Shown here: positions 1-64,000 of the stretch, in pieces
How the letters are laid out: each line of letters begins with the position of its first letter
Position numbering within the stretch: position 1 is the first letter of the stretch
Assembly (NCBI RefSeq): GCF_016401385.1
Contig: NZ_JAEACF010000001.1
Span: forward strand, 2,976,001-3,040,000
DNA: 64,000 bases
DNA from: Fictibacillus halophilus
Lineage (GTDB): Bacteria > Bacillota > Bacilli > Bacillales > Fictibacillaceae
Reading direction: 5' to 3'
Translations under genes and position numbers: made by a program
Notes under the pieces: model-generated
What the model was told of the DNA's origin: nothing
What the model saw: the letters and a program-made list of their open reading frames with translations, nothing else
The model's database searches: none

Positions 1-117
1 AGACCAGGTCAGCCAGAAGAACTTGCACCAGCATATGTTTATTTAGCAAGTGACGATTCTTCGTATGTTTCAGGTCAGATGATTCATATTAATGGTGGAA
101 AAGTAGTTAATGGATAA
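1..117 (+). CDS. Short-chain dehydrogenase/reductase (SDR), C-terminal fragment
   Basis: The window opens inside this gene; 38 codons are visible before TAA. The translated end (PGQPEELAPAYVYLASDDSS, then a YVSGQMIHINGG stretch) is the typical C-terminus of classical SDR oxidoreductases, where PEE(L/I)A..V.FLASD..S is followed by a (I/V)xGxxxxxxGG cap. The catalytic YxxxK and the Rossmann GxxxGxG lie outside the window, so substrate and cofactor cannot be judged. It ends in a hairpin terminator just downstream. Confidence 0.85.
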   Translation, partial: RPGQPEELAPAYVYLASDDSSYVSGQMIHINGGKVVNG

Positions 118-121
118 AATT

Positions 122-150
122 AAGTCGGCGCTAAGTAATAGCGTCGGCTT
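122..150. terminator. Hairpin terminator between convergent genes
   Basis: AAGTCGGCGC and GCGTCGGCTT form a 10-bp stem (two G-U pairs) around a 9-nt loop. It lies between the SDR end (+) and the glycosyltransferase end (-) and could serve both strands. There is no long T tract, so efficiency is uncertain. Confidence 0.6.
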
Positions 151-155
151 ATAAT

Positions 156-1502
156 TTAACTAGCTTTCTCAATCTGATAGACTCTTCCTGTTCTAGTGAC
201 CTTATTCCAATCATGTCTATTAAAAAAGTATAATATTGTGCCTATCATAATAAATAAGAATGTAATGAATCGAAAAATCGCTAAGTCTAGTATTATTGTA
301 TTAACTAACCGGAACTTGTCATAATGGCTAAATTTTTGGCCATGATGATTTGCTATATATACAGCTGTAAGACTGTAAATACCATTTAACATGGTGGAAA
401 TTATGATGTAACTCCATAAAGAATAAATAGTATTTTCTTCATTAACGAAACATAGCATCGCTAACGAAACGATTGTGAAATAAGTGGCTAAAGTGCCTAC
501 TACAAATGCTTCAATTAAAAAGAAAAAAGATAGGCGTTTTGTGAAAACACTTTTTATAAGCGATCCCGCGAATTTAAACACACAATCAATAAAGGCTTTT
601 TGCCAACGAATTCGTTGTTTAAACAAGTCAGACCAGTTTTCTGGACATTCTGTATAACAAACTGCTTCAGGCAAAAACAATACTTTTTTAGATCTGTTTT
701 TTTGGATAAAATATTGTAGACGTAATGTTATATCAATATCCTCTCCTAAGGTTTTTCTATACCCACCGATTGTAAACAATGTCTCCTTGTCAAATACACC
801 AAATGCACCTGAAATAATAGCTAACGCATTTAGTTTTGCCAATGAAGACTTATAGATGTAAAAGCCCTTAAAATATTCAAAAATTTGAAAGCGGATGATA
901 TGCTTTTGTCTGAAAGATAGTCGAAAATTTTCTTTTCTGCCTTGAAGAATATGTACCATTCCCCCAGCTGCTACAACATTTTGATCTTGAAATGCTTGAT
1001 TTATAAGATCTAACGAATCATTCGCAAGTATACTGTCAGCATCTAAAGTAATAATCAATTCTTTTGAAGCGTATTCTATACCTGCATTTAAAGAATCTGC
1101 TTTACCACCGTTTAATTTATCAATGACGTAAACATTAGGAAAAAGCAAAGATTGATAAGTAGATCGAATAGGCATATGCTTTAATCTTTCAGAACCTGTC
1201 ATGTCAATGGGCTGTAAATTAAGAAGGCTATGAAGCTTTTCCATTGTCAGGTCTGTAGAACCGTCATTGATATATATAACTTCTTTATTTTGGTATTCAA
1301 TCCGGTTCATCCCTCTAATCGTTAAATCCAGTATTCTTTCTTCGTTAAAACAAGGAATTAGAATACTTATCCCTTTTTCCTTATAGTTAAATTTATTTAT
1401 ATTCATTTTTCTTTTGTTTAAAAATGGAAGTGAATTACACATGTGAAGTAAAGGTAGGAGCGTACATAAGGCAATAACGATTAAAGTAAGATAGAATATC
1501 AT
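156..1502 (-). CDS. Membrane-bound family 2 glycosyltransferase, cellulose/PgaC synthase-like
   Basis: 448 aa. An N-terminal membrane helix (about 1-25) precedes a GT-A domain (about 45-290) with ILIPCFNEE, DGSTD, GGKADSLNAG, the DxD motif in TLDADS, the GED acid motif in LGEDIDIT and QRIRW (the QxxRW of processive synthases). Three to four membrane helices follow at about 315-440. Length and order match PgaC/IcaA-type enzymes, which polymerise a sugar nucleotide at the inner membrane face and extrude the chain. It starts 3 nt after the GH16 stop, so the two are co-transcribed. The polymer is unknown; the glucanase partner hints at a beta-glucan rather than poly-GlcNAc, but that is inference. 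Confidence 0.85.
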   Translation of the reverse strand: MIFYLTLIVIALCTLLPLLHMCNSLPFLNKRKMNINKFNYKEKGISILIPCFNEERILDLTIRGMNRIEYQNKEVIYINDGSTDLTMEKLHSLLNLQPIDMTGSERLKHMPIRSTYQSLLFPNVYVIDKLNGGKADSLNAGIEYASKELIITLDADSILANDSLDLINQAFQDQNVVAAGGMVHILQGRKENFRLSFRQKHIIRFQIFEYFKGFYIYKSSLAKLNALAIISGAFGVFDKETLFTIGGYRKTLGEDIDITLRLQYFIQKNRSKKVLFLPEAVCYTECPENWSDLFKQRIRWQKAFIDCVFKFAGSLIKSVFTKRLSFFFLIEAFVVGTLATYFTIVSLAMLCFVNEENTIYSLWSYIIISTMLNGIYSLTAVYIANHHGQKFSHYDKFRLVNTIILDLAIFRFITFLFIMIGTILYFFNRHDWNKVTRTGRVYQIEKAS

Positions 1503-1505
1503 AAT

Positions 1506-2336
1506 TTAATCTCCCTGATTAGTAGATTTGTAAATCTTTACATAATCAACGTCCATGCTAGCAGGAAACAGGGTATTTTGATCAGGATTTCCAGGCCAAT
1601 TCCCTCCAACTGCTAAGTTCAAAATAAGGTACATTGGCTCTTGTGGAACTCCGTTTCTATTGGAAAATCGAAGTTCATTATCGATATACCATCTGAGCTC
1701 GTTTTTTTCCCACTCCAAGGTGTATGTATGGTATTTTTTATAATCTTTTAATATAAACTCCTCATAATCACTCGAATAATTATTTCGATTCCCGTAATGA
1801 TTAACCATATAGACTTTTGATGGATCCTGACCGATCGATTCAAAAATATCTATTTCAGGTAAATTTTTTTTGTTATTCGATGGCAATAACCAAATAGCAG
1901 GAAACAACCCTGCCCCTTCTGTGTACTTCAGCCTGATTTCAATTCTTCCATAATGAATATTCAATTTGTCTTTTGTATTAATTTGCCCCGATGTATATTT
2001 ATGTTTTTTGTAATGCTCTTCTTTTGCTACTAGACGTAAATAATCAGATGAAACTTCAACATTTTCCTTTCTATAATATTGAAGTTCATTATTGTAATTG
2101 TTTCCTCTATCAACAACATTCCATATTTTGGGTTTTAATGATTGGAATTCATCCATGTAGATCAATTCCCATTCTCCGGTAGTTGTCTTAAGCAATTCCT
2201 GATTTGTATTTTTAATTAATGTTTGCTGTTTATTTACGGCTGGTGAAGGAATACTCTCTTTCGTTGTATTAAAATTTTTGATATAGAGGATTGTGGTGAT
2301 TAAGATTATTAGAGTTACAAATGAAAATCTTTTCAT
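1506..2336 (-). CDS. Glycoside hydrolase family 16 beta-glucanase, membrane-anchored or secreted
   Basis: 276 aa. Residues 5-20 are a hydrophobic signal or anchor with no clear cleavage site. The GH16 jelly-roll follows, with catalytic EIDIFE at 161-166 (nucleophile E161, assisting D163, acid/base E166), preceded by GAGLFPAIWLLP and followed by HTYTLEWEKNELRWYIDN and LILNLAVGGNWPG, all typical of lichenase/laminarinase-like members. It is the first gene of a two-gene operon with the GT2 synthase, so a role in trimming or releasing the synthesised polysaccharide is plausible. Exact linkage specificity cannot be read from the sequence. Confidence 0.88.
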   Translation of the reverse strand: MKRFSFVTLIILITTILYIKNFNTTKESIPSPAVNKQQTLIKNTNQELLKTTTGEWELIYMDEFQSLKPKIWNVVDRGNNYNNELQYYRKENVEVSSDYLRLVAKEEHYKKHKYTSGQINTKDKLNIHYGRIEIRLKYTEGAGLFPAIWLLPSNNKKNLPEIDIFESIGQDPSKVYMVNHYGNRNNYSSDYEEFILKDYKKYHTYTLEWEKNELRWYIDNELRFSNRNGVPQEPMYLILNLAVGGNWPGNPDQNTLFPASMDVDYVKIYKSTNQGD

Positions 2337-2939
2337 ACCCTACCTCTCTTCTTATACATTCACACTTTTAAACAACTAGGACAGTTTTTTAATGAAATAA
2401 TTAGAAAGTGTATAGTCTGATAGATAATAATGTGTAAATATTAGTCTTTTATAAAATTAATATCTGATTTTAATTTTGAACTCCTCCTTATCAAGACATT
2501 GTCTTATTTCATTTGTTGTTCTTTACTGAGAACATATTTGTTATTATTATAGAACTAAATGTCCGTTTTAAAAAATGCGATACAAGTTGATTTGCGTTCT
2601 TTTTAAAGAACAAAAAGCCAATAATCTGTCTTTTTCTTTAATTTTCACCCAATTTTGTATTTTATACTAAACAATTCGTTCATCTTATAGAACGTTTTAA
2701 TATTTATTGAAGTAAATTGTCAAACAAGGTTTTTTAAAAAAGTATGTGAGGAATGGCCCTTAGAAATTGAAAATAATGCTTTAGATTTTGTAGTTCTTCA
2801 AGGAGAAAGTTTATACCTTATTAAAATATTGGTGATATTGTCCATCTGAAGTGGATAAATAGGGGTGGTGTATTTTTAAGGGGTCAGACCCGGGTCTGAC
2901 CCCTTATGGTGGTAAAATTATACTGGGATTCTAATATAA
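2337..2939. other. AT-rich intergenic region, no gene seen
   Basis: About 600 nt between two divergent transcription units, mostly AT-rich. It must hold the promoter of the GH16/GT2 operon, but I could not pick a convincing -35/-10 pair. The only clear structure is the palindromic repeat listed separately near its right end. Confidence 0.5.
2880..2903. repeat. REP-like palindrome, two copies fused head to head
   Basis: GGGGTCAGACCC is joined directly to GGGTCTGACCCC, giving a 24-bp perfect palindrome. Each half is one copy of the GGGGTCAGACCCC family found at ten sites in the window. This is the only fused copy. It sits about 37 nt upstream of the ECF promoter. Confidence 0.85.
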
Positions 2940-2966
2940 TGAAACCTGTGTTACGATTGCTTCGTC
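2940..2966 (+). promoter_or_regulatory. ECF-type promoter, probable autoregulation site
   Basis: TGAAAC (2940-2945), a 17-nt spacer, then CGTC (2963-2966). The TGAAAC -35 followed by CGT at -10 is the recognition pattern of the SigW/SigX/SigV/SigM ECF group. It lies 38 nt upstream of an ECF sigma gene, so self-regulation is the simple reading. Confidence 0.7.
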
Positions 2967-3004
2967 TTACTTTCGGATGCGCATCATAAGGAGGGCTAGC
3001 TTTC

Positions 3005-3562
3005 GTGAAGAATGAGGAGTTAGGGGAATTTATAAGTATTGATGGTATGAGCAATGACGATGCTATCATCTACTTAATGAGAAGATATGGAGAAGAAATA
3101 AAGCGTCTTGTTTATACATTCGTAAAGAACTGGCAGCAAGCTGAAGATATTACACAAGACGTTTTTGTAACGCTATATACAAAACTGGATACATTTCGTG
3201 GAGATTCGGCTATCAGAAGCTGGATCTATTCTATCGCAATAAACCGTTCTAAAGACTTTCTAAAAAGTTGGAGCTACCGTAAGCTCGCCTTTACAGATAA
3301 GTTTTCAAACGATCAAAAAGACACTGCTTATTCTGCAGAAGATGGGTTTATCAACATGAGTGAAGATAAATTGCTTTATGAAGCTGTCCTTTCACTTCAA
3401 ATTAAATATCGTGAAGTGATCTTGTTACACTACTATAAAGAATTTTCCATTCGTGAGATTTGTGATCTTCTGTCTATGAATGAATCAACTGTCAAAACAC
3501 GCTTAAGCCGCGCGCGAAAATTGCTGCAGCAAAAATATGTAGAACTAGGGGGTGAGCGATAA
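3005..3562 (+). CDS. ECF-family RNA polymerase sigma factor
   Basis: 185 aa with a GTG start, fixed by AAGGAGGG at 2988-2995 nine nt upstream. Region 2 covers about 22-95 (YGEEIKRLVYTFVKNWQQAEDITQDVFVTLY, with RSWIYSIAINRSKDFLKS for -10 recognition). Region 4 covers about 125-180 (YREVILLHYYKEFSIREICDLLSMNESTVKTRLSRARKLL, a helix-turn-helix for -35 binding). Length and order fit ECF sigma factors. Its stop overlaps the next start (TAATG), so it is translationally coupled to a membrane protein that probably restrains it. An ECF-type promoter stands just upstream. Confidence 0.93.
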   Translation: MKNEELGEFISIDGMSNDDAIIYLMRRYGEEIKRLVYTFVKNWQQAEDITQDVFVTLYTKLDTFRGDSAIRSWIYSIAINRSKDFLKSWSYRKLAFTDKFSNDQKDTAYSAEDGFINMSEDKLLYEAVLSLQIKYREVILLHYYKEFSIREICDLLSMNESTVKTRLSRARKLLQQKYVELGGER

Positions 3563-4866
3563 TGGGACTAGAGAACCGAACAAAAAATCTCCACCGGACA
3601 ATGGACAAGGAAATATCGCGAACACCTGTCTTTACGAAACAAGATGAAGACAATATTTTAGCAACTATTAAACAGGCAACACCAGATAAGGTAGTTCAAC
3701 TTAAACGCAAAAAGAGCAGTATTGTTCCTCGCCTGCTAACCGCTGCCCTATTTGCTGGAATCATCTTCGCCTCTTACACGATGATTGATAGCTACCTAAC
3801 ACCTGATACGGCTACAGAGATAAAAAAGCCGGAGGTTAAGTATGCTCAGGAATTGACGCAAGCATCTAGTAAACTGACATATGAAGCTGCCACTCAAAAG
3901 CTAACGCTAGAAGGAACCGTTAAAAATGCTACACCTTACACCAGTGAACCGTTTAAAGCACGCGTAAAGATTTTAAAAGAAGATGTGGCTGATTCTCTTG
4001 AATCCAAGACCTTAGCACTTGAGGATGAATCAACGAACCATATCCTTCGCCCAGATGAATCGTACTCTTTCAGTAAAGTTATCACGCTAGATATGGATAT
4101 TGTGGATGAAAATACGTTCAAAGATGCGTTTGAGGTTGAGTTGTATACGAAGGATAAGACGTTAACATCTTTTGTAATAAATAAAATTGAGTTCATAAAT
4201 ACTCCAAACGAAGGTTCTGCAGAAACAATTGTGGAGGAACGAAAACCAAACGGTAAACCTACTGAAGAACAAACAAAAGAACCTGTAACGGCTACAAATC
4301 CTAAAGTAGATGCGGATCAAAAACAAGAACAAACTGCAGTTACAGACGACAAACCGAAAGAACCAACGCTCGCAGAGTTAGAACAAAAGTACGGAAAAAA
4401 GAAGACACCTTTTAGAAATGTACCTGTGGAAAGCCGTAATCAAGCAAGTCAATTCTTTTTAAATGGAATAACACTCGGAATGACGAAAGAAGAAACGTTA
4501 AATATATTAGGACCATACGATCAATACAAAAGTGAAGAAGAACTTACAGAATCATGGGCAGTATGGAATATGGTAACCGCCGATAAAAATTCAATTGAAA
4601 ACGCCTCTGAGTTTTCAATCACATATTCTGTTAATCAAAAGGTCGACTATATCAGTTTCTTTACCCTTCATAATTCGTTTGTTGAGGAATGGGAAAAAAC
4701 ATTAGGTGAACCTTATCATCGTACCGAGTATGGAGAAACCTTTTACTATTTTGAAGATACGAAACAGATGTTATGTCTTGATGCGGTCTACGAGGGATTC
4801 AAACACTACGATGTTAGGTTATGGAAGACCGATCATCCAGAAGAATATAAAAATGCTGTAGAATAA
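3562..4866 (+). CDS. Membrane-anchored partner of the ECF sigma factor, putative anti-sigma factor
   Basis: 434 aa, overlapping the sigma gene by one base. Residues 1-50 are cytosolic and basic, one membrane helix lies near 55-75 (RLLTAALFAGIIFASYTMI), and the rest should be outside. An extracellular beta-rich region (80-215) is followed by an acidic, low-complexity linker (about 220-280) and a C-terminal domain with ITLGMTKEETLNILGPYDQY, a pattern resembling SmpA/BamE- or DUF4309-like modules. No zinc-binding HxxxCxxC anti-sigma motif is seen. Gene order and topology support an anti-sigma role; sequence alone does not prove it. Confidence 0.7.
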   Translation: MGLENRTKNLHRTMDKEISRTPVFTKQDEDNILATIKQATPDKVVQLKRKKSSIVPRLLTAALFAGIIFASYTMIDSYLTPDTATEIKKPEVKYAQELTQASSKLTYEAATQKLTLEGTVKNATPYTSEPFKARVKILKEDVADSLESKTLALEDESTNHILRPDESYSFSKVITLDMDIVDENTFKDAFEVELYTKDKTLTSFVINKIEFINTPNEGSAETIVEERKPNGKPTEEQTKEPVTATNPKVDADQKQEQTAVTDDKPKEPTLAELEQKYGKKKTPFRNVPVESRNQASQFFLNGITLGMTKEETLNILGPYDQYKSEEELTESWAVWNMVTADKNSIENASEFSITYSVNQKVDYISFFTLHNSFVEEWEKTLGEPYHRTEYGETFYYFEDTKQMLCLDAVYEGFKHYDVRLWKTDHPEEYKNAVE

Positions 4867-4874
4867 AGTTCACA

Positions 4875-4912
4875 CAAGCCAGTTCTCATATGGGGTACTG
4901 GCTTGTTTTTTG
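4875..4912 (+). terminator. Rho-independent terminator after the sigma/anti-sigma operon
   Basis: CAAGCCAGT and ACTGGCTTG form a 9-bp stem with a 13-nt loop, followed by a run of T. Confidence 0.85.
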
Positions 4913-4960
4913 TAACTAACCCTTTTCTCCCCACGTCTACGTAGTAAGGAGGCGTTTTTT

Positions 4961-5398
4961 ATGATAAGAAGACATTTACCCATAAGTGTTATCATCGTTC
5001 TTTTATTAACACTTTTCATCCCTTCCAATAGCCTCTTAGCTACAAAATGGGTACATCAATTCGTGGTATGGGAAGGGTATGTTTACACTTTAGAAGATGA
5101 GATCATTACCGATGTAAGAGAAAAGATTGGAGAAGTGACGGCATACTCCGATATGAACCAACTTCCAGGTAACTTTTCTAACGTTTTTCAAAAAGGCACA
5201 CCCTATTATTCAATTAAAGAAATAGATACAAATGAATCTATTGCGATTAAAGTAGGAAAAGATAGGTATCAAATAGCCGATAGAGAAAGTGAGTATTTGG
5301 TGAGGGATACTGAAGGAAGTTCCGCTAACGAGTATTATGATTCAAGTTTCACTAAGCATCTTTTAGCTTTCTTTGATAACTTGTTAAAATGGTTTTAA
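4961..5398 (+). CDS. Uncharacterised exported protein
   Basis: 145 aa. TAAGGAGGCG at 4945-4954 fixes the start. A hydrophobic signal or anchor spans residues 7-25 (ISVIIVLLLTLFIPSNSLL), with no lipobox. The rest is a small soluble domain (VWEGYVYTLEDEIITDVREKIGEVTAYSD) with a hydrophobic tail (LLAFFDNLLKWF). It lies between the sigma operon terminator and another exported protein 29 nt downstream, which suggests a two-gene unit. I recognise no family, so no function is assigned. Confidence 0.65.
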   Translation: MIRRHLPISVIIVLLLTLFIPSNSLLATKWVHQFVVWEGYVYTLEDEIITDVREKIGEVTAYSDMNQLPGNFSNVFQKGTPYYSIKEIDTNESIAIKVGKDRYQIADRESEYLVRDTEGSSANEYYDSSFTKHLLAFFDNLLKWF

Positions 5399-5427
5399 GA
5401 TAAGTAAACGATAACAGAGGATGTAGC

Positions 5428-6387
5428 ATGATGAAGAAAACAATTATTTTTGTTACTTGTGCAGTAATAAGTGTATTGTTGCTATATTTTAATTTAAAAG
5501 TTGAAAGCAACGATGATGTTGTTAAGGACTACATGAAGAAGAAACATGGCGTGACAATTCAAATTAATGAAAAAATTGAAGAAACTCCCATGGTAAGTTC
5601 AGAAATCGTATACATAGCTTCACCGGTAGATCAGAGTGATTTACGATTTAGCGTGACAGTAAATCCTGATTCTGATCCGACTGAAATAATAGATACCTAT
5701 AATCAAGCTGTTCAAACCTATCAAGAGTATCAAAAACTTAAAACAGTAATCCCTGACATAAAGAAACTAGGATTCAATGGTGATTTTAAGCCAGATCCAC
5801 TTCGTTTCGAAAGTAAACAAGTGAATGGAAAATGGCAGAACTATATAAAATTGCCTTTGCAGATGGATTCTCGTTTAGATGTTGCTTTTTTTGAAGAAAA
5901 AGAGCTAGATCGTTTTATAAAGCTCATACAAATCATTCAAGACAGCGGTGCTTCTATTCAGCAGGTAACAGTCGATGACGGCGGTGACAAGTATGAGAGT
6001 AAAAGGTTTCTGATGAAAATGGATCAATTAAAAGGAATCTCATCTAGAGAAGCGTTTCTTACACAGCTTAAAACGATGAATTGGGAGTTAGCGAGTTTCT
6101 ATAGCAATAAAAAATGGGAGAAAGAAGCAAAGAAGATTGAAAATGAGCGCTTTTCATTTGGAAGCAAATATGATGACTATTGGTACAACTGCCAAACGAC
6201 TAATGACAGAGGAGAATGTACTTCTATTATCGTTCCTATTACGTATCAAAAAGACGGACTAAATCAACGTAATTTATATCTTAAAGAAGATTTAGATGCA
6301 ATCTTTTTCTTTTTCGACCATATCATGAAACCAAAACCTAACGTAGAATATATCCTACTTGAACCTGATAATCCAAACCCTATTTGA
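5428..6387 (+). CDS. Uncharacterised membrane-anchored protein
   Basis: 319 aa. One N-terminal membrane helix (about 5-22) is followed by a charged extracytoplasmic region starting VVKDYMKKKHGVTIQINEKIEE and rich in Lys and Asp. GAGGATG precedes the start. It is probably co-transcribed with the upstream exported protein. Reading on in frame past its TGA gives 22 more sense codons to a TAG at 6456 (FTQADRHKYKTTDALIKGLF and so on), so the protein may have been shortened. No family recognised. Confidence 0.65.
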   Translation: MMKKTIIFVTCAVISVLLLYFNLKVESNDDVVKDYMKKKHGVTIQINEKIEETPMVSSEIVYIASPVDQSDLRFSVTVNPDSDPTEIIDTYNQAVQTYQEYQKLKTVIPDIKKLGFNGDFKPDPLRFESKQVNGKWQNYIKLPLQMDSRLDVAFFEEKELDRFIKLIQIIQDSGASIQQVTVDDGGDKYESKRFLMKMDQLKGISSREAFLTQLKTMNWELASFYSNKKWEKEAKKIENERFSFGSKYDDYWYNCQTTNDRGECTSIIVPITYQKDGLNQRNLYLKEDLDAIFFFFDHIMKPKPNVEYILLEPDNPNPI

Positions 6388-6466
6388 TTTACACAAGCAG
6401 ATCGCCACAAATATAAAACGACAGATGCTTTAATTAAAGGGTTATTTAAAAAATAGTATCAACCTT

Positions 6467-6491
6467 GCTGCTTTTTTAAGCAGCTTTTTTC
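6467..6491 (+). terminator. Rho-independent terminator
   Basis: GCTGCTT and AAGCAGC form a 7-bp stem with a short T loop, followed by a run of six T. Confidence 0.8.
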
Positions 6492-6568
6492 TTTCCAGAA
6501 GGGGAAAACTGAAAAATGTCGAATACTATCCTTGCATCTAATCAAGAAAAAAAAGGATGATACATAAC

Positions 6569-7093
6569 ATGTTTTTTGTCCAAATGTCTGGTTTTCCAGG
6601 CTCAGGTAAATCTACACTGGCGCGCGAGATCGCAAAAGAAACAGGAGCTATCATTATTGACCACGACATTGTGAAATCGGCTTTATTGCAATCTGTAGAG
6701 GGAACGCCAATTGATGCAAAGTCTACTGGTGCGATCGGCTACCATATCGATTGGTCTCTCATTGATTTCTTGTTATCACAAGGAAGATCTGTTATTTTTG
6801 ACAGTCCCTGTTTATATGACGAGATGATTGAAAAAGGAACTCATCTAGCGAAGAAGCATCACGTTACATATAAGTATGTGGAATGCTACCTCAATAATCG
6901 TAACGAAATAAATAATAGACTAAAGAATCGTGACCGAATGATCAGCCAAATTAAAGAGATCACCTCTGAAGAAGCTTTTCAATATACGATAAAAAACAGT
7001 AAAAAGCCTATGGGTCTCAAATGTTTAGTCGTGGATACTTCAGAGCATTTAGAGAGTTATGTTCCGAACGTGCTCAATTATATTGGTGAATAA
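6569..7093 (+). CDS. P-loop kinase-like ATPase (AAA_33/zeta-like small kinase fold)
   Basis: About 174 aa from the ATG at 6569, chosen because AAAAGGA (6551-6557) is better spaced to it than to the ATG at 6557. A Walker A GFPGSGKST lies near the N-terminus, then IIIDHDIVKSALL (substrate-side Asp), VIFDSPC (Walker B-like) and a C-terminal RLKNRDRM lid with arginines. This matches small nucleoside/antibiotic-type kinases such as chloramphenicol phosphotransferase-like and YjjK/zeta-related P-loop proteins. The substrate is unknown. It is monocistronic, with terminators on both sides. Confidence 0.75.
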   Translation: MFFVQMSGFPGSGKSTLAREIAKETGAIIIDHDIVKSALLQSVEGTPIDAKSTGAIGYHIDWSLIDFLLSQGRSVIFDSPCLYDEMIEKGTHLAKKHHVTYKYVECYLNNRNEINNRLKNRDRMISQIKEITSEEAFQYTIKNSKKPMGLKCLVVDTSEHLESYVPNVLNYIGE

Positions 7094-7111
7094 TATTTAC
7101 ATATTCATAAC

Positions 7112-7142
7112 AAAAAAAGGACTACATCGTATGTCCTTTTTT
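7112..7142. terminator. Bidirectional terminator
   Basis: AAAAAAGGAC and GTCCTTTTTT flank a short imperfect stem. It lies between the converging kinase and YesL genes, with T runs on both strands. Confidence 0.8.
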
Positions 7143-7143
7143 C

Positions 7144-7743
7144 TCATGTATTTTGCACCATCTTTGTTGTCTTTAACACCCATAAAAGCGTCAGACTCAT
7201 CCCAAAACAGAGCAGTATATCTATTCGAACATAATAGATGCCAATAAGGAGCATCAACCCTAAACATGTTAATAACGTTCTTCCCCACTGTTGCATTCCG
7301 ATACTCAATCCTAACTTCAGAGCAAACCTTAAACCAACGTCTGGTTCACTATAAATGGGAAGTACGTATAACAATAAAACGAGTAGTGCTAAGCAAACAC
7401 TCATCAGAAAACCTAATCCTATACTTGCAATCATAGGACTTTGATCCACAAAGAAAAAAAAATCCATGTAAGCCACGAGCCCGAAGATCAGAAACGCTGC
7501 GTTCAATCCTTGAGACTTTTTAAGATGCACCATATAAACCTTTCCATAAGATTTTATGGACCGAACTTGCGTTTTTTGATAAAGCCAGTTTTTCAAAATA
7601 TAGATGACTGTTAACGTTGCGGGTAGCCATCCAAATATCCCTAATCCAATTACCGTTAAAACCACCCACAATAGATTGAGTACTAACAATCTCACAAACC
7701 AATCGGCAAAAACGTATACGTATGACATTAATCTTGAGAGCAC
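7144..7743 (-). CDS. YesL-family (DUF624) membrane protein
   Basis: 199 aa with about five membrane helices. The N-terminal FADWFVRLLVLNLLWVVLTVIGLGIFGWLPATLTVIYI is the hallmark of DUF624/YesL. Members sit beside sugar ABC transporters and polysaccharide-degrading enzymes in Bacillus and Paenibacillus. Their biochemical role is unknown. It follows the isomerase gene by 5 nt, and it is the last gene of the carbohydrate locus before the terminator. Confidence 0.85.
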   Translation of the reverse strand: MLSRLMSYVYVFADWFVRLLVLNLLWVVLTVIGLGIFGWLPATLTVIYILKNWLYQKTQVRSIKSYGKVYMVHLKKSQGLNAAFLIFGLVAYMDFFFFVDQSPMIASIGLGFLMSVCLALLVLLLYVLPIYSEPDVGLRFALKLGLSIGMQQWGRTLLTCLGLMLLIGIYYVRIDILLCFGMSLTLLWVLKTTKMVQNT

Positions 7744-7748
7744 GTCAT

Positions 7749-8606
7749 TTACTCCTCTGCTGAAACTTTATCCAACTTACTTAATAGATTCTTTACGTAA
7801 TCATAATCTTGCTGAACTCTTTTAAACGGTGGAAATGGTGCATGACACTCTAATGTTATCCAACCCTTATATTTCTGATCAACCAAAGCTTGAAAGACCA
7901 GGTTATGATCCACTTCGCCGCTCTCTAACATAGACTGAACAAAATACTCTGTGCCTCTAATCGTTTCGCTTGCAAAACTGCCTGGCTCTCCTAGTTTATC
8001 TGTTCGCTTCTCACCTTTTGCGTGAACATAGTATAGGCGGTCACCAAGTTTTTTTATAGATTCTGCTCCGTAATCTACCCAGGAGATGAACATGTTGCCT
8101 GCATCATGAACAAAACCTACGTTATCCATAGAGAGATAGCTTAATAACTTAAGTGCATCATCAGCACTCTCTACCAATGTTCCGTTACTCATCTCGATCA
8201 CGATTTTCTTATTCACTAACTTCGCTTTATACGCACACTGATTCACCCACCGGGCTGTCTCATGATAATCTTCATCGCTCGCTAAGAAAGCATTCGGCCC
8301 ACCTACTTGCACCCTGATATAAGTTGAATTCAAGTGGACGGCAGCTTCTAGTATATGATCAAATTCTTTCTGTTCACTATCATTTCCTCTTTTTGCACCC
8401 ATATATCCTGATAGCAAAGGAATTTCAAGCTCTAACTCCTGGGCGATGCTCGCTATCTTACAATACTCTTTTTCCGTCCACTCCATCTGAAAGTGAGGCG
8501 GTCGGCAGTTGATCTCTAAGCCGTCCAGACCTATTTGTTTGACCATCTGTAACGTCTTTTCTAACGAATAATCCCAAAATATTTTACTAGACGCTGCAAA
8601 CTTCAT
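7749..8606 (-). CDS. Sugar phosphate isomerase/epimerase (xylose isomerase-like TIM barrel)
   Basis: 285 aa from MKFAASSKIFWDYSLEK. This ATG has GAGGGTGA eight nt upstream, so a longer start is rejected. The fold motifs LDGLEINCRPP, VQVGGPNAF, IVIEMSNGTL, VGFVHDAGNMF (metal-binding His/Asp), YYVHAKGEKR and WITLECH match the AP-endonuclease-2/xylose-isomerase-like superfamily, which interconverts ketoses and aldoses or epimerises sugars using divalent metal. It belongs to the carbohydrate locus, and its substrate is presumably a product of the lyase. No confident assignment to a named enzyme. Confidence 0.85.
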   Translation of the reverse strand: MKFAASSKIFWDYSLEKTLQMVKQIGLDGLEINCRPPHFQMEWTEKEYCKIASIAQELELEIPLLSGYMGAKRGNDSEQKEFDHILEAAVHLNSTYIRVQVGGPNAFLASDEDYHETARWVNQCAYKAKLVNKKIVIEMSNGTLVESADDALKLLSYLSMDNVGFVHDAGNMFISWVDYGAESIKKLGDRLYYVHAKGEKRTDKLGEPGSFASETIRGTEYFVQSMLESGEVDHNLVFQALVDQKYKGWITLECHAPFPPFKRVQQDYDYVKNLLSKLDKVSAEE

Positions 8607-8650
8607 ACGATCACCCTCTTTTTTTCTTTGTTTTTCATGGTGAGATACCA

Positions 8651-8779
8651 TTTTGTGTGTAAAATGAAGAGATGTGTGCGTAAGTCATGTCGAAAAGAGT
8701 GGAGCGCAAGTCGAAATGTGCGCGTAAAACGAAAAAGTGTGCGTAAAAAGCTAATACATGTGCGTACGTGTAACAAAAT
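8651..8779. repeat. Irregular GTGTGCGTAA repeat array between two genes
   Basis: Degenerate copies of GTGTGCGTAA(A), several followed by GTCGAAA or ACGAAAAA, have their core at 8659, 8680, 8706, 8724, 8743 and 8764, spaced 18-26 nt. They fill most of the gap between the DegT and isomerase genes. Both strands stay open for long stretches here, but there is no ribosome binding site, so I read it as non-coding. Confidence 0.65.
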
Positions 8780-8801
8780 AAAAAACACGTACCGTACACG
8801 A

Positions 8802-10064
8802 CTAACTTCTTCCTATGTTCACACTTCTTTTTCTGTTCATAAAATAAGCCGCTACTTTTTCGATGGCGAGGCACGTCTCTTCTAAATCCTTTTCCGTATA
8901 AAATTCATTCACATTTAAGCGAACCGCTGTTTTCAACACGAGTTCTGCGTTCGGACAATCTCCTTCTTCATAGTTCTCACTCGTATATTGAAACGGTGTG
9001 TGTGTGCCTGGATAGGCTTGTTTTTCTTGAAACATCGTAAGCTGATAGATCACTTTCGGAATATAACCTGCGCCATTCGGTATTCCTTCTGCCTCTAGAG
9101 CTTCTGAAAACTCATCCCGTGTACAGCCTAGCGCTTCTTCATCCACTCTGAACATGTAGAACCAAAACGTGCTGTAGCTGTCATTCGGAATACGCGCTGG
9201 AAGAATACCTTTTATGCCTTCTAATCTTGCTTGAAGTTTCATGCCATACACGTTTCTCTGTTCGCAGATCCAATGCAGTTTCTTCAGTTGAGCAATTCCA
9301 ACCGCTCCTTGAAGCTCTGTCATTCGATAGTTTGGCGCTAGAAATGAGATATCTTTATCTACATCTGTTCCAAGTCTCTGATAGTTTTTATCTGCAAACG
9401 CATGTGTTTTTTTGTAGTCGTCTTCATCACCAGAATTCACTGTAACGATGCCACCATCGCCTGTTGAGATGTGCTTGAAATCGTTGGTGCTAAAACAGCC
9501 ATAATCACCTAGTGTGCCTGTTAGTCTTCCATTATAAGTAGCGAGGTAGCTTTGAGCACAGTCCTCGATCACTTTGAGGTTATGTTTTTTGGCAAGCTCC
9601 ATAATTTCATCCATCTCGCACGGATTCCCAGCCAAGTGAACAACAATGATCGCTTTTGTTCGAGCCGAAATCTTCTTCTCGATCGTCTGTGCTGTCATGT
9701 TATAACTGGTTGGACACACATCAGCAAATACGGGTACTGCGTTTTGATACAGCACCCCGATTATCGTCCCTTGATCTGTAATTGGACTTGTAATTACTTC
9801 GTCTCCTTCTGTCACCCCTGCTGCACCAAGAGCCACATGGATCGCAGCTGTGCCTGAGGATGTCGCTACACTATACGAAACGCCATATATTTCATTAAAG
9901 GTATGAAGAAACGTCTTCACTTTGTTTCCAAAGTGATAAAACAGCGTATTTTGTTCGAGAGCTTCCATCACTTGAAGGGCTTCGTCTATTCCAAATCGTT
10001 TGCCCGTTCCAAATGGTGTTGTCTTCGTCTTCCTTCCACCGTTTATAGCGAGTTCAGGCATCAT
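8802..10064 (-). CDS. DegT/DnrJ/EryC1/StrS-family PLP-dependent aminotransferase
   Basis: 420 aa. GGAGGGG at 10071-10077 serves either of two adjacent ATGs. Conserved blocks are SSGTAAIHVALGAAGV, GDEVITSPITDQGT, VHLAGNPCEMDEI, VIEDCAQSYLATYNGRLTGTLGDYGCFSTNDFKHISTGDGG (PLP lysine in DFKH) and NYRMTELQGAVGIAQLKKL. The family normally transaminates nucleotide-linked keto-sugars or cyclitols. In a catabolic locus it may act on a free amino or keto sugar, which is inference. The upstream NodB-like gene ends 3 nt before it. Confidence 0.9.
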   Translation of the reverse strand: MMPELAINGGRKTKTTPFGTGKRFGIDEALQVMEALEQNTLFYHFGNKVKTFLHTFNEIYGVSYSVATSSGTAAIHVALGAAGVTEGDEVITSPITDQGTIIGVLYQNAVPVFADVCPTSYNMTAQTIEKKISARTKAIIVVHLAGNPCEMDEIMELAKKHNLKVIEDCAQSYLATYNGRLTGTLGDYGCFSTNDFKHISTGDGGIVTVNSGDEDDYKKTHAFADKNYQRLGTDVDKDISFLAPNYRMTELQGAVGIAQLKKLHWICEQRNVYGMKLQARLEGIKGILPARIPNDSYSTFWFYMFRVDEEALGCTRDEFSEALEAEGIPNGAGYIPKVIYQLTMFQEKQAYPGTHTPFQYTSENYEEGDCPNAELVLKTAVRLNVNEFYTEKDLEETCLAIEKVAAYFMNRKRSVNIGRS

Positions 10065-10067
10065 CCT

Positions 10068-11753
10068 TCACCCCTCCATCAAAGCTTCATTTCTTGGAAC
10101 CACGTTCGTTGTTTTGACGCATTGAAGACCAAACTTATACGTGCCGTTAATCGCTGAACCATCTTGAACGGGAATATAGTACACAAGATCTTGTGACGGT
10201 TTGGGACCTTCTATAATAGGTGTCAGTGTGTTTGATAGACCTGTGATTTTAACAGTACGTCTTTCCCGCTCCCAACCGTTAATCTCGCATCCCGTCCAAA
10301 ATGTAAAACCTTCACTTCGGGCCGTCTCGATTAACTCGACAAACGCTTCTCGTACAGCTGGTTGTGTGTAGAGATGAATCTGATGAAAAAGGAAATGTCC
10401 CACACCGTTCACCTGTTTCACTGCAGCTAAGAAGGGTTTGATCACCGACGTATCCGCTAAGCTATGATGATTAAGGTCTTGCGTTAAAAATCCGATCTCC
10501 AGCACATCATAGTTCCGATTTTCTTCATCATGCCAGGAAATCGGAAAATAAGGATGACATGTACCGAACAGCATACCGATGTTTCCTTTTTTGCTAGGTC
10601 CACGGCTTTCATCACTTTGAATACCATTCTCCTCACACCATTTAAAAAATTCTCCCCAGCCTTCAAACCGAGTATAGTGATTTTTATTGGATATCACGGT
10701 TGTTTTTCCAGTCGCTTTTTTTAGCCAGTCTGCCTGACGCTTAAATTCTTCTTCTGACCAAACTCCATTCTCTTTTTCAAGGGCATTGTAATGAAGAGCA
10801 ATCTCTTGACCAGCATCCATCAGCTCTGGATATATTTCCGGTGAGTAACCAGGTTCAATGATGCACCACGTTGCACGCACATCTGTCTGTTTCACAAGAT
10901 CCAGTGTCGTATATGCCGATTGATCATTATTCGTGTCACTGTCAAATGAGATCATCGCCACCTGGTCAATATGCTCTGGCCAATACCCTTTAAAGGGTAG
11001 AGTGGAGCCTTCATGCAAAAGTTCTTTAACAAGTTGTGAAAAGAATACCTCTTTCCATAGATCTGCATAAGGGTGGGGAAAATAGGATATTCCCGTTGGC
11101 GATTTAACACGATCTAGTTCCCAATCTAACGCAAATTCATCATCCGCTTTTAATATCCCTTCGTCTAAGTTGGCCGTACCGTCTAGTGCTGGAACACCAT
11201 CCTTCGTTACGGGGTTTCCTCCTTGCTGAAGGGTGACGATCGTATACGGAATATCAACTGCCCATCTGCACAGTTTTCCTTTTTCATAAGAAAACGACTG
11301 ATAGAGTGGAGAGCTTTCATTACCTGCTGTAACCTTACCGCTCGTCACTACAGCTCGTTCCCCAATCCAAGGGACGCTGTTGAAGAACCGGAGGGGAACC
11401 TCAGTTGTCCCCTCACCTTCAACGTGTGCGTAGCCTTTTTCAATGAGAGCATCTGTAGTCATGCCAAATTCATGAGCAAGAAAGTTAAGCCCGCTAAAAG
11501 ACACAAGCGTACCTCCGTTCTTCATGAATGCCTTTAAACCTTTAATCTTATCGCCTGCCTCATCACAAGCAGCAACAATAACGCAATCGTATTTTAATAA
11601 TTGATTTTCATCAGCTGTATAAACCCATTCAAAAGGTGCACCAATATGGTCTAAAATTTCTCCGACATATCTTTGAAACACATTTTCTCCACGATCCCAA
11701 AGCATCTGTGCAGCTTCAGTCTCTAGCAAAACACCTACTCTTGCTATCCTCAT
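10068..11753 (-). CDS. Two-domain protein: GATase/DJ-1-like N-terminus plus NodB-like (polysaccharide deacetylase-like) domain
   Basis: 561 aa from MRIARVGVLLETEAA, chosen for AGAGGAGA ending about 8 nt upstream. Residues 1-130 resemble a class I glutamine-amidotransferase-like or trehalose-utilisation-like fold (YDCVIVAACDEAGDKIKGLKAFMKNGGTLVSFSG). The segment around VAMISFDSDTNNDQSAYTTLDLVKQTDVRATWCII and IYPELMDAGQEIALHYN has the shape of a NodB barrel. The metal site is altered: SFDSD stands where TFDD is usual, and ALHYN replaces the HxxxH motif. It may therefore be a diverged deacetylase or a non-catalytic relative. No signal peptide, so cytosolic. Confidence 0.7.
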   Translation of the reverse strand: MRIARVGVLLETEAAQMLWDRGENVFQRYVGEILDHIGAPFEWVYTADENQLLKYDCVIVAACDEAGDKIKGLKAFMKNGGTLVSFSGLNFLAHEFGMTTDALIEKGYAHVEGEGTTEVPLRFFNSVPWIGERAVVTSGKVTAGNESSPLYQSFSYEKGKLCRWAVDIPYTIVTLQQGGNPVTKDGVPALDGTANLDEGILKADDEFALDWELDRVKSPTGISYFPHPYADLWKEVFFSQLVKELLHEGSTLPFKGYWPEHIDQVAMISFDSDTNNDQSAYTTLDLVKQTDVRATWCIIEPGYSPEIYPELMDAGQEIALHYNALEKENGVWSEEEFKRQADWLKKATGKTTVISNKNHYTRFEGWGEFFKWCEENGIQSDESRGPSKKGNIGMLFGTCHPYFPISWHDEENRNYDVLEIGFLTQDLNHHSLADTSVIKPFLAAVKQVNGVGHFLFHQIHLYTQPAVREAFVELIETARSEGFTFWTGCEINGWERERRTVKITGLSNTLTPIIEGPKPSQDLVYYIPVQDGSAINGTYKFGLQCVKTTNVVPRNEALMEG

Positions 11754-11766
11754 GTCCATTTCTCCT

Positions 11767-14409
11767 CTATTCTGTAACTGTAATTTTACAAATGCTTGTA
11801 AACTGTCCATCTTCTGTTGTCACTGTGATGTTGGCTGTACCTGGGTTTAGAGCTAAAACGTTACCTGCAGCATCAACTGATGCAACGTTGCTGTTGTCTG
11901 AGGTCCACGACACTTTTTTATTCGTTGCTATTTCCGGATAAACGAGCGCGCTCAGTTTAATGGACTCTGCTACCTTTAAGGTAACCTCTTCTTCTGAAAG
12001 CTTGACATGTGTTACTGAAACCGTTGGATCATTAACGGTGTAACGAATCAGGTGACTCTTTTCCTTCATATAAAAATTACCAAGATGATCTTGTGCAAGT
12101 CCGCCGATCTCTCCTGAATGAAGTTCTGTAATCTCTTTTGTGTCAGAATCGATAAAGAAGAAATGTCCGTCAATCGTTGCGTACATCTTCTGATCTTTTT
12201 CAGACCAGACCATCTGGGCATCCCCCCATCTAGCTCCGTTTATCTCAAACTTTTCTTCTGAATAAATGACTTCATTTGTTTCTGTATCCAAAATAAACAG
12301 GTTCCCATCTGCAAAGCCCCAAATGTTTCCGTCAGGTCCTTCTTTTAACGCCGTAATAGACTGTGCTCCAGAAACAGGAACAAATTCTAATGTTTTTTGT
12401 TTTGATGCGACATCATATAAAAATAATTTTGCTTCCTTCTCAGATGGCTCTTGGCCTAAGCCGCCACGAATCGTCGTTCCACCGTAAACGACACCGTCCC
12501 TGTACGCTAATGAGATCACAGATTGATTCTGTACAATGTTTCTAAACGTTTCTACTGATTTTGTAGTGGTGTCATAAACGGTAAGTGCTCCTCCAAGTTT
12601 TCCATAGTCAGGAATTGTCCCGATAAACAATTTGCCTTCTTGTTCCACACCAAGCATCGCGTATGGACGATCTTGCTCAGTTGCTTTCAGATCAAATAGC
12701 AATAACGGATTCACGTTCTTTTTCCAAGGTTTTGTAGTATCATGTTCATAAATTTTCGCACCAGGGTAAACACCGTAATAGATTTTGTTTCCGATCGATG
12801 TTATTCCTTCTGACTGACCAACTCCCGAAAACTGTGCTTTTGTGTTTGATAGCGGATCAAAGATAGCAATTCCGCCCGATAAGAAACCAGAGCTATAGAT
12901 GCTTCCTTCTGGCCCCGTAAAAATAGACTTGATTTCGGTCGGTTGACGCAGCAAAGGCAGTGTTGTGACCTGCAGTTTTTTTGTTTCAAGATTGTATTTG
13001 ATATACGTGCCGTTGTAGTTTCCAGCAAGAGCAGAGAGCGTGTAACCTGGAAACTCTGGATCGTCATAAGCCATGATTCCAAATCCAACGATGTTCTCAC
13101 CTAGGTTGATGCCTGTATCTGCCGTTTCTTTACTTTGAATATTGTAGGTCAATAACTTCCCGCCGTACGTGTAATAGATGGTCTCACCATCTGGAGCAAG
13201 CGGTGAAACTCCTCTAGAGTGGGCACTAAACGAGCTTTCTACTTCTTCTGTTTCAAGGTCTATGACAAGCATAGGATATGTTCCGTTCTCCACACGCGCA
13301 AAGAGCTTTCCACCTTCAATATCCATGTCATACACTGATTTTGAAGAAGCATACTCTGCGGGTAGAATATCTACTTTCTCACCTGTTGTCAGGTTGTATT
13401 TTATTAAATGTGCATGTGAACCAACACCTGCATACAGTGTGTTTGTATCCGCGTTGTATTCAACGCTTCTTACATATTCTTCACCCGCTGCCATCGTTCC
13501 GTAATCGGTAAAGCCTGTCGCTGGGTCATATTGAAAGGCTTTTGCGCGAGGATACGTCCCGCCATAGATCTTTCCATCCTTACCAGGCTTCAGATCCCAG
13601 ATCACGGTCTCACCTGGAACGGGTTGACCAAGATCTACTACGGTTTTCTTCACCGGATCATATTCATATAAATGGCCTTGCGAATAAGATCCAACGTATA
13701 CTTTTCCGTTATCTGCCACGGTGACTGCCCATGCACCAGCAGCACCTGGAAGGTCATACACTTCTAATGATTCTTTTGTCTCTGCATTTAACACCTGCAG
13801 TTTTGCGGGCTCTCCAACCACTACGGTATAGATCAGATGCTCGCCATTCTGTGTTGTAACAAACGATCCTTCCATGACTGTCAGGTTGGAAATCTGTGTG
13901 CCAAGGTCTTCTATTTTTGACTCTGCTTTTACACTCTTGGTCGTTTCCGCAATCAACTTCCCTTTTTCACTAACCAGTTGAAAGCGAAGGACATATTGAC
14001 CAGATTGGGAGAACTTTAATGTTCCTGTCTTTTGGTACTCAAATTGTTTCGGAAGGTTTAAGTGTTCTACTGTTCCAGAATTTAGAACGGATTCTGGTTT
14101 ACCTTCTTGGCGTTCATAACGAAACAAAATATCTCCTGGACCTGATACTTTTTCAAATACTAGCTTTGCATTTTTATAGCTTTTACTTTTCTTTGTTGTT
14201 TTTAGGCTTAATGTCCCTTGGAGATAGCTCCCTACATCTACCACTTCAGGAAACTCAACATTCATCTCATATTTTGAGTTATTCTTATGTTTTGCAGTGG
14301 TTTCTTCTCCCCATACAGATAAAGGCATAGTTGTCGCAAGTGTTGATAGAAACAGTACAAAAGCAATCAAAGTGATCATAGGTCGGTTTTTCCAATACAT
14401 CGTTTTCAT
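11767..14409 (-). CDS. Secreted multi-domain beta-propeller protein with C-terminal Ig-like (BIG2) domain
   Basis: 880 aa. A signal peptide ends near residue 35 (LATTMPLSVWGEE). An Ig-like N-domain (about 48-165) precedes a long beta-propeller (about 170-790) with repeated blades such as VYVGSYSQGHLYEYDP, KIYGGTYPRAKAFQYDP and LYAGVGSHAHLIKYNL. A BIG2 module (about 797-880) ends it (VSWTSDNSNVASVDAAGNV..PGTANITVTT). Such propellers occur in surface polysaccharide-binding and lyase-like proteins. No catalytic site is visible. It is paralogous to the cytosolic protein at 19525-21300. It lies in the lyase operon, 4 nt after the heparinase-like gene. Confidence 0.82.
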   Translation of the reverse strand: MKTMYWKNRPMITLIAFVLFLSTLATTMPLSVWGEETTAKHKNNSKYEMNVEFPEVVDVGSYLQGTLSLKTTKKSKSYKNAKLVFEKVSGPGDILFRYERQEGKPESVLNSGTVEHLNLPKQFEYQKTGTLKFSQSGQYVLRFQLVSEKGKLIAETTKSVKAESKIEDLGTQISNLTVMEGSFVTTQNGEHLIYTVVVGEPAKLQVLNAETKESLEVYDLPGAAGAWAVTVADNGKVYVGSYSQGHLYEYDPVKKTVVDLGQPVPGETVIWDLKPGKDGKIYGGTYPRAKAFQYDPATGFTDYGTMAAGEEYVRSVEYNADTNTLYAGVGSHAHLIKYNLTTGEKVDILPAEYASSKSVYDMDIEGGKLFARVENGTYPMLVIDLETEEVESSFSAHSRGVSPLAPDGETIYYTYGGKLLTYNIQSKETADTGINLGENIVGFGIMAYDDPEFPGYTLSALAGNYNGTYIKYNLETKKLQVTTLPLLRQPTEIKSIFTGPEGSIYSSGFLSGGIAIFDPLSNTKAQFSGVGQSEGITSIGNKIYYGVYPGAKIYEHDTTKPWKKNVNPLLLFDLKATEQDRPYAMLGVEQEGKLFIGTIPDYGKLGGALTVYDTTTKSVETFRNIVQNQSVISLAYRDGVVYGGTTIRGGLGQEPSEKEAKLFLYDVASKQKTLEFVPVSGAQSITALKEGPDGNIWGFADGNLFILDTETNEVIYSEEKFEINGARWGDAQMVWSEKDQKMYATIDGHFFFIDSDTKEITELHSGEIGGLAQDHLGNFYMKEKSHLIRYTVNDPTVSVTHVKLSEEEVTLKVAESIKLSALVYPEIATNKKVSWTSDNSNVASVDAAGNVLALNPGTANITVTTEDGQFTSICKITVTE

Positions 14410-14413
14410 CCTC

Positions 14414-17023
14414 CTATAGATTTACCTGAATTTTGTGTTCTCCTTTATCAATCACAAGGCTAAGTTCTGAGGACATGGTATGCTCTATTAAACTCTCATT
14501 AACCGTCACTGATTGAACGACACCGTGAACAACGATATGAAGTTCTTGTTGTGCAGTAGAAGTTATCCAAACCGTAACACTGCTATTCTTCTTCTCTACC
14601 GAAAAGCAACATTGCTCTTGGGACAACAGCCAAAACTCTCTATGAATTAGATAGCTACCGTTCGTACAGCTCCAACGTATAGGATCTTCATATAGATATT
14701 GAGCATCTGTTACGCTTCCGCTGCTGCTTGTTAATAAGCAATTTGATAGATTTGCAAAAAAGAAATGAGACTGTAGTATTTCTTGCCACTTCAAACTCAC
14801 GTATTCGTCTGTTCTAACTACTTTTGGTTGAGGGGAATGGTTTTGAAATGAATCCACAACATGGATGGGTTCTTTTTTAATAAAAAGTTCTGAAACAGCC
14901 ATGTGATAATTACTGGATGCCTCATTTTTTTCGATCACTATAAACAGGATGCTGTTGTTTCCTTTTTTCAAATAAAGGCGACCGAGGTCATGAATAGATC
15001 CTTGTACGTCAAACTCATGATAACCGTCAATGGTCGCAGCTGTTCTTCCGTTCACGATGACTTCATACTTTCCTTGCTTTGCACTCATATAAGGTCTGTA
15101 ATAAACGAAATAGGCTCCTTCTTCTTCACAAGAAAAAGTAAATTCAATCCTCTCGTTTATTTTTTCAGAATGAAAATAAGCGTATGGGAAATCTGCTGTT
15201 TTTCTTTCTAACAGCCGCGCTGTTTGACAGCTAACAGGTAGATGAATAAAGGAGTGAGTCGGTTCCTCTACCGTTCCATATAACGGTCTTATCCAAGTGA
15301 TAGTTGGTCCTTCATTACTCTTCACTGTTATGTCTGTGTATTTTCCGTACGCCTCTGCGCCTGGATACGTTTTTAACTCAGCAGAAGCTGATTGAGGATG
15401 TAATATCTGCAGATCCAGACCATGGTGATCACCATAGACTCTGTAAGAATTCTTCTTTTGGTCCGTCCAATGTCCTAGCGAATGAAAAAGAAAGCTTAGA
15501 TCAAGAATCTCGCCACTATCAACGTCATCAATCACAATGTATTGACTTTGATCGATGTGAAAGATTTTCCGGTTCCATACGAGATGCTTTTCATATACGT
15601 CTATGGCTGTACCTTTTACATATTGGTAGAAGGGCGAAATGAAAGCTTCCGTAATTGAACTCTGACCTCGCTTAATCTGGCCTTTTCCATTAACAAGCAT
15701 CGCATTATGTCCAACAGTCCCTAATGTAAAGTCACGTCTGGGTCCTGGTACGTAATCTTGATAACCTGGGTTAGTTATCAACCATTCACCTGATACATTT
15801 ATACTCAAGTTATTTTGATCGAAGTGGTTGTGGTCACGTTCAGACGGACTCGATGTGAACCCGAGCATATGCGTATTTTCTTTCCATCCCGAACGAATAG
15901 AAGCCCAACCAATGGATTGAAAGACTTTTGAGGTTGGAAAATCGAGCACTTCATCTGGTGACACCGTTAATGAATCTTGTTTTTTATAATGAAAAAGCAA
16001 ATCTTCCGACCAAGAGCCGTAACTCTGTACATAGTCGTGCAGTATCGGATCATCACACGTCTCAGATAAAAAAATCAGCAGACTTGTTAGATCTAGGTTG
16101 TGATAGGAATCAGAAAAATTGGCAAAAGTAGCACGGTTTCCACACCCTTGAAAATAGATAATCTGATTTAAAATTTCTTGAGTCAAATAGGGATGCTGTA
16201 TGAGTGAAGCCCCAGTTATTCGATAATTTGCGTATAATGCAGAAACGATGTGTTGAAGAGCAACCGTATCATAGTGCAGCCCTTCTGATTCTTTGCGATC
16301 AAGCTTGCTCTCTAAGTAATAGGCTAAGTAACGACTGGATTCTTTTTGGAATACTTCGGTCTCTTCTCGACGGCCATGAAGCGTCAAGGAAGCGATCATC
16401 ATAGCAGACATTCCTGCAACAAAAATATTGTGTTGATCTACAGCCCCAAAAAGCTGTTTTAATGGTTGTAATCCCTTTTCGATCAGTGCCTCTTCTACAA
16501 TTTCCACCTCATCTGGAGTTAGCTCTGAATAAAGAAGATCATAAGAATAGGACACCGCCATCGTGAATATAGGAAGACTCAAACTCCACAGAGCACCTTT
16601 ATCAGGAAACTCATACCACCTTGTGAACTTACAAAGTGCTATAAGTAATTCTTTTGCTTTGTCTTTGTAGGATTTTCTATTGGTAAGACAGAATGCTTTT
16701 GTTAATGTTTCTAATCTAGATTTAATTTGAAGTGAGACTTGGGTCCAAAACGGATACTCCTTGTATCCAGGAGGATTCATCAGGTTTAAGATGTCCTTGA
16801 TCTGCAGTGGGTGATTCATCGTGATGATTGAAGGCGCATTCGGGTATGTAATCGTTATTTTTTGTTCGTTTTTATAGAGATTCGCTCTTTGGATCAAATG
16901 ATCTCCAATCTGCTTATAATGGCTGTTGGCTGCATGAGGTTTGGTGTTATCTACACGATCACGAATCATGTTCAGGTCAGCTTCAGTAAAGAATAAACGC
17001 GGACTTGTAAGTTGATTGATCAT
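14414..17023 (-). CDS. Heparinase II/III-family polysaccharide lyase, cytosolic
   Basis: About 869 aa from the ATG at 17023; AAGGAGGT (17031-17038) overlaps and so excludes the GTG at 17032. The first ~380 residues are an alpha/alpha-toroid (KAFCLTNRKSYKDKAKELLIALCKF; DQHNIFVAGMSAMMIASL). The central beta-sandwich carries the Heparinase_II/III C-terminal signature ERDHNHFDQNNLSINVSGEW and GHNAMLVNGKGQ. An added C-terminal beta domain follows from about residue 600. Relatives cleave uronic-acid-containing chains by beta-elimination. No signal peptide is seen, so it should act on imported oligosaccharides. It is first in its operon, behind a promoter with the shared operator motif. Confidence 0.87.
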   Translation of the reverse strand: MINQLTSPRLFFTEADLNMIRDRVDNTKPHAANSHYKQIGDHLIQRANLYKNEQKITITYPNAPSIITMNHPLQIKDILNLMNPPGYKEYPFWTQVSLQIKSRLETLTKAFCLTNRKSYKDKAKELLIALCKFTRWYEFPDKGALWSLSLPIFTMAVSYSYDLLYSELTPDEVEIVEEALIEKGLQPLKQLFGAVDQHNIFVAGMSAMMIASLTLHGRREETEVFQKESSRYLAYYLESKLDRKESEGLHYDTVALQHIVSALYANYRITGASLIQHPYLTQEILNQIIYFQGCGNRATFANFSDSYHNLDLTSLLIFLSETCDDPILHDYVQSYGSWSEDLLFHYKKQDSLTVSPDEVLDFPTSKVFQSIGWASIRSGWKENTHMLGFTSSPSERDHNHFDQNNLSINVSGEWLITNPGYQDYVPGPRRDFTLGTVGHNAMLVNGKGQIKRGQSSITEAFISPFYQYVKGTAIDVYEKHLVWNRKIFHIDQSQYIVIDDVDSGEILDLSFLFHSLGHWTDQKKNSYRVYGDHHGLDLQILHPQSASAELKTYPGAEAYGKYTDITVKSNEGPTITWIRPLYGTVEEPTHSFIHLPVSCQTARLLERKTADFPYAYFHSEKINERIEFTFSCEEEGAYFVYYRPYMSAKQGKYEVIVNGRTAATIDGYHEFDVQGSIHDLGRLYLKKGNNSILFIVIEKNEASSNYHMAVSELFIKKEPIHVVDSFQNHSPQPKVVRTDEYVSLKWQEILQSHFFFANLSNCLLTSSSGSVTDAQYLYEDPIRWSCTNGSYLIHREFWLLSQEQCCFSVEKKNSSVTVWITSTAQQELHIVVHGVVQSVTVNESLIEHTMSSELSLVIDKGEHKIQVNL

Positions 17024-17044
17024 GTTACACACCTCCTTGTAGAC

Positions 17045-17085
17045 GTGTATTTTACTTGTATACGAAAAGGTATAGAAAAAGGCAA
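17045..17085 (-). promoter_or_regulatory. Promoter with operator-like motif for the heparinase-like operon
   Basis: On the minus strand TTGCCT (17080-17085), a 17-nt spacer, then TATACA (17057-17062) make a SigA-like promoter. Positions 17045-17065 contain TGTAT, then AC, then TGTATAC (plus-strand reading), matching the motif at 24511-24531 at most positions. The motif overlaps the -10, as expected for a repressor site. Confidence 0.65.
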
Positions 17086-17104
17086 TGAAGGGGGTAACAT
17101 TGCC
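17075..17104 (-). terminator. Terminator after the GntR-SBP regulator
   Basis: On the minus strand GGCAATG and CATTGCC form a 7-bp stem around a 10-nt loop, followed by TTTTTCT. It starts directly after the regulator stop codon. Its right arm also supplies the -35 of the next promoter, so terminator and promoter are interlocked. Confidence 0.8.
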
Positions 17105-18502
17105 TTATTTCACGTTCATCACGGACTTATTCTCTAAAAGATCTTGCACTCTTTCGCAAACATCATCTACTCTTTCCATATTTGCCCATAGCAGATGGAG
17201 TTCGTATTGAATGCTGATGATCTCATCCTGAGTAAGTCCAAAATCTTTAACGGGTACCGCATGTTCCATCGACTTCAAGAACACATGATAATTTTCGGGG
17301 TGATTGTCTTTGTTCATGATATCCTCATTGGCAGCAATTCTACACGAAGCAGGAATGGTGCACATATTCTGCTTAATCACCATCTGCGCTTCATCACTTA
17401 CCATAAAATCAACCAATGATCTTGCTACTTCTTTATAGGCACTATCTGAGTTAATGCCTAATCCTCCGCCCAACAGCAGTGTTGCGGGCTCCTTTTGCTT
17501 AGGAAGCTGCATGACATCCCAGTCAAATCCACAATCCTTAAACTCATTCATAAAGTAATACGTCGTTAGAATCATTGCCGCACGTTTTTTCATGAAAAGA
17601 TCTTCCGCCAGCTGATTGCTTCCGTGCGTGAAAACAGGAGAAACTTTATGCTTATACATGAGGTCCACACAATATTGAAGAGCTTCTTTATTGGCTTTTT
17701 GGTTCATGATGGATTCTCCATCTTTTCTAAATCCGCCTCCGTTCTGCAACAAGAATACCGGCCATCTGTTAGGGGCAGAAGAAAAACAAAATCCAAATGT
17801 TTCTACAATGCTGTCGTTATTAACAACCGTGCTGTCTTTAGATACTTGCAGCAGCTGATTCCAAGACTTGATGTTCGATTCAGATTTTTTTATAAGGTCT
17901 TTGTTATAACAGATCACAACAGGAGAAAACACAAAAGGTACAGCTTTTTGTTTATTTTGATGTGTAAACATTCTCGAGACTGCCGAGTATGTCTTAAAGT
18001 TTTTAGGTGTGTGTTCTTCAAGGTAACGTGTACCATTCAGTTCTGTAACGTCACGAAAGTGGTGATCTGATAGAATAAAAACATCCGGTCCGTTCCCTGT
18101 TTTTATAGCTGAAAGAATGGTTTTAGCGTAACTATCGTTTGGATAGATCTCTAATTCTACCTTCACAAAAGGATTTTTTTGTTCAAACATCTTAATGATC
18201 TTTTTTACAACGTCGATCTCATAGGATGTGGAGAACCAAGCTAACTTAATGCTTTGTTTGTTCTGATTCTCTTGAAAAACAACACGATTCCCCTTACCCG
18301 GAATCTTCTCGATCAATCCTTCCTCAACAAGCTCAGCCAATCCTTTGCGAATGGACACTCTGCTCAGTTCAAACTGTTGAGACAACGTGTTCTCTGGCAG
18401 AATAAACTCCCCACGCTTAATCTTTCCACTTAAAATTTCATTACGTAGCTTTCTTAAAAAGTGTTGAAATTTTTCTTGGAAATCATCTTTTTTTCTTAGC
18501 AA
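17105..18502 (-). CDS. GntR-type wHTH fused to an extracellular solute-binding-protein (family 1) domain, transcriptional regulator
   Basis: 465 aa with a TTG start (GGAGAG eight nt upstream). Residues 8-75 form a GntR winged helix (GEFILPENTLSQQFELSRVSIRKGLAELVEEGLIEKIPGKG). Residues 85-450 look like a family 1 sugar-binding protein (VKVELEIYPNDSYAKTILSAIKTGNGPDVFIL; FVFSPVVICYNKDLI; LQNGGGF; AAMILTTYYFMNEF; VPVKDF). There is no signal peptide, so the binding fold must sense a ligand in the cytosol. It is the last gene of the importer operon and is followed by a terminator, then by the lyase promoter. Probable regulator of both operons (inference). Confidence 0.87.
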   Translation of the reverse strand: MLRKKDDFQEKFQHFLRKLRNEILSGKIKRGEFILPENTLSQQFELSRVSIRKGLAELVEEGLIEKIPGKGNRVVFQENQNKQSIKLAWFSTSYEIDVVKKIIKMFEQKNPFVKVELEIYPNDSYAKTILSAIKTGNGPDVFILSDHHFRDVTELNGTRYLEEHTPKNFKTYSAVSRMFTHQNKQKAVPFVFSPVVICYNKDLIKKSESNIKSWNQLLQVSKDSTVVNNDSIVETFGFCFSSAPNRWPVFLLQNGGGFRKDGESIMNQKANKEALQYCVDLMYKHKVSPVFTHGSNQLAEDLFMKKRAAMILTTYYFMNEFKDCGFDWDVMQLPKQKEPATLLLGGGLGINSDSAYKEVARSLVDFMVSDEAQMVIKQNMCTIPASCRIAANEDIMNKDNHPENYHVFLKSMEHAVPVKDFGLTQDEIISIQYELHLLWANMERVDDVCERVQDLLENKSVMNVK

Positions 18503-18520
18503 TATGATTCTCTCCAGACA

Positions 18521-19537
18521 TTAATTATTGGCGTTAAGATGTTTTTCCAAAAATTCATACGCCAGCCTTCTTATAGAAGCAGGAAAATCGTGCCCACCAT
18601 TCCCGCATAGATGAATAAATTGATCACTTGCACCTAACCATTCGTAAAGATCGTTAATCTGCTTCATCCCTTCCATCGCAGGTTCATAATGCGGAAAGAT
18701 AGGATCGTTAAACGACATCCAATTAAAAAATGGAATCGGTGCTACTAATGAAGCAATCTCATGAAACTCAAACGGTACAAACCCTTTATTTATATCCTCA
18801 CTAAGTCTTGGGATGTGAGAAAACCATTCCCTTTGACCCCAGCGGTGAATTTCTAAGTCTGCTTTAAAGGTTGCAAACCCACAGCTGGAAACCACACAGC
18901 TTATTCGGTCATCCAACCCTGCAAGAAAACAAGCGTTATAACCACCTAACGAGTGCCCAATTACGCCTACTCTTTTTGACTGATTCCGACTCAACTGTTG
19001 AAGTAAGCTGATACCATGCATATGATCAGACACCATTTTACCAACCGCGGTTCGGTCGGGGTTCTTCTCGTAAAAAGATTTTGTGTGGTACGGCCTTGCT
19101 CCTTTTTCCAGCCGCTCTCCTGCGGTGATCGTGTCTGGTGCAAGGACGATAAACCCTCGCTTTACTAGTTCAAGTGCATACTGACGATTTTCTCTACCAT
19201 ATTCTGTGGCGATATCATTTTTTCCTTTTTCGTCTGTAGAGTGTAGCGCGAGAACTGCCGGTGCCGTTTGAACACCATTTTGAGGTAACAACAAGAGAGC
19301 TGTAACAGCATCACCGTCTATCGTGTGATACCTCAGTAATTGTTCGATATAACCTTGTTTTTCCGAGATCTTTATTGTTTCATAACCTATTTTGCCACTA
19401 GGAATAGTCAATCTACCTAAATAAGAAGTCCAGATTTGTTTGATCTTTGACCTTTTCTCTTCCCAGTCTTTCTTTGTGAAATGATGCTCTATCAACTTAG
19501 GAAGCGGACTCTGATTTAGATCACTCAATCTATACAT
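18521..19537 (-). CDS. Alpha/beta hydrolase, acetyl-xylan-esterase/dienelactone-hydrolase-like
   Basis: 338 aa. The nucleophile elbow GHSLGG sits in RVGVIGHSLGGYNACFLAG. The acid lies in a following strand, and the catalytic His is in CGNGGHDFPASIRRLAYEFLEKHL. PAVLALHSTDEKG marks the oxyanion strand, and the VKRGFIVLAPDTITAGER block is typical of the acetyl-esterase/COG1506-like group. No signal peptide. Its start overlaps the upstream propeller gene by 13 nt, which shows coupling. It probably removes acetyl or other ester groups from imported oligosaccharides (inference from context). Confidence 0.83.
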   Translation of the reverse strand: MYRLSDLNQSPLPKLIEHHFTKKDWEEKRSKIKQIWTSYLGRLTIPSGKIGYETIKISEKQGYIEQLLRYHTIDGDAVTALLLLPQNGVQTAPAVLALHSTDEKGKNDIATEYGRENRQYALELVKRGFIVLAPDTITAGERLEKGARPYHTKSFYEKNPDRTAVGKMVSDHMHGISLLQQLSRNQSKRVGVIGHSLGGYNACFLAGLDDRISCVVSSCGFATFKADLEIHRWGQREWFSHIPRLSEDINKGFVPFEFHEIASLVAPIPFFNWMSFNDPIFPHYEPAMEGMKQINDLYEWLGASDQFIHLCGNGGHDFPASIRRLAYEFLEKHLNANN

Positions 19538-21300
19538 GGAACTTCCTCTTCTAAAAGCAATGCATGAAGTTCCGCTCTGCTTGTATAATAAAGCTGATTC
19601 TTTATTATGGCTCCGCCCATTGTGGCTTCAAGCTGCAGATGCTGCAGAACTCCAATCTGTTCATTCTTAACCTTTAAAAGCGCTTTTGAAAAAATGAAGT
19701 ATAAGATATCACCTTGTTGGACCATTCCTTCTCTTACAATTACACCATAGGATTTTAAATCTGTACGAGAGATCTCTTCTTTTTTATTTAAGTCCCAGAC
19801 GATATAGAGCGAACATCCCGTGACAAGATGCAGCATCCCTTTTTTATCGATCGCTAGCTGCTTAATCTCTCGTACTCGTTCAAATGAGTGAACTTCCACC
19901 TTCTTTTTCTTCTTTATATCCAGAACCAGGAGATGAGCATTTTGTGATATCGGCTTTGCCCCACCAGGGGTCTCAATACTCGTTCCCGCAGCCACTAGGT
20001 CTTCCGTATAGGAAGCTAGAGAAACAACGCTTTCACCTACTACCAACTCTTCGTTATTCCAAACATCCATCTCTTCGGTTGTTGGATCTAGTACAGCAAG
20101 ACCTCCACCCAAGACACCATAAGCACCGAATCCACCGAATATGAGCTTAGAGTTGTCGTTCATCGTCACAGCAGCTCGAGGGCGGTAGATTTCTGGGACG
20201 GAAGATAGATAATCCACTTTTAGTCCTTCTTCATGCTGGGAAATCTTATGAATATGACCTCCAGCGTAAGCTGCTCCATATAAAGAATCTCCCCATTCGG
20301 TATAGGCGCAAATATTACCTCCACCACCATACTGAACGATTTCTTTTGGATAAACGCGATAATCAGTTTGATACGTATAGAGTCTGAGCGGATGATTGGA
20401 TGTGCCAATGATTGCGCCGTTCCATTGTGCTATCGGTGAAAGATCAGCACCTTTTGACTGATAGTTTAGCGGAATATCAGAACCGTTAATTGTACACGTT
20501 TGATCAGGTAAGCTGTACGTTATTTCACCTTGAAACCGATTTGAATGATTTATACGATGAAACCCTGCTCCTTGTACACTCTGTATTAATTCGACAGGCT
20601 GATCAATAGATTTACATCTTCCATCGATAAGAGAGTACCAATTTTCTTCATCATCCCTATCTTTTTTTCCAAAGACTTCACCAGTTACAGTCTCGCATAC
20701 ATAACCATATCCAGATGTTCTTTCCTCATCTTTAAGGAAAGAAACCTTCTCACTCTTTTCGCGATGAAAGGCTATGATGTCTTTCCGATGTGTTCCAATT
20801 CCCGCATAGATCCAGCCTTTATTACATACCGCCATTGTTCCCGTGTACATCTCGTTCTCGTCGAGCTGCTCTAATAAAGACAGCATCTTTGTATCTGAAT
20901 TATATTCAGAAAGATATGTTCCGGGGTATGAGCTGAAATACACTTTGTTATCACGGTTTGATGCGGTCATACAGATCCCTGCTATCTCCTCACTATTAAT
21001 CGCGTGTTTCTGTACATCGTACCAGGAGTTCTTTTCCGGATCATAGACTAAGATCAGCTTTCCGGCTGATGTGTAAAAGAGCCCAGACATATCGCTGCAA
21101 GAGTCGTATGGATATTCTCCGTTTGTCTCTATTGGATAATCTAACTGACATACTCCATACGTTTTTAGATTTACTGATAGGAGTAGACCTTTTGCAGCAA
21201 TCACTAAATATGGCACAGCATTCCGTATGCATATTGATGCTGTTCGATTTTCTAAACTATTTACAGGCGTACCAAGTGAAACGGTGTTAACGACTGTCAT
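19525..21300 (-). CDS. Cytosolic beta-propeller protein, paralogue of the secreted propeller
   Basis: 591 aa, AAGGTGAT upstream of the ATG. It lacks any signal peptide. Repeated blades such as VYFSSYPGTYLSEYNSDTK, WIYAGIGTHRKDIIAFHREK and GVLGGGLAVLDPTTEEMDVW align by eye with KIYGGTYPRAKAFQYDP, LYAGVGSHAHLIKYNLTTGE and GKLGGALTVYDTTTKSVETF of the secreted protein at 11767-14409. It has neither the Ig-like N-domain nor the BIG2 tail. It lies between the permeases and the esterase in the importer operon. Role unknown: carbohydrate binding or an uncharacterised lyase or epimerase activity on the inside. Confidence 0.75.
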   Translation of the reverse strand: MTVVNTVSLGTPVNSLENRTASICIRNAVPYLVIAAKGLLLSVNLKTYGVCQLDYPIETNGEYPYDSCSDMSGLFYTSAGKLILVYDPEKNSWYDVQKHAINSEEIAGICMTASNRDNKVYFSSYPGTYLSEYNSDTKMLSLLEQLDENEMYTGTMAVCNKGWIYAGIGTHRKDIIAFHREKSEKVSFLKDEERTSGYGYVCETVTGEVFGKKDRDDEENWYSLIDGRCKSIDQPVELIQSVQGAGFHRINHSNRFQGEITYSLPDQTCTINGSDIPLNYQSKGADLSPIAQWNGAIIGTSNHPLRLYTYQTDYRVYPKEIVQYGGGGNICAYTEWGDSLYGAAYAGGHIHKISQHEEGLKVDYLSSVPEIYRPRAAVTMNDNSKLIFGGFGAYGVLGGGLAVLDPTTEEMDVWNNEELVVGESVVSLASYTEDLVAAGTSIETPGGAKPISQNAHLLVLDIKKKKKVEVHSFERVREIKQLAIDKKGMLHLVTGCSLYIVWDLNKKEEISRTDLKSYGVIVREGMVQQGDILYFIFSKALLKVKNEQIGVLQHLQLEATMGGAIIKNQLYYTSRAELHALLLEEEVPCID

Positions 21301-21321
21301 ACCATCACCTTACCTCAGTGT

Positions 21322-22125
21322 CTATTTTAATCCGGACAATGAGATTCCTTCTGTAAAGTACTTTTGGAAAAAGATAAATACTAAAAACGTGGGTATAAAG
21401 GACAGAGTAGCACCTGCCATCTGAAGTCCGAAGTTTCCTGTTTTATCAAGCAACGTGGCTAACCCGACTGTCAACGGATACATCTCTTCAGACGTCGTAA
21501 AGATCAACGGAGAGAAAAGATCGTTCCAGTTTCCAATAAAAGCGAAGGTTCCGATCGTTGCCATAGCGGGCTTTGATAGTGGCATGATAACTTTGAAAAA
21601 GATCTGTAGGTCGGTCGCTCCGTCCATCCATGCCGCTTCTTCTAATTCTTTTGGAATAGATTGTAGATATTGTCTGATTAGAAACACACCCATGATCGTC
21701 CATAGTTCAGGAACGATGAACACGAGATACGTATCGATCCAGCTTAAATAATTAAAGAGAATATAGTTTGGAATAATTAACAGCTGACGTGGCACCATCA
21801 CCATCGCGAGAAGTGACCAAAAGATTAACTCTTTCCCTTTAAACTCCTTTTTTGCAAAGATATAACCGATCAGCGTACAAAAGAACACTTGCGTTATTAC
21901 AGGAATGATCGTAATGATGACCGAGTTCATAAACCATCTTGGAAAGGATTCGTTAATTAAGATCTTTGCGTAATTTTCTATCGTTGGCGTTGTTGGCAGC
22001 CAAAATAATGGATCTGCTACAAAAAGGTCAAGATCGTTAAATGAGCCCGAAATCATGATTACGAAAGGGGCAAAAAAACAGATGGCTATTATAGATACAA
22101 GAATATAGATAATTGTTTTTTTCAA
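21322..22125 (-). CDS. Carbohydrate ABC transporter permease, MalG type
   Basis: About 267 aa with six membrane helices. The EAA loop ELEEAAWMDGATDLQIFFKVIMPLSKPAM, which contacts the ATPase, and the end LSGLK are typical of the CUT1 family. A TTG at 22125 is preferred because AGGAG (22133-22137) stands 7 nt upstream, inside the end of the other permease gene. The TTG at 22161 lacks a site. No ATPase gene is present in the locus, so a shared MsmX-type ATPase is expected (inference from Bacillus sugar importers). Confidence 0.88.
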   Translation of the reverse strand: MKKTIIYILVSIIAICFFAPFVIMISGSFNDLDLFVADPLFWLPTTPTIENYAKILINESFPRWFMNSVIITIIPVITQVFFCTLIGYIFAKKEFKGKELIFWSLLAMVMVPRQLLIIPNYILFNYLSWIDTYLVFIVPELWTIMGVFLIRQYLQSIPKELEEAAWMDGATDLQIFFKVIMPLSKPAMATIGTFAFIGNWNDLFSPLIFTTSEEMYPLTVGLATLLDKTGNFGLQMAGATLSFIPTFLVFIFFQKYFTEGISLSGLK

Positions 22126-22135
22126 AACCTCACTC

Positions 22136-23089
22136 CTAGTAATAGCTGACTTCTTTACCAAAGTACTTTCTTTGTATCAAGGAGATCACGAGTATAATCA
22201 TGAATAAAATGTATGCAAGAACGCTAGCGTAACCTAATCGAAGTGATGTAAATGCGACCGTGTACATGTAGTAAACAATGGTTGTGGTAGAGTAATCAGG
22301 ACCACCACCTGTTAGTAGGTAGGCAGAGTCAAAGACTTGAAACGAACCGATCGTCGTAAAGATAGCGACATAAAAATGTGTTGGTTTTAACAACGGAAAG
22401 GTAATCAACCAAAATGACTTCCATCCTGTTGCACCATCGATCGAAGCCGATTCATAAAGATGACGAGGTATCGAATTCAATCCAGCTAGATAATAGATCA
22501 TCGTACTTCCTGCCACTTTAAACACGCTTAGAAAAGCTAACGTTATTAGGGCCATCTTTTTACTTGAGAAGAAACTTACAGATTCAAATCCAAACCACGA
22601 GAGTACATAATTGACCACTCCATAATCGTTACCGTTAAACAGCCATGCCCAAATTCCTGCAATGACGACAAACGAGGTAACAACAGGCAAAAAGAAGATG
22701 CCTTTAAATATCTTATTGCCCCATAATCCCATATGAAGAAATGATGCTAATATGAGTCCGAGCGCCATTGTTGGCACGACATAATACAGAGTGAATAGTG
22801 TTGTGTTATATAGCGATTTCCACGCCATCTCATCGTGCAGAACCGCTTTCCAATTCGCCAGACCAATAAATTTTGGTTCCCCTATGATCGGCCAGTTCAT
22901 AAAGCTTAAAAAAAGGCTTCCTATGAGTGGCAGACCTTGAAAGATTGCAAAATGGATAAAGACGGGAATTAAAACGATATATACAAGTTTGTTCTTCTTC
23001 CATGATTTCTTAAATTGAGCGGACATAGATGGCTTGTTCTGCAGGTGGTTTCGATTGGGTTTATTAAGATCAGTTGCTGGTTGTGCCAA
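22136..23089 (-). CDS. Carbohydrate ABC transporter permease, MalF/UgpA type
   Basis: 317 aa with a TTG start seven nt after AGGAGG. Six membrane helices, with VYIVLIPVFIHFAIFQGLPLIGSLFLSF at the start and the EAA loop LYESASIDGATGWKSFWLITFPLLKPTHF. It pairs with the MalG-type permease just downstream and with the solute-binding lipoprotein 82 nt upstream. CUT1 importers carry oligosaccharides. Confidence 0.9.
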   Translation of the reverse strand: MAQPATDLNKPNRNHLQNKPSMSAQFKKSWKKNKLVYIVLIPVFIHFAIFQGLPLIGSLFLSFMNWPIIGEPKFIGLANWKAVLHDEMAWKSLYNTTLFTLYYVVPTMALGLILASFLHMGLWGNKIFKGIFFLPVVTSFVVIAGIWAWLFNGNDYGVVNYVLSWFGFESVSFFSSKKMALITLAFLSVFKVAGSTMIYYLAGLNSIPRHLYESASIDGATGWKSFWLITFPLLKPTHFYVAIFTTIGSFQVFDSAYLLTGGGPDYSTTTIVYYMYTVAFTSLRLGYASVLAYILFMIILVISLIQRKYFGKEVSYY

Positions 23090-23117
23090 CGCTTTCCCTC
23101 CTAGAGGTTTAGCAAAC

Positions 23118-23148
23118 GGGACAGATAAAACGTCTGTTTATCTGTCCC
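23118..23148. promoter_or_regulatory. Intercistronic stem-loop between binding protein and permease genes
   Basis: GGGACAGATAAA and TTTATCTGTCCC form a perfect 12-bp stem with a 7-nt loop and no T tract on the minus strand. Such hairpins commonly protect or attenuate mRNA so that the binding protein is made in excess over the permeases. Confidence 0.7.
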
Positions 23149-23171
23149 AAGCCAACCCATGTAATGACTCT

Positions 23172-24446
23172 TTATCCTTCTTGATCCATCGTCGTTTGAA
23201 TCTTTTCTTCAAGCGCTTTAATAGACTCTTTTGGTGAAGATTCTCCTAAGAGTACTTTTTGGAAGCTAGATTGAACATCCGGACCAATTTTTCTTCCAAC
23301 AGGGTGAAGCACTCCTGGATTTGCTACTTTTGCCTGTTCAACGAGCTTTGACATCATCTCGTCACCTTCGTAAATATTAGCTGCTGATTTTTTTGGTGGA
23401 ATATATCCCGCCATCTTACAGAACGCGCTCATATTCTCCGTGTTTGTTAGGTATTCAACGAACTTAGCAGCTTCTTTTTGATGCTTGCTTGATGTTGGAA
23501 CCACATAGCTTCCTGTTGTTCCATACGTTACTTGTTCCTTATTCTTTAAGATTGGTCCTACTCCCCACTCAAAGCCTAGATCCTTATCACGGTTAGCAGG
23601 TACAAAGTTATTCGGATACATTAATACGGCTAGTTTACCAGCCATAAAGTTTGCCATACCACCGTCTGTTTCAGTAGCTGTATCTTTAGACAAGTATCCT
23701 TTTTTAAATAAGTTGTTGATATATTCATAGGCTTCCACAGATTCTGGACTGTTTACCATAATATCGCCTTTTTTGTTAATAACGTCTCCACCCGCCTGCC
23801 AGATAAACGGATAGATGCTCATATTTGGTGTGCCTCCTCCTGAGAAATTGATCAGGAATTTACCTTGCTCTTTCACTTTAGGACCTAACGCTTCAAGCTC
23901 ATCCCACGTCTCTGGCAGATTGTTAGGATCTCCACCAGCTGCTTTAATGAGATCTAGATTATAGTAATACGTCATAACACTGTTCAGCATTGGCAACCCA
24001 TATGTTTTTCCATCATACGTTACAACATCTAGTGCTGCCTCGTTATAATCTTCTAATGTCTTTTTGTCTACATGATCGTTGATCGGAGCTATAATATTCA
24101 TAGATACATATTGTGCAAGCTGATCTGGTATAGAGTAGAATGCATCTGGACCATTCTTAGAGGCAAGAGCTGTAAGTATTTTTTCTTCACGATTCGCCCA
24201 CGGCAATACTTGCAGATCTACTTTTATGTTTGGATTTTCTTTTTCAAAGCCTGAAATGGCATTGTCCCAAAACTTCTTTTCTTCTCCACCAATGTCATCT
24301 CCTCCCATAAAGGGATGCGTCCAAATTTTAATCGTTACCTTTTCATCTGAGGATCCACCTGCTGACTCTTTATCGGAGCAACCAGCCAAAAATACAGATA
24401 GCAATAATAGCACTGAAAACAAACTAAGCATAACCTTTCGTTTCAT
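23172..24446 (-). CDS. Extracellular solute-binding lipoprotein (family 1), sugar ABC importer
   Basis: 424 aa. A lipoprotein signal with lipobox LAGC puts the lipidated Cys at residue 23. The family 1 features are IKIWTHPFM, NPNIKVDLQVLPWANREEKILTALASKNGPDAFYSI, YYYNLDLIKAAGGDPNNLPETWDEL, FMAGKLAVLMYP and YVVPTSSKHQKEAAKFVEYL. It is the first gene of the importer operon, behind a strong promoter with an operator motif. It captures an oligosaccharide outside the cell; the ligand is not predictable by eye. Confidence 0.93.
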   Translation of the reverse strand: MKRKVMLSLFSVLLLLSVFLAGCSDKESAGGSSDEKVTIKIWTHPFMGGDDIGGEEKKFWDNAISGFEKENPNIKVDLQVLPWANREEKILTALASKNGPDAFYSIPDQLAQYVSMNIIAPINDHVDKKTLEDYNEAALDVVTYDGKTYGLPMLNSVMTYYYNLDLIKAAGGDPNNLPETWDELEALGPKVKEQGKFLINFSGGGTPNMSIYPFIWQAGGDVINKKGDIMVNSPESVEAYEYINNLFKKGYLSKDTATETDGGMANFMAGKLAVLMYPNNFVPANRDKDLGFEWGVGPILKNKEQVTYGTTGSYVVPTSSKHQKEAAKFVEYLTNTENMSAFCKMAGYIPPKKSAANIYEGDEMMSKLVEQAKVANPGVLHPVGRKIGPDVQSSFQKVLLGESSPKESIKALEEKIQTTMDQEG

Positions 24447-24510
24447 CGCTTTTCCCCCTAAATTTTAATGGTTTTTGACTGAGCAAGATGGAGAAGTGAT
24501 TATTAAATAC

Positions 24511-24558
24511 ATGTATATGACCTGTATACATAATAATAAATACTACTCCTTTAGTCAA
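24511..24558 (-). promoter_or_regulatory. SigA promoter plus operator-like palindrome for the importer operon
   Basis: On the minus strand TTGACT (24553-24558), a 17-nt spacer, then TATTAT (24530-24535). Overlapping the -10, ATGTATA (24511-24517) and TATACAT (24525-24531) form an inverted repeat with a 7-nt centre. The same pattern recurs at 17045-17065. A repressor-type site is likely, with the GntR-SBP protein as the best candidate. Confidence 0.7.
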
Positions 24559-24583
24559 TATATTCTGAAAATTTATTCAGCTA

Positions 24584-25807
24584 TTATTTAAAGCTGTAGA
24601 TCACTTTGGGTCTTCCTTTAAAACTTGTTTTTTCCTGACCTGCGATAACTACTAAATTAGCATCCTGCCACTTTAAGAGAATGCGGTGAGCACTTCTTAA
24701 CGTTATTTCAGAAACGCTCGCAAAATCATGTGCCGTGAAATGCTTTGCTTCCTTTCTAGAAAGAAACGCTTTTAGCCGATCCATATGAACAGCTGTCATC
24801 CCAACTTCTTTCGCTTCTTTAATTGCTTCTGAATTGGTGACGATGGTGTGATATGTCGCTGGTGCACCAAAGGCGATCGGCCCAAAAACCGACTGATCCT
24901 CTCTAACCACATAACATGCACTCTCCTTGAATGCTAATGCATGCTCCAACGCTATCTTCGAATATATTCCAGCTTGTTTGTTTGAAGCATGAAAGCCAAT
25001 CCCCATGTGAATAGCAGCGTCCTCATTACCTGAGATTAAAGGTAAAAATTTATAACCTTGTGTCACTCGTTCAAATATTCCTCTTTTAGACGTGAGAATA
25101 TAATCGCTCGAGGTAACCTCTATCAAATGACCTTCTACTAATGAAGAGAAAGCTTCTATTAACTTCGGGTTCCCTTTTGTTATCTTAATATAGCCGACAA
25201 CTGCCTGATGTTCTTTTTTTCGACGTGATTCTGTCGAAAGTAGACTACGCTCAAGAGCAACAATCATATCTTGATCGGTTGGATAAATAAGATCTTTTTG
25301 TAAACATTCAATACTATGGTAGACGTTATTCCTTGCTGTAAGCACGAGTGGCTCTTCAGCTTCTTTAATATTTGAGTAGTGTTGCTTTAGTACCTCATTG
25401 TGATTTAAAGAGACAGAAACAATTTTCACAGCTCCTGAAAACCCTATTTCTTTAAAAAGTCTTTTTACGGACAGCTCACTTAATGAATCTATAGAAACTA
25501 AATCAACTGTACGTAAAATCCTTTTGTTCATATATAGAGTTCGATAAAGACTTGAAACGGATGGATGTAAGAAATGAAGCGGTATATGTTTAGGTAGAGA
25601 GTTTATTTCTAAAAATGAATCATAGTCGAAAAACAATCCTGCTTCTAACTCGTCTCTTGCAGCTACCCAGATTTTCTTAATATTGCCTGAATGACATTTA
25701 AAATAATAAGGATGAAAAGAGGGGAATTGCTTAAGCATGTATTTTATCTGCTCAAGCATGTATGAATCGCCAAACAGTCCAATTGGTATCTTTGTATTGT
25801 TATTCAT
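24584..25807 (-). CDS. Probable transcriptional regulator with GGDEF-like middle and C-terminal winged helix
   Basis: About 407 aa from the ATG at 25807 (GGAGAG seven nt upstream). The N-terminal ~180 residues have a receptor-like pattern (IGLFGDSYMLEQIKYML). The middle contains IHMGIGFHASNKQAGIYSKIALEHALAF, the helix pattern of degenerate GGDEF-like or CdaR-type domains. The C-terminus (LSRKEAKHFTAHDFASVSEITLRSAHRILLKWQDANLV) reads as a winged HTH. It lies upstream of the importer operon promoter and downstream of two sugar-catabolic enzymes. I do not recognise a named family. Confidence 0.6.
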   Translation of the reverse strand: MNNNTKIPIGLFGDSYMLEQIKYMLKQFPSFHPYYFKCHSGNIKKIWVAARDELEAGLFFDYDSFLEINSLPKHIPLHFLHPSVSSLYRTLYMNKRILRTVDLVSIDSLSELSVKRLFKEIGFSGAVKIVSVSLNHNEVLKQHYSNIKEAEEPLVLTARNNVYHSIECLQKDLIYPTDQDMIVALERSLLSTESRRKKEHQAVVGYIKITKGNPKLIEAFSSLVEGHLIEVTSSDYILTSKRGIFERVTQGYKFLPLISGNEDAAIHMGIGFHASNKQAGIYSKIALEHALAFKESACYVVREDQSVFGPIAFGAPATYHTIVTNSEAIKEAKEVGMTAVHMDRLKAFLSRKEAKHFTAHDFASVSEITLRSAHRILLKWQDANLVVIAGQEKTSFKGRPKVIYSFK

Positions 25808-25868
25808 AGCAAACTCTCCAATTTCATACATGATATTGGTAGAGTTCGTTCCTTTTCCAAGAAACCCT

Positions 25869-26933
25869 TTAATGATTTACATGCGACTTCCAAGATTTAA
25901 TGTTTTGTGAAACAAATACATCATCGTTCAGGTGTGGATACATGTTATAGATACGATCAATCTCCTCTTTTTGGCCTGAGGATAAGTTTTCATCGGGATT
26001 CAAACACCAAATTCCGTTTAACAACCCTTGCCTTCTTAGCACTTCATGAATACCCGCTATACAGCCTTTAAATCCATTATTCGCATCAAAGAACGCTGCG
26101 TTGCAATCGGTTATTTCTATTCCTTTTGTAAGCAGTTCTGATGTACTGATCTTCCTTTCTTTAATCTGGTGAAGAAGCTCAACAGCTCGATGCGTCCATA
26201 CTGCCCAGTGTCCTAAAAGTCCACCAACAATCTCTTTTTCACGAAATTCATTCCCTATTTTGAAGCGATATGATGTGAGAAGGTCACCTACGATATTGTC
26301 GTCATTACCGGTATAAAGAGCAATCTCATCATACCGAGATGACTCACAGACCGCACGAACAACATCTAATGTTTGATAACGATTGAACGGTGCTAGCTTA
26401 ATCGCCATTACGTTTGGTATTTCGCAAAACGACTTCCAAAACTCATAACTTAATATCCTTCCACCTACTGACGGCTGCAAATAAAACCCGAACACTGGAA
26501 TGATTGATGAAATTTCTTTTGTCCGTTCCAAAAGCTGTTCTTCTGTGTAGTTTTGTAACCCTCCCATACTGAGGAGTCCAAGGTGGTAGCCGTGTTTCAA
26601 GGCGATATGAGCTTCTTTTATCGCCTGACTTGTTTCACCGCATATTCCTGCAATTTTTATAAAACTGTCAAGTTGCTGGTTGTTATCGATTTCTTCAGCA
26701 GCTAATGACAGTACTTTTTCGTATAAATTATATTGAGGCATACGGATTTCAAATTGTGTAGTGTGCACTCCTACCGCTACACCACCAGCACCACTCGCTA
26801 AGTAATATCGGGTGAGGAGACGCTGATTTTCTTCATCTAGTGAACGGTTCTCCTTTAGAGCTAGTGGATGAGCAGGAATGACAACACCTTGATTTAAGCG
26901 TTCTTTTATCATTAAAGGTAATGAGATGGTCAT
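25869..26933 (-). CDS. Dihydrodipicolinate synthase/N-acetylneuraminate lyase-family aldolase
   Basis: 354 aa. A class I aldolase TIM barrel: VVIPAHPLALKENRSLDEENQRLLTRYYLASGAGGVAVGVH (phosphate/keto-acid side), GYHLGLLSMGG, VFGFYLQPSVGG and VMAIKLAPFNRY, where the Lys in AIKLAP fits the Schiff-base lysine. The family cleaves or forms 2-keto-3-deoxy acids and sialic acids, so it could split the keto-deoxy product of a uronic-acid pathway (inference). Its ATG abuts the stop of the upstream epimerase gene. Confidence 0.83.
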   Translation of the reverse strand: MTISLPLMIKERLNQGVVIPAHPLALKENRSLDEENQRLLTRYYLASGAGGVAVGVHTTQFEIRMPQYNLYEKVLSLAAEEIDNNQQLDSFIKIAGICGETSQAIKEAHIALKHGYHLGLLSMGGLQNYTEEQLLERTKEISSIIPVFGFYLQPSVGGRILSYEFWKSFCEIPNVMAIKLAPFNRYQTLDVVRAVCESSRYDEIALYTGNDDNIVGDLLTSYRFKIGNEFREKEIVGGLLGHWAVWTHRAVELLHQIKERKISTSELLTKGIEITDCNAAFFDANNGFKGCIAGIHEVLRRQGLLNGIWCLNPDENLSSGQKEEIDRIYNMYPHLNDDVFVSQNIKSWKSHVNH

Positions 26934-27950
26934 TTAAAACGCTCCCTCTCTTTCTTGAAATTTAGATGGTTTGTTATGTGTCACTCCTCCTTGCTTAACC
27001 CAGTCTGCCGTCCATTCAATCATTTCGGCTAGCGTTACCGATGGATAACCATACATTTTAAATGCTTGAGCGGCATTGCTAAGTAAGGATCGATCTGATT
27101 CTTCATTCATAAAAACGGGAACCTTGTTAAAGTACTTTCCAAACTCTTCAGCAGCATAGCGGACAGAAAGGGTTTCTGGTCCTGTTACGTTTAGTATTTT
27201 GGCAGGTGACGTACAATAGTTTAGCGAGCGAATTGCCCAGTCATTGGCATCTCCTTGCCAAATGACGTTGGCATTCCCCATACTTAAATTTATTGGTTTT
27301 TGTTGATTTACTGATTCAGCTATATCCATCAATACACCATATCTAAGGTCAATCGCGTAATTTAATCTAAAAATGAGGGTTGGTGTGTGATTGGTTTTGG
27401 AGAAGTGTTCAAAGATTCGTTCTCTTCCCAAACAAGACTGCGCATACTCTCCGATAGGATTCGTTAAGGATGTTTCTGTAGACCCCCCTCTATTGACTGA
27501 TGTAAGTGGGTAAACGTTACCTGTTGAGAAGGCAACAATATTTGAGTCGCTGAACATTTCAGCTACTTTCCCAGGAAGGTATGCATTCATCGCCCAAGTG
27601 AAACTTTCATTATTAGAAGTGCCAAACTTATTGCCTGCCATATAAATCACATTCTGTAGTTTAGGAAGTTTGTTAAGGTCCGATTCGTTTAACAAGTCAG
27701 CGGCAATGGTTTCTATTCCATCGTTTTCTAGCTCATTTTGCAGATTTCCGTTTGAAAAACGAGAAACGCCTATTACCTTCTTAGAGATACCCGCTTGATT
27801 TATGGCACGCTTAGCAAGCTTTGCCAAGCTCGGTCCCATCTTCCCCCCGACACCAAGTATCAAAATATCTCCATCCATCTTTGTGATCTCTTCTACTAGC
27901 TGTTGGGACGGACTCGAAAGTCGGTCTTCAAGCTCCTGAATGTTTTTCAT
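26934..27950 (-). CDS. NAD-dependent epimerase/dehydratase (extended SDR)
   Basis: 338 aa from MKNIQELEDR, with AGGAGGG about six nt upstream; a longer frame runs into the REP palindrome and is rejected. The Rossmann motif is GDILILGVGGKMGPSLAKLAKRA. NVIYMAGNKFGT and STGNVYP follow, and GEYAQSCLGRERIFEHF carries a YxxxxxxR-like segment where the usual YxxxK appears degenerate. Extended SDRs of this type oxidise or epimerise sugars, including uronates. It is operonic with the aldolase (adjacent stop/start). Confidence 0.78.
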   Translation of the reverse strand: MKNIQELEDRLSSPSQQLVEEITKMDGDILILGVGGKMGPSLAKLAKRAINQAGISKKVIGVSRFSNGNLQNELENDGIETIAADLLNESDLNKLPKLQNVIYMAGNKFGTSNNESFTWAMNAYLPGKVAEMFSDSNIVAFSTGNVYPLTSVNRGGSTETSLTNPIGEYAQSCLGRERIFEHFSKTNHTPTLIFRLNYAIDLRYGVLMDIAESVNQQKPINLSMGNANVIWQGDANDWAIRSLNYCTSPAKILNVTGPETLSVRYAAEEFGKYFNKVPVFMNEESDRSLLSNAAQAFKMYGYPSVTLAEMIEWTADWVKQGGVTHNKPSKFQEREGAF

Positions 27951-28022
27951 ATAAACCCTCCTGTTTTCATGAGTTGTGTTTAGGTTACTCCGGCTCGCAG
28001 TGTCTAAAATAGGACCAAAATT

Positions 28023-28035
28023 GGGGTCTGACCCC
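28023..28035. repeat. REP-like palindrome
   Basis: GGGGTCTGACCCC core. On the minus strand the flank reads TTTGTATTTGTGTGGGG, matching the extended unit seen at 30.1, 31.3, 56.2 and 63.3 kb. It lies about 70 nt upstream of the epimerase start. Confidence 0.9.
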
Positions 28036-28085
28036 ACACAAATACAAATCCCTTACTTTTGTCCACCTGAGTAGCACAATATAAA

Positions 28086-28128
28086 AATCCCCCAAATACG
28101 CGTTTAAAAACAGCGGATTTGGGGGATT
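28086..28128 (-). terminator. Rho-independent terminator of the flavin oxidoreductase gene
   Basis: AATCCCCCAAAT..CGC and GCG.ATTTGGGGGATT form a 15- to 16-bp stem with one mismatch, followed on the minus strand by TTTTTAT. Confidence 0.88.
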
Positions 28129-28150
28129 TGGTTCTAAAGGACTAATGTTT

Positions 28151-29125
28151 TTAAGGAATAATGCTCATAGCTTCCTTTGTATTCATTGCTTTTTTATATT
28201 CAGCTTTAAGGTCATCTACTACTTCCTGAATCGTAGCTATTTTCTTTACACTTCCAACACCTTGTCCTGCTGACCAGATATCTTTCCATGCTTTCGCTTT
28301 GGATTCAGAGAACGAGAGATCAACGGCATCTTTTTTCATCAAGTTTTCTACATCAAATCCCGCTTTTTGTAGGGATGGAAGCAGGTAGTTTCCTTTTATT
28401 CCACTAATCGCGTCTGTATAAACAAGATCCTCAAGAGTCGATTCAATCAACATCTGCCGGTAATCTTCGCTCGCCGAAGATTCTTGAGTCGCAATAAAGC
28501 GCGTTCCCATGTATACGAGATCTGCTCCAAGGATCTTGGCAGCCAGTATTTCTTCACCTGTTGAAATCGCCCCAGCTAGAATCGTCATTCCATCCCAGAA
28601 TTCTTTTACTGCTTTTAAGAAAGCAAATGGATTTAACGTACCACCATGGCCACCTGCCCCACTGCATACGAGTATTAATCCATCGATGCCTGTCTTAGCA
28701 GCCTTACGAGCGTGATCAAGCGAGATAACGTCAGAGAATACGAGACCACCGTACCCGTGAACGATTTTAGCCACATCGCTTGGATTACCTAGAGATGTAA
28801 TCACCACTGGCGGCTCATATTTTTTTATTAGCTCTACATCTTCTTCAAAACGTTTATTCGTACGGTGAACAATTAAGTTAACACCCCATGGAGCTATCTT
28901 TGAAGAAGGATCTTCTTCCCTAGCTTTACTTAGCTCTTCAGAGATATGTTTCATCCAATTCTCTAATAGATCGGAGGTGCGTGCATTCAGTAATGGGAAC
29001 GTTCCAATAATTCCGTTCTTGCAGCTTTCCAAGACCATATCAGGACTTGATACTAAAAACATGGGTGCATTTATGACGGGTAGACTGAGTTGATTCGACA
29101 AACTTAATGGCAAATTGCTGTTCAA
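28151..29125 (-). CDS. NAD(P)H-dependent flavin oxidoreductase, nitronate monooxygenase family
   Basis: 324 aa with a TTG start behind AGAGGAT. An FMN TIM barrel: PVINAPMFLVSSPDMVL, GVNLIVHRTNKRF, PPVVITSLGNP, LILVCSGAGGHGGTLNPFAFL (catalytic-type His and phosphate-loop glycines) and GADLVYMGTRFIATQES. Related proteins are nitronate monooxygenases or enoyl-ACP-reductase-like flavoproteins, so exact substrate is unclear. Monocistronic, with a clear terminator. Confidence 0.88.
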   Translation of the reverse strand: MNSNLPLSLSNQLSLPVINAPMFLVSSPDMVLESCKNGIIGTFPLLNARTSDLLENWMKHISEELSKAREEDPSSKIAPWGVNLIVHRTNKRFEEDVELIKKYEPPVVITSLGNPSDVAKIVHGYGGLVFSDVISLDHARKAAKTGIDGLILVCSGAGGHGGTLNPFAFLKAVKEFWDGMTILAGAISTGEEILAAKILGADLVYMGTRFIATQESSASEDYRQMLIESTLEDLVYTDAISGIKGNYLLPSLQKAGFDVENLMKKDAVDLSFSESKAKAWKDIWSAGQGVGSVKKIATIQEVVDDLKAEYKKAMNTKEAMSIIP

Positions 29126-29143
29126 GTACGATCATCCTCTCAA

Positions 29144-29165
29144 CTAATTAAGTGTACTAATTAAA
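29144..29165 (-). promoter_or_regulatory. Repeated CTAATTA element upstream of the flavin oxidoreductase
   Basis: Two direct copies of CTAATTAA/CTAATTAA-like sequence lie 13 nt apart around a GTGTAC centre, about 20 nt before the TTG start. It could be an operator for a MarR- or TetR-type regulator. The evidence is only the symmetry and position. Confidence 0.35.
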
Positions 29166-29332
29166 AAATCACCACCTTAACATGTTCGCTAAGCCTTGAA
29201 ACAATCCTTTTTTCTCATTTTGATGAGCATTAGGTAAAAATAAATATTACATTTATGTTACTGTCATTTTCTGACAACATTTTTTGAACAGCTTGTATAT
29301 AATCAATTTGAGTTAGGTCATTTGTCTCATCC

Positions 29333-29417
29333 TTCAGACAAGGGCAAACATTTTCGAAAGATATGGGCGCAAAGCCACGGGTCTAAGGCAACTGCTAGGA
29401 TCGCCGGGCTACCTGAA
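29333..29417 (+). promoter_or_regulatory. c-di-GMP-I (GEMM) riboswitch upstream of sinI
   Basis: P1 is TTCAG (29333-29337) with CTGAA (29413-29417). Inside are the family's conserved elements in order: AGGGCAAAC, CGAAAG (the GAAA-type tetraloop), GGGCGCAAAGCCACGGGTCTAA and GCCGGGCTACC with the tetraloop receptor. The end is only 14 nt from the GGAGGG ribosome binding site of sinI and no T-tract hairpin follows, so control is probably at translation. A possible promoter upstream is CTGACA (29271-29276) with TGTATA (29295-29300). Confidence 0.88.
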
Positions 29418-29444
29418 CATCACGCTTATCTGGAGGGAAATCTA

Positions 29445-29603
29445 ATGGAGAAAAAGACAACGTTAGATCGCGAGTGGATTCTTTTAATGAAGGAAGCTAA
29501 GGAAAACGGCATTACAAAGGAAGAAATTATGGATTTTTTAAAAAATCCCCAATTCATGACAATTGATGGATCTTTTTCACCAGAAAAGCTTGTCATCAAG
29601 TAA
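29445..29603 (+). CDS. sinI: SinI-like anti-repressor
   Basis: 52 aa, ATG seven nt after GGAGGG. LDREWILLMKEAKENGITKEEIMDFLKN matches the SinI helical hairpin (LDQEWVELMVEAKEANISPEEIRKYL in B. subtilis), which binds SinR and disrupts its tetramer so that biofilm matrix operons are expressed. A longer in-frame reading would translate the riboswitch and is rejected. It is followed 76 nt later by sinR, as in Bacillus. Confidence 0.9.
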   Translation: MEKKTTLDREWILLMKEAKENGITKEEIMDFLKNPQFMTIDGSFSPEKLVIK

Positions 29604-29679
29604 GAACTAGTACTTATTTACTTCCCTAAATATTGAAGATATAATTAAATTATTATGACTTCTAAAATGGGGAATGCAA

Positions 29680-30003
29680 ATGGTAATTGGGGAAAATTTA
29701 AAAAAGTACCGCACAGAAAAAGGCTTCTCCATGACTTCCTTAGCTGAAAAGGCTGGAGTAGCTAAATCTTACATAAGCGCATTAGAGCGAAATATTCAGC
29801 AAAACCCTTCCATTCAACTTCTCGAAAAGATCGCGGAGGTCCTTGATATTTCTGTCGATCATCTGATCAAAGAGGAAGTAAATAACGAAGAACTTGACCA
29901 AGAATGGGCCAATCTTGTAAAAGAAGCCATGGGTTCTGGTGTAAGCAAAGAGCAGTTTAAAGAGTTTCTCGAATTTAACAAATGGAAAAACAAACAAAAC
30001 TAA
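29680..30003 (+). CDS. sinR: SinR-like master repressor of biofilm formation
   Basis: 107 aa. GGGGA is best spaced to the ATG at 29680 (MVIGENLK). Residues 1-65 are a Cro/CI-type HTH (LKKYRTEKGFSMTSLAEKAGVAKSYISALERNIQQNPSIQLLEKIAEVLDISVDHL) close to B. subtilis SinR. Residues 73-105 (LDQEWANLVKEAMGSGVSKEQFKEFLEFNKW) are the SinI-like multimerisation helices. It represses matrix and exopolysaccharide genes until sequestered by SinI. A strong terminator follows. Confidence 0.93.
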   Translation: MVIGENLKKYRTEKGFSMTSLAEKAGVAKSYISALERNIQQNPSIQLLEKIAEVLDISVDHLIKEEVNNEELDQEWANLVKEAMGSGVSKEQFKEFLEFNKWKNKQN

Positions 30004-30029
30004 CCACCTGATGAAATCAGGTGGTTTTT
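30002..30029 (+). terminator. Rho-independent terminator of sinIR
   Basis: AACCACCTGAT and ATCAGGTGGTT form an 11-bp perfect stem with a GAA loop and a trailing T run. Confidence 0.92.
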
Positions 30030-30091
30030 ACGTTGTTGTTTTTATGGGTTGTCTTCGTCGGATGTACATAATGGAGTTTTTGTATTTGTGT

Positions 30092-30104
30092 GGGGTCAGA
30101 CCCC
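30092..30104. repeat. REP-like palindrome
   Basis: GGGGTCAGACCCC core, extended to a 21-bp inverted repeat by GTGT and ACAC (30088-30108). TTTTTGTATTTGT precedes it. It lies between sinR and the STAS gene. Confidence 0.9.
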
Positions 30105-30179
30105 ACACGAATGTTTAGTGAGTATTAAATTAGGGTACGGGAAAAGGGTGTCTACTATTTTTGCTATGGAGGATTATAA

Positions 30180-31223
30180 ATGAAGCAGTCGCCAAACGAA
30201 CTAATGGATTCTCAAAAAAGTGTAGATGTGAATGGTTCTTCTTTTCATTGGGACACAGCAAAAGGTATTTTTCAATTTGAAGGCGAAGATGTGATGTTGT
30301 TTTGGATTGATTCAGCATTTAAGGTGTTTCTTGAATCCATTGAAGAGATTACAGGAGAAGGAACAGCAGACCTCGTTTTTGAAACAGCTGGGTATCGGAC
30401 AGGGTTAATCGTTAGTGATTTTTACATAAGAACGATCAAAGATATTGAGATATCCGCTGAATCATTGCCTAACATTTATGCATCAGCTGGTTGGGGTAAA
30501 ACATACATAGAGCTTGATGTAGAGAAAAAAGAAGCAATCATTACGATTACAAACAGCTGGGAAACAAAAATCAAAAAAGCGCAGAACAGCGAACGCATGG
30601 GACGCTTCTTACCTGGTCATTGGGCTGGTGTTTTCACCGGACTCTTTCAAACCAACATGTGGTTCGAGGTGCTTGAGAACGAGTCTGAACCTAACACGTT
30701 AGTATTAAAAATCACAGAATCACAAATAACTCCAAAAGATAATATACGCGATCTCGTTCAACGGGAAGAACAGCATGAGATTATGAAGCTAGAAGCGATG
30801 GTGGAAGATCGAACAAGAGAGTTAACCGATCTAATCAGAGAGATTTCCTCTCCCATTATTCCGGTTACCGATCATATCGTGGTTATCCCTTTGATCGGTA
30901 AATACAATGAGCTCCGTTCAAACGATATGCTCGAGCATACACTTACTTCACTTCCTCAACACCGTGCTAAATTTGTTATCTTGGATCTAACCGGTATTAA
31001 GTCTATCGACACTGAAATGGTAGGTATGCTGAACAAGCTTGTTTCTTCAGCACGATTGTTCGGGATGGAAACGTTGTTGGTCGGAATCTCACCTGAATTA
31101 AGTATGGAAATAACAAAACACCAATATTCTCTCGGAGAAAGTACATATTTCAGAAACCTAAAGCACGCCATCCACTTTGCTTTTGCAAAAGAAGGAATGC
31201 TCATACAAGAACCTACGAAGTAA
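30180..31223 (+). CDS. RsbR-like STAS-domain protein with V4R-like sensor domain
   Basis: 347 aa. GGAGG precedes the ATG. Residues 1-190 are an unusual N-domain (ADLVFETAGYRTGLIVSDFY; NIYASAGWGKTYIELD; FLPGHWAGVFTGLF), resembling V4R-type small-molecule-binding modules rather than the globin-like domain of RsbR. A short coiled linker (EEQHEIMKLEAMVEDRTRELTDLI) leads to a STAS domain (225-340) with the phosphorylatable loop DLTGIKSIDTEMVGML. RsbR paralogues form stressosomes that feed the sigma-B pathway. The ligand is unknown. Confidence 0.82.
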   Translation: MKQSPNELMDSQKSVDVNGSSFHWDTAKGIFQFEGEDVMLFWIDSAFKVFLESIEEITGEGTADLVFETAGYRTGLIVSDFYIRTIKDIEISAESLPNIYASAGWGKTYIELDVEKKEAIITITNSWETKIKKAQNSERMGRFLPGHWAGVFTGLFQTNMWFEVLENESEPNTLVLKITESQITPKDNIRDLVQREEQHEIMKLEAMVEDRTRELTDLIREISSPIIPVTDHIVVIPLIGKYNELRSNDMLEHTLTSLPQHRAKFVILDLTGIKSIDTEMVGMLNKLVSSARLFGMETLLVGISPELSMEITKHQYSLGESTYFRNLKHAIHFAFAKEGMLIQEPTK

Positions 31224-31258
31224 AAAAATCCACGCTGCGGTTGCAGCGTGGATTTTTT
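31222..31258 (+). terminator. Rho-independent terminator
   Basis: AAAAAATCCACGCTGC and GCAGCGTGGATTTTTT form a 16-bp perfect stem with a GGTT loop. Confidence 0.93.
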
Positions 31259-31334
31259 GTTTTGTCTCAGAGGTATCTTGTTGTTCTCCCATGTATTTCT
31301 GAGAAGAACAAATTGAAGGGATTTGTATTTGTAT

Positions 31335-31347
31335 GGGGTCAGACCCC
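31335..31347. repeat. REP-like palindrome
   Basis: GGGGTCAGACCCC core with AT/AT flanks (31333-31349), preceded by ATTTGTATTTGTATG. A weak hairpin (TTGTTCT...AGAACAA) lies upstream. Confidence 0.9.
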
Positions 31348-31458
31348 ATTTTCTTAAAATCTCAACGTTCGTCTAAGCAACTTGTCTGCCTCAACATATG
31401 ATATACAGAAACCGAAGCCAATTGGAAGTCGGTATCAATTTGTGAGGTGAAACAATTA

Positions 31459-31713
31459 ATGTGTAACAAGTGTGGAAACTACGACCACTGCAAACATGAA
31501 AAGCACGAGAAGCATGAAAAAGTTGAGAAGTGTTACAAGAAAGTAGAATGGGTTTGTGAAGAATCTTCTTCTTCATCCTCTTCATCTTCTTCGTCCTCTT
31601 CTTCATCATCTTCATCTTCTAGCTACGAAGTGTTGAAGTGCAAGAAGTACAAAAAAGCTAAGAAAAAGCAACATCATCGCTGTTGCGATCCTTGGGCAAG
31701 AATCTTGTTCTAG
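31459..31713 (+). CDS. Cys/His-rich protein with a 20-residue serine tract, probable spore-surface protein
   Basis: 84 aa from MCNKCGNYDHCKHEKHEKHEK; GAGGTGA eight nt upstream selects this ATG. The order is a Cys/His/Lys/Glu-rich head with KHE repeats, a run of 20 serines (TCT/TCA/TCC codon repeats at 31565-31620), then a basic Lys/His tail with a CC pair. There is no signal peptide. The composition resembles small Bacillaceae spore coat or exosporium proteins, but no family is recognised. The Ser run is a tandem codon repeat likely to vary in length between strains. A terminator follows. Confidence 0.72.
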   Translation: MCNKCGNYDHCKHEKHEKHEKVEKCYKKVEWVCEESSSSSSSSSSSSSSSSSSSSYEVLKCKKYKKAKKKQHHRCCDPWARILF

Positions 31714-31719
31714 GATACG

Positions 31720-31749
31720 AAAAAAGGAGTCCAACTAGGACTCCTTTTT
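31720..31749. terminator. Bidirectional terminator
   Basis: AAAAAGGAGTCC and GGACTCCTTTTT form a 12-bp stem with an AACTA loop, between convergent genes. Confidence 0.9.
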
Positions 31750-31754
31750 CTTTA

Positions 31755-32408
31755 TTATAGACGCTTTGTCCCTAAGTAACGCGGTTTCCAATAGGTGTTG
31801 TTCATGTCTGAAATGGTCACTCCTGTTGAAGACCCGGCGTGGATGAACTTCCCGTTTCCAATATAGATACCCATGTGTGAGGCACCAGAATCAGTCGTTG
31901 AAAAGAACACAAGGTCCCCTACACCTTGACCAGATACTCGATATCCTGTTTGGTTCCACATTTCTTTCACGGTGCGTGGCAGTACGATATTGTGAGAGTT
32001 TTTAAAAACATAGTTGATGTACCCTGAACAGTCAAACCCAGCGGTAGTTGTTCCACCCCACTTGTACGGCGTTCCTTGAAAACGTTTGGCATAGTCTACT
32101 AGATACGTGTTATTAACATTATAGACTCCTAGTTTGTTAAAAGTACTGCGGCCAGCAATTCCGTCTGCCGTTAAACCTTTTGCACGCTGAAAGCTCATTA
32201 CCGCACTCTTTGTATATGATCCAAAGTATGTCGTTGTTGAACCGCTATATGTAAAATAACCTTTATCTCGCAATATTGTTTGAAGTGTTTTCACATCTGA
32301 GTGTGTCATTGTTGGACGTAGTGTTTGATCTCCAATATTTGCAAACGCCTGTAGTGGCGATAATAATAAACTTGCACCTAAAACTGATGTAACTATCCAT
32401 TTTTTCAT
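31755..32408 (-). CDS. Secreted peptidoglycan endopeptidase: PG-binding domain plus NlpC/P60
   Basis: 217 aa. A signal peptide (MKKWIVTSVLGASLLLSPLQAFA) is followed by a PG_binding_1 domain (about 35-90; DVKTLQTILRDKGYFTYSGSTTTYFGSYTKSAVMSFQRAKGLTADGIAGRSTFNKL). The NlpC/P60 domain (about 105-217) has catalytic Cys in TAGFDCSGYINYVF, His in GASHMGIYIGNGKFIHAG, and the third residue in the following strand. Such enzymes cut gamma-D-Glu-meso-DAP bonds in the wall and act in cell separation or spore development. Confidence 0.92.
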   Translation of the reverse strand: MKKWIVTSVLGASLLLSPLQAFANIGDQTLRPTMTHSDVKTLQTILRDKGYFTYSGSTTTYFGSYTKSAVMSFQRAKGLTADGIAGRSTFNKLGVYNVNNTYLVDYAKRFQGTPYKWGGTTTAGFDCSGYINYVFKNSHNIVLPRTVKEMWNQTGYRVSGQGVGDLVFFSTTDSGASHMGIYIGNGKFIHAGSSTGVTISDMNNTYWKPRYLGTKRL

Positions 32409-32582
32409 TATTTATCCCAAACTCCTTTGATTTTCCAAGTAATCTATTATTATCCTACAATAAATAATAGGACTTGTGTTTTACGCTTCCGTTACGGAAA
32501 ATAGGAATTTGGTCTTCTTGTAAAATCGTGTCGATTTTAGTATTGTGATAAAATAATTATCTGAAATAAACAATTTTGACAT
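32409..32582. other. Intergenic region upstream of the NlpC/P60 gene
   Basis: No gene seen. An inverted repeat CTATTATT...AATAATAG lies near 32445-32471, in the promoter region of the NlpC/P60 gene. No further assignable site. Confidence 0.4.
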
Positions 32583-32648
32583 TTAATAGCCAAAATCCCC
32601 AACCCCTTCTCGCTGTAAAATCATATTTCTCAACAAGTGTTCATTCAC
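32583..32648 (-). CDS. Possible 21-residue small protein or leader peptide
   Basis: GTG at 32648 with AGGAGG seven nt upstream, then MNEHLLRNMILQREGVGDFG plus a final Y and TAA. The ribosome binding site is one of the better ones in this region. It is held in a hairpin, CATTCACAA with TTGTGAATG (32642-32670), which could hide the site. It is too short to judge by codon use, and I recognise no homologue. Confidence 0.35.
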   Translation of the reverse strand: MNEHLLRNMILQREGVGDFGY

Positions 32649-32716
32649 AATTCATCCTCCTTGTGAATGTTTTCACATAAATTCTACCACTTTGATTCTA
32701 ACAATGGAATATTCAG

Positions 32717-32750
32717 AATAAAAAAAGAAGCCTGCCCTCTTAGCAGACCT
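32717..32750 (-). terminator. Probable terminator of the ABC exporter operon
   Basis: On the minus strand GGTCTGC and GCAGGCT pair (with G-U pairs) around TAAGAGG and are followed by TCTTTTTTT. Confidence 0.6.
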
Positions 32751-33463
32751 CACCCAACAATCTCTCCAAGCGTTTCCGCAAAGTTTTCAGATTGTGCAAC
32801 CGAACCGAACTGTCTCACTTTTTGCTTTGACCCGTAAAATAATAGCTCTCCTTCTTTTAGAATTAAAAATGATGTACATAGTGTTTCTAACTCTTGCGCG
32901 TCATGACTAGAATACAGGATCGTCTTTCCTTCTCTCCCCAGCTGCCGCAAATCGTTCACGATCTCTTGCTTTGCAGATATATCAATACCTACTGTCGGTT
33001 CATCCAAAATCAGAAGATCCGGGTCATGAAGCATCGCGATCAAGATGTTCAGCTTTCTCTGGTTACCACCCGACAGATGCTTTACTTTTTTATCAAGGTG
33101 CTCAGCAAGTCGCCATTCCTCGCAGCGCTGCATCCATCTTTCTTCTGATGACCCTTTCGCTAACTTGGCAAAAAATCGTAAGTTTTCGCGCGTTGTCAGT
33201 TCATGATACACAGCAATTTCTTGCGGTACATAACCGATTTTCTGTCGAATCTTCTTTTGTTCTTTCCTCACATCAAGCCCATCGATCTGAACCGACCCGC
33301 CAGATCCTTTCATAAGTGTCGCAAGGATCTTCAGTAGCGTTGATTTACCTGCACCGTTCGGGCCAACAACGCCGACGGTTTCTCCTTTTTCAATAAAGAA
33401 GTTCATTTCTTTAAGTACTTCTTTTCTACCAAACTTCTTTTTCAAATTTTCTGCTGCAATCAA
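32750..33463 (-). CDS. ABC-2-type exporter, ATP-binding subunit
   Basis: 237 aa with a TTG start overlapping the permease stop by 4 nt, with AGGTGA upstream. Walker A is GPNGAGKST, the Q-loop YVPQE, the signature LSGGNQRKL, Walker B LLILDEPTVG and the switch His is in LYSSHDAQ. The order and the CcmA/DrrA-like pattern fit drug- or lipid-type exporters working with the two ABC-2 permeases upstream. Confidence 0.92.
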   Translation of the reverse strand: MIAAENLKKKFGRKEVLKEMNFFIEKGETVGVVGPNGAGKSTLLKILATLMKGSGGSVQIDGLDVRKEQKKIRQKIGYVPQEIAVYHELTTRENLRFFAKLAKGSSEERWMQRCEEWRLAEHLDKKVKHLSGGNQRKLNILIAMLHDPDLLILDEPTVGIDISAKQEIVNDLRQLGREGKTILYSSHDAQELETLCTSFLILKEGELLFYGSKQKVRQFGSVAQSENFAETLGEIVG

Positions 33464-34623
33464 GCGCTGTCACCTGCCTTTATGGTTGTAAGTACGAATA
33501 AAATGATGCTTAGACCAACAAATATAAAAGGGATCATAAGTGTTTCTTGGTTAAACGATGATACGATCCAATATTGCGGCGTCCATTCTGCAGCGCGTTG
33601 TAAAATGCTTGAAAGCTCATCGCTCGGAAAAAAAGTTCCGCTCAAAAGCGATGTGCATAAAACGACGAAGAGTGTGATCGCTTGCCATGTGCGGTTGCTG
33701 TGTACGAAATAAGCAAACAGAAGCGATAGTGCGTTTAGAAATAAGACGTAGCCGATCAAACCAAAAATCGTTGCCACGTTCAACGTTAACTCATTTCTCC
33801 ACCAGCCATAACTGAATAACAAAACAAGCAATGTTAGCTGCAAAAGTAACACGCCTAGTGCATTTCCGAACCAGTAAGCTGAGAATCGACCTGCTGCATA
33901 GGGTACTCTCGACCGCATACCCGAATCACGGTCTTTAATCGGCCAGCTGTTATATAAAAAACTAACTAACATGAGAAGTACGAGCATCCCTGGAACATAG
34001 ATCGAAGCGACACCACCCGAATCTTCTACTGACGATTCTCTCGTTACCCCAACTTTATAGTCAATGGTCATAAGAGGTTTCGGCTCCCAATGTTTGTCGC
34101 TATAGGCCCAAGCATCTTTCCAGACCGTTGCTTGCTCCTTGGCATCGAGTTTCTCACTTTTTCCGTAAGTTTTTAACACCGTGTTCGCTCCGTACGAATT
34201 ACTCGATAACCGCTTCACTTCACTTGCAAAAATCTCACGGACTAATCCATGAGAAATCGAACCAGAAGTAAGCCACATCGTAACAAGCCCATCTTCATCA
34301 TTTTTCTGTATGCTTTCCATAAACCCTGCAGGTAAAAAGAAACCGATGGCGGCTTTTTGCGTCTCGACCTGATTTCGCGCCTCATCCTCGTTACGAACAC
34401 TTACAGCGACCGCTGGATTTTTACTCACTCTATCTATAACCGTTTTTGAGTATTCGGTTTCATCTTCGTCTACAATCACAACAGGAATCTTGGTCGCTTC
34501 ACTTGTTTTTTCCACGGACATGTCTAAAAAAATCAGCACGAGAACCGGAACGATGAGTCCCAGCCAGCTCCACGGACTTTGAAGTAATAATTTTATACGT
34601 GTAATGGCAATTGTCCAGACCAT
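33460..34623 (-). CDS. ABC-2-type permease (YhgE/Pip-like extracellular loop)
   Basis: About 387 aa from MVWTIAITRIKLLLQS. One N-terminal membrane helix, a large extracellular domain (about 40-205; VVIVDEDETEYSKTVIDRV...AAIGFFLPAGFMESI), then five to six helices at the C-terminus. This is the layout of ABC-2 permeases of the NatB/LinR type. It overlaps the upstream permease gene by about 31 nt and the downstream ATPase gene by 4 nt. Confidence 0.85.
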   Translation of the reverse strand: MVWTIAITRIKLLLQSPWSWLGLIVPVLVLIFLDMSVEKTSEATKIPVVIVDEDETEYSKTVIDRVSKNPAVAVSVRNEDEARNQVETQKAAIGFFLPAGFMESIQKNDEDGLVTMWLTSGSISHGLVREIFASEVKRLSSNSYGANTVLKTYGKSEKLDAKEQATVWKDAWAYSDKHWEPKPLMTIDYKVGVTRESSVEDSGGVASIYVPGMLVLLMLVSFLYNSWPIKDRDSGMRSRVPYAAGRFSAYWFGNALGVLLLQLTLLVLLFSYGWWRNELTLNVATIFGLIGYVLFLNALSLLFAYFVHSNRTWQAITLFVVLCTSLLSGTFFPSDELSSILQRAAEWTPQYWIVSSFNQETLMIPFIFVGLSIILFVLTTIKAGDSA

Positions 34624-35822
34624 GGCAACCTCTTCTTTATCGTGATAAGTAGCAAGCTTACTACCCAAATGGTAATTGAAAAACTAAGCAAGACGAAAAC
34701 AGACATCCAAGTTTCGTTTCCCACAAATAGCGTATTTACCAGTCCGCTGTGTGCGTGATGCAAGATGTTAAACATACTTACACTACGCCACATTTCCGGA
34801 AGATAAGAAAGCGGCAGAAGACTTCCGCTTGTAGCAACGAGCCCAACAGCAAGGATGATTCCCGCTCCCCACTTTGCTCCGTTACGTGCAAAAAGTTCCT
34901 GACAAAGCGCGAAAAGAGATGCGATGCCTAAGCAGTATGCTAAAAGTATGAATGTAGCTGTGATGCTCCACGTTTTAGTTAAAGCATAAAATAGTGCTGT
35001 CAAAACAGCGCTTTGGATGACGAGCAGTAGGAAAACAGAAATAACATTGCTAAAAAAGAATACGCCAGACCTTACTCCTTGTAGAGTTAGTCGTTCGCGC
35101 AGTGCTGTTTGTTCACTTCTTGCGGTTAAACTCATGCCGAACAAGCCACCGACAAGTAGCAGAATCAGCACACCTGATAAACTGTAATACTCGAGTGTTG
35201 TGATTCCGCCGAATGCACTTAGTGTTTCGGTTTCGTAAATCTTATTTCGGTTTAATGCTTGCAGGGTAAAGTCCGTGATGACCGTGTCGCGGTAAGCTCG
35301 GAATTCTTCTGAACTTAAGTCCATCTTTCGCAAATAATGAAATGCTGCGTTCGCTCCGCTTTGAGCAGATGAGATCAAGTTGGCGTTCGATACCATCACT
35401 TGCTGAAGGAGTTTGGCTTGAAAAGGCCGTTCAGGGTTACCGATGACAGTTACAGGAATATTTTTGCCGCCCCGAATTCCTTTTGTAAAACCATCCGGTA
35501 CGATTACCATACCCGCGATCTCGTTGCTAGCCAGCTTTTCACTTGCGGTTTCTGCATCTGTTTTTTCAAAGGTTAATACGTTTTTTAGTTCTTCTGAGTT
35601 TTCATACTGCTTCATGAGCAATTTGGTTTCAAACGTGTTATCTTCATCTACGATCGCTACGGCAAAAGGCTCTACCCACTGCTTTTCTTCAAGAAGTGGT
35701 TTTAGCCCAAGATACGTGATTCCAAGTAACAGTATCGGGAACAGCATCATGGCAATCAGGGGAAAAGGCTGCTTTAGCCAGCATTTTACCGTTAGATGGG
35801 CAATGAGTAGCGTTTGCCTCAT
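34593..35822 (-). CDS. ABC-2-type permease
   Basis: About 409 aa from MRQTLLIAHLTVKCWLKQPFP, chosen for AAAGGAACGAC upstream. The same architecture as its neighbour: helix, extracellular domain (VAIVDEDNTFETKLLMKQY; IAGMVIVPDGFTKGIRGGKNIPVTVIGNPERP), then a six-helix bundle. The two permeases share VDED and VPxGF blocks, so they are paralogues that should form a heterodimer. First gene of a three-gene exporter operon; substrate unknown. Confidence 0.85.
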   Translation of the reverse strand: MRQTLLIAHLTVKCWLKQPFPLIAMMLFPILLLGITYLGLKPLLEEKQWVEPFAVAIVDEDNTFETKLLMKQYENSEELKNVLTFEKTDAETASEKLASNEIAGMVIVPDGFTKGIRGGKNIPVTVIGNPERPFQAKLLQQVMVSNANLISSAQSGANAAFHYLRKMDLSSEEFRAYRDTVITDFTLQALNRNKIYETETLSAFGGITTLEYYSLSGVLILLLVGGLFGMSLTARSEQTALRERLTLQGVRSGVFFFSNVISVFLLLVIQSAVLTALFYALTKTWSITATFILLAYCLGIASLFALCQELFARNGAKWGAGIILAVGLVATSGSLLPLSYLPEMWRSVSMFNILHHAHSGLVNTLFVGNETWMSVFVLLSFSITIWVVSLLLITIKKRLPWSGQLPLHV

Positions 35823-35910
35823 AGTGTCGTTCCTTTCGTTTAAAGATTTCGAGAAGGTTCGGGGCTGAGAACAGCTCAAAACCTATACCCATAGGGGCAT
35901 TGGACTGGTT

Positions 35911-36010
35911 GAATCCATAAGTTTTGGCTATTTATCCACGAGTTTAGCCTGTTTATCCAGAAGTTTTAGCACTCAATCCTAAAGTTTTGTCCCTTTATCC
36001 ACGAGTCTAC
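35911..36010. repeat. 21-bp phased tandem repeat array, five units
   Basis: Units with consensus TTTATCCACGAGTTTTGGC recur with their ATCC at 35913, 35934, 35955, 35976 and 35997, an exact 21-nt period. It fills the gap upstream of the exporter operon. No promoter or ORF explains it. Three of the five units come near the DnaA box TTATCCACA. Confidence 0.8.
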
Positions 36011-36064
36011 AATCCTCGACAAAACGGACATACCCCACATGCTATAGATACCCTAATGGTTAGA

Positions 36065-36092
36065 AAAAAGGACAAAGATCAACTTTGTCTTA
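36065..36092 (-). terminator. Rho-independent terminator
   Basis: On the minus strand GACAAAG and CTTTGTC pair around TTGAT, followed by CTTTTTT. It serves the DUF-type gene that ends at 36121. Confidence 0.85.
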
Positions 36093-36120
36093 AGTTATCT
36101 CTGTCCTTCTTATTATCATT

Positions 36121-37746
36121 CTATTGGAACATTTGAGCGTTTTCACCGATAAATTGCTCGATGTTGCGTTGAATTTCTGACATCATCGTCATCATTTCAG
36201 CGTCACTCATCTCAGCAACGTTTACTGCTTTTCCTTCTGAAAGCTCAGGGAATTTCAGTTTATCGCCGAACGTCGTTTTTGTTTTGATATTTAATCCAAC
36301 GTTGATATCGCCCATTGTAGCGTCGTTACCAGTTAGAGTTACTTTGTAATCGTGTTTTGCAAAGTCTTTATCAAGGTTTTGGTCACCCGTGTGCTCAATT
36401 TCAAGCGTCATGTCTGGAAGCTCCATTGGCGCATCGCCTGCAGGAACTAGATTAGCCGTCCATTTTGACTTCTTATCTGTGCCTTCACCATTAATTTGGA
36501 ACCCAATACCTTCTGTTGTACCGTTTTCAGTCATCTCAAACTTTGCTTTAATGTCACGCTTCTTGCCGCCTTTTCCTTTTGGTTCGCTTTCCATCTTCAC
36601 ATCAACAAGCAATGTTTCGCCTTCAGGACCTGCGTTAAGAACCCAAGAAGAGTTCGTTACGTCACCCTTCGTCCAGCTCTCAGACTTGTAGTTCATCGGA
36701 ACCGCTTCTTCACCGTTCGCACCAATCTTCATCGTTACGTTACGGCTTACTACTTTATCATCGCCATCGATGATTAAAACTTGCTTCATTCCACCTGGAA
36801 TCTGTAAGTCATCTTTGATCGCTTTTTTCGCATCAGCAAGAAGTTTCTTAATCTCTTTCTTCGCATCTGCCTTGCTCATGCTGGTAGTTGGTGCTACCAT
36901 GCCTGTTTGAAGTCCACCTTGCAATGCTGACTGTTCAGCGATTGCGTCTAGGATCTCATCGTCTTTTTCGATCTTTTCAACAAAGTTTACAAGCATTGCT
37001 TTTGTTTCTTTTTCAGAAAGAGAAACCGTTAGCTCGCGAAGCTTCTCACCTTTAAAATCAACATCGTCTTTTAGTTTTACGTTTTCATCTTTCACACTGT
37101 CTGCGTAAACTTTTGCAAACTCTTCAAACGCTTCATCACGAGCGTCTTCACTTAGGTCGCCATCTACTGCTTTAAAGAAGTTTTCAAGCTTTTCCATACC
37201 TTGGTACGCTGGATCGAACTTACGCATCACGTCACCGAACTGGCTGTTTTCGAAGTAAACGTTCTTATCGTAAGCTGCAGGTACGTTTACAGCCGTTTGT
37301 TTGTTGTTTTGATAAAACTCAGCATCCATTAAGTCTGCATCGTTCATTCTCAAAGCCATTTTAACAGATCCTTCTTCTTTCTTAGGATCTTGCTGTGTTG
37401 TTACCTTAAATTCGCTGTTTTCTAATACGGAACCGATCAAAGCAGCTTCCATTCCACCTGCTCCAAACATCGCTGGGTCAACATCTACCCCAACGCTCGC
37501 TTCAGACTTATACGCTTCTTCCATCTGCTTTTCAGAAAGTGCTAGCGCATCTCCAAAGCTGTCTTCAAACGATTCGTTCAGTGCTTTAAATGTGTTCATC
37601 TCGGATTTTAAATACAATTCACGCGGAGATAGATCAACGAACATCGCATAAGCAGTTGCCCCGATTGCAAGCACTGCGATAATAGCAAGCCCAATGATCA
37701 ACGGTCGTTTCTTGTTTCCAGTACTCTGATTAACTTGTGTTTCCAT
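36121..37746 (-). CDS. Uncharacterised membrane-anchored protein, probably DUF6583-like
   Basis: 541 aa. A short cytosolic head (METQVNQSTGNKKRPL) and one membrane helix (17-37) precede a large Lys/Glu-rich extracytoplasmic domain with repeated strand patterns (FKVTTQQDPKKEEGSVKMALRMNDADLMDAEFYQNNKQTAVNVPA; DVKMESEPKGKGGKKRDIKAKFEM). It resembles Bacillaceae single-pass proteins with beta-rich exteriors, sometimes labelled DUF6583; the assignment is from memory of the pattern. Monocistronic. Confidence 0.6.
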   Translation of the reverse strand: METQVNQSTGNKKRPLIIGLAIIAVLAIGATAYAMFVDLSPRELYLKSEMNTFKALNESFEDSFGDALALSEKQMEEAYKSEASVGVDVDPAMFGAGGMEAALIGSVLENSEFKVTTQQDPKKEEGSVKMALRMNDADLMDAEFYQNNKQTAVNVPAAYDKNVYFENSQFGDVMRKFDPAYQGMEKLENFFKAVDGDLSEDARDEAFEEFAKVYADSVKDENVKLKDDVDFKGEKLRELTVSLSEKETKAMLVNFVEKIEKDDEILDAIAEQSALQGGLQTGMVAPTTSMSKADAKKEIKKLLADAKKAIKDDLQIPGGMKQVLIIDGDDKVVSRNVTMKIGANGEEAVPMNYKSESWTKGDVTNSSWVLNAGPEGETLLVDVKMESEPKGKGGKKRDIKAKFEMTENGTTEGIGFQINGEGTDKKSKWTANLVPAGDAPMELPDMTLEIEHTGDQNLDKDFAKHDYKVTLTGNDATMGDINVGLNIKTKTTFGDKLKFPELSEGKAVNVAEMSDAEMMTMMSEIQRNIEQFIGENAQMFQ

Positions 37747-37941
37747 CGTTTGGTTGTCCCCCTCTTAATAAATATATAAGCTTTCATCTACCAACTTATT
37801 ACACTGTTATTCTAAAAAAATAGCAGCTTCTTTCTCTATTGGCCATTATGGGTAAAAAAGGAATTTTTTCGCCCACAGTTTTCTACTATACCCTAATTCT
37901 AGAATTATATCCATCAAATCACATAGTAAGAAAGTTTGATT

Positions 37942-38442
37942 TTATTGGGTATTTAAAACTGTACGAAGCTTTTTTATTGCCGCTTTTCTCCATGATTTTA
38001 CTGCATAAAGAGTGACGTCAAACGTTTTTGCAATATCTGCTTCCGAGTTCATATGAAAGACGCGATGAACGACCCACCGTTGCTGATTTTCTGTTAGATG
38101 CATCAAGTAGAGGTTCAATGCTTCGTCTTCTAAAAATGGAATATGATCTTGATGGGAAAGATGTTGAAAGGTTAACGATTCATGCGGATCATGCGTGACC
38201 TCCGCCTCCTGCCACTTCAGCTCTTTTCGCAACTCTTGTAAAATACGTCCGCGAACATGGATGAAGGCAAATGACGAGAACTGCCCTTTTTCCGGGTTGT
38301 ATGTTTCGTAAGCTTTCCAGAGTCCGAGTAAACCAGCTTGATAGTATTGATCGAAATGGTTCGTGAGGTGATAACGTTTGATCTGGGATTTGATGAGTGG
38401 TTCAAACATTGCAGCAACTTCTTCAAACGGTGTGTTTTTCAT
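37942..38442 (-). CDS. Sigma-70 family RNA polymerase sigma factor
   Basis: 166 aa from MKNTPFEEVAAMF (AAAGGAA about ten nt upstream). Region 2: YYQAGLLGLWKAYETYNPEKGQFSSFAFIHVRGRILQELRKE, which resembles SigB/SigF-type and phage-type region 2. Region 4: LTENQQRWVVHRVFHMNSEADIAKTFDVTLYAVKSWRKAAIKKLR. There is no region 3 or 1.1. It is not adjacent to a clear anti-sigma gene. Targets unknown. Confidence 0.85.
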   Translation of the reverse strand: MKNTPFEEVAAMFEPLIKSQIKRYHLTNHFDQYYQAGLLGLWKAYETYNPEKGQFSSFAFIHVRGRILQELRKELKWQEAEVTHDPHESLTFQHLSHQDHIPFLEDEALNLYLMHLTENQQRWVVHRVFHMNSEADIAKTFDVTLYAVKSWRKAAIKKLRTVLNTQ

Positions 38443-38756
38443 GGAAATCGTTCCTTTTTGGAATGTGCGCACATTCGGGGAATTCCGCGGTAACTTCACT
38501 ATAGATTGGGGGAGTTTTGTAAAACAAAGTGCAACTCTTGAAAAGTTGTATGGTGAATGATGCAGAACGACAAAAGTTGCCTGTTAACTTTTGAATAGTT
38601 ATCCACAATGTGTGTGCAGAATCACGGAAATGGATAGGTTTTTTGTTTAAAATGCTGGATTTTGAAGAATTTGGGTGTTGGTTTTGAGTAAATTGTGAGG
38701 AATTGTGGATAAGTGTTGTGGGTAGAATTTTGTTTAGGCTTCGTCGTTTTGAAGGT
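38443..38756. other. Intergenic region with two DnaA-box 9-mers
   Basis: About 570 nt separate the sigma factor from the DUF1659 gene; this is its left part. TTATCCACA stands at 38599-38607 (+) and TGTGGATAA at 38704-38712 (reverse). An ORF seen across the right half lacks a ribosome binding site. Nothing else assignable. Confidence 0.55.
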
Positions 38757-38807
38757 GGTTGATTTCCGTTTCAGGTTGCTCGCTTTCCGCGGGGCAGGCG
38801 GTGAGCC
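38757..38807. repeat. Partial copy of the Bacillaceae TTTCCGCGG intergenic repeat
   Basis: GGTTGATTTCCG, CAGGTTGCTCGCTTTCCGCGG and GCGGTGAGCC occur in this order. The same blocks occur in inverse orientation at 45049-45098, with only a few mismatches over 50 nt. Confidence 0.8.
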
Positions 38808-39013
38808 CCTTGCACTCCAACCAACTTATCAATGTTGTTAAAAAACTTGAGGGCAACATCTTTAGTTAGAAAACACACCCTCTTTCCTTTTGATGATTTT
38901 GATCCACGCAAAGTCGGTTTTGGACAATACTCTAGCCTCTTCAAAAAGTTTTTAGCCGCATGGCTCCTTTTGACTTCATTCTGGAACTTATGATGTGAAA
39001 GGAGGTGAGGCAC

Positions 39014-39232
39014 ATGGCGACAGCAGCTTTGATTGATTCAGCGATGCGTTTGGAGCTTGATGGTGGTTTGGATGCAGACAACAAGCCGGTGGTGAAGTAT
39101 AAGAACTTTGCTCATGTTAAGACTTCTTCGACACCTGACCAGCTTTATGCGGTAGCGAACGCATTATCAGGACTTCAAGTGTATCCGCTTGTGATGATTA
39201 CGCGAAACGATTCCTTCGCGATCCACTCTTAA
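39014..39232 (+). CDS. DUF1659 family protein
   Basis: 72 aa. AAAGGAGGTGA stands just before the ATG at 39014; the GTG nine nt upstream lies inside that site. MATAALIDSAMRLELDGGLDADNKPVVKYKNFAHVKTSSTPDQLYAVANALSGLQ is the typical DUF1659 sequence. The family is nearly always followed by DUF2922, as here; the pair is common in Bacillaceae with unknown function. Confidence 0.9.
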   Translation: MATAALIDSAMRLELDGGLDADNKPVVKYKNFAHVKTSSTPDQLYAVANALSGLQVYPLVMITRNDSFAIHS

Positions 39233-39275
39233 TCGAGTAGGAACGAGGAAAATATAGAAGAAAGGAGGGATTTCA

Positions 39276-39491
39276 ATGGCCAAAGTGCTTGAATTGCAGT
39301 TTCTTAACCAAGAGAACAAAACGGTAACCATCCGCCTGGATGCTCCGATCGAACCGGTTGATCCTGCAGCTGTTAATGCAGCGATGGACACGGTAATCGC
39401 ACAAAACATCTTCACTTCTTCGGGCGGAAACTATACGAGCAAAAAAGGTGCGCGTATTGTTGATCGTGAAGTGAGCGAGATCGATCTGTAA
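39276..39491 (+). CDS. DUF2922 family protein
   Basis: 71 aa behind AAAGGAGGG. LELQFLNQENKTVTIRLDAPIEPVDPAAVNAAMDTVIAQNIFTSSGG is the DUF2922 pattern. It is the partner of the DUF1659 gene 43 nt upstream, and the two end in one terminator. Function unknown. Confidence 0.9.
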   Translation: MAKVLELQFLNQENKTVTIRLDAPIEPVDPAAVNAAMDTVIAQNIFTSSGGNYTSKKGARIVDREVSEIDL

Positions 39492-39531
39492 ATAGTAGAA
39501 ACATTTTAGAAATCATTATAAAAAAGCGACC

Positions 39532-39576
39532 GAAAAATCCGTCTTCTGATGTAGTTATTCAGAGGACGGATTTTTC
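39532..39576 (+). terminator. Rho-independent terminator
   Basis: GAAAAATCCGTC.TCTGA and TCAGA.GACGGATTTTTC form a 16- to 17-bp stem with a 9-nt loop and T run. Confidence 0.92.
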
Positions 39577-39598
39577 TTTCTGTGGATATTGTGGACAA

Positions 39599-39661
39599 TG
39601 TGGATAAATAAGTGGATAGCTTTACTTTATAGGGAGCTTTATCTCTTATAGTTGTGGATAA
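39599..39661. promoter_or_regulatory. DnaA-box pair in the intergenic region before the DUF2187 gene
   Basis: TGTGGATAA at 39599-39607 and 39653-39661, both the perfect 9-mer in reverse orientation. Near-matches TGTGGATAT (39581) and GTGGATAGC lie close by. With the two sites at 38.6-38.7 kb this makes four perfect boxes in about 1.1 kb. Confidence 0.55.
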
Positions 39662-39849
39662 CCTTTATTCAGTCTAAAAAGTGACGTTATTTAGTGAATA
39701 TTGGAAGCGCTATATAAAAGCGCTTTTATGGAAATGCTCATAGGGTTTCGCTATAATACTTAACAAATAGAAGTTTTTAAAAATAAAAGGAAAATTAGTC
39801 ACAATTATGGTAAAATAGTACAAACATTAATCACGTTGGAGGAAAAGGC

Positions 39850-40029
39850 ATGGAATTTAAAATCGGTGATATTATTGAAACGTTCGACGGCTTAAAAGGA
39901 GAAATTACTTCATTGTTGACCAACACCGCTGTTGTGGACTTTTCCGTAACAGAAAACTATTCGGAGCATTTTGAAGACGCAAAGCAAGTTGTTCGTTTGA
40001 ATGATATTAGACAGATCATAAATAGCTAG
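39850..40029 (+). CDS. DUF2187 family small protein
   Basis: 59 aa, with GGAGG seven nt before the ATG. The sequence reads MEFKIGDIIETFDGLKGEIT, continues SLLTNTAVVDFSVTENYSEH, and ends in LNDIRQIINS. This KOW-like beta-barrel pattern (KxGDxIxxxxGxxGxI) is that of DUF2187/YkvS-type proteins. It may bind nucleic acid, but function is unproven. It is monocistronic and ends near a bidirectional terminator. Confidence 0.82.
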   Translation: MEFKIGDIIETFDGLKGEITSLLTNTAVVDFSVTENYSEHFEDAKQVVRLNDIRQIINS

Positions 40030-40070
40030 AACTTATTATATAGAAACTAAAATTTAAACTGACAAATAAA

Positions 40071-40107
40071 AACAGCTCTCTGCATCAACACAGAGAGCTG
40101 TTTTTTC
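40071..40107. terminator. Bidirectional terminator
   Basis: AACAGCTCTCTG and CAGAGAGCTGTT form a 12-bp perfect stem with an 8-nt loop, followed by TTTT. Confidence 0.92.
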
Positions 40108-40112
40108 GTATT

Positions 40113-40727
40113 TTATAAATTTTTTCGATTGTTTTGTGAAGTCACACCTACCGAGACGACGTTTGAATCGTTTTCTCTTGTGTATGTCGTTTCTTGAGAC
40201 GTGTTGGATGAATAATCATGTAGATTATCTTTTCCGATTGGATTCTCAACAATTTCGGATCCTGCTTCTTTTAATTTTGTACCGATATTGCCGAGCTCGC
40301 CTTTTGTTTCTTTTGCTGTTGACAGCACATCATTTGAGATTTCTTTTAGTGTATTAATGTTTCCAAACACGTCTTTATTAAGACGCTCGTACAGTGCTTG
40401 TGCGTCATTGATCGCATCTTTTAAGGTGGTGCTGGCCGTTTTGAACTGGCTGATCATCTGATCTTTCACTTCACCTGGATTTTGTTTGACCTCTGTAATC
40501 ATTTTGCTAGAACTATCCTTTAAACCTACCGCTGTGTTCTTCACTTTTGACCGAGTATTATAATCAATCAAGGCAAGTGCGCCACCAACGATACCGCCAA
40601 TGACGATCCCTGTTAGGAGCTTGCTTTTTTGCGGATCTGCCACTCGCTCTCTTTGCGCTGTACCGTAAGCATCTTGGGGATACATGCCGTTTTCATATCC
40701 GTTTGTAGTGTTTACACTTTGTACCAT
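40113..40727 (-). CDS. YtxH-like membrane protein, probable general stress protein
   Basis: 204 aa. One membrane helix near 36-53 (LLTGIVIGGIVGGALALI) follows a polar head (YENGMYPQDAYGTAQRERVADPQKS). A long amphipathic region with spaced small residues comes next (VGLKDSSSKMITEVKQNPGEVKDQMISQFKTASTTLKDAINDAQALYERL), like YtxH/LEA-type helices. Glycine-rich GIVIGGIVGG is the YtxH hallmark. Function unproven; the family is often sigma-B dependent. Confidence 0.72.
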   Translation of the reverse strand: MVQSVNTTNGYENGMYPQDAYGTAQRERVADPQKSKLLTGIVIGGIVGGALALIDYNTRSKVKNTAVGLKDSSSKMITEVKQNPGEVKDQMISQFKTASTTLKDAINDAQALYERLNKDVFGNINTLKEISNDVLSTAKETKGELGNIGTKLKEAGSEIVENPIGKDNLHDYSSNTSQETTYTRENDSNVVSVGVTSQNNRKNL

Positions 40728-40888
40728 TTTAAGTCCTCCTTCATTAATTTTTTTCGTAGTAAGGGGATTCCCTTTTCTCTAAAAGCTAAACGTTTGGGTA
40801 GGCTTTTTCTTGAATCTTCAACTTTTACATAAAAGTTTCTCTTAGTTCTCATACTAATGAAAATCTACTGTGATTGGAGGGTTTCATT

Positions 40889-41029
40889 ATGGGAAAAGAC
40901 AGACAGGAGAAGAAGTTACGTGAGTCTAAACGCGTTGAGTCTGACCGTGACCAAGACTTAAAATATTCTGGTGCTACAAAGATGGAAGGTCCTGACGAAG
41001 CACGCGCACGCAACCATCAAGATCAGTAA
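40889..41029 (+). CDS. ypzI: YpzI-like small protein
   Basis: 46 aa, with GGAGGG eight nt upstream. MGKDRQEKKLRESKRVESDR, then DQDLKYSGATKMEGPDEARA and a short tail RNHQDQ, is a conserved Bacillaceae small protein pattern that I associate with YpzI. It is very polar, with no membrane segment. Function unknown; many such proteins are made late in sporulation. Confidence 0.75.
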   Translation: MGKDRQEKKLRESKRVESDRDQDLKYSGATKMEGPDEARARNHQDQ

Positions 41030-41190
41030 TGGAAATGCTTAAGCAGCTCATTTAAAATGTGGGCTGCTCGTTTATTTAATTATGAAGCGTTTATCAGTAT
41101 CCTTTTGCCCGACCCGTTGTTATGTCCTCTAGGATACAACAGACAAACAAAAAAGAGGACGGCACTCAAAAATGCAACTCATCCTCTTCT

Positions 41191-41688
41191 TTACTTCCAT
41201 TTAATTGATCTTACGATGAAAAATGCGATCGATCCGGTAATTCCTACGATAAAAATAGGAAGTACCCACACGCTTAAACCTTCGCTGACTCCTTTTGCCA
41301 CTTCCGAACATGCCCAAGTCATGTAAACGAAGAAGATTAAGATTTCGTTTTTCATTACGTTTATCATCATGCGCGCATTTTTATATTGTCTCTCGACGTT
41401 TTCTTCCGTTAGATTTAAGTAGTTGTAGATGTGCGGGTATTTTTCTAGCACGGTAAGCAGCAACCACGTCACCGCTCCCATCACGATTAAAATCCAAAGG
41501 TTGCTCTTACTTCCCCAGCCATCAGGATCTCCGGCTGCATTAAAGTGGGTAGGTACGGTGTCTGGGATAGCGGCCCATTCGGAAATCAAGCTCACGGTTC
41601 CCATTACAAGTAAGGTGATTGACGCGATATCTAAAAAGTTTTCGAACCATGTTCTTGGTATTTTAAGTTTTGGTCGAACTTCATACAT
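41191..41688 (-). CDS. DUF1648 domain membrane protein
   Basis: 165 aa with four membrane helices. LISEWAAIPDTVPTHFNAAGDPDGWGSKSNLWIL carries the DUF1648 signature (PxxxPxHFNxxGxPDxWGxK). The C-terminal half has two more helices and ends IAFFIVRSIKWK. The family includes SdpI-like immunity proteins, but this one stands alone with no toxin beside it. A GGAGG lies about 12 nt before the ATG. Confidence 0.85.
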   Translation of the reverse strand: MYEVRPKLKIPRTWFENFLDIASITLLVMGTVSLISEWAAIPDTVPTHFNAAGDPDGWGSKSNLWILIVMGAVTWLLLTVLEKYPHIYNYLNLTEENVERQYKNARMMINVMKNEILIFFVYMTWACSEVAKGVSEGLSVWVLPIFIVGITGSIAFFIVRSIKWK

Positions 41689-41816
41689 ATTTTCTTCAAC
41701 CTCCTCCCTCTATCCTATACGTTTTTTTTTCAATAATAAGTTTCGTCATGAATTCAATTGTAATCCACGTAAAAAATATCTATAGTAAAATTATCAGATA
41801 TTTTAAGGAGAATCTT

Positions 41817-42188
41817 ATGAAACTTGGTGCGTTTTCTGTAAGTTTAAGTGTGAAAGACATCCACCGTTCGAAAGCATTTTATGAAAACTTAGGATTTGAA
41901 ACGTTAGGTGGCAACATCGAGCATAACTGGTTGATCATGAAGAATGAGGATACTGTTATCGGTCTGTTTCAGGGTATGTTTGAGAAAAACATCCTGACCT
42001 TCAACCCTGGTTGGAACCAAAATGCAGAAAACCTTGAAGATTTCACTGACATTCGAGAACTCCAAAAGCAGTTGAAAGAAAAAGGAATTTCGTTATCGAC
42101 TGAAGCGGATGAGGCAAGTGAGGGTCCTGCTAGTTTGACACTTGAAGATCCAGATGGAAACCTGATTTTGATCGATCAGCATAGATAA
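41817..42188 (+). CDS. VOC-family (glyoxalase/bleomycin-resistance-like) protein
   Basis: 123 aa; TAAGGAG eight nt before the ATG fixes the start. Two beta-alpha-beta-beta-beta modules: LGAFSVSLSVKDIHRSKAFYENLGFETLGG and ASLTLEDPDGNLILIDQH. This is a single-domain VOC protein of the glyoxalase/fosfomycin-resistance superfamily; metal ligands are partly conserved (Glu near the end). Substrate unknown. Confidence 0.88.
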   Translation: MKLGAFSVSLSVKDIHRSKAFYENLGFETLGGNIEHNWLIMKNEDTVIGLFQGMFEKNILTFNPGWNQNAENLEDFTDIRELQKQLKEKGISLSTEADEASEGPASLTLEDPDGNLILIDQHR

Positions 42189-42198
42189 TACATACAAC

Positions 42199-42236
42199 AA
42201 CGTCCAGATCATATGTCGATCTGGACGTTTTATTTT
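42199..42236 (+). terminator. Rho-independent terminator
   Basis: AACGTCCAGATC and GATCTGGACGTT form a 12-bp stem with a 7-nt loop and T-rich tail. It also abuts the end of the opposing gene. Confidence 0.92.
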
Positions 42237-42679
42237 TATTCGTTTACTATTCCCATCGCGATTATAAACCAGTTAGCTCCGTTTTTGCTTCCGATTTGGA
42301 AGAATAGCGCAATGATCTCTTCTTTTGAAAAATGTTTCGTGAGCCGGTTGTATAATTCATCTGGCAGTTGCCCGTGATACGCCATGATGTGATCAGCGAG
42401 TTCGAGAGCTAGCTTCCCGCGTTCTGATAGTTCTGTGTTTCCTTCGTTCATCGCGGTTTTTCGAGAGGACTCATCCAGAGTCCCATAGTCCATGCTTTGT
42501 CAGTAGTCGCAGCCGTTGTTTGAGGCCGCTCGCAAGCGGAGCAATTCCATGAGTTCTGGCTCAAGGATGTTGTTCAGTGCTTTGTCCATCTGCTGAAAAG
42601 CATCTAGAATGCCTGGTGCGTTCGCAAGTGTTTTCTTAAAGGGCGTTCCTTCAACATCTACTTCAGGTAAACGTGCCAT
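42236..42679 (-). pseudogene. AhpD/carboxymuconolactone-decarboxylase-like gene with in-frame TGA at codon 60
   Basis: The frame opens at ATG 42679 (GGAGGAG upstream): MARLPEVDVEGTPFKKTLAN, then APGILDAFQQMDKALNNILE, PELMELLRLR and AASNNGCDY, after which codon 60 is TGA (42500-42502). It continues in the same frame as QSMDYGTLDE.. to ..FFQIGSKNGANWFIIAMGIV and the TAA at 42236. The TGA replaces the second Cys of the CxxC active motif (NGCDY-TGA). The segment after it looks a few residues shorter than in relatives, which favours a small in-frame deletion, but selenocysteine is not excluded. Marked as a pseudogene provisionally. Confidence 0.7.
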
Positions 42680-43003
42680 TTTTTACTCCTCCTCAAAGTT
42701 CATTATTCATTTTTTAGCTTACATGACTTCTCCAAAAGTTTACATTATTCTGTTTCAGATCACGTCTTTATGTTTCCTTTACAGATTTGTTAAGTAATGT
42801 TTACTATCTTAATCATATCTCAAGATAATAAAATAGTTTTACATGTTACGCTTTAACCATAGATAGAAAGTCTCACCTTCGACAGCATTATAGTAAGTTA
42901 TCATTATTTCTAGATAACAATAAAGGGTTTTGTTGAATGCTGTTGAATTCCTTACCAACTAAGCCTAAGTCCGCTTGGTAAATACATCTGAGGAGTGATT
43001 TTT
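42680..43003. other. Intergenic region upstream of the subtilisin gene
   Basis: About 320 nt, AT-rich, divergent promoters expected. AGGAGTGA at 42991 serves the protease. An inverted repeat TATCATTATTTCTAGATAA lies near 42899. No confident promoter could be picked. Confidence 0.45.
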
Positions 43004-44179
43004 ATGTTAAAGCGTTTCGTGACAGTTGCCGCATCTGTACCACTAGTCGTCTCTTTGGCTCTTCCAGCTTCAGCTGCTGAGCCAGCGAAGGAAGCTTCTT
43101 TTACACCTTCAGTTAAACAGGAAGCTGCATCACAGGAAATTATCGTACATTTTAAAGATTCTGTTTCAGCTGCAAGCTCTGTTGAAAATAAGGTTTCAAA
43201 GTTTGGCGGTAAAGTTGTGGATGTGACGAAAGACTTTACCGTTGTAAAAGTCGATGGCAATGTGGCAGACGCAGTAAAACAATATGAGAGTTTAGAATCC
43301 GTGGAATACGCTGAGCCAAACGCTACGTTCCATGCTAGTTATGTTCCGAACGACCCTGCATATAAGCAACAATACGCTCCTCAAAAAGTTGGTGCCGAGC
43401 AAGCTTGGGACACAACGCAAAGTTCATCATCTGTAAAAATCGCCGTAATTGACACAGGCGTTGACTACAATCACCCGGATCTAGCCGGAAAAGTAATTAA
43501 AGGTGCTGACTTCGTTGATGATGACAACGACCCGATCGATGAGAACGAACATGGTACTCACGTTGCAGGAATTGCAGCTGCGAACACGAATAACGGTGTT
43601 GGTATCGCAGGGCTAGCTCCTAAAGCATCAATCCTAGCTGTTCGCGTATTAGACGCAGAAGGCAGTGGTTCACTGGATGATGTTGCACAAGGCATCCGTT
43701 ACGCAGCTGACCAAGGTGCACAAGTTATCAACTTAAGTCTTGGCGGATCTGTTGGTACGCAAACTCTTGAAGATGCGGTGAACTATGCATCTAGTAAAGG
43801 ATCGCTTGTAATTGCTGCTGCTGGTAACTCTGGCGTTTTACTTCCGAGTTATCCGGCATATTATTCAAACGCAATTGCGGTTGCCGCTACTGATCAAAAC
43901 GATAAAAAAGCGTCTTTCTCTAACTTTGGTACGTGGGTAGATATCGCGGCACCTGGTGTTGACATCTATTCAACGACACCAAACAACCAGTATGCGAGTT
44001 TCTCAGGAACTTCCATGGCATCACCGGTTGTTGCGGGTGTAGCTGGACTTCTGGCCGCTCAAGGTAAGAACGCTTCACAAATTCGAGCAGCACTTGAGGA
44101 TACGGCAGATCCTGTAACAGGCACTGGCACGCTGTTCCAAAACGGTCGTGTGAATGCAGCAAAAGCCGTTCAGCAATAG
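43004..44179 (+). CDS. Secreted subtilisin-like serine protease (S8)
   Basis: 391 aa from MLKRFVTVAASVPLVVSLAL (AGGAG eight nt upstream). A signal peptide ends near ASAAEP. An I9-type propeptide follows (IIVHFKDSVSAASSVENKVSKFGGKVVDVTKDFTVVKVDG). The catalytic domain has Asp in VIDTGVDYNHPDL, His in HGTHVAGIAA, the oxyanion Asn in AAAGNSG and Ser in GTSMASPVVAG. The order and size match AprE/thermitase-like alkaline proteases, which degrade extracellular protein. Confidence 0.95.
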   Translation: MLKRFVTVAASVPLVVSLALPASAAEPAKEASFTPSVKQEAASQEIIVHFKDSVSAASSVENKVSKFGGKVVDVTKDFTVVKVDGNVADAVKQYESLESVEYAEPNATFHASYVPNDPAYKQQYAPQKVGAEQAWDTTQSSSSVKIAVIDTGVDYNHPDLAGKVIKGADFVDDDNDPIDENEHGTHVAGIAAANTNNGVGIAGLAPKASILAVRVLDAEGSGSLDDVAQGIRYAADQGAQVINLSLGGSVGTQTLEDAVNYASSKGSLVIAAAGNSGVLLPSYPAYYSNAIAVAATDQNDKKASFSNFGTWVDIAAPGVDIYSTTPNNQYASFSGTSMASPVVAGVAGLLAAQGKNASQIRAALEDTADPVTGTGTLFQNGRVNAAKAVQQ

Positions 44180-44192
44180 TCATTACAATTTC

Positions 44193-44238
44193 AAAACCTC
44201 TAGAAGTCTTATATTTTAAGACTTCTAGAGGTTTTTTT
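44193..44238 (+). terminator. Rho-independent terminator of the subtilisin gene
   Basis: AAACCTCTAGAAGTCTT and its complement form a 17-bp stem around ATATTTT, then TTTTTTT. Confidence 0.95.
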
Positions 44239-44306
44239 GTTTAGAATCCGCTCATTATTGAAAAACTGTAAACAGAAACAGCTGTAAAGAGCGGAGGATT
44301 TTAGCT

Positions 44307-44522
44307 ATGTTTGGTCTTGGTAAGGGTAAGCAAAAGAAAAAAACGTCTCAAGGCTCTGGCAAGAGTGAGTCGACGGAATCAGAAAAAAGGCAGAGTGAAA
44401 AAGAAGCGGAAGAAAAAATCGTTTACTTTTTCTTAATCAGTACAGCGGTTTTTGGCGTTGTCGTACTGTATCTTGGTATTTCTCGTGAGATGTCTTTTGT
44501 TGCTGATTCTTTTCTAAGTTGA
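44307..44522 (+). CDS. Small single-pass membrane protein, unknown
   Basis: 71 aa. GGAGGA precedes the ATG. A charged head (MFGLGKGKQKKKTSQGSGKS and following Glu/Lys-rich residues) is followed by one membrane helix (about 40-60, VYFFLISTAVFGVVVLYLGI). No family recognised. Monocistronic; its stop codon is just before the promoter of the SAM riboswitch. Confidence 0.6.
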   Translation: MFGLGKGKQKKKTSQGSGKSESTESEKRQSEKEAEEKIVYFFLISTAVFGVVVLYLGISREMSFVADSFLS

Positions 44523-44546
44523 TTTTTCATGTACGGATTGTATAAT
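44519..44546 (+). promoter_or_regulatory. SigA-type promoter of the S-box leader
   Basis: TTGATT (44519-44524), a 16-nt spacer, then TATAAT (44541-44546), followed about 40 nt later by the riboswitch. Confidence 0.7.
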
Positions 44547-44586
44547 AGTTGTAACTTTTAATATCGTTTAAAGCCGATTTATCGGT

Positions 44587-44694
44587 CTCTTATTTCGAGC
44601 AGGCGGAGGGAATTAGCCCTATGAAGCCCGGCAACCACCTATTTTGTTAGGCACGGTGCTACATCTAACAGTTTTACAGACTGAAAGATAAGAG
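44587..44694 (+). promoter_or_regulatory. SAM-I (S-box) riboswitch
   Basis: P1 pairs CTCTTAT (44587-44593) with ATAAGAG (44688-44694). Conserved core elements appear in order: CGAGCAGGCGGAGGGA, GCCCTATGAAGCCCGGCAACC, GGTGCTACATC and CTGAAAGATAAGAG. The family binds S-adenosylmethionine and usually terminates transcription of methionine or cysteine genes. Here no such gene follows: the next CDS starts 470 nt later beyond a repeat element. Confidence 0.92.
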
Positions 44695-44727
44695 GATGTG
44701 AACAGAACCATTCGTCCTCTTTTTTTA
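44691..44727 (+). terminator. Expression-platform terminator of the S-box leader
   Basis: AGAGGA and TCCTCT pair around an 18-nt loop and are followed by seven T. The left arm overlaps P1 of the aptamer, the usual mutually exclusive design. Confidence 0.85.
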
Positions 44728-44780
44728 AAAAAAGAGGGCGTTTTTTTGTTGGATGCTGCTCTATCATTAACTTCATAGAT

Positions 44781-45100
44781 AGTTGATTGGAGCGGAAGGT
44801 GTGAGACTCCTCGAAAATTGAACTTCAAATTTTCTTCGTGCGATGTGTCGCTGCCGAAGCCTTCCTTGTCCTGCGGGATCAGTGGGACAGTCCCAAAAGT
44901 GAAAGTGGCTCGTCCAGCCCCGACAAGCAAAAGGCGAACGGACTAGGAAGGCGTTTGTTTGCCTTTATGACCGTTTGACTTTTGACCTCGAGGGGTTAGC
45001 CACTGTAGCTAGACAGGTGAGACTCTTAACAGCGCAATGCGCTAAGAGGCTCACCGCACACTCCGCGGAAAGCGAGCAACCTGGAGCGGAAATCAACCGC
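44781..45100. repeat. Large structured intergenic repeat, Bacillaceae type
   Basis: The element starts GTTGATTGGAGCGGAA and ends TGGAGCGGAAATCAACCGC. Its inside holds GTGAGACTCC, TCCTGCGGGA..AGTGGGACAG, and a long hairpin GGTGAG.CTCTTA/TAAGAG.CTCACC with GCGCAATGCGC as loop, then CTCCGCGGAAAGCGAGCAACC. I recall this type as common and multi-copy in Bacillaceae intergenic regions. It separates the S-box leader from the next gene. Part of it recurs at 38757-38807. Confidence 0.75.
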
Positions 45101-45162
45101 ATCCAAAAGCATCTTGAGATTCAGCAATAACTTTTTCACAAGTAAAGAAAGGATGTTCATGT

Positions 45163-45831
45163 ATGGACCTTAACAAAGCGGACCGCATTAAAAAGATGCG
45201 TGTCCCAGAAGCCGATGAAAAACTGGATGACCGCTTGCCTCCTGGGCAGGTTGAAACAAAAAAGTTCCCCATCCTTCATGAAGGAGAAGTTCCTGTTTAC
45301 GATATGAAAAAATGGTCGTTATCTGTAGAAGGACTCGTAGGAAAACGTGTCGAATTTAGTTTTGAAGACATCATGAAGATGCCTCAAATGACAGTAGTCC
45401 GTGATATTCACTGTGTGACAAGATGGTCACGGTTCGACAATGCGTTTGAAGGTGTTAAATTTACGGACTTTTTAAAGCATTTTGATGTGGATCCAAAAGC
45501 AAAGTATGTAATGGTCCACGCTGATTACGATTATACGACGAATGTTCCGCTTGCAGATCTGTTACGCGATGATGTTATTCTTGCGCACTCGTTTGACGGC
45601 AAGCCCTTAACGGACAAGCATGGATTTCCGCTTCGCCTAATTGTTCCTCATCTTTATTTTTGGAAAAGTGCCAAGTGGATTCGCAAGTTCGAGTTCTTGG
45701 AAGAGGATCAGCCAGGCTTTTGGGAGCAGAACGGCTTTCATATGTATGGCGATCCGTTTAAAGAAGAACGATTTTCGAGCGATGAGTTTGAGATGCCTGA
45801 GGATGAGTGGAAAAAGAAAGAGTATGATTGA
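45163..45831 (+). CDS. YuiH-like sulfite-oxidase-type molybdopterin oxidoreductase
   Basis: 222 aa. The sulfite oxidase Mo-pterin domain is present: WSLSVEGLVGKRVEFSFEDIMKMPQ, the Mo-ligand Cys in RDIHCVTRWSRFDNAFEGVKF, and PLADLLRDDVILAHSFDGKPLTDKHGFPLRLIVPHLYFWKSAKW. It has no signal or haem domain, so it is the small cytosolic YuiH type. GAAAGGATG precedes the ATG. It is the first gene after the orphan S-box leader, though no link is proven. Confidence 0.9.
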   Translation: MDLNKADRIKKMRVPEADEKLDDRLPPGQVETKKFPILHEGEVPVYDMKKWSLSVEGLVGKRVEFSFEDIMKMPQMTVVRDIHCVTRWSRFDNAFEGVKFTDFLKHFDVDPKAKYVMVHADYDYTTNVPLADLLRDDVILAHSFDGKPLTDKHGFPLRLIVPHLYFWKSAKWIRKFEFLEEDQPGFWEQNGFHMYGDPFKEERFSSDEFEMPEDEWKKKEYD

Positions 45832-45859
45832 TCTCATAAGAAATAGAGGGGAAAATTGT

Positions 45860-46150
45860 TTACTTTCTTCCCCTCAGCATTTTAATCTCATTTTTTAACG
45901 CCGTAATTTGATCTTGGATGTCTTTCATCTGAGCTTCTTGTTCTTGCTGGTCTTTTAGGTCCTGTGCTTGATCGATATACACTTGTCTGAGAGCGATCGC
46001 TGCACTGAACGTTGCTAAGAAATCCCCCGCGGTCACAAGCGTTGAGGCGAGTAAGGCGAGTTCTGCAGCAAACGTGGTACCATCTTTATTATTTGCTAAA
46101 TATTCTTCTTCTGCTTCTGCTAAAATGACGTCTACTACACGTTGATTCAC
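45860..46150 (-). CDS. Uncharacterised small protein with coiled-coil tail
   Basis: 96 aa from the GTG at 46150; TTAGGAG lies eight nt upstream and overlaps in-frame earlier GTGs. The sequence VVDVILAEAEEEYLANNKDG, then LALLASTLVTAGDFLATFSA, ends in a heptad-like coil QEQEAQMKDIQDQITALKNE and RGRK. One mildly hydrophobic central helix. No family recognised. Confidence 0.6.
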   Translation of the reverse strand: MNQRVVDVILAEAEEEYLANNKDGTTFAAELALLASTLVTAGDFLATFSAAIALRQVYIDQAQDLKDQQEQEAQMKDIQDQITALKNEIKMLRGRK

Positions 46151-46329
46151 ATCATTCACTCCTAACACACGAATATGTAATACTATATGCGTTTGCCCTG
46201 TTTGCGGTGCCCGATGTTCCTCCTTTCCTATTCTGATTTTCGAAACGTAAAAATTCGACTTTTTTTCGTAAATTGTTCTTCATGTATAGGCATTTTGACC
46301 GATATTATCCTTACTAGGGAGGTTTGGCG

Positions 46330-46521
46330 ATGGAACAATGGCTGTCTTTTCGTATTCCGTTCGATATCATTTCCATTTACATCTTAATTGCCGCAATCAT
46401 TGTGGTCGGCATTTTCTCAAGCCTGCTTCGAACAGCCTTACCAGAATGGTCTGTCAAAATCTTTAGCTACACAGGGTTTGTTGGAGTAATCTTTGCTTGG
46501 CTGAAGCTATTGGAGTATTGA
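46330..46521 (+). CDS. Small two-helix membrane protein, unknown
   Basis: 63 aa; AGGGAGG seven nt before the ATG. Two hydrophobic segments: IISIYILIAAIIVVGIFSSL and IFSYTGFVGVIFAWLKLL. No recognisable family. Terminator follows. Confidence 0.6.
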   Translation: MEQWLSFRIPFDIISIYILIAAIIVVGIFSSLLRTALPEWSVKIFSYTGFVGVIFAWLKLLEY

Positions 46522-46533
46522 TACATACATAAA

Positions 46534-46568
46534 AAAACGCCTCGGGGTTTGCTGCCCCCAGGCGTTTT
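46534..46568. terminator. Bidirectional terminator
   Basis: AAAACGCCT.GGGG and CCCC.AGGCGTTTT form a 13- to 14-bp stem around TTTGCTG, with T runs on both sides. It lies between convergent genes. Confidence 0.88.
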
Positions 46569-46574
46569 GGCGTT

Positions 46575-48506
46575 TTATAGCGATTTAAAAAGCAGCTTAC
46601 GAAGTACGGGCATCAGATAGTCGACAAGCTCTGAAGCACTTGGCACAACTACGTTTTGCGGCCCATAGATGTTCTGCATCAACTTCTCTTCTTCCTCTGT
46701 GATCTCTCCGTTCGCGATAAACATCCCGATCGTCTCGATCCCAAGCTTTCGTGTACGGGTGACCGCTTCGTGTGTATCAAGTACTCCATGCGATTCATAA
46801 TCAAAAGCCGCTGGTTCTCCGTCTGAGAAAACAAGTAAGACTTTCTGTTGCTCTGGACGTTTAGCCAGTTCTTCACCCATACGTCTGATTGAATATCCGT
46901 CACGGTTATCTTCTTGCGGTTCGAGCTGTATGATCGGTGCTCCTGATTGATGCAGAGAGTTGCGATAGGAGATCACTTCATGAAAATAGTTCGGCTGATC
47001 GTTCGTTGAAGCATCTGCTGCATCTTCCCAAAAGCCAACTACCGAATGCGGTATCCGAAGAGCTTTTAACGTTTCATGAAAAAGCACGATCCCTTTTTGC
47101 GTCTCTTCCATCTTGTTGAACATGGACGCAGAGCAGTCAACGAGGAGCGTGAACGTCGTATCGAGTTCTTGTTGAGATTCTTGCTTTTTTCGGAAAAGTC
47201 TTGGGTTCTTATCGGTTACGAGTCTTGTAAGCTTCTTTCCGAGTCTTCCAAAGTGCAGATCTTCTCTCGGTGCTGTTCGTTTGTGCTCCATCGTTTTTAA
47301 AAAGTTTTGCTTCAGCTGCGAAACGAATGGCGCGATCTCTTGGTTGTATTCGTCATATTGAGCAATTTCGTCTAGTGTTGCCGGTTTTGCTGGCAAAAAA
47401 TGCTCGGTGACATTTTTGTTCACTTCTCCGTATGGGAAGTGGTTTGCAGAGTCGGAACCATTTTGGTTGTTGTCGGTTTCGGCTTCATGCTCGTTTTGGG
47501 TGTCGAAGTCGTTGTTGTCTGTACTTTTGGCGCTCGTTTGAACCGATCCGAACACCGCGTCACCACTCTCCGCTTCCCTCGCACCTTCTCCTAACAGATC
47601 CGTGTTGGTCCCTTGATCAAGGTCCATTTGTAAAAACGAATCTTGTGGATCAGATGTTTCATCATGCCAAGAGGAATGAGACTCTTTTTCTTTATCGTCT
47701 TTGTCCTTGTCTGAGTCTTCATCCTTGGTGATCGTTTTCTTCGTTTTCGTTTCGTTATTGCGCGTGAGGTCGTCAAAGTTTTGATCGCTTTCACCTGTAT
47801 TATCCGCTTGCTGCGACTGATCACTAAAACTGCGGTATGCGGTTTTCATATCGTTAAAGTTTGTATGTTTTTGAGTGATAGCAGCCATCTCGGTGATGAT
47901 CGCCGCAATATCTTCAGTCGATTTTGCCGTTGTAAGTTTTGACAGAAATGATCGCAATTCTTGATAGACATCTTGCGTTTCTTGTGGCACGGCTACAAAT
48001 CGTTTGTTCGCTAAAAGGATGATATGACAAAAAAGCGCATCAAGGGTACGCTTTTGCTGAATATGTTTTCGGTACTCACGGTTGTAGTGAACCTGGAACG
48101 TTTCTTTTCGAAGCTTAAAAGCATGCTTCATCCCGGGTCGGTTCTTCACGCAGATCTGCTCTAATCGATAGTCTTCTGCAAAGAGAAGGACCTGCTTGAG
48201 AAATTCCCGGTGAGGATGAGATTTCAGCTGCTTCAAAGTGCCCCAGATCACGTGGTCGTCCGTGTGAAACTGAGTTCCATAGCTGCGCAAATAAACATCC
48301 GATTTCCATCCTTCAAGCTGAATGTCGCGTGGGTACGGGTTCCAGAACTGGCTAACGTGTGTAACGCCGCTGTTTCGTTCGAGGTATGAGTGATACGAGA
48401 ACGAAACATCCATTTTATCCACTTTTGAGAGTGAGCGGGAAAGATCGATCAGTTGCATGTGAACAAAAGAATCAATCTTCGTATCCGCAAATACTAGGAA
48501 TTTCAT
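46575..48506 (-). CDS. VWA-domain protein, CobT/YehP-like partner of the MoxR ATPase
   Basis: 643 aa. The N-terminal ~230 residues are helical (MKHAFKLRKETFQVHYNREYRKH). A long acidic low-complexity linker (about 245-375, Asp/Glu/Ser/Thr/Lys-rich) follows. The C-terminal von Willebrand A domain (about 450-643) has a MIDAS motif, TLLVDCSASM (DxSxS), and a later Thr/Asp (VFSDGEPAAFD). MoxR/VWA pairs act as chaperone-like machines that insert metals or remodel proteins. The MoxR gene lies 65 nt upstream. Confidence 0.88.
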   Translation of the reverse strand: MKFLVFADTKIDSFVHMQLIDLSRSLSKVDKMDVSFSYHSYLERNSGVTHVSQFWNPYPRDIQLEGWKSDVYLRSYGTQFHTDDHVIWGTLKQLKSHPHREFLKQVLLFAEDYRLEQICVKNRPGMKHAFKLRKETFQVHYNREYRKHIQQKRTLDALFCHIILLANKRFVAVPQETQDVYQELRSFLSKLTTAKSTEDIAAIITEMAAITQKHTNFNDMKTAYRSFSDQSQQADNTGESDQNFDDLTRNNETKTKKTITKDEDSDKDKDDKEKESHSSWHDETSDPQDSFLQMDLDQGTNTDLLGEGAREAESGDAVFGSVQTSAKSTDNNDFDTQNEHEAETDNNQNGSDSANHFPYGEVNKNVTEHFLPAKPATLDEIAQYDEYNQEIAPFVSQLKQNFLKTMEHKRTAPREDLHFGRLGKKLTRLVTDKNPRLFRKKQESQQELDTTFTLLVDCSASMFNKMEETQKGIVLFHETLKALRIPHSVVGFWEDAADASTNDQPNYFHEVISYRNSLHQSGAPIIQLEPQEDNRDGYSIRRMGEELAKRPEQQKVLLVFSDGEPAAFDYESHGVLDTHEAVTRTRKLGIETIGMFIANGEITEEEEKLMQNIYGPQNVVVPSASELVDYLMPVLRKLLFKSL

Positions 48507-48548
48507 CTAGGGAAAACCTCCAAAATCGTCGTGGGAAATAAATTGTAT

Positions 48549-48561
48549 GGGGTCTGACCCC
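48549..48561. repeat. REP-like palindrome inside an operon
   Basis: GGGGTCTGACCCC core with AT/AT, and outer GGGAAATAAATT..TTTCCC. It sits in the 65-nt gap between the MoxR and VWA genes, which are transcribed together. Confidence 0.9.
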
Positions 48562-48571
48562 ATTTCCCAGC

Positions 48572-49456
48572 TTACGCGAACAGGGTTGCGGCAACGTTAG
48601 CAACGAGGACGCGTTCGCGCGCATCTTCAAGCTTGTCTGCGATGGCGCGCTGAATGGCACGCTTCGCCGGCAGGTAAACAGAGAGATCGGCCGCATCAAG
48701 CAACGCACGGATAGATGCTGCATCCTCAGACAGATGGCCCGCTTTCGCCTGCCCGATCAAATCAGACGACAACTGAACAAACTTCGATAATACATCCTCT
48801 TCTTTTTGCTGAGATTGGTTCTTCAGCATTTCTTTTAACGTATCACCTTGGATGTAAGGCACTTCGATCACGACAAAACGGTTTTTCAACGCCTCGTTTA
48901 AAGGCACCGTTCCGATATATCCTTCGTTGATCGCTGCGATGACATTGAAACCAGGCTGCGCTTTTACCACTTCACCTGTGAATGGGTTGGCGATTGTACG
49001 ACGGTAATCGAGCATTCCGTTTAGAATCGGTAGCGTTTCAGGTTTTGCTATGTTGATCTCATCTATATAGAGAAAATGCCCGTTCGCTGCAGCTCTTGTA
49101 ACTGGTCCAGGAATAAACTGGATCTCCTGTTTACCCTCGCTATAACTTAACGTCTTATGACCAAGAAGCGCTTCTGCATCAAGATCGACAGAGGCGTTGA
49201 CTTGATGCAGAGGTTGTCCGAACACGTTTGAAAGAAGTTCGGCAAGCTTTGTCTTACCTGACCCCGTCGGTCCTTTCAGCAATACATTTTTTCCGAGAGC
49301 AAGTGCGATCACCGCATCCTCAATCAATGCTGCGTCAGGTGCTGTATATCCCTGCTTTCCAATTAATTCTTTATATTCATTTGGTAGATTTTCTAATCGT
49401 TTGGCTGCATCTTGCTGCAGTTTTTCTTTTATTTCAATTGGAAGTTGGAGATTCAT
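48572..49456 (-). CDS. MoxR-type AAA+ ATPase
   Basis: 294 aa from [15 protein letters not shown] (AAAGGAAATTTGAT upstream). Walker [13 protein letters not shown], Walker [11 protein letters not shown] (DE), sensor 1 [12 protein letters not shown], arginine finger in [15 protein letters not shown]. This matches the CbbQ/NorQ/MoxR group of AAA+ proteins. It works with the VWA protein downstream. A long intergenic region with terminator lies upstream. Confidence 0.9.
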
Positions 49457-49616
49457 ATCAAATTTCCTTTCTCTATGAGTGATTTCACTTTTGTTAAAAA
49501 TCACTTCATCTATCAACAGTATTTCCACTTATTTGCTGTGTAAAGCCTTACACAATGTAACATTGTAAGCTTTTTCAGTGCAAGTACGTTGTTTAGCAAA
49601 CACATTTTACTCAGAG

Positions 49617-49650
49617 AAAAGAGCCGATCATCTAAATTCGGCTCTCTTTT
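49617..49650 (-). terminator. Terminator overlapping the end of the DUF1700-type gene
   Basis: AGAGCCGA and TCGGCTCT form an 8-bp stem with a 10-nt loop. The right arm (49638-49646) lies inside the last codons and the loop contains the stop (TAG, 49632-49634). A T-rich tail lies on the minus strand. Confidence 0.75.
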
Positions 49651-50402
49651 TTTGCTTTTTTAAATGTATATACGTTGTAGATAATGAGCGTTACAAACAG
49701 CACACTTATTGTTAAAATGGCTTTCGTTTCTTTTTCAAATGAGGTTAGACTGATTAAAAATTCTGGTAGGAAAAGCATGGTTGGTATTACGATTGTGAAC
49801 CAGGTTTTGCTCCATAAAGAGATTCCTAAAAAGATGGCGATCGCAACGAGTGCCGCAATGATGTTTCCTGTTGCTCCAAGCTTTATGACAACCGGAGTTT
49901 TATACGCATCGTTTGCAAACAGAAGAGCTAAAAAAAACAAAATCGGCAAACTTCCTAAGATAAAAGTGGTGATAATCGTCTTAGTTTTTGAAAGCTTTGT
50001 GCTTGCTAAAAATTTGAACATCTTTAAATAAAAAAGCACGAGTATGATACAAACCGCTGGATAACCAACCACTTGAAGCAACGTGAATTGCACGCCCCCT
50101 CTCATCGAATCGCCTAGCAAAATATAGGCGAAAACACCGAGAACAATGATTGGGAGATAAGAGATCCATTTAAAATCGAATGACATTTCGTTTGAAAGCT
50201 GCTCCATATAAGCTTTTGGCGAATGGCCGATGATGTGAGAGACTGATTTTCCTCGCTTTTCTGCTTCTATCAAATGATCCTCCAACTCTTCTACGATCTC
50301 TTTCACCTCTTCGTCCTTTTTTCCACTCGAAAATAAATAGAGTCTAAGGTTATCTAAGAAATCTTGGCTTTCAGCTGTTAACGTATGTTTTAGCGCACTC
50401 AT
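49632..50402 (-). CDS. DUF1700/HAAS-type membrane protein, PadR-regulated
   Basis: About 256 aa from the ATG at 50402, which overlaps the PadR stop (ATGA). The cytosolic head LDNLRLYLFSSGKKDEEVKEIVEELEDHLIEAEKRGKSV is the HAAS (helical) module of DUF1700/DUF1129-type proteins. About six membrane helices follow. HAAS modules are coupled to PadR regulators in Firmicutes, as here. Transport or envelope sensing role is a guess. Confidence 0.8.
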   Translation of the reverse strand: MSALKHTLTAESQDFLDNLRLYLFSSGKKDEEVKEIVEELEDHLIEAEKRGKSVSHIIGHSPKAYMEQLSNEMSFDFKWISYLPIIVLGVFAYILLGDSMRGGVQFTLLQVVGYPAVCIILVLFYLKMFKFLASTKLSKTKTIITTFILGSLPILFFLALLFANDAYKTPVVIKLGATGNIIAALVAIAIFLGISLWSKTWFTIVIPTMLFLPEFLISLTSFEKETKAILTISVLFVTLIIYNVYTFKKAKKESRI

Positions 50403-50731
50403 TTTCCGCTTCCTCTCTTTTGTAAAATGTGATCGACCGAACGGCTTAGTTGGTTCCATCTTTCAATAAATGCTTGAAGTTCTTCCTCGCCTTTACGCGT
50501 AAGCGAATAATATTTGCGTCTTGGCCCCGCCGTTGATTTTTTTAACGTGGTGGTAACAAGTTCCTCTTTTTGCATGCGTATGAGCAATGGATAGATCGTT
50601 CCTTCACTCGTTTGTTGAAAGCCGTACGATTCTAGCTTTTCTGCTAGCTCATAGCCATACACTTCACCTTCGTTGATGATTGCTAATAGACAGCCGTCAA
50701 GAATTCCTTTTAACATCTGAGTGTTCGACAT
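50399..50731 (-). CDS. PadR-family transcriptional regulator
   Basis: About 110 aa from MSNTQMLKGILDGCLLAIINE (GAGGTG before the ATG). The winged helix (20-85) has YGYELAEKLESYGFQQTSEGTIYPLLIRMQKEELVTT and KSTAGPRRKYYSLTRKGEEEL, the PadR hallmark YxxTxxGxxxL. It should repress its own operon, with three palindromes upstream, and the coupled HAAS membrane protein. Confidence 0.93.
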   Translation of the reverse strand: MSNTQMLKGILDGCLLAIINEGEVYGYELAEKLESYGFQQTSEGTIYPLLIRMQKEELVTTTLKKSTAGPRRKYYSLTRKGEEELQAFIERWNQLSRSVDHILQKRGSGK

Positions 50732-50754
50732 ATGGATACACCTCATTTCACTAT

Positions 50755-50843
50755 CTTGTATTACAAGGGTTACGGGTAAAAAAAGAATCCCTTGCATAAC
50801 AAGATATATCATTAGTATATGCGCCACTAACTTGTAATGCAAG
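50755..50843 (-). promoter_or_regulatory. Three PadR-operator-like palindromes in the padR promoter region
   Basis: CTTGTATTACAAG (50755-50767), CTTGCATAACAAG (50791-50803) and CTTGTAATGCAAG (50831-50843) are three copies of a 13-bp palindrome, CTTG-N5-CAAG with an AT-rich centre, spaced 36 and 40 nt. They lie 24-112 nt upstream of the PadR start. PadR regulators usually bind such sites at their own promoter. Confidence 0.78.
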
Positions 50844-50869
50844 GTATTTGTGTTAAATTGTTCCAAAAT

Positions 50870-51046
50870 TTATTTTTCCTTATTCATGAGCTCTACCACA
50901 TGCGGTTTCGGCTCCCAACAATTGAACTGATAGTCTGGTTCCGTATCATATCCAAGACGCACACAGTAATAGCGCATCCCTTGATTTGTTTTTTCAGGCT
51001 TAAAATTGATACACGTCGCACAGCAATGATACTTATTTTTCTTCAT
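50870..51046 (-). CDS. Cys-rich 58-residue protein, unknown
   Basis: 58 aa (too short to appear in long-ORF lists), with GGAGGG nine nt before the ATG. The sequence begins MKKNKYHCCATCINFKPEKT and ends ..FNCWEPKPHVVELMNKEK; it has a CC-x2-C pattern, a CVRLGYD middle and a further Cys, consistent with a small metal-binding protein. It lies downstream of the YdcF-family gene, 15 nt away, and is probably co-transcribed. No family recognised. Confidence 0.65.
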   Translation of the reverse strand: MKKNKYHCCATCINFKPEKTNQGMRYYCVRLGYDTEPDYQFNCWEPKPHVVELMNKEK

Positions 51047-51061
51047 AGAAGCCGCCCTCCT

Positions 51062-51796
51062 CTATCTATCAGTAAAGTAACTTTTTATGATCGCCATATA
51101 CTCTCTAACATGCGCTTGTGGAACAGAAGAAATTCTCAACGGCGAACCAAGCCCCTCCGCGTCAATGCCAACACGCTTTGCGATCATCTTTGTTCGAAAA
51201 AGATGAAAATCACTCGTTACAATGAGCAGCTGATCGTCTGGTTGAATCATTTTTTTTGTATATAAAAGATTTTCGTATGTACTCGTTGCTTTTTCCTCAA
51301 TCTGAATGCGGTCCGCTTCGATGCCATTCTCAACGAGATAATTTTTCATGATAGACCCTTCACTCGTTGTTTTACCAAAGCCAAGACCACCGCTTACGAT
51401 GAACGTAACGTTTGGGTGTTCCTTTGCATAGGCAAGTGCTTGATCTAGTCTACCTTTCAGTACGGCACCTGGTCGATTATTTTTCGTTCCGCCACCAAGC
51501 ACGAGGATTGTATCTATCTTGGAAGAAACCTTCTCTGGATCGGTGTTGGCAGATGTAAGAATAAGAGTTTCTAGCGTTGCTGCAAAAAGGATGGTTGTGA
51601 TTAAGAGGGTCAGTGTCGTTTTTTTGTACGTGTTAAATAGTTTCATAGCTGTGTTGTAGCGGAAGAAAAGAACGAGAAAAAGAGCACCTAACAAGAAAAA
51701 AACAGCAAGTCCCATATCCATGTTGGTCGTTTGAAGTAGCATGGCCGTTGCGTATACAGCAAAGAGGATACCGAGCGCTAAAAATAGTTTTTTCAT
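51062..51796 (-). CDS. YdcF-family (DUF218) membrane protein
   Basis: 244 aa. Three membrane helices in the first 90 residues (GILFAVYATAMLLQ; GLAVFFLLGALFLVLFF; LTLLITTILFAATLE). The DUF218 domain follows: DTILVLGGGTKNNRPGAVLKGRLDQALAYAKEHPNVTFIVSGGLGFGKTTSEGSIMKNYL, ATSTYENLLYTKKMI and LLIVTSDFHLFRTKMI. The family (SanA/ElyC/YdcF) affects envelope integrity, with unclear enzymatic role. Confidence 0.87.
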   Translation of the reverse strand: MKKLFLALGILFAVYATAMLLQTTNMDMGLAVFFLLGALFLVLFFRYNTAMKLFNTYKKTTLTLLITTILFAATLETLILTSANTDPEKVSSKIDTILVLGGGTKNNRPGAVLKGRLDQALAYAKEHPNVTFIVSGGLGFGKTTSEGSIMKNYLVENGIEADRIQIEEKATSTYENLLYTKKMIQPDDQLLIVTSDFHLFRTKMIAKRVGIDAEGLGSPLRISSVPQAHVREYMAIIKSYFTDR

Positions 51797-51846
51797 AAAG
51801 AGTCTCCGTTCATAGATTTTCTATATTCTAGGATATCAGAAAAAGG

Positions 51847-51878
51847 AAAAGAGCGGAGAATGAAGATTCCGCTCTTTT
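51847..51878 (-). terminator. Rho-independent terminator
   Basis: AAAAGAGCGGA and TCCGCTCTTTT form an 11-bp stem with a 10-nt loop. It ends the unknown coiled-coil gene. Confidence 0.88.
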
Positions 51879-51887
51879 AAAAAGTTA

Positions 51888-52379
51888 TTATTTTTTATTT
51901 ATATCAGACTCTTGAATTTCTTTTTGAATTGCTGAAGAGATGTCTGCTTTCTTTTGCTCGGAAGAACGTGTCGCATCAGTGCTCATGTTCTCGGTTTTTT
52001 TATTAACGGCTTCATTCTTTCTTTTCGTGATTTCAGCTAGTTCTTGTTTATAGTGTGTTTCAAGTTCTTTTTTCTTATCTTGAATGATCTTTTCTTTGTT
52101 AGTATCCAGATCCTTCTTGGCATCAGCAACGATCCCTTTTACCGCTATATTCACATTTTTGAGCAAGTCATTCTTCTCTTTGTTCAACTCACTCTCGATC
52201 TCAGATTGGTACGTATATTCCATAATCTTATTGTATAAGTCGTTTGCAAGATTTGGATTTGCCGCATACGCAGACGTAGTACCTATACCAAGTACGATTG
52301 TAGTCGCTAAAACAACCTTCGGCCATTTCTTAGCTGCCTTTTTCTTTGTGCTAAATTTCTCTTTACGTGATATTTCCAT
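51888..52379 (-). CDS. Secreted coiled-coil protein, unknown
   Basis: 163 aa. AAGGAAGGGG precedes the ATG. A basic N-terminus and hydrophobic helix (VVLATTIVLGIGTTSAYAA) with an AYA-A-type cleavage site form a signal peptide. The mature part is Lys/Glu-rich helix (ESELNKEKNDLLKNVNIAVKGIVADAKKDLDTNKEKIIQDKKKELETHYKQEL). No domain recognised. Confidence 0.65.
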   Translation of the reverse strand: MEISRKEKFSTKKKAAKKWPKVVLATTIVLGIGTTSAYAANPNLANDLYNKIMEYTYQSEIESELNKEKNDLLKNVNIAVKGIVADAKKDLDTNKEKIIQDKKKELETHYKQELAEITKRKNEAVNKKTENMSTDATRSSEQKKADISSAIQKEIQESDINKK

Positions 52380-52630
52380 AATAAATACCCCTTCCTTTAT
52401 TTAGAGAACGAATAAAGAAAGCGGTCGGTTGCGCTACTAGCTTCAGTTAATCCAAGCGCCCACATACAGAATAACCTTCACAGCTCCACACTTATCTAAT
52501 TATATTCTGCTATAAAATTACCACCGGCCCCATTCACTGTAAATGGGTATTTAGTAAGATATTACTATAAATAGTTTTTTTAGTATTTTATTTTAGAAAA
52601 GAAGATTGGTCGAAAAAGATGTGGAACGAA

Positions 52631-52667
52631 AAAAGACAATGTCCACTGAGCGTGGACATTGTCTTTT
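52631..52667 (-). terminator. Strong terminator hairpin of panF
   Basis: AAAAGACAATGTCCAC and GTGGACATTGTCTTTT form a 16-bp stem with a 5-nt loop. The hairpin stands 15 nt from a REP copy. Confidence 0.9.
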
Positions 52668-54105
52668 AGAATGTATTTGTATGGGGTCTGACCCCCTTTG
52701 TGAAACTCCCCACAATGTAGGCGATCAAGGATAGCAGGATCGGCAGCACTACCGTGTGCATGCCCCAAAGATTTGGATAGTTCAGATGAAGGAACATATA
52801 GGATCCTACCCCAACGATCAGAGAGGCAATCGCTCCATTCGCGTTTCCTCTTTTCCAATATAGCCCTAATACGATTGGCCATATGAAAGCAGCTTCTAGC
52901 CCTCCGAACGCGAATAGATTCAGCCAGATCAACAAGTCAGGCGGGTTGATCGCCATGGCGAATACGCTCAGTCCAACTACTGCTGTTATCCCGAAACTCA
53001 ATTTTTTTACAAATTGCTCTTCGGCATCTGGTTTGATGTAATTGATGTACACGTCCTTAATAATTGCAGAACTCACGAGTAATAGCACCGAGTCAACCGT
53101 TGACATGACAGCAGCTAAAGGCGCTGCCAAAACGATACCCGCTAACCAGCCTGGCAATACTTCGAGTGCTAAAAGGGGCATTACTTTATCCGGTACTTCA
53201 ATTCCCGGTAGCACCACTCTGCCGAACACACCAGCGAGATGCATGCCTAACATGATGAACCCTACAACGAACGTTCCGATGATCATCGCTCGATGCATCG
53301 CTTTTGCATTTCGATAGCTCATCGCTCTCACCGATATTTGCGGCAAGCCTACGACCCCAACACCGACCAATATCCAAAACGATGATACATAAAGAGGTGT
53401 TAGTGATAGATCAGAACCATAAGGCGTGATAAGGTTCGGGTTCTCCGCTCTTAATTCGCTCATGATGTTCTCTATGCCACCACCTGCGATAATCGTACCG
53501 GCCAATATGATGACGGTTCCGATCACCATAACAACACCTTGAATCGCATCTGTGATGACGACTGCTCGAAATCCTCCAGCAATTACATAGACGAGGACAG
53601 AAGCTGAAAAAATAAATAACGCTGTCGTATATGACACACCCGTAAACGATTCAATCAACCGGCCACCGCCTACCCATTGAGCGGCCATCGCAGAAAACAG
53701 GAAGACGACAATGCTTAATGCTGACAAAATAACGACCCACTTGCTTTCATACCGCGCTTTTAGAAAATCTATCAGTGTGACTGCGTTAATCTTTCGTGCA
53801 ACAATCGCAAATTTTTTACCAAGTACAGCAAGTGTGAAGTATCCTGTCACAAGCTGTGCCATCGCAAGTAACACCCAACCAAGGCCTAATTGATAAGCTG
53901 CACCAGGTCCACCGATAAAACTCGAAGCACTTCCGTATGTCGCGACCATTGTCATCGCAAGAACAAATCCACCAAGTTCTCTGCCTGCTAAGAAGTAATC
54001 TTGTAAAAAGGAAGGTCCACTTTTAATGTGCCGTGATGTATAGATGCCTACTAAAAAAACTAAAATTAAAAAGATTGCTAAAGGAAGAATGACATCCCAG
54101 TTCAT
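52666..54105 (-). CDS. panF: Sodium/pantothenate symporter
   Basis: 479 aa, about 13 membrane helices, of the sodium:solute symporter family. FLVGIYTSRHIKSGPSFLQDYFLAGRELGGFVLAMTMVATYGSASSFIGGPGAAYQLGLGWVLLAM is characteristic of PanF. It takes up pantothenate for CoA synthesis. The start overlaps the end of yhdT by 4 nt. The last ~10 residues (GVRPHTNTF) are encoded by a REP palindrome, so the native tail was probably replaced. Confidence 0.92.
   Translation of the reverse strand: MNWDVILPLAIFLILVFLVGIYTSRHIKSGPSFLQDYFLAGRELGGFVLAMTMVATYGSASSFIGGPGAAYQLGLGWVLLAMAQLVTGYFTLAVLGKKFAIVARKINAVTLIDFLKARYESKWVVILSALSIVVFLFSAMAAQWVGGGRLIESFTGVSYTTALFIFSASVLVYVIAGGFRAVVITDAIQGVVMVIGTVIILAGTIIAGGGIENIMSELRAENPNLITPYGSDLSLTPLYVSSFWILVGVGVVGLPQISVRAMSYRNAKAMHRAMIIGTFVVGFIMLGMHLAGVFGRVVLPGIEVPDKVMPLLALEVLPGWLAGIVLAAPLAAVMSTVDSVLLLVSSAIIKDVYINYIKPDAEEQFVKKLSFGITAVVGLSVFAMAINPPDLLIWLNLFAFGGLEAAFIWPIVLGLYWKRGNANGAIASLIVGVGSYMFLHLNYPNLWGMHTVVLPILLSLIAYIVGSFTKGVRPHTNTF
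52683..52695. repeat. REP-like palindrome within the 3' end of panF
   Basis: GGGGTCTGACCCC core with one extra C. It encodes the C-terminal residues of PanF (GVRP) and, with the TGTATTTGT flank, HTNTF. Confidence 0.9.
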
Positions 54106-54395
54106 TGAGCATCTCCCTCCTCTTTATCGCTCGTCTCATCAAGTTCAAACGGGACCTCTTTAAAGAAAAACTTCACCATGATCCAAACTAAAATGGTAAA
54201 AACAACAAATCCCATAATACAGCTATAAAAAAACCAAGCCGGAAATCCAAATATGTATGTGTATTCTTTGATAGGGCGTCCGCCAAGGCCGTAAGCGAAT
54301 GCATACCACCAGATAAAGTTCAAAATGGCGAGTACTGTACCCATGATGGCTTCTCTATTCGATACTCGGTACCGCCAGTCTGTTCCTTTTTTCAT
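54102..54395 (-). CDS. yhdT: YhdT-family (DUF997) membrane protein
   Basis: 97 aa with two to three helices. IMGTVLAILNFIWWYAFAYGLGGRPIKEYTYIFGFPAWFFYSCIMGFVVF is the YhdT pattern. The gene pairs with panF across bacteria (overlap ATGA here), and it may be an auxiliary subunit of the pantothenate symporter. Confidence 0.93.
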   Translation of the reverse strand: MKKGTDWRYRVSNREAIMGTVLAILNFIWWYAFAYGLGGRPIKEYTYIFGFPAWFFYSCIMGFVVFTILVWIMVKFFFKEVPFELDETSDKEEGDAQ

Positions 54396-54539
54396 TTCTT
54401 AACCCCCTGAAGTTTCAATACCGTATAAGTCCACTCATTACTATGGCAAATTCATTTCTTATTGTCGAGTCCTTTTGACATTTATGAAATTTTCTATTTC
54501 TTCTCATGATATCCCTGTTTTTGTATGGTTAAAAGTAAA

Positions 54540-54565
54540 AACGAGCACCTTTAGAGGCACTCGTT
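54540..54565 (-). terminator. Rho-independent terminator of the coat-protein gene
   Basis: On the minus strand AACGAGTGCC and GGTGCTCGTT pair (two G-U) around TCTAAA, then TTTTTA. Confidence 0.82.
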
Positions 54566-54576
54566 AAAGTCATTTT

Positions 54577-55245
54577 TTATTGAAGAGGTGGTTGTGCTTG
54601 AGTGGATGGAGCATATGCGCCGAGCATGCTCGTCATATCTTGTTGGTTCAGTTGAGGAACTTGATAATAATGATTCTTATTCTGCCAGATCGACAATTCA
54701 TATGCCATCTCGATCCAGTTTGGAATTCCATCTGCTAATACGCGTCTAAGCACAGGATTTGTAACTTCGAGTGTCGCCATTCCTCTTAAAGATGCGTTTG
54801 ATTTTAAAGTTCCTAGTATTAGAGATGAAACGGATTGGTCGTTTAATTCTGTTACGCTTTGAATAGGTTTAACCGGCTGAGCAGGTTTCAGACCATATAC
54901 AAAATCGTTATCTTGCGCCATCTTGTATGATTCTGTACGCATTGCTGGATCTTTCCCTGTCTGAAAAGCTTGAACACACGCATTGTATTCCTTTGTAATG
55001 TGCTGATAGTGTCGGTTGAGCATCGATTTGAGCTCTGGATCCTGAACATGTCCTTTACACAATGTATATAAGTTCAATGTTCCAACGATGCCGCTGAGCA
55101 TTTCATGAACATCAAACATCTCATGTCCACCATGGTTTAATTGAGCAGGTACCTGTCCAGTCTGCATGTTTACATGGTTGAATTCTGGATTGTTGTTCCC
55201 CGATTGAGAATTCATGTTTTGTTGATTAGAATCTTGATTCATCAT
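54577..55245 (-). CDS. CotF-type spore coat protein
   Basis: 222 aa. A Gln/Asn-rich head (MNQDSNQQNMNSQSGNNNP) precedes the CotF-like domain (about 40-190): HEMFDVHEMLSGIVGTLNLYTLCKGHVQDPELKSMLNRHYQHITKEYN, SLILGTLKSNASLRGMATLEVTNPVLRRVLADGIPNWIEMAYEL and YYQVP. CotF-like proteins form part of the inner spore coat. A terminator follows. AGGT before the ATG is moderate. Confidence 0.87.
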   Translation of the reverse strand: MMNQDSNQQNMNSQSGNNNPEFNHVNMQTGQVPAQLNHGGHEMFDVHEMLSGIVGTLNLYTLCKGHVQDPELKSMLNRHYQHITKEYNACVQAFQTGKDPAMRTESYKMAQDNDFVYGLKPAQPVKPIQSVTELNDQSVSSLILGTLKSNASLRGMATLEVTNPVLRRVLADGIPNWIEMAYELSIWQNKNHYYQVPQLNQQDMTSMLGAYAPSTQAQPPLQ

Positions 55246-55493
55246 TTTTTACCTCCGATTTATAAAAAAATACGGGGTTATTTTATGTAGAAAGTAATAC
55301 TCTATTCTCGTTTCCTTTAAAAATTTCCGAGGAAATATGATAAGAAGTTTGATGAAGAGACGGAGTTCGACATTTTTGTGCGGTATTATTCGCTAAAAAA
55401 GTTAACTTTCTTAAAAGAAAAGTTTCGAACCGATTGCATTTCAAAACGGCTATAGAGGTTTTGCTTGAAAACAACGAGGGAAATAAATTTTTT

Positions 55494-55506
55494 GGGGTCA
55501 GTCCCC
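55494..55506. repeat. REP-like palindrome (variant) upstream of the RAYT gene
   Basis: GGGGTCAGTCCCC, one mismatch to the core. Outer GGGAAATAAATTT and TTTCCCAG match the copy at 48.55 kb. It is 61 nt upstream of the RAYT start. Confidence 0.88.
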
Positions 55507-55566
55507 ATTTCCCAGATTCACTTGCAAGAAGTATAATTAAGGTACGATTGAAAGGAGGTGAAAAAC

Positions 55567-56118
55567 ATTCCTAGATCCCCACGTATTTGGTATCCTGATG
55601 CTGTTTATCATGTGACTACTCGCGGAAATCGCAGGGAACCTCTTTTTTATTCCCACTTGGATTTCCACCGCTATTTAAAGATTCTAAGTCACTGTGTTAA
55701 GAAGCACGATGTCGAGCTCTTCTCGTATTGCCTCATGACAAACCACACTCACTTACAAATTTTGTGCAGCAAGTCCCCACCTGGAGATTTCATGAAAGAA
55801 TTAAATGAAACGTATGCTATGTTTTTTAATAAGAAATATGAGCTGACTGGTCATGTGTTTCAAGGTCGCTATGGAGCAGAATTGATTGAAGATCGCTCAC
55901 ATTTGTTAGACACTAGCCGCTACATTCACTTGAATCCCGTTTCTGCCGACCTGGTCATGTACCCCTTAGAATATCAATGGAGCAGTTACCGCTATTATGT
56001 AACCCCATCGGTGTGCCCTTTCGTACACACCTCAACCCTTCTAGAACAGTTTAACCATTCGAAATCTCAATACCGAGATTATGTTGAAAGCAAGATTACC
56101 CCTGTAGTAGAGCTTTAG
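55567..56118 (+). CDS. REP-associated tyrosine transposase (RAYT, Y1 HUH)
   Basis: 183 aa if read from the ATT at 55567. Residues YPDAVYHVTTRGNRREPLFY open the Y1 domain; the HUH motif is MTNHTHLQIL (His-Thr-His), and SRYIHLNPVSADLV carries the catalytic Tyr; HVFQGRYGAELI is the family loop. RAYTs nick single-stranded DNA at REP hairpins. AAAGGAGGTG (55551-55560) contains the GTG at 55558, so that GTG is unlikely as start; relatives begin MPR.., and the codon before PRSPR is ATT, seven to nine nt after the ribosome site. Two REP copies flank the gene. Confidence 0.88.
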   Translation: MPRSPRIWYPDAVYHVTTRGNRREPLFYSHLDFHRYLKILSHCVKKHDVELFSYCLMTNHTHLQILCSKSPPGDFMKELNETYAMFFNKKYELTGHVFQGRYGAELIEDRSHLLDTSRYIHLNPVSADLVMYPLEYQWSSYRYYVTPSVCPFVHTSTLLEQFNHSKSQYRDYVESKITPVVEL

Positions 56119-56185
56119 ACCCTTTTAATCAGATGTAAAATTACACTCTTTCCTTTTTCAAAAAGTCTGTCGTATCAAAGAAAAA

Positions 56186-56228
56186 GCCGTTTTTGTCTTT
56201 TTGGAAAAGACAAAAAGACAAAAACGGC
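56186..56228 (-). terminator. Long hairpin terminator of the chemoreceptor gene
   Basis: GCCGTTTTTGTCTTTTTG and CAAAAAGACAAAAACGGC form an 18-bp perfect stem with a 7-nt loop, followed on the minus strand by TTTTTCTTT. It stands 17 nt from a REP copy. Confidence 0.92.
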
Positions 56229-56244
56229 ATTCATGTATTTGTTT

Positions 56245-56257
56245 GGGGTCAGACCCC
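56245..56257. repeat. REP-like palindrome downstream of RAYT
   Basis: GGGGTCAGACCCC core with TGTATTTGTTT on its left. Its last base is also the last base of the chemoreceptor stop codon. Confidence 0.92.
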
Positions 56258-58230
56258 TAGAACGTAAACCGCTGGACGTGGGTACGCATCTGTTCCGCGT
56301 ACTGCTCGAGCTGATCGGCTAGATGGTTCAACTGCTCCATCGACGCTGATTGCTGTTCTGCTGATGCTGAAACCTCTTCTGTTCCAGCCGCTGTTTCTTG
56401 TGTGATCGCTAAGATATGTGACGCATTTTCAAGCAATACATCTTTTTGCTTCGTCATCTCATCCACCGACTGAATCACATCTTTTAATGCTTCAGCATTC
56501 CCTTTAACGGCACTAGAAATTGCGGTAAAGCTCCGCTCTGTCTCTTCAACCGCTTCGCTTTGTGAAAGAATGAGAGCTGCAGCTTCTTGAACTTGTCCGA
56601 CAGTGTTTTCCGTTACTTGCTGCATATCCGTGATCAATGCGCTGATATCTTTTAAGGAAAGCTCAGTCTGCTCTGCAAGTTTTCTTACTTCATCCGCAAC
56701 GACGGCAAAGCCTCTTCCAGATTCTCCTGCTCTAGCCGCCTCGATTGCCGCGTTTAACGCTAGTAAATTCGTTTGGTTGGCTATATCGCTTATCGTTAGA
56801 ACGATCTGTTGAACACTGCCAGATGTTTCATCAAGTTTTTTAATTGATGAAATCATCTCTTTCGTCATTTCTGTTGTCATCAGTGACTTCTCTTTTAACA
56901 AGCTCACCTTTTTTACACCGGTCAATGATTCTTCATTCATTTGCTGTGTCGCTTTTTCTATTCTTTCTCCATGCGCATGAACGGTACCGATACGCTCAGC
57001 CAGCACGTTAGCAGCTTTCGCATTCTCATCCATCAACTCTGCTTGATGAGAAGAGCCCGCTGCGATCTGCTGCATCGTCGTTGACACTTCTTGAGCGGAT
57101 GCTGAATTTTCCTCTGCACTCGCAACGACCGTTTGAGACGCGTCCGTTACATGATCGGTAATCTGAGCCATCTCTCTGATCAATGTTCGCATCTGGTTAG
57201 ACATATCATCAAAGCTTGCAGCCAGTTCACCGATCTCATCTTTTCTTTGTATAGAAACGCTCGCCTGTAGATTTCCATTTCTAATCTCATGCATAGCATT
57301 CTTCAGTTGGTTCACCGGTACTGTAATTCTTCTTGAAACGAAAACCGAAATAATCGCCGCCACTAAAAGAGTGACGATTAAAGCGATTCCGATCGGTAAA
57401 AGAATCACATAAGCCTTTTCCTCAAACTCACTAAGCGCGACAGTTCCGGCTAGTTTCCAACCGGTTGTATCATTTTTCGTATAGCTGACCACTCTATCTT
57501 CACCATTGATTTTTGTAGTTAACGTACCTTCTTTTTTAGTAATATCTTTATAAAAAGATTCCTTTGTAGCGCTTTTCCCCAGTTTTTTTGCATCTGGATG
57601 AACCATATAATTCCCCGAGTTATCGATGAGAAGAGCATAACCGGTGTCCCCGATTTTCACGTTTTGCATCAGCGTTAAGATATCATTTACTGCGATATCA
57701 ATCGCTGTTACTCCCACGATTTTCCCGCTGTACTCAACGGCTTTTACAGCTTTTACAACCGGACGATCTGTCGCTTCATCAATGAAAGGATCTGTCCAGA
57801 ACACTTTAGTAGGATCCTTTGTTGCCTGTTGATACCACGGCGTTAACGTCAAATCCTCAACCAGTGATGCAGGAATCGGATACATGACTACTTCCTTATC
57901 ATCTGAAATAAAATAGCTGTTCATGATCGCTTCATTTGCTAGATGATAGTCTTCAAACTTAGAGATGATATAGTCTGGGCTATCTCCTTTTGCATGAAGC
58001 TTAATCGTAGCGGAATCTGCATATGCCGATACAAAATTTGCGTTATCTCTCAAAAAACCGTTAAGCGTCTCATCTAGATCATGCATACGCTCAGATGTAT
58101 TCTCTGATGAATTTTCAACGGTAGTTTTCTTACTGAACAGATAACTAACTCCGCTCACCACGACCCCTGTCATAATAATGAGCAATAAAAAAGGCACAAG
58201 AATTTGCCTCTGTAGACTTTTTTTTATCAT
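56257..58230 (-). CDS. Methyl-accepting chemotaxis protein with dCache sensor
   Basis: 657 aa behind AGGAGGAAG. Helix at 10-30, extracellular dCache ligand domain (40-275; [56 protein letters not shown]), helix at 280-302, HAMP (305-355; [24 protein letters not shown]), then the signalling coiled coil with the hairpin tip [37 protein letters not shown]. dCache receptors of this type sense amino or organic acids. The C-terminus lacks a CheB/CheR tether. Monocistronic. Confidence 0.95.
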
Positions 58231-58358
58231 TTCTTCCTCCTGCAGTTACTTTTTACTAGGCAGCAAAAAGTATATCGACAGAAAGCTACAAAGTTTTACA
58301 GAATTAGAGCAAAACTTGTCTACCTGAGTAGTACAAAACACGCAAAAGTGTAATTGTA

Positions 58359-58373
58359 GGGGGTCTGTCCCCC
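58359..58373. repeat. REP-like palindrome (variant)
   Basis: GGGGGTCTGTCCCCC, a one-mismatch core with an added G/C pair. It lies between the divergent chemoreceptor and Spo0E-like genes. Confidence 0.85.
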
Positions 58374-58397
58374 TATATGTGTAAAAAATTAATAGAC

Positions 58398-58426
58398 TTG
58401 ACACAAAATATGGTATATAATATTTA
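58398..58426 (+). promoter_or_regulatory. Promoter candidate of the Spo0E-like gene
   Basis: TTGACA (58398-58403), 17 nt, then TATTTA (58421-58426), within an AT-rich run that also holds TATAAT. The -35 is perfect, the -10 ambiguous. Confidence 0.5.
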
Positions 58427-58485
58427 CAAGATTTACCGATATTAATGGTGCAGAAGTGGTTATTATATTAGAGGGGGAATGGACC

Positions 58486-58656
58486 ATGAGCCGAAGCAAT
58501 ACTCTTGTCTTAACTACAGAGATAGACGCCATTCGCACGACCATGTATGAGGTAAGTAAAAAGGTTAATAGTCTTGCAGATCCGCTTCTTGTTCAGTTGA
58601 GCCAGATACTAGACGAAAAGTTAAACAAACTAGATCAAATTAAAAATTGCGCTTAA
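58486..58656 (+). CDS. Spo0E-type aspartyl-phosphate phosphatase
   Basis: 56 aa; GAGGGGG stands eight nt before the ATG at 58486. LTTEIDAIRTTMYEVSKKVNSL and LSQILDEKLNKLDQ fit the Spo0E helical hairpin; SQILDEKLNKL is the SQxLDxxLN motif. The family dephosphorylates Spo0A-P and so delays sporulation. A terminator follows. Confidence 0.85.
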   Translation: MSRSNTLVLTTEIDAIRTTMYEVSKKVNSLADPLLVQLSQILDEKLNKLDQIKNCA

Positions 58657-58683
58657 ACACATAAAACTATCTTTTAAAGCTCG

Positions 58684-58722
58684 ACCGGGGTTCATACGTT
58701 TCGTAGAATCACCGGTTTTTTA
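58684..58722 (+). terminator. Rho-independent terminator
   Basis: ACCGG and CCGGT with inner GGTTC/GAATC pairs around a 12-nt loop, then TTTTTTATTTT. Confidence 0.75.
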
Positions 58723-58805
58723 TTTTGCCGCCGATTCTACCCTCTCGTCCTTCTATCAGAACAAACCTGACACCTCTAACTTCCTTCCAGACTTTTAAAC
58801 AAACA

Positions 58806-59753
58806 CTATGAAAAAGTCTCACCCGTCATGATGCTCATAAAATCTCTGAAAAAATAAATATAATCAAAATCAAACGCGATTCGGTGTTTTTTTTCTTCAT
58901 TTGTAAACTGTGCATAAGGCCGAACATCAGCAATACTCTGCCCTCTCGCCGTATCGCCATCCTGAAGCACAATATGTATCGGAAGCGTCTTATACGTGAA
59001 CATATCTTCTCTTATGCATGCCATCAACGTAATCGCATCGTGAACAGGACTTCCTAGAATTTCTGGGTTTCTACTTTTGTAAAAATCGTAATAAAAATCT
59101 AGCATTGGTTTTAAGATTGGAACCTTGCCTTTGTAGTCGATATAGTTCACCATTTCGGGAGTGACAATAGCTCGATCCGTCACATTCAACGGGATGATTG
59201 TTACGTTTTCTGCGTACGTTAGAACGATTCTGACCGCGATTGGATCTCCATAAAAGTTCGCCTCAGACACTGCCGTTACATTACCTGGCACCCAGAACGC
59301 TCCGCCCATAATATAGTACGCTTTAACTTTTTTCATAAGTGATTGAAACAAGATAAACATCGTAGCAAGGGACGTTAGCCGGCCAGCATTAACGATAATC
59401 AGATCATCTTGATACTGTTCGATCACGTTCACGATCTCAAAGAAGTTTTCGATGAACCCTTCAGATACACCCGGCTCGATCGGACCTAATCCGTAAACAC
59501 CGTGCACATCTGGATAAAAGGTAGGCTGTTCCCCCGTCATCGGAACTTCTGCTCCACCGATTACCTTTACATCAGGCGGAAAGTTAAATATTTTAGCAAT
59601 ATATTTTACATTCTCTACCGTTTGTTCCCTTGCTACGTTTCCGTAATCTGCAACAACGGCCACAATATCGATTTCGTCGGTTAGGAATGCATAAGCTAAG
59701 GCAATCGTATCGTCGATTCCAGCGTCACCAAAGAACAGAACTTTTTGTCCCAT
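58806..59753 (-). CDS. Inosine/uridine-preferring nucleoside hydrolase-family protein
   Basis: About 315 aa from MGQKVLFFGDAGIDDTIAL, chosen for AAGGGGA eight nt upstream (the ATG at 59777 is possible). The Ca-binding motif DAGIDDT is present (DxGxDD of the family). Further blocks: VVADYGNVAREQTVENV, VNAGRLTSLATMF, YIMGGAFWVPGNVTAVSEANFYGDPIAVRIVL, HDAITLM. These enzymes split nucleosides into base and ribose. Substrate preference unknown. Confidence 0.87.
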   Translation of the reverse strand: MGQKVLFFGDAGIDDTIALAYAFLTDEIDIVAVVADYGNVAREQTVENVKYIAKIFNFPPDVKVIGGAEVPMTGEQPTFYPDVHGVYGLGPIEPGVSEGFIENFFEIVNVIEQYQDDLIIVNAGRLTSLATMFILFQSLMKKVKAYYIMGGAFWVPGNVTAVSEANFYGDPIAVRIVLTYAENVTIIPLNVTDRAIVTPEMVNYIDYKGKVPILKPMLDFYYDFYKSRNPEILGSPVHDAITLMACIREDMFTYKTLPIHIVLQDGDTARGQSIADVRPYAQFTNEEKKHRIAFDFDYIYFFRDFMSIMTGETFS

Positions 59754-59829
59754 CGTACAGTTCCCCTTTTTAGGCATTTCTTCTATCCTATTAGTTGACC
59801 TAGAGACTTATGAAGTTTGGTGGTGGAAA

Positions 59830-60252
59830 CTATTGCAGAAACCTATTTCGGAGGTTAGGTGTCGGAAGCATACAACTCTCTTTTTGCCCAAACCAACGGT
59901 AACGATTATTGGCGACCCCTTTATAAAAAGCATTGCGAATCTGCGGTGGAACGACCTTTAGATATTGGCCGAGGCTGTATGGAAATTTTAGAAACAGAGA
60001 GGTTGCCGCTACCGCATCTGATTCTTTATAGATCTTATCTTCTTTAATTAAGATAACGGAATTTGTTTGTGCGGGGTCTATGTTATACTTCGCGAGCAAT
60101 TCTTGCCCGGCTTGTGACTGTATAGCTGAGAACTTTAACTCGGAATTTTTTTCGTGTTTTAGGATAAATTGCACGCTTCCATTACAAAGATTACAAACTC
60201 CATCAAAAAGAAGTACAGCACCCTTTACATCATCAACATTCTCCACATCCAA
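59830..60252 (-). CDS. DCC-family thiol-disulfide oxidoreductase-like protein (DUF393)
   Basis: 140 aa, behind GGGAGGTT. GAVLLFDGVCNLCNGSVQFIL has the DGxCxxC motif of the family, followed by FSAIQSQAGQELLAKYN, DAVAATSLFLKFP and RNAFYKGVANNRYRWFGQK. The fold is thioredoxin-like. Function unproven. Monocistronic. Confidence 0.9.
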   Translation of the reverse strand: MDVENVDDVKGAVLLFDGVCNLCNGSVQFILKHEKNSELKFSAIQSQAGQELLAKYNIDPAQTNSVILIKEDKIYKESDAVAATSLFLKFPYSLGQYLKVVPPQIRNAFYKGVANNRYRWFGQKESCMLPTPNLRNRFLQ

Positions 60253-60373
60253 ACCTCCCTTTTCAGGACAAACATACTTTCCTCTAGTTTACTATTAATT
60301 TTCATGAAAACGCATCTTTCTGCCTTTTAAACCGTAGTATAATCATAGGACAACTTCAGAAAGGTGATACATC

Positions 60374-61039
60374 ATGAAAAATAAAGAAATCAAACAGCAA
60401 GCTCGTCTTCAGCTCAAAGGACAATGGGGCACTGCGGCGTTATTCACGTTGTTGTTCTCGAGCATCTATTACCTCATCCCACTGATCATTGAAGTGAATT
60501 TGAGTGGTGGTTGGAGCGCTTGGTTGAACAAGCCTAGCGACGAAATGGACGGACCGGCAGCCAGCACGTTCATCATTACACTCGTTTTATTGCCATTATA
60601 TATTGGATATTTGTGGACTTTTTTATCAGTCATTCGAAAAGGTGAAAAAATTAATGTTTCAAGCCTGTTTCAAGCATTTTCTGAGATCAGCACGTATGTA
60701 AAAATACTCGGCGCCTACTTAGTGATGATGGTGTACTTGATTCTGTGGTCTCTACTTCTTTTAATTCCCGGAATCATTAAAGCGTTCGCGTATTCGCAAA
60801 CGTACTTTGTTCTAAGAGATTATCCTGGTATCGGCATCAACGCTGCGATCAAGAAAAGCCGCAAGCTGATGAACGGTTACAAGTGGAAATTTTTCGTTTT
60901 ACAGCTAAGCTTTCTAGGCTGGGGCATTCTTTGTATTTTATCACTTGGTATTGGTTTCTTTTGGCTCGCTCCATACATGAGCGCCTCGTATGCTGCGTTT
61001 TACAACGATCGCGTGAACGAACAGCAAGATCATCTTTAA
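60374..61039 (+). CDS. DUF975-family membrane protein
   Basis: 221 aa, with GAAAGGTGATAC upstream. KEIKQQARLQLKGQWGTAALFTLLFSSIYYL at the N-terminus is the DUF975 pattern (K..A...L.G.w). Five to six membrane helices; LIPGIIKAFAYSQTYFVLRDYPGIGINAAIKKSRKLMNGYKWKFFVLQLSFLGW is the conserved centre. Function unknown. Ends in a terminator. Confidence 0.9.
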   Translation: MKNKEIKQQARLQLKGQWGTAALFTLLFSSIYYLIPLIIEVNLSGGWSAWLNKPSDEMDGPAASTFIITLVLLPLYIGYLWTFLSVIRKGEKINVSSLFQAFSEISTYVKILGAYLVMMVYLILWSLLLLIPGIIKAFAYSQTYFVLRDYPGIGINAAIKKSRKLMNGYKWKFFVLQLSFLGWGILCILSLGIGFFWLAPYMSASYAAFYNDRVNEQQDHL

Positions 61040-61043
61040 TATT

Positions 61044-61080
61044 TTAAACCTCGGAGCCATAGAGCTTCGAGGTTTTTTAC
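61044..61080 (+). terminator. Rho-independent terminator
   Basis: AAACCTCG.GAGC and GCTTCGAGGTTT pair around CATAGA, then TTTTT. Confidence 0.8.
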
Positions 61081-61143
61081 TCTTTCATGAAAAAATCTTC
61101 CCCCACATACTTTATAATGAATGGCTTTAAAGGGGGATTCCGT

Positions 61144-62307
61144 ATGGGGATTATTGAGGTACTTTTAGCTCGAGCAAACACGGCGACGGTAACAAAATCA
61201 GGAAACGACAGTACGGCCTCGATCGGCGGGAATCCTTTTCAAACGATTAACGGAGCAATCTCTGCCATTCTAGCTTCAAATGCACAAGGAATCACGATCT
61301 TGGTATATCCAGGTACATACGATGAGGTCGTTACATTGCCAGACGGAAACTCGCTAAAAGGGATTAGTGCTTCGACTGTCCTTATTTCAAAAGACGTATC
61401 TTCCAACACAACGCTACTTACGATGGGTAACAATACGACTGTAGAGGATGTTACCCTGACATTAACTTCTTCAGCTCATCTCGATTTAACGGGAATCGCT
61501 TTTCCGGGTACGACCGCACAATCTGCTAGTGCAAAGAGTGTAACGGTTCAAGTCGATAACGCGGCAGCTGGTACTGGCGGCACTTCAAACGTGTATGGGG
61601 TTCATTCATTCGGAACAGGAAATCCGACTATTGGAACAAGCAATCTTAATAACTTGAGTGTAACGGTTCAATCTGCAGGGCTTGGAAACAAAAGAGGCAT
61701 ACTCGTGGACTCTAATCCACAAACGTTTAACTGTCAAAATTCTGTAATTCAAAGTGTTAATGGTGGCGTGGCAGGTTCTTATATCGCTGCTGAAGTAAGC
61801 CGAACGGGAGCTTCACTCAATCTGATCGGATGTACGCTTGAGGGAGGAACGGCCGATATCTCTCAAAGTGGTGGAACTTTAACAATTGGAAGTACACAAT
61901 TGATCAATTCAACAGCGAACAGCCTTGGTTTCTCAACTTTTGGGCAGCCTTCTATCTTCTTTTGGGCTCAACCGGGTGTAATCGGTCTCGGTACTAGCTT
62001 TTACCGTCCGGGGACAGCGTCTCTCACAGGTACAGAGGTTATCATACGGATCAGCCAAAGGTGTATCGTAAAAACGTTAAACATTCGCTCACTCGTCAGC
62101 CCTGGCATAGGTACCACAGTAAATTGGACGGTCCGTAAGAATGGAGCGGACACGGGACTGACTGCTTCTATGAACGGTTTACAAAATTCCGCTATCAATG
62201 ACGACGTTTCGTTGACCTATGAGGCTGGGGACACCTTGTCTTTAAAGGTTTCTACTGCACTTATTAGTACGATCGCAGATACGGTTGTCCAAGTTGAAAT
62301 TGTTTAG
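61144..62307 (+). CDS. Right-handed beta-helix protein, probable spore-surface or appendage protein
   Basis: 387 aa from MGIIEVLLARANTATVTKSG, with AAAGGGGGATT upstream. GGNPFQTINGAISAILASNAQGITILVYPGTYDEVVTLPDGNSLKGISASTVL resembles a pectate-lyase-like start (DUF1565-type), followed by G/T/S/N-rich strands to about 290. A C-terminal domain (about 295-387; FYRPGTASLTGTEVIIRISQRCIVKTLNIRSL..TVNWTVRKNGADTGLTASMNGLQNSAINDDVSLTYEAGDTLSLKV) looks like a jelly-roll similar to BclA-type trimers. No signal peptide. No active-site Asp triad is obvious. Confidence 0.7.
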   Translation: MGIIEVLLARANTATVTKSGNDSTASIGGNPFQTINGAISAILASNAQGITILVYPGTYDEVVTLPDGNSLKGISASTVLISKDVSSNTTLLTMGNNTTVEDVTLTLTSSAHLDLTGIAFPGTTAQSASAKSVTVQVDNAAAGTGGTSNVYGVHSFGTGNPTIGTSNLNNLSVTVQSAGLGNKRGILVDSNPQTFNCQNSVIQSVNGGVAGSYIAAEVSRTGASLNLIGCTLEGGTADISQSGGTLTIGSTQLINSTANSLGFSTFGQPSIFFWAQPGVIGLGTSFYRPGTASLTGTEVIIRISQRCIVKTLNIRSLVSPGIGTTVNWTVRKNGADTGLTASMNGLQNSAINDDVSLTYEAGDTLSLKVSTALISTIADTVVQVEIV

Positions 62308-62310
62308 CTG

Positions 62311-62817
62311 TTAGGAGATGGTCATGATTCTTATGAACTGAAGGATGAGCGGAACGCCCCGATTGGGAACAGGACCCGCTGATTGAAGAAGCGTGAGACT
62401 GCCTTCTTTCACTTCATAAAAAGAGGACGGCTGCAGCATGCCGTTTACAAATAAATTAATATACGAGACGGTCGTTGGATTTAAAATATCTGTGCTTCTA
62501 TACTCGGGATATCGATCGTCATTTGTATATATTCTTTTGATACCATCTGAAAGAGTCGTATATTGAAACGTCTCTACACGTAGTAGCGTTGGTGATGGTG
62601 GCACGGGTGGAAATGGCGGGAACGAGATGGGTGCCGGACACGAGAAATAATAATAGTCGTCAGCTTCACAAGATCGACAGTCGCAGCAGGTACAACAGGA
62701 CGATGACGAACGGCAAGACTCGTTTTGGAAAAGAGTTCTTTTTGATTGATGTTGTGAACAGCAGCGGTCAAACAAGGTTTTTCTTTTACCACACATATGA
62801 TTTGGTTTTTGGAACAA
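62311..62817 (-). CDS. DUF4183-containing protein with Cys-rich head, probable spore-surface protein
   Basis: 168 aa with a TTG start 7 nt after GGGGGAG. Residues 8-52 are Cys/Ser-rich (CCTCCDCRSCE), then a Pro-rich linker (PISFPPFPPVPPSPTLLRVE). The C-terminal domain (75-168; TTLSDGIKRIYTNDDRYPEYRSTDILNPTTVSYINLFVNGMLQPSSFYEVKEGSLTLLQ) is the DUF4183 pattern. It converges with the beta-helix gene, 3 nt between their stops. Such proteins are associated with Bacillaceae spores; the role is unproven. Confidence 0.75.
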   Translation of the reverse strand: MFQKPNHMCGKRKTLFDRCCSQHQSKRTLFQNESCRSSSSCCTCCDCRSCEADDYYYFSCPAPISFPPFPPVPPSPTLLRVETFQYTTLSDGIKRIYTNDDRYPEYRSTDILNPTTVSYINLFVNGMLQPSSFYEVKEGSLTLLQSAGPVPNRGVPLILQFIRIMTIS

Positions 62818-62894
62818 CGTAAACTCCCCCTATCACAGCTAGCTCTAGTACCTTGCACCCAGCACCGCTGCTGGTCCACTATGAATGTTCTTAA

Positions 62895-63185
62895 TTAAGT
62901 AGTCACAAACTCTATGATTACAGGCGTCTGACCGGCAAGTGTATCACCGTTAGGAATGGTGATCTCAGCTGTCGTTACGGTTGATGTATCATCTGTCTGA
63001 ATCATGCCATTAATGTATAGGTTATAGTACGAATATGTCGTAGGGAAGGCTGTAGCTGGTGCACCTGTGTCGTCTGTAAAAGCAGTAGCTGCGATTTCAA
63101 ATGTCGCACCCGTTCCAGTACCACTTGCGATGGTCGAAGCAAATCTGCTCGCGTTCACATTGATATACGGTTTAATAATTGGCAT
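62895..63185 (-). CDS. DUF4183-family protein
   Basis: 96 aa from MPIIKPYINVNASRFAS; GGGGAA stands nine nt upstream (the ATG at 63200 has no site). TYSYYNLYINGMIQTDDTSTVTTAEITIPNGDTLAGQTPVIIEFV is the same domain as the C-terminal half of the gene downstream. It lacks the Cys-rich head, so the two are a long/short pair. Unknown function, likely spore-associated. Confidence 0.78.
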   Translation of the reverse strand: MPIIKPYINVNASRFASTIASGTGTGATFEIAATAFTDDTGAPATAFPTTYSYYNLYINGMIQTDDTSTVTTAEITIPNGDTLAGQTPVIIEFVTT

Positions 63186-63292
63186 AGATGTATTCCCCAT
63201 TTCATTCAGATTTTAGACTTCCCAACTACAGTTGGTGCTGCCTAACAACACCACTATTCTATGCCAATGTACCTAGAATTGACCCAAAAAGT

Positions 63293-63335
63293 TCTCCCCT
63301 GAAATGTCCATCTTAAATGGACATTTCAGGGGAGT
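63293..63335. repeat. Long hairpin adjacent to a REP copy
   Basis: CTCCCCTGAAATGTCCAT and its complement form an 18-bp stem with a 5-nt loop, between two divergent genes. No upstream plus-strand gene would need it as a terminator. It lies 13 nt from the REP core at 63348. Confidence 0.75.
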
Positions 63336-63347
63336 TTGTATTTGTTT

Positions 63348-63360
63348 GGGGTCAGACCCC
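63348..63360. repeat. REP-like palindrome
   Basis: GGGGTCAGACCCC core, TGTATTTGTTT on the left and ATTTCCC on the right. Confidence 0.92.
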
Positions 63361-63436
63361 ATTTCCCAAAATATTTCCCAACACTAGGACATATCTATCA
63401 ATATAGGGCAGTCAGACAAGACATCTAAGGGGTGGC

Positions 63437-64000
63437 ATGATGGATCAACTTACTTTAATCGTCGTCGGGGTCATTGGGTTTCTCGTATTTATGGGGATTG
63501 TGGGTCATACACAAACCGCCTATCACTTTCGCAAATGGAACAAAGAGCTTCAGCAGCTCGAGACAAATAAAGAACAGCAGCCGTACTCGCATTGGCTGCA
63601 ACGGGTTACAGCCGATTATAAACAGTTTCATCTAGCAGGAGTACCGCAGCTCAACACGCAGGCACTGATTGAAAAACATCTATACAATGAACGCATTCCG
63701 CTTCTTGGCGTCTTGAGGGTACCGGTCGGCAATATTCAAAAGCTGCTCAACCAGCTTCCGTCTTTCACGATCATTCTCGGCGTGCTTGGAACGTTCGTCG
63801 GACTCACGCTCTCTCTTTTATCTATGCAAGATACGCTCATGACGCTCGGCACGCAGCCTGCTGATTCAAATCTTACGCTGAATTCGATCATCTCCTCCCT
63901 CACCGCACCGTTCGAAGGGATGAGTGTTGCTTTTTATACGAGTATTGCTGGAATTGGAGCCGCACTTCTGCTCAATTCAATTCAGTCAGGCTTCTTCTCG
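63437..64000 (+). CDS. MotA/TolQ/ExbB-type proton-channel family protein, N-terminal part
   Basis: 188 codons are visible before the window ends; AAGGGGTGG (63428-63435) precedes the ATG. A membrane helix lies at 8-25 (LIVVGVIGFLVFMGIVG). A cytosolic stretch (30-115) follows, then GVLGTFVGLTLSLLSM (TolQ/ExbB TM2-like with the GLLGT motif) and PFEGMSVAFYTSIAGIGAALLLNS (TM3). Proteins of this class conduct protons and power a partner with a MotB/TolR-like domain. The gene downstream is outside the window, so the assembly is open; ZorA-type defence proteins share this fold. Confidence 0.8.
   Translation, partial: MMDQLTLIVVGVIGFLVFMGIVGHTQTAYHFRKWNKELQQLETNKEQQPYSHWLQRVTADYKQFHLAGVPQLNTQALIEKHLYNERIPLLGVLRVPVGNIQKLLNQLPSFTIILGVLGTFVGLTLSLLSMQDTLMTLGTQPADSNLTLNSIISSLTAPFEGMSVAFYTSIAGIGAALLLNSIQSGFFS

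Follow-up and report, generated by a model that had tools for sequence, protein, structure and literature searches.

A predicted c-di-GMP-responsive leader of sinI in Fictibacillus halophilus and its recurrence among Bacilli

The sinI–sinR locus and its leader

The second messenger c-di-GMP is the bacterial "settle down" signal, and sinI is a gene of the biofilm switch. In the window, the whole 64,000-nucleotide stretch of the Fictibacillus halophilus genome that was analysed, a c-di-GMP-I aptamer directly precedes sinI, which is followed by sinR. The features of this locus, in window coordinates, are as follows.

29271–29303, +, likely sinI promoter: −35-like CTGACA (29271–29276), 21-nt spacer, −10 TATAAT (29298–29303)
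29322–29341, +, 5' hairpin UUGUCU:AGACAA, which competes with P1 and the anti-SD
29330–29338, +, anti-SD segment UCCUUCAGA, overlapping the P1 5' strand UUCAG (29333–29337)
29333–29416, +, c-di-GMP-I aptamer RF01051 (cmscan: 68.2 bits, E 3e-11; gathering score 35)
29413–29417, +, P1 3' strand CUGAA, pairing with UUCAG (29333–29337), which would act as an anti-anti-SD
29432–29437, +, SD core GGAGGG of sinI, starting 15 nt past the aptamer end and predicted to be sequestered by the anti-SD in the free state
29445–29603, +, sinI, SinR antagonist of 52 aa (PF08671, 41.2 bits against a cut-off of 31.4)
29617–29645, +, possible separate sinR promoter, TTTACT-17-TATAAT (10/12, consensus match only)
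29680–30003, +, sinR, matrix repressor of 107 aa (HTH_3 and SinI domain)
30002–30026, +, intrinsic terminator-like site where sinR ends (terminator scan)

The product of the first gene is a small protein that carries a SinI domain and is encoded beside sinR, in agreement with the initial annotation, which had called it a SinI anti-repressor. Its alignment with B. subtilis SinI (1b0n_B, E 0.0011) extends over 28 residues only. The second protein combines an HTH with a SinI-like C-terminal domain, and its nearest PDB sequence is SinR (1b0n_A, E 7.1e-37). These two proteins are the sole SinI-domain matches across the genome, where no SlrR-like paralogue was found.

The likely sinI promoter is omitted by the sigma-70 scan because its spacer exceeds 18 nt; that scan of 29130–30060 returned four promoter-like sites, compared with a mean of 2.5 in shuffles. 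As read from the leader sequences, the CTGACAA and TATAAT blocks are present in 17/18 genus genomes, the exception being G001. A further conserved block, ATTACATTT...TTAC at approximately 29246–29262, lies upstream of the promoter in the same proportion of the genus (17/18, again not in G001) and is perhaps the site of another regulator. The promoter is overlapped by a 0A-box-like TGTTGTCAGAA (29269–29279, −), with two mismatches to the consensus; the search for 0A boxes yielded no stronger site than this weak one. Added control of the promoter by Spo0A may be envisaged. For B. subtilis sinI, control by Spo0A is stated in the available part of PMC3163267, whereas the window sinI carries a c-di-GMP-I aptamer.

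The RF01051 match in the sinI leader is full length (model 1–87), and the conserved blocks GGGCAAAC, CGCAAAG, and CUACC align to the model. The equivalents of the Vc2 ligand contacts G20, A47, and C92 (numbering from an excerpt of PMC4744006) are residues mapped by eye only. The leader had initially been read as a class I c-di-GMP aptamer from its conserved blocks, with covariance-model scoring proposed as the check, and the score of 68.2 bits bears this out. The aptamer had also been said to end 14 nt before the sinI ribosome binding site with no terminator between; the distance is 15 nt, and the terminator scan of 29130–30060 detected no terminator-like site in the aptamer-to-sinI interval. 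A chance aptamer was rejected on the score together with recurrence in 18/18 genus genomes, and a terminator platform on the empty interval. An in-frame TTG ORF reading through the aptamer (29322–29603) was likewise set aside because the ATG at 29445 is preceded by an SD of its own. The whole genome holds six RF01051 matches in 3.92 Mb, and by our estimate the chance that an aptamer lies within 150 nt before a given gene on the same strand is about 1e-4.

Elsewhere in the genome, another c-di-GMP-I aptamer (L001, 1501–1589) precedes a GGDEF gene, to which a second GGDEF match is adjacent, and feedback on c-di-GMP synthesis is possible there; the genome contains 11 GGDEF matches. Other c-di-GMP-I aptamers precede genes for a VWA/TIG protein and a GH114-like protein. 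In addition, the window contains a c-di-GMP-II aptamer (52414–52496, −, 57.7 bits against a cut-off of 53.5), located 34 nt before an ORF of 163 aa without a Pfam match (51888–52379), so that both c-di-GMP riboswitch classes occur within one 64-kb window. A SAM riboswitch (RF00162, 77 bits) is found at 44587–44694 (+).

The predicted expression platform

In the predicted free leader, UCCUUCAGA (29330–29338) pairs with UCUGGAGGG (29429–29437) and hides the SD of sinI, and the anti-SD that sequesters it overlaps the aptamer stem. UUCAG is needed by both P1 and the anti-SD:SD duplex, so the two pairings are mutually exclusive, and ligand binding should shift the leader towards P1, exposing the SD. 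The sinI leader is thus modelled as a translational ON riboswitch for c-di-GMP, a reading to which we assign a probability of about 0.77. Without ligand, the segment just before the aptamer would hold the SD closed; with c-di-GMP bound, P1 (UUCAG:CUGAA) would be stabilised, the anti-SD would be taken away, and SinI would be translated. SinI would then antagonise SinR, and the matrix genes would be derepressed, probably including a GH16/GT2 cassette at the start of the window. The aptamer, the SD, the alternative pairings, the gene order, their conservation, and a SinR inverted repeat are read directly from the sequence; ligand binding is what we infer from them, and so is the ON sign, since the energies of the ligand and of tertiary contacts lie outside the folding model. 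Control at translation, as proposed in the initial annotation, agrees with the predicted SD-overlapping platform and the absent terminator.

In nearest-neighbour folding of the window leader without ligand, P1 is not formed, and imposing the aptamer core and P1 costs 9.2 kcal/mol (6.0–13.8 kcal/mol across the genus for the aptamer and P1), which ligand and tertiary contacts would have to supply; even so, the window SD reaches an openness of only 0.20–0.42, depending on RNA length. The 5' hairpin (29322–29341) competes as well. The window anti-SD match is weak relative to shuffles (fractions 0.076 and 0.057). Across the genus, the anti-SD:SD duplex ranges from −10.3 to −15.3 kcal/mol in 17/18 genomes and is −5.7 kcal/mol in G001; the shuffle fractions of the 17 leaders are 0.008–0.19 (window 0.076), and since these per-leader values are modest, the weight rests on conservation. 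The predicted openness of the free SD is 0.01–0.11 in 17/18 genomes and 0.25 in G001, and imposing the aptamer and P1 raises it in 17/18, including G001 but not G006 (0.11 both ways). The window structure, projected onto the ten leaders from the rest of the family, fits them only in part; among these, openness rises in eight, stays the same in G027, and falls in G018.

The opposite sign, an OFF switch in which c-di-GMP would lower SinI translation and the ligand-bound leader would hide the SD in another pairing, is unlikely. Such a switch would suit the window leader, where the SD is still 58–80% paired with the aptamer and P1 imposed, as well as G006, where it fails to open; Bc1 of B. thuringiensis, according to the available part of PMC11218506, reportedly has opposite effects on transcription and translation. 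However, in 16/18 genus genomes the SD is nearly closed in the free state and gains openness once the aptamer is imposed, and in G001 it opens too, from 0.25.

The comparison of 60 leaders also bears on the sign. Two arrangements were distinguished. In type A, as in the window, the anti-SD lies on the 5' side and uses the 5' strand of P1; in type B, the 3' strand of P1 pairs with the SD region, forming a hairpin CCUGAAAUAC-loop-GUAUUUUAGG. By thresholds set after the energies were seen, 30 leaders are strongly type A and 15 strongly type B, two of these being both, and 17 are neither strongly, which counts against the ON model. Type A is lacking in 13/15 type-B leaders, and none of the 18 genus leaders (−2.6 to −6.6) reaches the type-B threshold. 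In shuffles, 22/30 type-A pairings fall at or below 0.1, with G032a and G033 no different from chance, and 11/15 type-B pairings at or below 0.017. In either type, the anti-SD draws on a strand of P1 and should lose it when the ligand binds, leaving the SD free; the model predicts one sign, ON, for both, which speaks against OFF.

Furthermore, the two strands of P1 change in step across lineages (UUCAG:CUGAA, UUCAG:CUGGA, UCCAG:CUGGA, UUCGG:CUGAA, and UCUAG:CUAGA, listed without a null model). A P1 helix of at least four pairs occurs in 56/60 leaders within the windows searched and is absent in 4/60, and the SD pairing is also kept paired by substitutions across leaders.

An action of the aptamer mainly on transcript elongation or stability, through Rho or RNase access and with the SD effect secondary, is distinctly improbable. 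The excerpt of PMC11218506 reports such dual control by riboswitches of other kinds, but no intrinsic terminator separates the aptamer from sinI, and the short aptamer-to-SD gap (10–17 nt in the 18 genus leaders), combined with the conserved complementarity to the SD, also speaks against it. Least probable of all is a relic, an aptamer that has lost its control over sinI in this species: the 5' hairpin (29322–29341), seen among the genus leaders only in this genome and G015, and the P1 left unformed in silico without ligand would suit it, but the conserved blocks are intact at 68.2 bits and the aptamer is kept in 18/18 genus genomes with compensating changes in P1.

Recurrence of the aptamer before sinI

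In the genus, the aptamer lies directly before sinI in 18/18 genomes, with G001 departing from the others in promoter and platform. The further SinI-domain ORFs of the genus genomes (loci L058–L065) have no aptamer match. In the family (n = 34), 31 genomes have a SinI match, at least 30 an aptamer match, and at least 27 both, the whole-genome aptamer searches having scored part of the first-look candidates. The aptamer is located directly before a sinI in 27/27 of the family genomes with both matches; these belong to four genera, and one of the genomes shows the placement at two sinI copies. In four family genomes with SinI (G019, G020, G021, and G024), no aptamer match was found among the 92 candidates scored in each, nor in their scanned SinI loci.

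In the order, the aptamer occurs in 18 of the best 30 SinI loci, taken from at least 71 SinI genomes in a sample of 101. These loci hold 20 aptamers of the c-di-GMP-I or c-di-GMP-I-GGC model, and 20/20 are closely followed by a SinI ORF (starting no more than 110 nt from the aptamer; profile E 5.6e-13 or better). Outside the order, 8/18 loci, the best of at least 31 SinI genomes, contain the aptamer, and 8/8 precede a SinI-like ORF (within 130 nt; weakest E 3.7e-10). The SinI profile was built from the ORFs of 32 leaders of this study, and each E-value refers to a search of a handful of ORFs. Both sets of loci were ranked by SinI score, so the aptamer fractions are not those of random samples. 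Loci L176, L177, L179, L183, L185, L187, and L188 of the order were left out of the aptamer counts; L172 and L173, scanned additionally, gave no aptamer match.

Further aptamer–sinI pairs were recognised by coordinates, among the matches listed, in G110, G035, G061, G098, G058, G121, G084, and G062, and four more (G203, G309, G268, and G188) were added from a gapped pattern search after re-reading. That search matched 46/299 genomes of the order, mostly in sequence resembling coding DNA; beyond the genus, its matches were used only for these four and for G121 and G084, where they agree with the SinI coordinates. At both L134 and L136, two sinI genes stand in tandem, and a separate c-di-GMP-I aptamer accompanies each. 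In the sinI leaders of L144, L147, L154, L170, and L189, the c-di-GMP-I-GGC model was kept over c-di-GMP-I, and the ligand choice of such leaders may differ.

The Rossellomorea loci L007–L009 contain SinI without an aptamer match, and the B. subtilis control genome has a SinI match and no RF01051 match at E 0.001. The wiring had initially been described as direct and not known from B. subtilis, which holds for the control genome; the stronger sense, that it was wholly unrecorded, does not, since the available part of PMC4342826 lists a (c-di-GMP)-sinI riboswitch. Judged from the genomes compared, the placement of the aptamer before sinI is not local but widespread.

Candidate outputs, earlier records, and meaning

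The candidate SinR-repressed output lies at the beginning of the window.

156–1502, −, GT2 glycosyltransferase, candidate SinR-repressed output (ORF annotation)
1506–2336, −, GH16 glycosyl hydrolase, candidate SinR-repressed output (ORF annotation)
2518–2533, no strand, imperfect SinR inverted repeat GTTCTTT-AC-TGAGAAC (seen in the sequence)
2596–2611, no strand, SinR operator-like perfect inverted repeat GTTCTTT-TT-AAAGAAC, the only one in the window

Both repeats stand upstream of the GH16/GT2 cassette. Perfect repeats are rare by chance (one in the window against a mean of 0.033 in 60 simulated windows), and single SinR boxes are common (31 against a simulated mean of 28). In B. subtilis, the SinR site is GTTCTYT, bound best in inverted-repeat form, with a Kd of 300 nM, and SinI, encoded beside sinR as in the window, antagonises SinR (excerpt of PMC3163267); the window repeat is likened to these sites by its GTTCTYT boxes. 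The cassette at 0.2–2.3 kb, put forward at the outset as a conceivable output, gains support from the perfect repeat and is a likely target of the SinI–SinR switch, with SinR binding there being what we infer from its upstream sequence. Among ten relatives, in which 20–40 kb beside sinI was searched, an orthologous cassette was present only in G014 (76% and 85% identity), with three SinR boxes upstream, no perfect repeat, and a SinR-like gene near. The twenty 20-kb stretches searched, including one from contig 2 of this genome, contain five perfect and three one-mismatch SinR repeats, in 4/10 relatives. The neighbours of these repeats include two sugar transferases, an acyltransferase, and a nucleotidyl transferase, together with three others without a Pfam match over the cut-off. 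The genome also encodes a TasA-family protein, whose 3.6-kb locus (L190) has no perfect SinR repeat.

The aptamer class, the SinI–SinR switch, and sinI as a recorded, apparently unexamined, target are already known. In the literature searched for sinI or SinR with a c-di-GMP riboswitch, which excluded subscription papers, so that more may exist, the one direct mention was PMC4342826. There, a sentence and a line of Table 4 place a predicted (c-di-GMP)-sinI riboswitch among the RNA-seq-mapped 5'-UTRs of B. methanolicus MGA3. As in the window, a c-di-GMP riboswitch lies in the sinI 5'-UTR; however, the available part of that report concerns one species and says nothing of a platform, a sign, conservation, or a connection with SinR targets. 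In B. thuringiensis, sinI is up at high c-di-GMP (PMC7793685), and the excerpt of that paper makes no mention of a sinI riboswitch; the same holds for the available parts of PMC8876208, PMC10240345, PMC6143707, PMC4879592, PMC2885750, PMC2614493, and PMC12747935. The aptamer family (c-di-GMP-I, GEMM-I) is common to the window leader, Vc1/Vc2, and Bc1 of the B. cereus group, and of these, Vc1 and Bc1 affect gene expression (excerpts of PMC4744006 and PMC11218506). In the parts of these papers available, their target genes are other ones and Bc1 uses two terminators, whereas the window leader is predicted to act on an anti-repressor through a direct anti-SD platform.

In Paenibacillus, an 'antisense-acting' c-di-GMP-I riboswitch is assigned to a SinR homologue in the available part of PMC9943018; as in the window, a c-di-GMP-I aptamer lies beside a SinR gene. 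At L189 and in G062 (C1:179360–179854), the aptamer stands before a short sinI convergent with sinR. The Paenibacillus riboswitch is possibly the same sinI switch, with its sinI unannotated.

As far as seen, what is new is the prediction of the platform, the wide occurrence of the wiring, the distinction of two platform types, and the SinR site linked to it. We consider it slightly more likely than not that translational activation of sinI by c-di-GMP is the common, possibly ancestral, input to SinI–SinR across much of class Bacilli, realised by at least two interchangeable platforms, with B. subtilis as an exception that lost it. If this is true, the textbook matrix switch would at bottom be an effector of c-di-GMP. 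The parts are ordinary; the wiring is important and little noticed. Placed directly on sinI, a riboswitch would let a second messenger act on the SinI:SinR ratio through translation, and this would account for the way in which c-di-GMP could affect the matrix genes of many bacilli. A further suggestion is that, in these genomes, the SinR targets marked by inverted repeats of GTTCTYT can be regarded as an indirect regulon of c-di-GMP.
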